Shown in pieces: positions 1 to 22,432 of a stretch of 22,432 nucleotides of DNA. The notes under the pieces are model-generated. The model was given only the letters and a program-made list of their open reading frames with translations, was not told the DNA's origin and did no database searches. The position numbers and the translations under genes were made by a program. The number at the start of each line of letters is the position of its first letter. Positions within the stretch are counted from its first letter, which is position 1. The DNA comes from a virus: positions 1 to 22,432 of the IMG/VR virus record IMGVR_UViG_3300031999_000214; one strand, given 5' to 3'.

Positions 1-1
1 C

Positions 2-1966
2 GATTTTGATTTCCTTGTTAATTCGACAACCTGGGCTCTGAAAGCTCAATTAGATGGCGCTGGGGAGCAGACATATTCGCCGGGTAGCATGACTTCTGAT
101 ACATTGATCAATATAAGGTTTGGTCATGGCGGAGCGAGCGGACCGGCTTGTACCTGGTATTTTGACGATGTAATTATTTCTGCCACCAGCGGTGACTATC
201 CCATTGGGGCGCATGCGGTGGTTGGATTATCACCTAACGCGGCAGGCACATCCAACCCACACCCAACCGTGACTAATATTCAAAATAATAGCAGCTCAAC
301 TATTGATGATGATACATTACCCGCTAATGTATATTTGGATGAAGTGCCGTTTGGAACTACCACAGATTATGTTAAACAGGTTGGTGGTACAAGCTCGATT
401 TATGCAGCAGTTGCTTTTGCAGATACGGCAGAAACGAGCATCCTGGGGGTGATGGCTTACGAAGCGTATCATTCAGCGTCTGCATCTCCGGCAAACTCAG
501 CTTCTGCGCGAGTATATGATGGCACAACGGAGACTGCGATCTATACAGGGGATATGTCAGAGAGTAGTTTATTTTACAAATCAAAGATAATGCCAAATCC
601 TGGTGGTGGCTGGACAATGGCATTGGTGAATGGAATACAAGGGCGGGTAGGCTTCGCAACGGATTATGCGCCCGTCCCTTATTGGGACACGCTGATGATC
701 GAGGTGGCGTATCGTGTATTTACCCTAACTGTAAATGATTTATATAGCACTTCCCAGGTTGACACAGTTGTTGTTACTGAATCTGGTGGTGGAACCACCC
801 TGGTCGTGGCTGACGCGTACAGTACATCCCAGACGGATGCAGTTGCATTAACACAGGTACACAACTTGGTGGTCCAGGATGCCTACTCGAGCAGCCAGAC
901 GGATGCGGTAGCGACCACCAAGAATACATCCTTAGTTGTTAATGATGCATACAGCACAAGCCAGACGGATGCGGTCACTACAACCAAGAACACATCGTTA
1001 GTTGCCAATGATGCTTACAGTACTTCGCAAGTCGATACGGTTGTTGTTGTCAGGAATATATCTTTAGTCGTTAATGATGCTTACTCAACCAGCCAGTCCG
1101 ATTCAATTCTACTAACACAGGTGCATAATCTGGTTGTGCCTGACAGTTACAGCACTTCTCAAGTTGATACGGTCGTAGTGACCTCCGGCGCAGTTAGCCT
1201 GGTGGTGCAGGATGCTTATTCAACCAGCCAAACTGATGCGGTTACGACAACGAAAGAAACAAGCCTGGTAATTACAGATGCCTACAGCACATCGCAGGCC
1301 GATGCGCCAATTCTCACGCAAGTTCATATCCTAACAGTCCAGGATGCGTACAGCACAAGCCAGGTAGATATTCCGGTAGTAACCATCCCGATCCCGTTGT
1401 TTGTATATGATGCCTTTAGCACCAGCCAGGTGGATGCAGTCACCATCTCGACCGGTGGCTTCTCCCTGGTGGTACAGGATGCTTACAGCACTTCTCAAGT
1501 TGATGCGGTCACTACTACGAAAGAATCAACACTTTCTGTGGTGGATGCTTATTCGACAACGCAGACCGATTCAGTCAACTTAACCCAAGCTCATAACCTG
1601 GTGGTTAATGATGCTTACAGCACTTCTCAAGTTGATACCGTTACCGTAACCAGCATCTTCTACAATTTGGCGGTCCAGGATGCTTATAGCGTTACTCAGG
1701 TAGATACTGTCACACTTACCAGCTCAACAACGCTTTCAGTTTCAGACGCATACAGCGTCAGCCAGGTGGATCATATTTACTGGGTGCCACCGGTGACCAA
1801 ATGGGTAGAACTGAGTTTATGGGATCGGGATAGAATATTGATCCTGGATGAACGGGACCTGGACCTGGTCCTGAATGAGCGAGATAGGATATTCAATATG
1901 GACGAGCGAGATCGTGAATTGACCTTGATAGAACGCTCAAGACAATTAACATTGGAGGATAAATAA
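2..1966 (+). CDS. Lectin-like / tandem-repeat phage structural protein (5' partial)
   Basis: The reading frame is open from base 2, so the ATG at 89 is probably internal and the gene starts left of the window. The visible N-terminal part (to about base 720) is rich in aromatic and small residues and contains a WYFDDVIIS-type strand, like the concanavalin-A/LamG-type sandwiches of phage fibres. Bases 725-1780 encode 16 tandem units of about 22 residues (consensus LVVxDAYSTSQVDxVxxT). Bases 1811-1963 encode a second 9-residue repeat (LxLxERDRx). It ends in TAATG, overlapping the next start by one base. The likely role is an exposed fibre or adhesin on the virion. The odd point is its position upstream of the head genes rather than after the tail tip. 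Function is inferred from repeat architecture; no enzymatic motif is visible. Confidence 0.75.
   Translation, partial: DFDFLVNSTTWALKAQLDGAGEQTYSPGSMTSDTLINIRFGHGGASGPACTWYFDDVIISATSGDYPIGAHAVVGLSPNAAGTSNPHPTVTNIQNNSSSTIDDDTLPANVYLDEVPFGTTTDYVKQVGGTSSIYAAVAFADTAETSILGVMAYEAYHSASASPANSASARVYDGTTETAIYTGDMSESSLFYKSKIMPNPGGGWTMALVNGIQGRVGFATDYAPVPYWDTLMIEVAYRVFTLTVNDLYSTSQVDTVVVTESGGGTTLVVADAYSTSQTDAVALTQVHNLVVQDAYSSSQTDAVATTKNTSLVVNDAYSTSQTDAVTTTKNTSLVANDAYSTSQVDTVVVVRNISLVVNDAYSTSQSDSILLTQVHNLVVPDSYSTSQVDTVVVTSGAVSLVVQDAYSTSQTDAVTTTKETSLVITDAYSTSQADAPILTQVHILTVQDAYSTSQVDIPVVTIPIPLFVYDAFSTSQVDAVTISTGGFSLVVQDAYSTSQVDAVTTTKESTLSVVDAYSTTQTDSVNLTQAHNLVVNDAYSTSQVDTVTVTSIFYNLAVQDAYSVTQVDTVTLTSSTTLSVSDAYSVSQVDHIYWVPPVTKWVELSLWDRDRILILDERDLDLVLNERDRIFNMDERDRELTLIERSRQLTLEDK
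725..1780 (+). repeat. 16 tandem 22-residue (about 66 bp) DAYSTSQ repeats
   Basis: Sixteen in-frame units, most exactly 22 codons long and a few 23-25. The invariant core is D-A-Y-S-x-S-Q-x-D followed by a beta-prone V/T stretch. Units fall into recurring subtypes by their tail (TTTKxTS, LTQVHN, VVVTSG), which suggests duplication of multi-unit blocks. Some copies are nearly identical in DNA (for example the units around 1140, 1480 and 1610 share a run coding YSTSQVD), while others differ mainly at synonymous sites. Confidence 0.9.
1811..1963 (+). repeat. 9-residue (27 bp) LxLxERDRx repeat, about 5.7 copies
   Basis: The C-terminus of the first gene reads as LSLWDRDRI, LILDERDLD, LVLNERDRI, FNMDERDRE, LTLIERSRQ, LTLEDK. 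Hydrophobic residues alternate with a charged DERDR turn, as expected for a short beta-strand/turn repeat. The DNA copies are diverged, so this is a protein-level repeat. Confidence 0.85.
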
Positions 1967-2283
1967 TGACAATCAGCAGAGAAGTTAAAGAGGGAGTACA
2001 ACCTCAGGGGATCGGGGAGCAAATCGCATATAAACTTTCCTCGACACCATGGGCTAGTACACCAACCGTGACAGGTGTAAAGGCTTATGATGTTACAGAG
2101 CCTGATGTTCGGATAGATGTGACCTCGACGGTATTGTCTGGATCATCAGGGGTTGTTGGTGATCAGATCACCACACCGATTGTGAAAAGCCTGACGGTTG
2201 ATAGGGTCTATTGGATTGAGATTACCTTCACGAGCGGGGGACTAACATTCGTTCCCTATTTCATCGTGAGAGGGGAATATTGA
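1966..2283 (+). CDS. Small conserved phage virion-associated protein (function unknown)
   Basis: A 105-residue protein whose ATG overlaps the stop of the upstream repeat protein by one base (TAATG), with GGAG about 8 bases upstream. The sequence has the features AYKLSSTPW, STPTVTGVKAYDVT, VVGDQITTP and LTVDRVYWIEITFTSGG. I recognise this layout from short hypothetical proteins encoded near the head genes of many siphoviruses (the TPW...VVGD...YWIEV pattern). It looks all-beta, with no signal peptide or membrane segment. It is probably an accessory virion protein of the same transcription unit; no precise function can be assigned. Confidence 0.75.
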   Translation: MTISREVKEGVQPQGIGEQIAYKLSSTPWASTPTVTGVKAYDVTEPDVRIDVTSTVLSGSSGVVGDQITTPIVKSLTVDRVYWIEITFTSGGLTFVPYFIVRGEY

Positions 2284-2286
2284 TCA

Positions 2287-3141
2287 ATGACCAAAATGAA
2301 TAAAGTCTTGAGCCCGTCTGCTGCAGCTGCCAGGCAGAACCTGATCAATTCCATGAATATGATCATACAGTCGCTCAAGCGTAGGGACAGGAAGGAACCT
2401 GGCTGGAGGGAAAAGGAAAAGGCTGAAGAGCGCATGGCTGCTATATTTCAGCCGATATTTGACCGCCAGGCACGCCTAATCCGAGCTCGTCTCCAGAAAC
2501 TCGATAAGACCAGGCCTAAGGAACCGAAGTCGATGACCGTGAAGATACTGCCAATAGATATATTTGAAGACCTGGACCTGACCGATGCCGAGGATAATGC
2601 GATCCGGAACGAGCTATTCAACTCTGTTTATAATGGAGTTAGCCTGTTCCAGGATGAGACAGGATATATTCTGGATATTGGCTTGATTAATAAAGAAGCT
2701 CATAGCTGGGCCTTGAATTATTCAGGTAAATTGATTAAAGAAATAAGCGAGACTACCAGGCAGATTGTAAGGGAAGCTGTCAGCGATTTCGTGGCCACGC
2801 CTGGAATGACGATAGCAGACGCAATGGGGAGAATGCCGTTCGATCCGCAGCGATCACAAACTATAGCGGTGACGGAGATTACCAGGTCTTATGCACAAGG
2901 TAACCAGATCGCCGGCGAAGTGATGAAGGATCAATTCCCGGATGTGGCGGTTGTGAAAGTATTTTTCACAAATAATGATGATCTGGTGTGCGAATTTTGT
3001 GGTCCAATGAATGGACAGGAAGTAGCACTTGACGATCAATTCGAGGATGATGACGGAAATGCATATGACAATCCGCCAATTCATCCTGCATGCCGGTGCT
3101 GGACACAAACAACGACTGATATTCTGAAGGAAAAACCATGA
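2287..3141 (+). CDS. Minor head morphogenesis protein (SPP1 gp7 / Mu gpF-like)
   Basis: A 284-residue protein of the phage Mu F-like minor head family. These proteins bind the portal, enter the prohead with it and help assembly and DNA delivery. The C-terminal third carries the family signature: ITRSYAQGNQIAGE, then C235-x2-C238-GPMNGQ, then H266-P-A-C269-R-C271-W, a probable metal-binding Cys/His cluster. The N-terminal part is helical and basic (residues 1-80), typical for the portal-interacting region. The start at 2287 has an AGGGG ribosome site 11 bases upstream. The stop overlaps the next gene as ATGA. This assignment implies that the portal gene lies upstream of the window. Confidence 0.88.
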   Translation: MTKMNKVLSPSAAAARQNLINSMNMIIQSLKRRDRKEPGWREKEKAEERMAAIFQPIFDRQARLIRARLQKLDKTRPKEPKSMTVKILPIDIFEDLDLTDAEDNAIRNELFNSVYNGVSLFQDETGYILDIGLINKEAHSWALNYSGKLIKEISETTRQIVREAVSDFVATPGMTIADAMGRMPFDPQRSQTIAVTEITRSYAQGNQIAGEVMKDQFPDVAVVKVFFTNNDDLVCEFCGPMNGQEVALDDQFEDDDGNAYDNPPIHPACRCWTQTTTDILKEKP

Positions 3142-3608
3142 GCGGATTTCTAATTCAAGTCAAAGGGCTCGATAAGGTGCTCAAGGGAATAAACGAAATT
3201 GCGGATCCTAGGCACGTCGGTATTTACCTGGCGAAGGCTGGTCAAGAGGCTGCAAGTAAAATTCTTCAGACCAAAGGTCTGCAATCTTATCCGCCTGAAA
3301 CTGAAGCGAATCTACCACCGGTCCCTTATTACATCCGTGGACGTGGAACTGAGACCGCCCTGGGAAACCTGAATGATTCGGAGCGCCTTGGAACGAAATT
3401 CTATATTGACAGGGATGTGAGTAATTACATAACCAAGGTAGGAAACACAGCGTTGTATGCTGATGACGTGGTAGGCGATAACCAGAAGGAATTATTTGGT
3501 ATCATTGGCTGGCGTAAGCTCCGAGAAGTAGCCGAGGAAAGAATAGACCTTATAAGCCAAATTTATGATGCCTGGATTGCGAAAATGATAAAGGACCTTG
3601 GATTATGA
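3138..3608 (+). CDS. HK97 gp10-like head-tail / tail completion protein
   Basis: A 156-residue protein overlapping the minor head gene by four bases (ATGA). Visible features are an N-terminal strand-helix (GFLIQVKGLDKVLKGINE), an amphipathic helix, then YPPETEANLPPVPYYIRGRGTET and SERLGTKFYI, and a C-terminal helix ending in WIAKMIKDLGL. I recognise the PPPPYYIRGRG...SERLGxxWY pattern from phage proteins placed between minor head and capsid genes and often labelled HK97-gp10-like or virion morphogenesis proteins. The likely role is neck or tail completion. Its position ahead of the capsid gene, rather than after the connector, makes the exact role uncertain. Confidence 0.6.
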   Translation: MSGFLIQVKGLDKVLKGINEIADPRHVGIYLAKAGQEAASKILQTKGLQSYPPETEANLPPVPYYIRGRGTETALGNLNDSERLGTKFYIDRDVSNYITKVGNTALYADDVVGDNQKELFGIIGWRKLREVAEERIDLISQIYDAWIAKMIKDLGL

Positions 3609-3639
3609 TAGAACCGATGGCAGTCATTCTGAATTAGGT

Positions 3640-3669
3640 CTGCCAAAATAATAAAAGGTATGTTATACT
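3640..3669 (+). promoter_or_regulatory. Candidate extended -10 promoter for the pre-capsid RNA
   Basis: An extended -10 element TG-T-TATACT lies at 3661-3669, with a weak -35 (CTGCCA, 3640-3645, 18-base spacing). The predicted start, about 3676, is the first base of a perfect hairpin. The element lies in the 207-base gene-free stretch between the gp10-like and capsid genes. Confidence 0.5.
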
Positions 3670-3675
3670 ATTTCT

Positions 3676-3796
3676 GCTTGACAGGATAGCTCAACAGATC
3701 CCTGGTGGAGTTGAGCGAAAAGGTCAAGCGGAACTAAGCGCATAAAGAGTCAGTAGACTAGCGCAGCGACAGGAAACTGTCAGCTGCGCTTTTTTG
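3676..3796 (+). ncRNA. Candidate structured leader / small RNA ahead of the capsid gene
   Basis: The predicted transcript begins with two stacked perfect 7-bp stems: GCTTGAC (3676-3682) with GTCAAGC (3723-3729), and inside it GCTCAAC (3689-3695) with GTTGAGC (3710-3716). They are separated by a 6/6 internal loop and capped by a 14-base loop. A short AGTC/GACT hairpin follows near 3749, then the terminator hairpin. The region has no convincing ORF. The segment AAGCGC (3736-3741) could pair with GCGCTT (3786-3791) in the terminator, a possible weak antiterminator. It matches no riboswitch class that I recognise. It may be a free RNA of about 120 nt or an attenuator controlling capsid expression. 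Confidence 0.5.
3760..3796 (+). terminator. Strong intrinsic terminator just before the capsid gene
   Basis: AGCGCAGC-GACAG (3760-3772), a GAAA loop, then CTGTC-A-GCTGCGCT (3777-3790) form a 13-bp stem with one bulged A, followed by a run of six T (3790-3795). The capsid gene's GGAGG ribosome site (3803-3807) lies only a few bases downstream, with no room for another promoter. Capsid transcription therefore has to read through this terminator. Confidence 0.85.
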
Positions 3797-3815
3797 TTTA
3801 TCGGAGGAAAAAAGT

Positions 3816-5720
3816 ATGAGCGATGAATTAGACGAATTGAAAATTGGAGCTCGGCATAGCACCGAAGACCAAACAGCCCTGCAGAATATTCACGATGCAG
3901 CGATAACCCTGGGTGCTGCTTGTCCGGACCCGACCAGGTATGAGCTCCCAAAGTCCCTGACCGATGATATGCTGGTGAACTTTGGGGATCCGGCCGTCAA
4001 GGTCCTAAGCAACGAAGGAACGAAGACCAAGGTTGGTGGTTACCTGATCCGATTTACAACCCCGGAGGATCCGGACCTTGAAGGTGATTATTTTGACAAG
4101 GAAACGGATTACGTGATGGAATTCCCTGGGAAAAGTATTACATGGTTCAATCACAGGCTGCCAGTAGAAACAAGCGATGGAAAAAAAGCAGTCCTGAAGC
4201 GCAGGCTGAGCGATGCAGAACTGAGCGTCGACGACATCGGCGTATTCATGGCCGGAGTTTTAGACGAAAGCGACGCCTACGAGAAATTCCTGGCTGACCT
4301 GGCTCGTGCAGGGAAGCTGGGACTGTCGAGCGGAACCGCTCGTCACCTGGTCGAAAGCACACCCCAAAAGAACGGAATTAATCACATCGATCTATGGCCA
4401 ATCGGCCTGGATGCAAGCTACACCCACGCTCCTGCAGAGTCAAGGAACCGTGTGGTAGCGCTCAAAAGTTTATTACCAGACGAGGACGAAGCTGAGAGCA
4501 GCGTCGCTGCTGCGGAGTCAAGCCTGGAGATCAAAACAGTAATCAACCCAAATTTGAAAATAGGAGAAATTGAAATGGACGAAAAAGAACTGAACGCAGT
4601 ATTAGACGCTCGTGACGCTGCTCGGAAGGCTGAGGACGAAGCGAAAGCAACCAAAGCGGCCGAGCTCAAAGCAGCTGAAGACGCAGGCTATCAGAAGGGC
4701 CTCGAGCAAATGAAAAACCTGAAACGTGGTGGCTATGCCTATCACAAGGTTTCAGAGTCGACCGAAGGTGAAGACGAAGAGGTCAAGTCATTCCTGCATT
4801 GGATCAAGACCGGTGATGAAGTCCCGTACAAAGCAGCCATGCAGGGCCAAACCGACTCAGAAGGTGGGTATGCGGTGCCGGATGATTTTCATAACCAGAT
4901 CGTGGCCAAGCGGAACGAAGCATCCGTGCCAGACATGATCGGAGTCCAGCGCTTCTCAACAAACCTGGACAAGTATCCAGTGCCGGTCGAAGCAACCGCA
5001 GCGACTAAATTCGTCGTGGCAGCTGAAGAAGTCGCTTATGACGAGAACGAGCCGACCCTGGGCCAGGTCGCTATCACCATTCACAAGATGACCAAACTGA
5101 TCAAGATTTCAGAAGAGCTCGAAGCCGATGCTCAAGCGAACTTCGGTGGATACCTGGCTGGTGTTTGGGGCAGGGCCATGGCAGCTGCAGATAACTATTA
5201 CTACGTCGTGACAGGCACCGGAACCGGTATGCCTCAAGCGATGGCAGTCGGCGGAGCGCTTGGTAAGACCTTCGCAAACGCTGCATCAATCGTGGCAGCT
5301 GATATTCATGCCCTGATCCATGCGATGCCGGACCCGTACGTCGAAGGTATGGTATTGATCACGAGCAGAGCAATCCTCGGCCTGGTCCGTGCACTTTTGG
5401 TAGCAACCCCCTATGCCTTCATCGATTGGATCGGTGGAAACAAGATCGATCCGGCCCAAGTCAGCCCATCAGGGACCATCGGCGGAGTACCGGTCTTCAC
5501 GACCAATGCCATGCCGACCGCGGTGCCGGTCGTAACCGGAACGAAGACATGGTTACTCGTCAATCCAAGCTTCTATGGGATTGCAGAGCGTGAAGGAATG
5601 ACCGTCTCCAGGAACCCGTACCTGTACCAGGCCAATGGACAGATCGGGCTCTTCGCCAAGTATCGTGCAGGCGGAGCGGTTCTTCAGAGCGAAGCCGTTC
5701 TATGGGGAATCCAGGCCTAA
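3816..5720 (+). CDS. Prohead protease-major capsid protein fusion (HK97 fold)
   Basis: A 634-residue polyprotein. Residues 1-40 are a short conserved module (GARHS...IHDAAITLGAAC). Residues 70-220 resemble HK97-type prohead proteases (S78/U35 class), with a likely catalytic His113 in TWFNH and Ser171 or Ser172 in GLSSGT. Residues 254-305 are a charged helical, delta/scaffold-like region rich in Ala, Glu and Lys. From about 340 the HK97-fold capsid begins (SEGGYAVPDDFHNQIV; a C-terminal VSRNPYLYQ...FAKYRAGGAVLQSEAV). Protease, scaffold and shell are thus one chain; family members are usually separate genes or protease-scaffold fusions. GGAGG lies upstream of the ATG. An internal start (see 4575) would release capsid protein alone. 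The expected product is the icosahedral shell after proteolytic removal of the N-terminal parts. Confidence 0.9.
   Translation: MSDELDELKIGARHSTEDQTALQNIHDAAITLGAACPDPTRYELPKSLTDDMLVNFGDPAVKVLSNEGTKTKVGGYLIRFTTPEDPDLEGDYFDKETDYVMEFPGKSITWFNHRLPVETSDGKKAVLKRRLSDAELSVDDIGVFMAGVLDESDAYEKFLADLARAGKLGLSSGTARHLVESTPQKNGINHIDLWPIGLDASYTHAPAESRNRVVALKSLLPDEDEAESSVAAAESSLEIKTVINPNLKIGEIEMDEKELNAVLDARDAARKAEDEAKATKAAELKAAEDAGYQKGLEQMKNLKRGGYAYHKVSESTEGEDEEVKSFLHWIKTGDEVPYKAAMQGQTDSEGGYAVPDDFHNQIVAKRNEASVPDMIGVQRFSTNLDKYPVPVEATAATKFVVAAEEVAYDENEPTLGQVAITIHKMTKLIKISEELEADAQANFGGYLAGVWGRAMAAADNYYYVVTGTGTGMPQAMAVGGALGKTFANAASIVAADIHALIHAMPDPYVEGMVLITSRAILGLVRALLVATPYAFIDWIGGNKIDPAQVSPSGTIGGVPVFTTNAMPTAVPVVTGTKTWLLVNPSFYGIAEREGMTVSRNPYLYQANGQIGLFAKYRAGGAVLQSEAVLWGIQA
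4562..4577 (+). promoter_or_regulatory. Internal ribosome binding site and in-frame start inside the protease-capsid ORF
   Basis: AGGAGA (4562-4567) stands 7 bases before an in-frame ATG (4575-4577, Met254). It has the same form as the AGGAGAAAT-type sites that start the tail-tube genes at 7580 and 8392. It falls exactly at the junction between the protease domain and the helical scaffold segment. Confidence 0.65.
4575..5720 (+). CDS. Free major capsid protein from internal initiation (alternative product)
   Basis: Starting at Met254 gives a 381-residue protein: helical delta-like segment, then the HK97-fold shell domain. That is close to the size of a normal HK97 capsid precursor. It shares frame and stop with the 634-residue fusion. 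Abundant free capsid with a minority of protease fusion would give the stoichiometry a prohead needs. This is inferred from the ribosome site and domain boundary only. Confidence 0.5.
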   Translation: MDEKELNAVLDARDAARKAEDEAKATKAAELKAAEDAGYQKGLEQMKNLKRGGYAYHKVSESTEGEDEEVKSFLHWIKTGDEVPYKAAMQGQTDSEGGYAVPDDFHNQIVAKRNEASVPDMIGVQRFSTNLDKYPVPVEATAATKFVVAAEEVAYDENEPTLGQVAITIHKMTKLIKISEELEADAQANFGGYLAGVWGRAMAAADNYYYVVTGTGTGMPQAMAVGGALGKTFANAASIVAADIHALIHAMPDPYVEGMVLITSRAILGLVRALLVATPYAFIDWIGGNKIDPAQVSPSGTIGGVPVFTTNAMPTAVPVVTGTKTWLLVNPSFYGIAEREGMTVSRNPYLYQANGQIGLFAKYRAGGAVLQSEAVLWGIQA

Positions 5721-5769
5721 GCCGGATAATTGAAATCCGAATTCAACCAGGAAACCAGGAGAAAATATA

Positions 5770-6186
5770 ATGGCTCATGCAGTAGCAGCAACCTCAAAGT
5801 TTTTATCAGCGATCGCTCCCAGTATCGGGACAATCGGAACGATGACGGCTATCGAAGTGAACGCAGCTGGATTTGACCGAATATGTTTTGAAGCAGTACT
5901 CGGCGTGGCAGCTGCAAGTGGACTTTTCGATATGAAAATCCAGGACAGCGCAACGACCGGAGGTGGATTGGCGGACCTAACCGGTGCGGTTCTGGTACAG
6001 GTCACGAAAGCGGCTGGCGACTCGACCGTCCAGGTGATTGACTGCAAAGTCAACCCAGCTCGGCCGTTTCTGAAAGCCTTGGTAGTGACAACGACTGGTG
6101 CATTCCCGAACGGAGTAATCGCACACCTTTATAACGGATCCGGATATCGTCCGGTAACCGTGACTCCACAGGTGGTTATAACCTAA
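5770..6186 (+). CDS. Head decoration-like phage protein
   Basis: A 138-residue all-beta protein directly after the capsid gene, with AGGAG (5757-5761) before its ATG. There is no signal peptide. The central segment (KIQDSATTGGGLADLTGAVL ... RPFLKALVVTTTGA) resembles the C-terminal domain of the tail-tube protein at 7580-8368 (KVQDAATNTNPSFADLSGA ... RQFLRWQIVLGTA), which suggests a shared beta-sandwich. The position after the capsid gene is where head decoration or stabilising proteins are usually encoded. The role is inferred from position and fold-like pattern. Confidence 0.6.
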   Translation: MAHAVAATSKFLSAIAPSIGTIGTMTAIEVNAAGFDRICFEAVLGVAAASGLFDMKIQDSATTGGGLADLTGAVLVQVTKAAGDSTVQVIDCKVNPARPFLKALVVTTTGAFPNGVIAHLYNGSGYRPVTVTPQVVIT

Positions 6187-6217
6187 GCAATCGAGCTTAA
6201 ATAAGGGCTCATGGAAT

Positions 6218-6247
6218 AGGACCGGATCCCTAACAAGATCCGGTCCT
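6218..6247 (+). other. Perfect 11-bp intergenic hairpin without T-tract
   Basis: AGGACCGGATC (6218-6228) pairs perfectly with GATCCGGTCCT (6237-6247) across an 8-base loop. No T-run follows on either strand, so it is not a classical intrinsic terminator. It lies between the decoration-like gene and the connector gene and could protect the 3' end of the abundant capsid mRNA or be a processing site. Confidence 0.6.
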
Positions 6248-6275
6248 GAATACCACCATCCTGAAGGAACCGAAG

Positions 6276-7121
6276 ATGCTAATAAATGGTTATGCTACCC
6301 TAGCAGATTATAAAAACAATAAGGATATTGAGTCGGTAGACAGCGATGACGACTCAGTAATCGAGCAACTCATAGAATCAGCCAGCCGTTTTATAGACGA
6401 AAAGACGGCTAAAACCTTTTACCCCAGAGTACAAACCAGGTATCAAAGCGTTCCTGAATATGGCGACCGGGAACCGGAAGAACTATGGCTGGACGACTCC
6501 CTGCTGGAAGTAATAACCATCACAAACGGGAATGGAGTCGTCGTCTCGGCTAACGATTATTATTCCAAACCAAGGAACGATTACCCCAAGTATGCGATAT
6601 GCCTAAAGGACTCGGCGTCAATTGGATGGGTAAGCGATGCAGCCGGAAACGATGACTACGTTATAGCGGTCAACGCCCTGTGGGGATTTCACGACCAATA
6701 CCAGGTGCGAGGCTGGACCGTCGTGACAGCTATAAATAAAATCGGTGGGATTACAGCTACCGAATCGCCCATCACGGTGGACCTGGGAACGAACATAGCC
6801 CCGGGGAAAATCGTGAAGATAGACAACGAAATTATGATATGCAAGGCAAGCGATGCAACGACTCTGATACCGATAGCCCGTGGAGACAACGGATCGACCG
6901 CAGCCACCCACCTGGATGACGCTCCGGTGTATGTCTGGACCCCGATGCCAACGATCCGCATGGCATGTCTGGAAATTGTGAAATCAGCTTACAGCCGACG
7001 TTTCGGAACGAACACGACCGGAACAGCCATGATAACCGGAGCCGGTGTCGTGATTACACCGGAAGAGGTCCCAGCATTCGCCTGGAACATAATCAATACT
7101 TATAAACCGGACGTTCCATAA
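6276..7121 (+). CDS. Head-tail connector (adaptor) protein, HK97 gp6-like
   Basis: A 281-residue protein. The N-terminal about 50 residues (YATLADYKNNK...DDDSVIEQLIESASRFIDEKTAKTFYP) are the helical signature of gp6/gp15-like connectors, which form the ring between portal and tail. The helical C-terminus (TIRMACLEIVKSAYSRRFG ... FAWNIINTYKP) completes the fold. The middle carries an inserted beta-rich segment of about 90 residues (about 135-220), making it longer than the usual connector of about 100-200 residues. GAAGGA lies 8 bases before the ATG. The stop overlaps the next start by one base (TAATG). Confidence 0.8.
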   Translation: MLINGYATLADYKNNKDIESVDSDDDSVIEQLIESASRFIDEKTAKTFYPRVQTRYQSVPEYGDREPEELWLDDSLLEVITITNGNGVVVSANDYYSKPRNDYPKYAICLKDSASIGWVSDAAGNDDYVIAVNALWGFHDQYQVRGWTVVTAINKIGGITATESPITVDLGTNIAPGKIVKIDNEIMICKASDATTLIPIARGDNGSTAATHLDDAPVYVWTPMPTIRMACLEIVKSAYSRRFGTNTTGTAMITGAGVVITPEEVPAFAWNIINTYKPDVP

Positions 7122-7570
7122 TGGCGCTCCAAATAGCAACCGTCGTGGACAGCATAAGCAAGCTGAGCGTTTCAGGCGCTAAGATTAAGGACAAGGACCA
7201 AATCCCTGCAGCCGGTGATGTTAGGCATCCGATGATAATACCGCTCTCGAATTTTGTGACGGAATTTACCATGGTACGTGACAGTTTTGGCGGTGGATCC
7301 GAAGCGAAGATGACGGTCACGTATGTTCTGAATTACCGGATCCTTTACAAACCGCTCGGAGCCGGAAGAGCTCCCCAGCTTGAAAATATCAGCCCCTTGG
7401 TGGACATGATCGCTCGCTGGTGGGATGCCGTATTAGCGATAGATGTATTCGCTGGAGCGGTCGACATAATCCCTAATACCATCACAGGCATGGGAGCGGT
7501 GAAGGACCCGAGCGAAGACAGCTGGTGGGGAGCTGACGTGAGCGTCAAGGTAACTGAATTCGTAAATTAG
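7121..7570 (+). CDS. Probable tail terminator / completion protein
   Basis: A 149-residue protein translationally coupled (TAATG) to the connector and followed immediately by the tail-tube genes. The strand-helix pattern fits tail terminator or neck proteins: an N-terminal helix, a paired-strand region (FTMVRDSFGGGSEAKMTVTYVLNY), a helix around LVDMIARWWDAVL and a C-terminal strand (GADVSVKVTEFVN). I do not recognise a specific family. The call rests mainly on gene order (connector, completion, tube). Confidence 0.5.
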   Translation: MALQIATVVDSISKLSVSGAKIKDKDQIPAAGDVRHPMIIPLSNFVTEFTMVRDSFGGGSEAKMTVTYVLNYRILYKPLGAGRAPQLENISPLVDMIARWWDAVLAIDVFAGAVDIIPNTITGMGAVKDPSEDSWWGADVSVKVTEFVN

Positions 7571-7579
7571 GAGAAATCC

Positions 7580-8368
7580 ATGGCGACAGGTAGAACTACA
7601 ATCAAAAATTACCGGATGTACGTCGGCGGATATGACCTCTCAGGTTTCGGCCGAGATATCGGACCGATCGGAGTGGAAGTGGAAGAGGCTGACCTGACCG
7701 CCTGGCTGGATCCGGTAAAAGGATATTTGAAAAACAGGGCTCAAGTAGGAATAGGGACCCTGAACGCAGTATTTGACAATACAGCCACCACCGGCATTCA
7801 TGCCTTGATGGGAACTTCCGGAATAAAGCGTGACGTTCTGATCGCCCTGGGTATCCAGGCTGCCCCAACTGCTGGAGATCCGGCATTCATGGGTCAATTC
7901 GCACAGAGCGGATACCAGGAAGCAGACAACGGCGGAGCGATGACGGTCACGGTCCCGTTTGAAGGATGGGACGCGATAGCGAACTCGATGCTTTATGCGC
8001 CTGGCTGGGGTATCCTTCTCCACCAGAACACAGCTGAGACGGCGGTAAATAGCGCAATAGGATTTGACAACCCGACCGGAGGCCAAACCCTGAACGGCGG
8101 ATTGATGGTATATCAAGTTTTGGCGTCAAGCAATCCATCTCATACGGCGACGATTAAAGTCCAGGATGCAGCCACGAACACTAACCCATCGTTTGCTGAC
8201 CTGAGCGGAGCTACAACCGGAGTAATAACGGTCACAGCTGGTGTTTCTGGATTGGTAGCTCTTCCTACGACCGGCGCCTCAGCCACGGTCCGCCAATTTC
8301 TGAGATGGCAAATCGTCCTTGGAACCGCTACAAGCGTAACATTTCTAATCGGATTTGTAAGAGGATAA
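7580..8368 (+). CDS. Major tail tube protein (with extra C-terminal domain)
   Basis: A 262-residue protein with AGGAGA 6 bases before its ATG. Residues 1-155 are the tube domain: GRTTIKNYRMYVGGYDLSG, EEADLTAWLDPVKGYL and TAGDPAFMGQF. Residues about 175-262 form a second beta domain that resembles the decoration-like protein at 5770-6186. Such extra domains are commonly displayed on the outside of the tail tube. The next gene is a shorter paralogue. The role in building the tube around the tape measure follows from position before the chaperone and tape-measure genes. Confidence 0.7.
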   Translation: MATGRTTIKNYRMYVGGYDLSGFGRDIGPIGVEVEEADLTAWLDPVKGYLKNRAQVGIGTLNAVFDNTATTGIHALMGTSGIKRDVLIALGIQAAPTAGDPAFMGQFAQSGYQEADNGGAMTVTVPFEGWDAIANSMLYAPGWGILLHQNTAETAVNSAIGFDNPTGGQTLNGGLMVYQVLASSNPSHTATIKVQDAATNTNPSFADLSGATTGVITVTAGVSGLVALPTTGASATVRQFLRWQIVLGTATSVTFLIGFVRG

Positions 8369-8391
8369 ATTCATAAAATAGGAGAAATAAA

Positions 8392-8889
8392 ATGGCAGCT
8401 GGAAGAACCGTAACACGCTGGATAAGATTTGGAATAGACGATAGCGCCGGAACACCAAGGGAGATCCCGATCGACTCCCTGAGTCCGGTAGGTTTTTCAT
8501 ATCCGGAGACAGACGTCTCGGCCTGGCAGGATGCCGTAAAAGGCTACCTGGCTGACCAGCCCGACGCAGCGATTGACATCACCGGACCCTTTGACATTTC
8601 GACTGCAGTAGGGCTCGCAGCGAGCGCAGCAGCCCCAACACTTTCTGGATCCCACACGGTACTGGCACCCATCAGCGCCTTGACCTTTACCACACCGCTC
8701 GGTTTATGGGTGGCCTTTGGGATCCGTGGATACTGGACCACAGGCGATCCGGCATTTGGAATCGTGGCACCCTCAGCGACCAGCGGGTATGTCTGCACGA
8801 AATACCAGGTCGAAGGGAACAAGTATTCGGCTCGTTTTGTACCATATCCAGGATCCACACCAGCCTGGGGATCGGCAATAATTACGTGA
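8392..8889 (+). CDS. Second tail-tube-like protein (paralogue of upstream gene)
   Basis: A 165-residue protein sharing MAxGRT, SPVGxxxxExDxxAWxDxVKGYL and TGDPAFG with the upstream tube protein, so the two are probably an old tandem duplication. It lacks the upstream gene's C-terminal decoration-like domain. An AGGAGAAAT ribosome site lies just before the ATG. Its stop overlaps the GTG start of the tail chaperone gene (GTGA, 8886-8889). It could be the main tube subunit, a minor tube ring or a tube-end protein; sequence alone does not decide. Confidence 0.6.
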   Translation: MAAGRTVTRWIRFGIDDSAGTPREIPIDSLSPVGFSYPETDVSAWQDAVKGYLADQPDAAIDITGPFDISTAVGLAASAAAPTLSGSHTVLAPISALTFTTPLGLWVAFGIRGYWTTGDPAFGIVAPSATSGYVCTKYQVEGNKYSARFVPYPGSTPAWGSAIIT

Positions 8890-9218
8890 GCAGAACGATC
8901 AAAAGCCCTAGTAAGCAATGGCCTGGCGAGGTGGTTCTATCAGATCCGCTCACGTTTCCACAGATCCTGGCATTTGAAGATGCGATCTCGAATGTCAAGG
9001 CTGTAGGAAATAAAGTTACTCAAGCCAGGGCTGATAGCCTAATAATTCCAGGCATTATCCCATGTGTTGAGGAATGGCGGCTGGAGGGTTTCCCATCCGA
9101 GGTGACCGAGTCGACATTTCCAGCCAGCCCAAGGGTTCCTTGTACTCAACTAATCACCTGGCTCGTGAAGGAACTGACTGCTGAATTTATGGCCGGAGAT
9201 ATAATCCCAAACGCCTAA
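8886..9218 (+). CDS. Tail assembly chaperone, gpG-like (unshifted product)
   Basis: A 110-residue protein starting at GTG 8886, overlapping the previous stop by four bases (GTGA). A longer in-frame start would overlap the tube gene by nearly 200 bases and is unlikely. It has no membrane segment. It lies between tail-tube and tape-measure genes, the position of lambda gpG. It ends ...GDIIPNA just after a -1 slippery heptamer, so most ribosomes should stop here while a minority make the longer GT-like product. The family role is coating the tape measure during tail assembly. Confidence 0.8.
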   Translation: MSRTIKSPSKQWPGEVVLSDPLTFPQILAFEDAISNVKAVGNKVTQARADSLIIPGIIPCVEEWRLEGFPSEVTESTFPASPRVPCTQLITWLVKELTAEFMAGDIIPNA

Positions 9219-9502
9219 AGGTCGCTGTTTATAGGTATGCTGAAGATCAAAACAGCGACCAGAGGCCACCCAGGGAGCTGATCCTTCTCAACCATATAGA
9301 TCGTTTTGGCGTCCAGGCGGTGATGGGTAGGCCGTATTTAGGTGCCGGTGAGATCCGCCGGATGATATACACGGAGAACCTGATCCGATTTCACCATGGT
9401 AAGACCAAGGCCGACAGCTGGGCCGAATGGGCTGCCAAATTTCCTGGACCAGATGCGATCCTAAACGAAGCGATGCTACTATCGGAGAAATATGGCGACT
9501 GA
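8886..9502 (+). CDS. Tail assembly chaperone, gpGT-like -1 frameshift product
   Basis: Translation reads frame zero from 8886 to 9212, slips back one base at CCCAAAC (9206-9212) and continues in the -1 frame to the TGA at 9500-9502. This gives 109 + 96 = 205 residues. The extension (RLKVAVYRYAEDQNSDQRPPRE ... ILLNHIDRFGVQAVMGRPYLGAGEIRRM ... LSEKYGD) is open and protein-like from the slip site onward, and no good independent ribosome site starts it. The extension overlaps the tape-measure start by 11 bases. Frameshifted G/GT pairs at this position are conserved in long-tailed phages. Confidence 0.85.
9206..9260 (+). other. -1 programmed ribosomal frameshift signal
   Basis: The heptamer C CCA AAC (9206-9212) fits X XXY YYZ in the zero frame. 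Seven bases later a perfect 11-bp stem begins: GGTCGCTGTTT (9220-9230) with AAACAGCGACC (9250-9260), loop of 19 bases. The zero-frame stop (9216-9218) lies in the spacer. A GGAG (9195-9198) just upstream may add an internal Shine-Dalgarno stimulus. Confidence 0.88.
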
Positions 9503-11219
9503 AGTCGAGATTTTACTTAAGGCAATAGACCATGCCTCTGCAGCGCTAAACCAGGTTCGTGGCTCCAGCGAGAAGCTCGGAAAAGGTATCTCAGGCCTGG
9601 AGAAAAACTGGAACTCGATGAAGTCCAATGTTCCAGGGCTCTCGAACGTCCTGGCATTGGCGACCAATCCCATAACCCTGGTAACCGCTGGGGTAGGCGC
9701 CCTGGCTGCGGTGATGAAAGCTGGTATAAGTGAGACCGTAGCATATAACAAAACCATCAGGGAAATGAGTCAGATAACCGGTGTTATTCCGGAAGAGATA
9801 AGCCGGATCGTGCAGGCTGCGGATGATTGGGGAATATCGATTGACTCTGTCCGGACCGCCCTGCAGATGGCCAACAAAAACGGATATCAGCCAAGTATTG
9901 AGATGCTGGCTAATATGGCCGATGAGTACGTGAATACAGGCGATAAGCAAGCCTTCGCAGCTGAAGCAATCAAGGTATTCGGGAAACAATATGCGACGCT
10001 GATCCCGATGCTAAGCCAGGGTGGGGACGCCCTAAGAGCTAACACAGCTGCGATTAATGACAATCTGGTAGTAACACAAAAGGAAATTGACGCATCCAGG
10101 GAATATGAGGAAGCGGTCGATCTCCTTTCTGATACCTGGACTGGCGCCAAACAGACTATAGGTAATACAGTTATACCGGTTCTGAACGACTTGGTAGAGG
10201 TGCTAACAGGTTCTTACGATGCGACCGTCCATGCCAAGGACGGAGTAGACGAACTTGATACATCGATACTTGTTCTCCAGGGTACATTAAAAGGCATTGG
10301 GCAATTAGGCGGATTTGTCGGTAATAGTCTCAAGGGCCTGGCTCGGTTTATGGCTGGAGATTATAGTGGTTTTATGGCTGCCTTCGATGCTGCAGCTGCT
10401 TCGATAAGTGAAGTAAGCGAAGAAATTGTTATATTGGATAAGGGAGAAAGAGACATCACCGCAACTACCACTGGCCTCACTACTGCTTATGATGTAAATA
10501 ATACTTCTATAAATACTCTTAAACAGGCGGTGGGAGCATATCATGGAGCCATTATATTGGCAAACGAAGCGGAAAATGCGGAGAAATTAGCGCAAGAAGG
10601 TTTGACCCTCACTACTGGTTTGGTCAATGATGCGATTAATGGATTGAACGCGAGTATGGTTGAAACAACAGCCATGACATGGGCATGGCAATTAGCAACC
10701 AACGCAATCACACAGGCGCAATACGATCAAAATATGGCAATTATTCCGCAACTGGCTAACCTGGAATCATTAGGACAATTATTGGATGACGGAGAAATTA
10801 GTTTCAGTAAATATTTTCAAACGGTTAGAGATGGGAAAGTGACCAATGAAGAGTTGATTTCAAATTTAATCTCAACCGGGATGTCCGCAAGTGACGCCGC
10901 GGCTGCTGTAGCCGCATTGACGGCGAATATTTATGGGATACCCGATAGAGATATTTATGTCAGGACCCACATGAGTACAATATATGATGATAATCCGCGA
11001 CAAGAAAATGCGAGAGGTGCTGACTATATTGTACCTTCGGGCTATGATGAAAATTGGGATGTTGGCACCGCATCATCGGGTGAACATGTTGAAATTACAC
11101 CGAAGAACGAGGTGGGAAACTCGACCGTAAATAACAATTTCAATATGATAGTCCACACGAACGCCGGAATATCCACATTGGCGAGTGATTACAATATGCT
11201 AAAAGCAAAGGTGAGATAA
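9492..11219 (+). CDS. Tail tape measure protein
   Basis: A 575-residue protein beginning MATEVEILLKAIDHASAALNQV, a typical tape-measure N-terminus. It has long helical stretches, a hydrophobic segment around residues 52-78 (VLALATNPITLVTAGVGALAAVMKAG) and a long Ala-rich helical middle. GGAG precedes the ATG, which overlaps the chaperone frameshift extension by 11 bases. No peptidase or lysozyme domain is visible. At about 0.15 nm per residue, the family rule of thumb, the tail would be roughly 85-90 nm, short for a siphovirus. The second half is visibly more AT-rich than the first. Confidence 0.88.
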   Translation: MATEVEILLKAIDHASAALNQVRGSSEKLGKGISGLEKNWNSMKSNVPGLSNVLALATNPITLVTAGVGALAAVMKAGISETVAYNKTIREMSQITGVIPEEISRIVQAADDWGISIDSVRTALQMANKNGYQPSIEMLANMADEYVNTGDKQAFAAEAIKVFGKQYATLIPMLSQGGDALRANTAAINDNLVVTQKEIDASREYEEAVDLLSDTWTGAKQTIGNTVIPVLNDLVEVLTGSYDATVHAKDGVDELDTSILVLQGTLKGIGQLGGFVGNSLKGLARFMAGDYSGFMAAFDAAAASISEVSEEIVILDKGERDITATTTGLTTAYDVNNTSINTLKQAVGAYHGAIILANEAENAEKLAQEGLTLTTGLVNDAINGLNASMVETTAMTWAWQLATNAITQAQYDQNMAIIPQLANLESLGQLLDDGEISFSKYFQTVRDGKVTNEELISNLISTGMSASDAAAAVAALTANIYGIPDRDIYVRTHMSTIYDDNPRQENARGADYIVPSGYDENWDVGTASSGEHVEITPKNEVGNSTVNNNFNMIVHTNAGISTLASDYNMLKAKVR

Positions 11220-13643
11220 ATGGGATATTGGAAGGTTATTATACCGAGTGTTGCGACTAATTTTATAAATAATCCCAATGCCATGGGCAGCGGAAATTAT
11301 TTAACCGTCGGCGGAACGGTCGACCTGGATACCACTAAATCATTCTTTGGTTATAGAAATTACAAAGTTGCTGGGACCGCAGACAACCAGGGTATAAGGC
11401 TCGATCTTACCCCATTGCCGAATGCGATCCATTATGCGACCGTGAGATTATGGGGAGCTGTTCCCAGCGCCTGGGATTGGTCCGTGGACGGTACAAATTT
11501 CTATGCGCCAGCATTACTGGAAATTGATGGTGCCTGGTACGTTTATGGTTTACAATTTTCAGCTGCCCAGTGCAACGGAGCAACATACTTCAGAATATAC
11601 AAAAATGGAGGTGCATCATTCACCTGGTATATCGGACATATCCAGGTCGAAACAGGAACGGTGCCAACCACGCCAATAACCGGATCGGTGAAGGGATTTA
11701 CTCCGGATGGATATAAGTGGACCGGAACTCCGGATGGATCTTCATCGATTAGACAAAGCTGGGAGCGAAGCGGCGGATTAGTTAAGGATTTCGAAGATGA
11801 TTATAAATTCAAAGTCATGTATGGTGTCGGTACCGGAATGCCACCAATCCAGCACAATGTTCAACCATTAGCTCTTCTACCAGGTGCTTTATATCAGGGT
11901 CATAAAGTGTTACCAAGGGTTCTGGATTTATTCAGCGCGCCGAAGAGTAATACTATTGCTGGTATTACTCTGGCAAGAAGCGATTTTATAAATGCGATTA
12001 AGCCTGACAAAGTTTATCCAGAGCAACCGGTTGTCATCAGATATACCGGAGCGAATATAAACAAACCGGTAGAATTTCGTTGTATCTATGATTCAGGGTT
12101 GGAAGCCCAAAACACATCGGGCCGGATAGACAAACTGACTGCAAGGTTTATTTGCTATGATCCGTTTGCCTACGAAACGCATACCGAAGGAAAAGAACTG
12201 ATAAGACAGATCACGATTCCCAATGCTAATCAAGTTGTCCGGAGAAATGGTTTAACCGGAGTTTGGGCGAATATGAGTAGCACATTCAATAGTATTGTAT
12301 ATTGCTTCACCGTCGGGAAGGATGGATGTATTTACATTGGCGGTAATTTTACTAACGTAGGCGATGCTAATGGAGATTGTATAGTCAAATGGAACCCAGT
12401 AACAGAAACACTTAGCTCCCTGGGAACCGGACTGGCTGGTGGGGCGTGTTTCGACTTACTAACGGCTCCGAATGGGGATGTTTACGCTGGGGGAGCATTT
12501 ACATCAGCTGGTGGGGTGGCAAATACCGCCTGGATAGCCAAATGGAATGGCTCAACTTGGGTTTCGTTATCCACGACCAGCCTGGGTAATACAGTAAATT
12601 GCCTGGCCTGGGGATTGGATGGGACGCTTTATGTGGGTGGCCAGTTTACTAATGCAGGCGGAGTAGGAAATGCCGATTATATTTGCAGATATACAGGAAC
12701 CAGCTGGGCAGCTGTTGGTGACGTTTTGGGATGTAATAACGCGGTCGAAGATATTAAGATTGCTCCAAACGGGATTTTATATATAACTGGAACGTTCACA
12801 GCAGTAAACAGTATAACGGTAAATCGTATAGCAAGATACATCGGGACCCCGACTGCAGGGACATGGTCGGCGATGGGGAGCGGTTTAAGTGATGTTGGTA
12901 GATCAATCGCAATACCGCCAAATGGGAATGTATATGTTTCTGGAGATTTTATAACGGCAGACGGAGTAACGTGCAACCGGATAGCCATGTGGTATGGCGT
13001 TACTTTCAGGCCGCTTGGAAGCGGAGCTAACGCAGTCGTTGGTAGAATAAGATTTGATAGAGACGGAATGTTATGGGCTGGTGGCTTTTTTACCGAAATG
13101 GATGGAATGTCCCTCACGGATCGTGTCGCTATTTGGAATGGTTCTACATGGCATCACGCACCAATTAATCTACCAGGGACAGCATACGTTTACGATATGT
13201 GTTTTACCGATAATGGAAATATCTATTTGGGATACGACACCCAAGGGACGGCTTATGCGTCTGCTATAACCCAGGTCCCTGTGGAAAATACAGGATCCCA
13301 TTCCACCTATCCAAAGATAGGAATAAGTCGAGGCGACGACGGAACTGGATGTTTGATAAAGTGGGTAAGCAATGAATTAACCAGACAAGGTCTAAGAATG
13401 AATTATGAGCTTCAAAAAGGCGAAACCCTGACAATTGATTTAGAGCAAGGAAATAAGTCGGTCGTTTCAAGCTATTATGGGCAGGTACTAAGAGCTATTT
13501 TAAGAGGATCGGATTTCAGCAAATTTTGTATGCTAGGTGGTACTAATTCTATAAGCATCTTTATCACCGAGACTGGAATCCCGACCATGATGTGTTGGAT
13601 AGAATACAAAACTACCCATTGGGCTGCTGACACGGCGATATAA
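11220..13643 (+). CDS. Distal tail protein with CBM-like domain and inserted seven-repeat beta-propeller
   Basis: An 807-residue tail-tip protein whose ATG directly follows the tape-measure stop. Residues about 10-175 resemble the carbohydrate-binding-like sandwich found on phage tails (ending WYIGHIQVETG ... YKWTGTPDGSSS). Residues about 185-335 look like the first part of a distal tail (Dit) protein. Residues about 345-685 are seven repeats of the form GxxYxGGxFTxAGG...IAxWNGSxW, a beta-propeller. Residues about 690-807 (GSHSTYPKIGI ... GETLTIDLEQ) resemble the closing half of Dit. The propeller thus seems inserted into the baseplate hub protein, probably for receptor or glycan binding. Domain calls are from pattern recognition. 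Confidence 0.78.
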   Translation: MGYWKVIIPSVATNFINNPNAMGSGNYLTVGGTVDLDTTKSFFGYRNYKVAGTADNQGIRLDLTPLPNAIHYATVRLWGAVPSAWDWSVDGTNFYAPALLEIDGAWYVYGLQFSAAQCNGATYFRIYKNGGASFTWYIGHIQVETGTVPTTPITGSVKGFTPDGYKWTGTPDGSSSIRQSWERSGGLVKDFEDDYKFKVMYGVGTGMPPIQHNVQPLALLPGALYQGHKVLPRVLDLFSAPKSNTIAGITLARSDFINAIKPDKVYPEQPVVIRYTGANINKPVEFRCIYDSGLEAQNTSGRIDKLTARFICYDPFAYETHTEGKELIRQITIPNANQVVRRNGLTGVWANMSSTFNSIVYCFTVGKDGCIYIGGNFTNVGDANGDCIVKWNPVTETLSSLGTGLAGGACFDLLTAPNGDVYAGGAFTSAGGVANTAWIAKWNGSTWVSLSTTSLGNTVNCLAWGLDGTLYVGGQFTNAGGVGNADYICRYTGTSWAAVGDVLGCNNAVEDIKIAPNGILYITGTFTAVNSITVNRIARYIGTPTAGTWSAMGSGLSDVGRSIAIPPNGNVYVSGDFITADGVTCNRIAMWYGVTFRPLGSGANAVVGRIRFDRDGMLWAGGFFTEMDGMSLTDRVAIWNGSTWHHAPINLPGTAYVYDMCFTDNGNIYLGYDTQGTAYASAITQVPVENTGSHSTYPKIGISRGDDGTGCLIKWVSNELTRQGLRMNYELQKGETLTIDLEQGNKSVVSSYYGQVLRAILRGSDFSKFCMLGGTNSISIFITETGIPTMMCWIEYKTTHWAADTAI

Positions 13644-13644
13644 A

Positions 13645-14793
13645 ATGACTGCCTTAACAGGATCTACAATCGTAGAATTATATCTGGATAGTCCAGATGG
13701 AGTCCGGATTAAATTGCTGGATGTGGTAACCGATTATTCTTACTCGAATATTGTCAATGAACCTGGGCCATTTTCCATAAATTTACCTTACAATTTCGAT
13801 CGAAGCATGATCGGACCGGACTATATTGTCGAATTCTGGAGAGGGATTGAAGGCAATCCTCTTGTGATGGATTATTGCGGTTTTATCAGGACCATTGTAT
13901 TCGGAGACAAGGATGGAATACCTTATACGAAAATAAGCGGATCCTCTACAATGGAAATCCTAATGAGAAGGCATGCTCTAGACCAGGGATCGGTTCAAAC
14001 CACATTAACAGATCATGCCGACGATTTGCTAAAGGCCATATTTAGGGACCAATTTGGATCTGATGCAATAACCGGAAGGAACCTAACCAATGTAGCTGGC
14101 GGAGTAACCGTTGAATATGATTATGCTGCAGCCCCAAGTCAAACCAAGGAATTCGAGCATAAAAATGTATTAGAGGTAATGCAGGAAATAGCTCAAGCGA
14201 GCAAAGAGGCTGGAACTAACTTATATTTCGATGTGGTCCCGATTATTGGATCCATAACCACTGGAGTCTTGGGTTTACAATTCCGTACATTTATATGGCA
14301 AAGAGGAATAGATAGATCAGCTGATAGCGGAAGACGTTGCGGAAATCCGGTTTATATAGGTATCGATTGGGAAAATCTTACCAACGGTGAATTGTCTTAC
14401 GATTATAGCGAAGAGATAAATTATGTAACCGTTCTTGGAAAAGGCGATGGAGCTTCTCAGAATATAGCAAGTCGATGGGACGCGACCAGAATATTGGTAT
14501 CGATATGGAACCTTAGGGAAGGAATAAAGACTGCCAGTAATGCAGCGAGCGGTGACACCGCAGCTCTGAATGCGGAAGGTGATAATTTTCTCCAGGAAAA
14601 CAAACCCAGGATAAGTTTCACCGGCGACATAACAGAAACTAAGGCATTTCGGTATGGTTATCACTATTCCTTTGGAGATCGTGTGACCGTTCAATATGCT
14701 GGATACGAGGTAGATGCTTATATAAATAAGGTATTTGTGAGTAAAGCCGAAGGACCAGAGGTTATAAATTGCAAGTTAGAGGTGGATGAATGA
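13645..14793 (+). CDS. Tail hub protein, siphovirus ReqiPepy6 Gp37-like
   Basis: A 382-residue protein following the distal tail gene by one base. It begins IVELYLDSPDGVRIKLLDVVTDYSYSNIVNEPGPFSINLP, and has KISGSSTMEILMRRH and EFEHKNVLEVMQEIAQASKEAG in the middle. The C-terminus carries YSEEINYVTVLGKGDG ... RYGYHYSFGDRVTVQYAGYEVDAYINKV. These match my knowledge of the Gp37-like tail hub family, which is related to Tal/gp27 hub proteins. The expected role is the trimeric hub closing the tail tube below the distal tail ring. The stop overlaps the next start (ATGA). Confidence 0.75.
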   Translation: MTALTGSTIVELYLDSPDGVRIKLLDVVTDYSYSNIVNEPGPFSINLPYNFDRSMIGPDYIVEFWRGIEGNPLVMDYCGFIRTIVFGDKDGIPYTKISGSSTMEILMRRHALDQGSVQTTLTDHADDLLKAIFRDQFGSDAITGRNLTNVAGGVTVEYDYAAAPSQTKEFEHKNVLEVMQEIAQASKEAGTNLYFDVVPIIGSITTGVLGLQFRTFIWQRGIDRSADSGRRCGNPVYIGIDWENLTNGELSYDYSEEINYVTVLGKGDGASQNIASRWDATRILVSIWNLREGIKTASNAASGDTAALNAEGDNFLQENKPRISFTGDITETKAFRYGYHYSFGDRVTVQYAGYEVDAYINKVFVSKAEGPEVINCKLEVDE

Positions 14794-15233
14794 CAAATAT
14801 TCTTGAAGGAATAGCAAGCGACATAAAATCGCTATTGAAACGAGTCAGCCACCTGGAAGTGCAGAGCTATAGTCAATTCATCCCATTGACCACAGCTCTT
14901 ACCAGCACGAGTTTCGATGGGGATCAGTTCAGTGATGTTGGAGAAACCGCTCTCGATTTATCTGCGGTATTCGGAGTTCCTGCTGGTATCAAAGCGGCAT
15001 TGGTTCAGGTATGTGCTAGAGATAGTGTCGCCTGGGGAACGGATGGACTATATGTTGCGGTTGGTGCAAATTCCGAATGGCCACTTACTATCCGCCCAGC
15101 TGGTGGTAATGTGTGGGTAGAAGGATTGGGTATTGTACCTTGCACAACAACGGGTGACTTTTCTTATATGATAAATGCGAGTGGGGCGAATACAATGGCA
15201 GTCTTTATTAGGATCTGTGGATATTGGATCTAA
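14790..15233 (+). CDS. Small tail-tip / fibre protein
   Basis: A 147-residue protein coupled (ATGA) to the hub gene. The first about 25 residues are a predicted short coiled coil (ILEGIASDIKSLLKRVSHLEVQ), as in attachment stems. The rest is beta-rich (FIPLTTALTSTSFDGDQFSDVGETALDLSAVFGVPAG ... YMINASGANTMAVFIRICGYWI), resembling a small receptor-binding or tail-tip head. It is the last late gene; the integrase faces it from the other strand. No lysis gene follows. Confidence 0.6.
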   Translation: MTNILEGIASDIKSLLKRVSHLEVQSYSQFIPLTTALTSTSFDGDQFSDVGETALDLSAVFGVPAGIKAALVQVCARDSVAWGTDGLYVAVGANSEWPLTIRPAGGNVWVEGLGIVPCTTTGDFSYMINASGANTMAVFIRICGYWI

Positions 15234-15297
15234 TATTGATACTATATTGGTGAAGTCGAATAGTTATATCTTCATGTGTTTTCTCTCTAGTGAACAC
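15234..15297. other. Short convergent intergenic gap; weak candidate attP
   Basis: Sixty-four bases separate the convergent tail and integrase genes. Two weak inverted repeats are visible: TGAAG/CTTCA (15251-15255, 15270-15274) and GTGTT/AACAC (15276-15280, 15293-15297). There is no T-rich terminator. attP sites of large serine integrases often abut the integrase gene, so this is a possible but unproven attP. Confidence 0.2.
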
Positions 15298-16791
15298 CTA
15301 TAAAGGTACAATAACTTCCCCCAATCCATTCGGTTGAATTATGACCCTCCCTGTGATCACCTTATGAAAGCATTCGGAATCAATGCGCTTGATAAAACCA
15401 CGCAATATTATTCCCCTCTGTTCGTCACTGGTTCTATCCAGTGCTGCCTGAATATTTGCAATAATATCGTCCGGCGATAATAATACTACTGGTGGAACTA
15501 TTGTCGTTTGTGCAAGTGACTGTTGTAGTTCCAACTGTTTCGTTTCCAATGTACTGAGTTCATCCAACATAGACCGGCTGTGACCTGCCTCCCGAATGGC
15601 AGCCAATATATGTGATATTGCCTGTTGGGTTGATTGCAGTTCTTGCGTATTGCGTTGACATAGAATATCATGAGACCTGGATAATGCCGCTTCCTGCGCT
15701 TGCGCTTCTTTGAATACTTCATCCAGTACATTTCTATCCATGATAATGAAACGTATTCCATCCATTACGCGGGATTCAATATCCCATTTTGGGATATAAC
15801 CATTGTCGCATGGGGTCACGGTTGCATTACTCTGGCAGCGATAATAGTCATATTGCTTATGTCCAGTCGGATTAGACGAGCGTCCAGTCATCGCCATACC
15901 GCATCGACTGCAGAATAGGATACCAGTTAGCCAGAAGCGGGAACGGATAGCGCGGGGGTGATTGTACCCATTACGCTTGCTGCGCTCTTCCTGGACCTTC
16001 CTGGTAGATTCCCACAGCTCATTTGAGATGATTGGCTCACAATAACCTTCTATTGTCTCACCCCCATAGTTATACACGCCGATATAGATTGGATTATTGA
16101 ACATTGCCCCATAACTGGTTAGCCATGGGTAGATGTGAAGGGCAGCATCTATTTCACGGGTCAATGATCCGTCAGACCGCATCTCAAATGCGCGCTGGAC
16201 TATTGGCGCAGTATGTGGATTGGGAATAAGATGACTGATAATGTGCGGACTGCCATCCCTGCGGGTACCAATCGATTCTTTCTCTAACATATACCCGAAT
16301 GGTGCTTTGGTAGTATGGGCGTGGTGGGTGTGCACTACGTAGTGAAGCCCACGTCTTACATTGCGCTTCAGATCCAGTAGGAACTTGGCGTTGGCATATG
16401 CCTTAACACCCAGCATTAGACTGCCTTCCAATCCCTCTGGTACTGCGTCCGATATGCTATGGACTATGTAACCTTGCCGCTTCATATCGCTGACATAGTA
16501 CATCAAATCGTCATAGTCACGGGATAGACGGGCAAACTCCCACAGGACAATACCCTTCTCCGGAACATGGTTGGATAGATATTCGATCATGGCCAGGAAC
16601 TGGTCACGTGGTGCTGTGGTGGCTCCTGACCTGGCAACATCCTCGAAGATGCGCGATAACAAAAGCCCCTGTTCGGCGCACCATTTGCCGATGGATTCCT
16701 TCTGCTGGATTGTCGAGAGCTCTTGATCATGTCCCCCGCTATCGCGCACATAACCGCATACGCGAGAGCCAGGCGGGAATATATCAGTCAT
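15298..16791 (-). CDS. int: Large serine recombinase (phage integrase)
   Basis: A 497-residue large serine integrase. Residues about 10-155 are the catalytic resolvase domain, with Ser18 in GYVRDSGGHDQE as the likely nucleophile and the downstream LWEFARLSRD arginine motif. Residues about 165-270 are the recombinase domain (NVRRGLHYVV ... KAPFGYMLE; FNNPIYIGVY). A zinc ribbon follows (FCSRCGMAMTGR ... YYRCQ ... C), then a coiled-coil segment (about 365-430) typical of the synapsis-controlling arm. The length is normal for the family. It integrates and, with a directionality factor, excises the phage. Its start overlaps the repressor stop by 8 bases, so the two form one leftward operon. No recombination directionality factor is recognisable. 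Confidence 0.93.
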   Translation of the reverse strand: MTDIFPPGSRVCGYVRDSGGHDQELSTIQQKESIGKWCAEQGLLLSRIFEDVARSGATTAPRDQFLAMIEYLSNHVPEKGIVLWEFARLSRDYDDLMYYVSDMKRQGYIVHSISDAVPEGLEGSLMLGVKAYANAKFLLDLKRNVRRGLHYVVHTHHAHTTKAPFGYMLEKESIGTRRDGSPHIISHLIPNPHTAPIVQRAFEMRSDGSLTREIDAALHIYPWLTSYGAMFNNPIYIGVYNYGGETIEGYCEPIISNELWESTRKVQEERSKRNGYNHPRAIRSRFWLTGILFCSRCGMAMTGRSSNPTGHKQYDYYRCQSNATVTPCDNGYIPKWDIESRVMDGIRFIIMDRNVLDEVFKEAQAQEAALSRSHDILCQRNTQELQSTQQAISHILAAIREAGHSRSMLDELSTLETKQLELQQSLAQTTIVPPVVLLSPDDIIANIQAALDRTSDEQRGIILRGFIKRIDSECFHKVITGRVIIQPNGLGEVIVPL

Positions 16792-17137
16792 TTGGGGAAT
16801 ATGTACCGTTCTTCTCAGCGATCCTGCGTTTCATTCGGACATATTCGAGAATGTCCTCTTTGTCCGACATGCCAAACCCGCCTAGGTCTTGTAATACCTC
16901 TTCAATAATATCATCGGTATTTACCTCTGCATCTGCAATACCAGCAGCACGAAGTACAACAACAACTGGCTTATTGAATACCTTGGCGATTGCCTTACAC
17001 ATATCAACGCCTGGATTACGTTTACCGGCAAACATTAGACTGATGGCAGGCTCAGAGAAATTGATCTGACGTGCCAATTCAGAATGCTTCCAGTTTCGTT
17101 CTTTAAGTTCAATCTCCAGCCATTCTGTGAAACTCAT
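16784..17137 (-). CDS. XRE-family phage repressor (HTH only)
   Basis: A 117-residue protein if it starts at ATG 17137 (MSFTEWLEIELKER). The helix-turn-helix is at residues about 12-65 (KHSELARQINFSEPAISLMFAGKRNPGVDMCKAIAKVF), followed by a short acidic helical tail. There is no S24/LexA peptidase domain. A longer in-frame start at 17218 would add 27 residues, but its start codon would sit on the early promoter's transcription start, so I prefer 17137. The start overlaps the end of an 11-codon leader (17138-17171 region) as ATGA. It lies divergent from the RHH gene and upstream of integrase. Likely role: maintenance of lysogeny by binding the shared operator region. Confidence 0.8.
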   Translation of the reverse strand: MSFTEWLEIELKERNWKHSELARQINFSEPAISLMFAGKRNPGVDMCKAIAKVFNKPVVVVLRAAGIADAEVNTDDIIEEVLQDLGGFGMSDKEDILEYVRMKRRIAEKNGTYSPND

Positions 17138-17183
17138 AAGAAGTATGTTACCAGAGTTAAGGTTATCATTGGTAAATTCCCTC

Positions 17184-17211
17184 TTGACAATTAGTAAACT
17201 TTGTATATAAT
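17184..17211 (+). promoter_or_regulatory. Rightward early promoter, consensus sigma-70
   Basis: TTGACA (17184-17189), a 16-base spacer and TATAAT (17206-17211): both hexamers are perfect. The predicted start is near 17218. It drives the RHH gene and the early operon and lies within the divergent repressor control region. Confidence 0.88.
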
Positions 17212-17238
17212 TATCCATAGTAATACATACCTTTACTA
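17192..17238. promoter_or_regulatory. Candidate operator: 7-bp inverted repeat around the early promoter
   Basis: TAGTAAA (17192-17198) and TTTACTA (17232-17238) are perfect inverted copies flanking the -10 box and start site. Related GTAA/TTAC half-sites recur nearby (17144-17176 and 17219-17229). Placement suits repression by the XRE protein or autoregulation by the RHH protein. Confidence 0.45.
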
Positions 17239-17258
17239 CAACGAAAGTGAGTGTAATA

Positions 17259-17456
17259 ATGCCATATCAAACAGTTGGACTAGATGTAGAAACATATGAT
17301 GCCTTGAAAGCAATGGCGCAAAAGAATGATAGGAAAATCATTGATCAGATTCGTTTCATGCTAAAGACTTTCCAGGCGATGGACATTCTGGAAATAGAAA
17401 CATTACCTCATCCTGCGGATGCCCATCCAATTCCAGTAATAAAGGTAAATAAATAA
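17259..17456 (+). CDS. Arc/MetJ-type ribbon-helix-helix regulator
   Basis: A 65-residue protein from ATG 17259, with AGTGAG 9 bases upstream; a GTG at 17247 is the alternative start. The layout is a basic ribbon strand (QTVGLDVE), helix A (TYDALKAMAQKN), a turn and helix B (RKIIDQIRFMLKTFQAM), typical of ribbon-helix-helix DNA-binding dimers such as Arc. The acidic Pro-rich tail is unassigned. It is the first gene of the early operon, where a Cro- or Arc-like switch protein is expected. It probably binds the inverted repeats at its own promoter. Confidence 0.75.
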   Translation: MPYQTVGLDVETYDALKAMAQKNDRKIIDQIRFMLKTFQAMDILEIETLPHPADAHPIPVIKVNK

Positions 17457-17457
17457 C

Positions 17458-17604
17458 ATGGATACCCACCGGGCGGCTATCGTTATTCTTGCGAAGTTGG
17501 TACTTGAGATCATCCATGCTCAAACTATAGCAGATAAATCAACTGTTGTCACAATAGGGGTCACTTCAGGGGAAGAAGTGGGAGTAAATGGGGCGCAATT
17601 ATGA
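17458..17604 (+). CDS. Small hypothetical protein (48 aa)
   Basis: ATG at 17458 directly follows the RHH stop, and the TGA at 17602-17604 overlaps the next ATG (ATGA), a coupling seen throughout this operon. The protein begins MDTHRAAIVILAKLVLEIIHAQ, an amphipathic helix, then a short beta-prone half. The ribosome site is weak (AAGG 13 bases upstream). No family recognised. Confidence 0.5.
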   Translation: MDTHRAAIVILAKLVLEIIHAQTIADKSTVVTIGVTSGEEVGVNGAQL

Positions 17605-17825
17605 TGCCCAATCACATGGCAACGACTATCAAGAGAATGCCGAATACAGCAAAGCATTCCATCGAGGACTCAATTGCCATAGCCAGACAAGGAATCAGGG
17701 TCGTTAAGGAGTTTCACCAGCACTCGATGGATCCGGCAGTAATGCACAAAATGATGGAATTACTTGGTCTATTTGAAGAAATCGAGAACAAGATCAAATC
17801 GATCAAATGTGAGGAGACAAAATGA
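17601..17825 (+). CDS. Hypothetical early protein (74 aa)
   Basis: A small basic-then-acidic helical protein (MMPNHMATTIKRM ... EEIENKIKSIKCEETK) overlapped at both ends by ATGA junctions. The second codon is also ATG, so the exact start is uncertain. The C-terminal half is Met-rich (AVMHKMMELLGLFEEIE) and probably helical. No family recognised; the role is inferred only as an early phage gene. Confidence 0.6.
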   Translation: MMPNHMATTIKRMPNTAKHSIEDSIAIARQGIRVVKEFHQHSMDPAVMHKMMELLGLFEEIENKIKSIKCEETK

Positions 17826-18094
17826 CCTACTACGAGTTACAGGAATTAGCGCATAAAAATTGGATGAAAGCTCAAGAAAAGACGGACATTATTGAGTATT
17901 TATATACCCACAATCGCATTGACGATGATACGAAATATACAATGTTTCAAGAAGTCCGGGCGCTCCAGGAGCAGGCATCGAAACTGGAGAAGCAGGCCGT
18001 TGATGCGATGATCAATGATTGGAAAGCACAATATGTGGAAGAAATCCAACGTGAAAAAGAACACCAACAACAGATGTACGACGAAAGACCATAG
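17822..18094 (+). CDS. Hypothetical coiled-coil early protein (90 aa)
   Basis: ATG overlaps the previous stop (ATGA), with GAGGAG about 8 bases before it. The protein is almost entirely helical and charged, with a coiled-coil-like stretch (MFQEVRALQEQASKLEKQAVDAMINDWKAQYVEEIQREKEHQQQ). It lies immediately upstream of the RecT-like gene and may partner with it, but no family is recognised. No membrane segment. Confidence 0.65.
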   Translation: MTYYELQELAHKNWMKAQEKTDIIEYLYTHNRIDDDTKYTMFQEVRALQEQASKLEKQAVDAMINDWKAQYVEEIQREKEHQQQMYDERP

Positions 18095-18107
18095 AAAAGA
18101 GGAGAGA

Positions 18108-18884
18108 ATGACCGAGAATAAGTTAGCGATTTATTCACAGTTCGACCAGATCAAGGCTGCAGCGATAGCATTGCAGCAATCTGGCTATTTCAAGGATGTT
18201 ACCAGCCAGGCGCAGGCAATCGTGAAAGTGATGGCAGGCGCTGAGTTGGGACTGCCCCCATTTGCGAGCATGAGTGGCATCTTCATTATCCAGGGCAAGC
18301 CGGTGCTGGGTGCCAATATCCTGGCCACACTGGTGAAGAACGATCCCCGCTACAACTACCAGGTTAAGCAATGCACGCATAACATTTGTGAGCTCATATG
18401 GTTCGAGGATGGAAAGCAGGTCGGAACCTCCACGTTCACCATCGAAGAAGCCAAGACAGCCGGACTGACCGATAAGGATAACTGGCGCAAGTTCCCGTCA
18501 GATATGCTATTTGCTCGGGCGATCAGCCGGGGCGCAAGACGATTTGCACCCGGTATCTTCGGCGGCAGTCCAGTTTACACACCCGATGAGATGGGAGTGG
18601 ATGTCAACGAAGAGGGGATGATCGATGTGGTTGCCACGGAGATAGTACCACAAGTAGTACCACCCCCCGATGGCGACATGACGCTGGAGCAAGCCATGGC
18701 GGTCACCAACAGCGAGGGGGCGCTGTACGGCGATCTATCCACCGAAGTCCTGGCGAACATGACCATTGGTATCAACAAGGGGCTGAAGAAGGATATATCC
18801 AACGAGAAGCAGAGCGAATACCTGCACAAGCTGGATGCGATCAAGATGATATTGAACAGCCGAAGTGTGCCGGTGGGAGCATAG
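18108..18884 (+). CDS. recT: RecT-like single-strand annealing protein
   Basis: A 258-residue protein from ATG 18108, with a strong AGAGGAGAG site; longer upstream starts overlap the previous gene and are rejected. Family-like segments are a helical start, AIVKVMAGAELGLPPFASMSGIFIIQGKPVLGANILATLV, a strand region, EEAKTAGL ... NWRKFPSDMLFARAISRGARRFAP and TPDEMG. This resembles phage RecT-type recombinases, which anneal single-stranded DNA at resected ends or forks. The C-terminal 70 residues are acidic and variable. No exonuclease (RecE/YqaJ-like) gene is visible nearby. The codon choice is noticeably more GC-rich than the neighbouring ParB-like gene, a possible sign of separate acquisition. 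Confidence 0.75.
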   Translation: MTENKLAIYSQFDQIKAAAIALQQSGYFKDVTSQAQAIVKVMAGAELGLPPFASMSGIFIIQGKPVLGANILATLVKNDPRYNYQVKQCTHNICELIWFEDGKQVGTSTFTIEEAKTAGLTDKDNWRKFPSDMLFARAISRGARRFAPGIFGGSPVYTPDEMGVDVNEEGMIDVVATEIVPQVVPPPDGDMTLEQAMAVTNSEGALYGDLSTEVLANMTIGINKGLKKDISNEKQSEYLHKLDAIKMILNSRSVPVGA

Positions 18885-18938
18885 TTACCGACACGTGCGC
18901 GCGGAGCCGGTAACTCCGCTTCATTCTCCTCCTCAGAA

Positions 18939-18969
18939 GGCTGGGTGGGACAGGGACCTCCACCCAGCC
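18939..18969 (+). other. Perfect 10-bp hairpin after recT-like gene
   Basis: GGCTGGGTGG (18939-18948) pairs with CCACCCAGCC (18960-18969) across an 11-base loop. No T-run follows, so it is not a classical terminator. Just upstream, GTTACCG/CGGTAAC (18884-18890, 18908-18914) and GCGGAG/CTCCGC (18901-18906, 18914-18919) offer further competing stems. Confidence 0.6.
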
Positions 18970-18981
18970 GGAGGGGAAACC

Positions 18982-19010
18982 TTCACAAGAGATACATTAA
19001 GTGTTACCAT
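18982..19010 (+). promoter_or_regulatory. Candidate promoter for the ParB-like gene
   Basis: TTCACA (18982-18987, 5/6 match), 17-base spacer and TACCAT (19005-19010, 4/6) preceded by TGT, an extended -10. The predicted start near 19017 coincides with the beginning of the perfect 12-bp inverted repeat, so the mRNA would carry a structured leader of about 114 nt. Confidence 0.4.
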
Positions 19011-19015
19011 AGTTA

Positions 19016-19100
19016 TGTTGAGGATAGATTGGATCGGAACAAATAGCCCGCTTATGACCGCTATCCTCAACAAATAGCCGATCAGGTCTTAGGCGGGCTA
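19016..19100. repeat. Interleaved inverted repeats upstream of the ParB-like gene
   Basis: Three perfect complementary pairs occur in the order A-C-B-A'-C'-B'. A is TGTTGAGGATAG/CTATCCTCAACA (19016-19027, 19061-19072). C is GATCGG/CCGATC (19032-19037, 19078-19083). B is TAGCCCGC/GCGGGCTA (19044-19051, 19093-19100). In addition, AACAAATAGCC occurs twice, 31 bases apart (19038-19048, 19069-19079). As DNA this could be a ParB-binding or origin site; as RNA, a pseudoknot or switching leader. Confidence 0.65.
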
Positions 19101-19130
19101 ATTGTTAATAACACAACGAAAGGGAATCAA

Positions 19131-20033
19131 ATGAAAATTGAATTAACGAAAATCCATCCATCACCAAATCCCATCCGTAAGACTTGGGATGAAGAAAAGA
19201 TGAAGGAATTAATGTGGTCGCTGATGGAAGAGGGACAGGTAGAACCCATCGGAGTTAGAGAGAACGGAGCCGGATATATCGTAGTATGGGGACATCGTAG
19301 GGTTGAGGCTGCAAGGCGAGCAACCTGGACAGAGATCGAAGCAAGTCTTGTTCCTGCTAATGAGATTGATAACCTTATCCAGGCTGGGATTGAGAACTTG
19401 TCAAGTGAGGATATGTCGAAAGAGGATAAGGCTGAATGGGCGGATAGATTGATAAAACTAGGATTAAGCCATACGGAAATATCGAGGCGTTCTACCGTTC
19501 CAATACCGACTATAAGCGCTTGGCTATTAGGTAAAAGAGAGGCAGATTCCGGAGTTTTTATCGATAAAAACTTAGATGACAGCCGGGATGATGGAATGAT
19601 GAAAATACGTCACATAGCCTATGTATTGGGAGATGATATAAACTCAAAGAGAGCGGTAGCGAGCAAAGTATCGCGAGACAACTTGAATCGGGATGAAACC
19701 CGTCAAGTTGCTGAAGCCTATCGCGACGCTCCATCTCCCCAGGTCAAGGCAGCCGTTCTAAAAGTTGATGTGGAAAAGCATGATACTGCTCAGGACATTA
19801 TCAGGAAAGCCGATGTAATCTATTCGGGTGAGAGAAAAATTCCATCCCTGATGCAAGCACCCCTGGTAGTGCAGGGTTTTAGGGATTGGCAGGAGTTGGG
19901 GGATAGCATCCGTTATTTGAAGCATGTCAATCAGGATACTGCTACGGCTATGCTAATCCTGAAACAATGGATTGGATATTGTGAAACTCGGCTGGCAGAG
20001 ATGAAAGCAATAACGGAGCCGTCCAATGATTGA
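19131..20033 (+). CDS. ParB-like nuclease-domain / partition-type DNA-binding protein
   Basis: A 300-residue protein. Residues 1-75 are a ParB/Srx N-terminal domain: IHPSPNPIRKTWDEEKMKELMWSLMEEGQVEPIGVRENGAGYIVVWGHRR, where G54-H-R-R57 stands in place of the usual GERR nucleotide-binding motif. Residues about 108-137 are a helix-turn-helix (LSHTEISRRSTVPIPTISAWLLG). The remainder is helical. AAGGG precedes the ATG. No ParA-type ATPase is next to it, so plasmid-like partition is not proven; phage ParB-like proteins also act in replication or transcription. The inverted and direct repeats just upstream are its most obvious candidate binding site. Confidence 0.8.
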   Translation: MKIELTKIHPSPNPIRKTWDEEKMKELMWSLMEEGQVEPIGVRENGAGYIVVWGHRRVEAARRATWTEIEASLVPANEIDNLIQAGIENLSSEDMSKEDKAEWADRLIKLGLSHTEISRRSTVPIPTISAWLLGKREADSGVFIDKNLDDSRDDGMMKIRHIAYVLGDDINSKRAVASKVSRDNLNRDETRQVAEAYRDAPSPQVKAAVLKVDVEKHDTAQDIIRKADVIYSGERKIPSLMQAPLVVQGFRDWQELGDSIRYLKHVNQDTATAMLILKQWIGYCETRLAEMKAITEPSND

Positions 20034-20277
20034 GCGCATTGACAATTTGCTCCAAGACTGGCGGCTGGACTGGATGAACTATGGTGAGTTTCTGGGGATA
20101 AGATACAAGCTCACGAAGATACGAGAACAATTGTTTGCAGGCAACGAATTGAAGAATGGCGCAGAAGATTACATTAACCGAACGGAAATTCATATCCAAA
20201 ACATATATCCTCACAAAAAGATGGGAACTATTGATGGTGAGGCAAACCAGGAATATTGGGTTATCACCAAGGATTAA
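20026..20277 (+). CDS. Hypothetical early protein (83 aa)
   Basis: Overlaps the end of the ParB-like gene by 8 bases, with ACGGAG about 8 bases before its ATG. The protein is helical and charged at the N-terminus (MIERIDNLLQDWRLDWMNYGEFLGIRYKLTKIREQLFAGNE) with a less regular tail. No family recognised. It lies between ParB-like and replication genes and is probably co-translated with both. Confidence 0.6.
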   Translation: MIERIDNLLQDWRLDWMNYGEFLGIRYKLTKIREQLFAGNELKNGAEDYINRTEIHIQNIYPHKKMGTIDGEANQEYWVITKD

Positions 20278-20282
20278 TAGTC

Positions 20283-21035
20283 ATGCCCAAATACCGCCAA
20301 CTCTACACCAAAGTAATTGACAGTTTCGATTTCAATGAAATGCCGGACGACTTCACCAGGGTGGTATGGCTGATGTTGCCTCTTATCCTGGATTGTGAGG
20401 GACGCGGAATAGGTAATATGGCATGGGTAAAATCCAAATTATTCCCATTAAGAATAGATGTTACCGCAGATCAACTTGAGGATTCTTTCAAATGGCTACA
20501 AGACCGGAAGATGGTTGTATTCTATGAGGTTGAAAGTCGTCTTTATTTTTATATTCCAACATTCAAAACTTACCAGAAGGGAACCGAATATGAAACCTCA
20601 AGTTTACTTCCAGCTCCTCTTGAGGTAACCTTAAACCAATCTCAAGGTAACTTTAAAGTAAGCTCAGACCAGCCTCCGCCGGCTGCCTCTGCATCTGCTT
20701 CTGCATATGAATCTGCATCTGCGATTGATTCTGAATCTCCCCAATTTGACAAAATAAAGTCACACATTGAGAAGATTACTGGAATACCGGCAATGCCAAA
20801 GTCGATAAGAGCCATTGAAGAAATAATTGAATTTGGAGGATCGTCAGAAGATATTACTGCTGGTTATGGTTGGTTTAAGGACAATGCCGATAAACCACTG
20901 AAATATTATAGTCAACTTATCGGTCCTACTAGGACGGCAATGTCGATAAGAGTAAACGGCAAGAATGGCAAGGGGAAGCGTAGTGATCGCAGAGACACCC
21001 CCGAAGCGCGTGCTAAGTACGCGGAAATAGACTAG
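20283..21035 (+). CDS. DnaD-like phage replication initiation protein
   Basis: A 250-residue protein from ATG 20283 with AAGGA upstream; an in-frame start at 20256 overlaps the previous gene and is rejected. The N-terminal about 105 residues (KYRQLYTKVIDSFDFNEMPDDFTRVVWLMLPLILDCEGRG ... FYIPTFKTYQKG) resemble the winged-helix domain of phage replisome-organiser/DnaD-like proteins. Residues about 130-155 are a low-complexity linker (SASASAYESASAIDSES). A C-terminal helical domain (EEIIEFGGSSEDITAGYGWFKDNADKPL) and a basic tail follow. Such proteins open the origin and recruit the helicase loader. No helicase or loader gene is visible before the window ends. Confidence 0.7.
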   Translation: MPKYRQLYTKVIDSFDFNEMPDDFTRVVWLMLPLILDCEGRGIGNMAWVKSKLFPLRIDVTADQLEDSFKWLQDRKMVVFYEVESRLYFYIPTFKTYQKGTEYETSSLLPAPLEVTLNQSQGNFKVSSDQPPPAASASASAYESASAIDSESPQFDKIKSHIEKITGIPAMPKSIRAIEEIIEFGGSSEDITAGYGWFKDNADKPLKYYSQLIGPTRTAMSIRVNGKNGKGKRSDRRDTPEARAKYAEID

Positions 21036-21061
21036 TACACACAAAGAAAGGACATGAGGAG

Positions 21062-21769
21062 ATGAAATACTATAAGGTTCTGAGAGACGGTCATTCGTGT
21101 GTTGGTAGCAAGATGGACTGGACGAAATACCTGCCGGTGGATGGGCAGCCAGGGAAATGGACACGGAAGATTGGTGGTGAGTTGGAGTTATGTAAGAAAG
21201 GCTATCATCTGACTGACGAAAGCCATCTGATTGATTGGATAAATGGCAACCAGTTATTCGAGGCTGAGGCTGATGGTGAAGTCTTGCAAGGGGATAACAA
21301 GGTATGCTGCCGCCGGGTAAGACTATTGCGCCAGGTTGAAGGGTGGAATGATAGAACGCTGAGGTTGTTTGCGGTCTGGTGTGCGCGTGAGGCTTTGAAA
21401 CTTGTCAAGAAACCAGACCCGCGCAGTATTTACGCTTGTGACGTTGCCGAGAAATATGCGAATGGGCAGGCGACTAAAGAGGAGTTGGATGCCGCCTGGG
21501 ATGCCGCCAGGGCTGCCGCCAGGGCTGCCGCCAGGGATGCCGCCTGGGATGCCGCCAGGGCTGCCGCCTGGGCTGCCGCCTGGGATGCCGCCAGGGATGC
21601 CGCCTGGGCTGCCGCCTGGGATGCCGCCTGGGATGCCGCCTGGGATGCCGCCAGGGATGCCTCCTGGGATGCCGCCAGGGCTGCCGCCTGGGATGCCGCC
21701 AGGGATGCCGCCTGGGATGCCGCCTGGGCTGCACAGAATAAGAAGTTATTGGAAATGATCGGGGAGTAG
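21062..21769 (+). CDS. DUF7666-like phage protein with Ala-Trp/Arg-Asp repeat tail
   Basis: A 235-residue protein. Residues 1-140 resemble the small phage domain often annotated DUF7666 ([14 protein letters not shown] ... [12 protein letters not shown] ... [25 protein letters not shown]). Residues about 144-223 are 20 tandem tetrapeptides AA[W/R][D/A], predicted to form one long helix with Trp and Arg/Asp stripes. The extreme C-terminus is [11 protein letters not shown]. Similar Ala-rich repeat tails occur in phage proteins of unknown function, sometimes called putative immunity proteins. No catalytic motif is evident. The DNA encoding the tail is a near-perfect 12-bp repeat and should be slippage-prone. 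Confidence 0.7.
21491..21730 (+). repeat. 12-bp tandem repeat, 20 units
   Basis: The unit is GCCGCC[T/A]GGG[A/C]T. Only two positions vary, switching Trp/Arg and Asp/Ala, apart from one TCC (unit 15). Period 12 bp, 240 bp in total, no indels. The array is free of stops in several frames on both strands, which explains the extra open frames there. Confidence 0.95.
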
Positions 21770-21778
21770 GAGAAGTGA

Positions 21779-21946
21779 ATGACAAAGAATAAAGCGATTG
21801 CGATGGCTATTGAAGCGATACGAAGATTGGCGAATGACTTATATGGGATTGACAGCAAATATCATCCCGATCAAAAAGTGCGCTGGGATAAATGGCAACA
21901 GGCGATAAAGATATTGGAGGAGTTGAGAGATGTTAGCCAGCACTAA
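21779..21946 (+). CDS. Small hypothetical protein (55 aa)
   Basis: ATG at 21779 with a strong AGGAGAAG site, and TAA at 21944-21946. The protein is helical and charged (MTKNKAIAMAIEAIRRLAN ... VRWDKWQQAIKILEELRDVSQH). The WDKWQQAI segment is typical of small phage early proteins, but no family is recognised. It overlaps the next small gene by 17 bases. Confidence 0.65.
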   Translation: MTKNKAIAMAIEAIRRLANDLYGIDSKYHPDQKVRWDKWQQAIKILEELRDVSQH

Positions 21947-22025
21947 TATACTTGGGATTATCTTGCTTCTACTGGTAGTAATAGCTGCACTGGTATGCCA
22001 GCATGAGCTGTGGAAGGATGAATAA
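21930..22025 (+). CDS. Tiny single-pass membrane protein (31 aa)
   Basis: ATG at 21930 with GGAGG 9 bases upstream. The protein is MLASTNILGIILLLLVVIAALVCQHELWKDE: one transmembrane helix of about 18 residues and a short charged end. There is no signal-peptidase site. It could be a small regulator or holin-like peptide, but its position among early genes argues against lysis. The function is unknown. Confidence 0.6.
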   Translation: MLASTNILGIILLLLVVIAALVCQHELWKDE

Positions 22026-22265
22026 TATATTGGATGATATACGAGATATGTATATCATGGAACGATTATGGTCACTTTAAGTGACTATAGTGGGTCACAA
22101 CGAGATTTGTGGGACATAGATGGGAGAGAAGGAATGTATGGGATTAACTGTTATGAAAATCGTCACCAACGAGTAGAAAGTGACATATTGCGATTAATAT
22201 AATTTGGATTATTAAAATCGTGATTATATTATCCACGAAATAAGCACTAAGTGATTGGAGAATAT
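22026..22265. other. AT-rich gene-poor gap with clustered palindromes
   Basis: No well-supported gene is seen. A perfect inverted repeat ATGATATAC/GTATATCAT lies at 22034-22042 and 22050-22058. A second palindrome, GTCACTT-T-AAGTGAC, lies at 22071-22085. Further GTCAC half-sites occur at 22094, 22162 and 22180 (inverted), two of them within GTCAC(C)AACGAG. A 44-codon ORF (22068-22202) with a possible internal ribosome site (GGGAG before ATG 22134) is weak. Confidence 0.5.
22204..22232 (+). promoter_or_regulatory. Candidate promoter for the metallophosphoesterase gene
   Basis: TTGGAT (22204-22209), 17-base spacer and TATTAT (22227-22232, 5/6 match), about 33 bases before the GGAG/ATG of the phosphoesterase gene. 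Confidence 0.4.
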
Positions 22266-22432
22266 ATGGGTACATTCATAACTTCTGACCACCACTTCAA
22301 ACATACCAACATTATGAAGTATTGTCACAGAGATTTCCCTGACATTGCAACTCATGATGATGTTCTAATTAATGAATGGAACTCTGTAGTTGGGGAGCAT
22401 GATAATGTATTTCATCTTGGGGACTTCACACT
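22266..22432 (+). CDS. Calcineurin-like metallophosphoesterase (3' partial)
   Basis: ATG at 22266 with TTGGAG just upstream; the gene runs off the window. The visible 55 residues contain the first metal-binding motifs of the family: ITSDHHFKHTNIMKYC near the N-terminus and DNVFHLGDF at the end of the window. The spacing matches small phage and bacterial phosphoesterases of the SDxHxGHxNI...HLGDF type. The function is probably phosphodiester or nucleotide hydrolysis; the substrate cannot be read from this fragment. Confidence 0.85.
   Translation, partial: MGTFITSDHHFKHTNIMKYCHRDFPDIATHDDVLINEWNSVVGEHDNVFHLGDFT

Follow-up and report, generated by a model that had tools for sequence, protein, structure and literature searches.

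The RNA leader at the 5′ end of the capsid transcript in a temperate phage is probably a cis-acting transcription attenuator, in which stabilization of two hairpins would allow read-through into the major capsid gene. The leader combines a promoter at a conserved position, two covarying hairpins (I and II), and an intrinsic terminator that is by sequence mutually exclusive with hairpin II, all placed before the capsid ribosome-binding site (RBS). The same leader recurs in roughly nine other lineages, all of uncultured phages, and 13 sequences were aligned. To our knowledge, phage structural genes have few known structured cis-regulatory RNAs; this leader covaries strongly, implies a switch that is clear and open to test, and defines a new RNA family.

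The window—the whole stretch of DNA analyzed, a 22.4-kb virus record—belongs to a temperate phage whose genes are of the long-tailed (siphovirus) type. Beyond the genes in Table 1, it encodes a tape measure, a Gp37-like tail protein, a serine integrase, a Cro/C1-type repressor, RecT, and a ParB-like protein. The capsid gene matches Pfam Phage_capsid (2.8e-32) and the phrog_10 major head protein family (3.2e-38); the N-terminal part of its product is termed protease-like from its position and gave no protein-family match. The 156-aa gene and the capsid gene are separated by 207 gene-free bases, which hold, in order, an extended −10 element, a strongly folded region, the 13-bp terminator hairpin and its six T, GGAGG, and the capsid ATG. 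As the preliminary description had it, the capsid ribosome site lies directly behind the terminator: The six T end at 3795, ahead of GGAGG (3803–3807) and the ATG at 3816.

Table 1. Coordinates of the capsid leader and neighboring genes in the window
Feature	Position	Strand	Details
MuF-like head protein	2287–3141		
156-aa gene	3138–3608		Directly upstream of the gene-free leader stretch
Weak −35-like hexamer CTGCCA	3640–3645	+	18-nt spacer; 9/12
Extended −10 element TGTTATACT	3661–3669	+	Predicted start about 3675–3677
Hairpin I	3672–3733	+	P1 3672–3682/3723–3733; P2 3689–3695/3710–3716; short P3 3699–3701/3707–3709
Internal-loop strand AGGAUA of hairpin I	3683–3688	+	A[AG]GA[TC][AG] in 12/13, AGGATA in 8
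Internal-loop strand GAAAAG of hairpin I	3717–3722	+	7/13 (once within AGAAAAG), rest close variants
Hairpin II (antiterminator)	3738–3764	+	P5 3738–3741/3761–3764; P4 3748–3751/3756–3759
Linker AUAAAG of hairpin II	3742–3747	+	
Loop AGUA of hairpin II	3752–3755	+	
Intrinsic terminator	3760–3795	+	Arms 3760–3772/3777–3790, 13 bp, A3782 bulged; six T 3790–3795
Shine-Dalgarno GGAGG of capsid gene	3803–3807	+	Sequence
HK97-type major capsid protein, putative protease-like N-terminal part fused	3816–5720	+	634 aa

Elsewhere in the window, a perfect consensus promoter (TTGACA-16-TATAAT, 17184–17211) separates the repressor gene from the early genes. The protein encoded at 89–1966 carries many (N/Q)DAYSTSQ(V/T)D(T/A)V repeats followed by a charged DERDRxL repeat; it occupies the expected portal/terminase place before MuF and has no informative family match. 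The protein at 21062–21766 contains an extended series of nearly identical Ala/Trp/Asp/Arg repeats (AAWDAAR...), with weak Pfam matches to DUF7666 and Imm5_like.

A capsid-protein search returned four uncultured phage contigs with the leader, their capsids sharing 99% (L002), 96% (L003), 53% (L005), and 52% (L006) identity with that of the window. The leaders of L106/L107, L147, and L163 were recognized by their layout after a scan with the 156-aa gene. A covariance model (R1) built on a hand alignment of eight leaders—with N padding to preserve columns and one bulged U of L163 omitted—recovered L130 blind (E = 0.004). The rebuilt model (R2) was run against 71 loci retrieved by way of the protein segment immediately downstream and found L214/L215 (5e-5), L244 (1e-3), L254 with five identical copies (4e-3), and L236 (4.5e-3); all remaining matches in this set had E > 0.8. 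The blind finds thus comprise five sequences in four lineages (L130, L214, L244, L254, and L236), with lineages judged by eye throughout (window/L002/L003; L005; L006; L106/L107; L147; L163; L130; L214; L244/L254; L236). The E-values are rough (shortened calibrations), and the relatives are all uncultured, with partial contigs. Position nevertheless supports the blind finds: Each is preceded by an extended −10 and followed, 26–30 nt downstream, by a hairpin with a T-tract. Searches with the exact inner-stem pattern and two degenerate patterns matched only lineages already known. Cultured phages yielded no close relative, with capsid matches of ~30% identity over half the protein and no match to the upstream 156-aa gene, and scans of bacterial genomes yielded no relative.

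The element is single-copy in each of the ten contigs checked, and most copies lie just upstream of a protease-capsid gene. In L236, whose capsid type differs from that of the window, and in L130, it adjoins the RBS of that gene. Two ORFs of 70 and 262 aa, the latter resembling a methyltransferase, part the L130 element from the upstream gene, and the element therefore goes with the capsid side. In L254, a 373-aa ORF, by its sequence apparently a glycosyltransferase, intervenes between element and capsid, and an RBS and start codon right after the terminator were not found in L214, L244, or L254. The relatives have a hairpin and T-tract 3′ of the core, the T-tract being degenerate in L005 and L254.

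Gene boundaries flanking the leader vary within the window's own subclade. A small ORF separates the 156-aa gene from the leader in L002 and L003, of which only a remnant is left in the window (3608–3640). L002 also encodes an additional ~85-aa N-terminal domain (2737–3000), in frame with the capsid protein. The window (3796–3816) and L003 are without this domain, and the common sequence restarts directly after the terminator, which suggests recombination or deletion at the leader.

Taken by itself, the promoter does not exceed chance: 31 extended −10 sites like TGTTATACT were found where 33 were expected. Conservation carries the assignment. An extended −10 lies upstream of the core in 13/13 aligned sequences, including the five blind finds, and starts 15–59 nt from it; the −35 region TCTGCCAAAATAA recurs in L003. 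The TG-T-TATACT promoter that had been proposed ahead of the stems is thereby supported, with the start site itself a prediction. A separate [GA]AATA box, often AACTGAATA or CGAATAG, stands at a nearly fixed distance of 9–12 nt upstream of the P1 core in 8/8 aligned members outside the window's subclade (L106, L147, L163, L130, L214, L244, L254, and L236). Many other capsid leaders, among them L145, L151, L007, L023, L167, and L213, also have it close to where transcription is predicted to begin; the window, L002, L003, L005, and L006 are without it. The box may be contacted as a single strand or may act as a pause element.

Positions 3670–3800 of the window fold with an energy of −55.8 kcal/mol (z = −5.5), a value matched by 0/200 dinucleotide shuffles. 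The preliminary description saw two stacked perfect 7-bp stems here. Both stems stand, as the 7-bp core of P1 (3676–3682/3723–3729, within an outer stem of 11 bp) and the 7-bp P2; "stacked" was loose, since a 6×6-nt purine-rich internal loop sets them apart. The 13-bp terminator with six T that it described is likewise present, although a simple terminator scanner did not list it, probably owing to the bulged A3782. Across the family, P1 of hairpin I reaches up to 13 bp, sometimes interrupted, and is followed by the 6×6 loop (5′-AGGAUA/5′-GAAAAG), a P2 of 4–7 bp that is reduced in the most divergent members, commonly an AGAG bulge, and then P3. Hairpin II consists of a 4-bp P5, a linker AUA..AG (4–6 nt), a P4 of 3–4 bp, and a loop that is mostly [A/U]GUA, with usually one A or G preceding the 3′ strand of P5. 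In the window it reads 5′-GCGC-AUAAAG-AGUC-AGUA-GACU-A-GCGC.

These helices covary strongly among the 13 sequences. Compensatory change among homologous loci had been named at the outset as the test of the stems, and it was passed strongly, with changes on both sides at 16/19 base pairs. Double-change cells numbered 65 versus 21.9 in shuffles, standard pairs filled 90.7% of cells versus 64.5% (slid controls ≤36.5%), and the covariation score was 0.729 versus 0.242 (slid controls ≤0.106). Because the alignment was built with knowledge of the structure, these figures are biased in its favor; the slid controls and the blind finds limit this concern. Compensatory changes affect 6/7 core pairs of P1 and 4/4 pairs of P2. 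In hairpin II, P5 is 100% and P4 92% paired, with double changes at 4/4 pairs of P4 and 2/4 pairs of P5, which is mostly GCGC. Hairpin II alone is no more stable than shuffles, and the case for it therefore rests on covariation.

The terminator 5′ arm and hairpin II have positions 3761–3764 in common. An attenuator was among the options first proposed for this leader, with AAGCGC at 3736 competing for the terminator 3′ arm. The hexamer is present (3736–3741), and in the window it, like the overlapping linker stretch AGCGCA, could pair with the 3′ arm; across the relatives, however, evolution has retained the 5′ arm as its partner: GCGC at 3738–3741 pairs with 3761–3764, forming hairpin II. The linkers of L106 (GCAC) and L163 (ACGC) match the 5′ arm only, and the 3′-arm match of L005 is out of register; pairing of the linker with the 3′ arm was therefore rejected as the switch. 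Two lineages show concerted change of the linker and both terminator arms (linker/5′ arm/3′ arm: GCGC/GCGC/GCGC in the window, GCAC/GUGC/GCAC in L005, and ACGC/GCGU/ACGC in L163), so that both the terminator and hairpin II are preserved. The attenuator thus emerges as the best supported of the original options, with linker and 5′ arm in place of linker and 3′ arm. Leader-peptide attenuation was a further candidate, since the window and L002 have short in-frame codons spanning GAAAAGG; by eye, L003, L005, and L147 have no conserved start, Shine-Dalgarno sequence, or frame, and it was rejected.

Folding of nascent prefixes gives hairpins I and II in 7/9 members (the window, L002, L003, L005, L106, L163, and L130), another prefix fold being slightly better in the model for L006 and L147. 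The full-length leader is predicted to fold to the terminator, structures with P5 forced being 7–20 kcal/mol worse. In these models, hairpin II has the anatomy of an antiterminator: first to form on the nascent RNA, weak, and mutually exclusive with the terminator.

This anatomy suggests how the attenuator would work. A host-type promoter would start the transcript, whose first ~95 nt would fold, while emerging, into hairpins I and II. Base-pair covariation shows that hairpin II sequesters the first four bases of the terminator 5′ arm. By default, judging from predicted energies, the longer terminator hairpin would displace the weak hairpin II, transcription would stop at ~3795, and the capsid gene would be off or low. 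Were a factor or RNA polymerase to grip hairpins I and II, the terminator base beside the U-tract could not close, and polymerase would read through into the capsid gene. The stabilizer might be a phage factor, a host factor, or the polymerase, with the conserved internal loop of hairpin I as the obvious putative contact site. That capsid expression depends on read-through, one of two alternatives in the preliminary description, is supported by conservation. Such control could set when, or how much, capsid is made late in infection and keep head genes silent in the lysogen; a temperate phage would have its structural genes silent there although the promoter resembles the host housekeeping type.

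The same promoter and terminator could instead frame a free-standing small RNA of ~120 nt, trans-acting or structural, with the capsid expressed from upstream late transcripts. A promoter and terminator framing a stable, highly conserved RNA, and a single copy per contig, are compatible with that reading, which we nevertheless regard as improbable: It leaves unexplained both a conserved hairpin incompatible with the terminator and the placement before the RBSs of different capsid lineages. An RNA of ~120 nt would in any case be the termination product.

The leader belongs to a new RNA family with a known kind of mechanism, and we claim membership in none of the systems compared below. Rfam 15, searched at gathering and relaxed thresholds, gave no family, only weak chance matches (sroD at 20.8 bits versus a gathering threshold of 50), in keeping with the initial impression of an unrecognized RNA class. 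The open-access literature contained no description of such a capsid-leader element (subscription papers lay mostly outside this scope). The missing Rfam match also bears on a small-molecule riboswitch with hairpin I as the aptamer. A purine-rich internal loop that is conserved inside a covarying stem, with an antiterminator/terminator switch behind it, would suit one; the aptamer would be small, however, and no known ligand logic applies to a capsid gene, which makes this reading scarcely credible.

Two of the closest known systems are protein-dependent antiterminators. ANTAR leaders (nasF, amiE, and eut) carry tandem P1/P2 stem-loops behind a promoter, the second being an antiterminator that overlaps the proximal strand of the intrinsic terminator (PMC3369936). 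The capsid leader resembles them in that the second of its two tandem hairpins overlaps the terminator 5′ strand. It differs in its placement in phage capsid leaders, in having conserved internal loops instead, and in hairpin II loops that are mostly tetraloops ([A/U]GUA) without the A1/G4 signature. The loops are AGUA, UGUA, GGAA, UAUA, AGCA, GGUA, GAUUA, GACUAA, and AGACAAAC, and none of them is a 6-nt loop with A1 and G4. ANTAR-domain proteins were found in 0/10 partial contigs, a search in which control genomes gave no match either. The RAT element of BglG/LicT-SacY systems is a short hairpin with an asymmetric internal loop that overlaps the terminator 5′ arm. Overlap of antiterminator and terminator is common to both designs, but the capsid leader is a two-hairpin element, and a CAT_RBD protein was absent from the ten partial contigs (the control was positive in four genomes).

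HK022 putL, ~70 nt with two stem-loops just downstream of PL, needs no dedicated protein (PMC9378689). By analogy, hairpins I and II could bind polymerase without a protein, so that this and later terminators would be ignored. The leader is likewise of phage origin and promoter-proximal, its two adjacent hairpins have internal loops or bulges as in putL, and polymerase could make contact through its conserved internal loops. Here, however, hairpin II shares bases with the terminator, an overlap that put does not need, and the element precedes the capsid rather than early genes. R1 had no match up to E = 10 in the 14-kb HK022 early region, where put is unannotated and its presence assumed, and put was thus rejected as a homologue. 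A purely constitutive put element would moreover give no control. Put-like processive antitermination, another of the original options, is unlikely. A broader proposition is a little less doubtful, though still unlikely: a widespread and undescribed class of phage RNA controlling capsid expression on its own, its paired hairpins contacting polymerase or sensing a ligand, which would give protein-free antitermination of late genes in a lineage far from lambdoid phages.

Lambdoid PR′-tR′ control is comparable in layout: a host-type promoter, a short leader, an intrinsic terminator, and then late genes (PMC6606751). The capsid unit has the same order, and many relatives retain that order with other leaders, as would be expected if a Q-like phage protein engaged polymerase at the promoter and suppressed the terminator, the RNA folds being incidental. 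Incidental folds would not covary, whereas this leader RNA does and contains an antiterminator. Neither a Q-family protein nor any other recognizable antiterminator was present among the window proteins scanned from this incomplete record, and known antiterminator proteins were not found in the contigs scanned. We consider control of the PR′-tR′ type highly improbable.

The attenuator reading applies to one leader design among several. A promoter–leader–terminator unit occupies the same place with a different leader in L007, L011, L023, L047, L111, L114, L117, L124, and L136, and further in L149, L155, L156, L158, L167, L169, L208, L213, L227, and others; most other capsid relatives tested have no such unit by the same rule. 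As a group, the other leaders show nascent pairing with the terminator 5′ arm no higher than shuffles. Antiterminators in all capsid leaders of the group are thus unsupported, and we claim one only for the two-hairpin family. The data suggest that phages of this group place capsid synthesis under conditional termination rather than a late promoter alone. Since relatives carry other RNA designs at the same gene position, regulated termination before the capsid may be a general strategy overlooked by annotation.

Two of the other leaders contain an unrelated, putative antiterminator hairpin (GAACGUC-AGAG-stem-GGCGUUC) before the capsid gene, at 3157–3300 in L145 and 3172–3320 in L151. Its 3′ strand is again the terminator 5′ arm, a parallel that favors the attenuator reading. 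A TATTCAG near the RBS is complementary to the 5′ CTGAATA.
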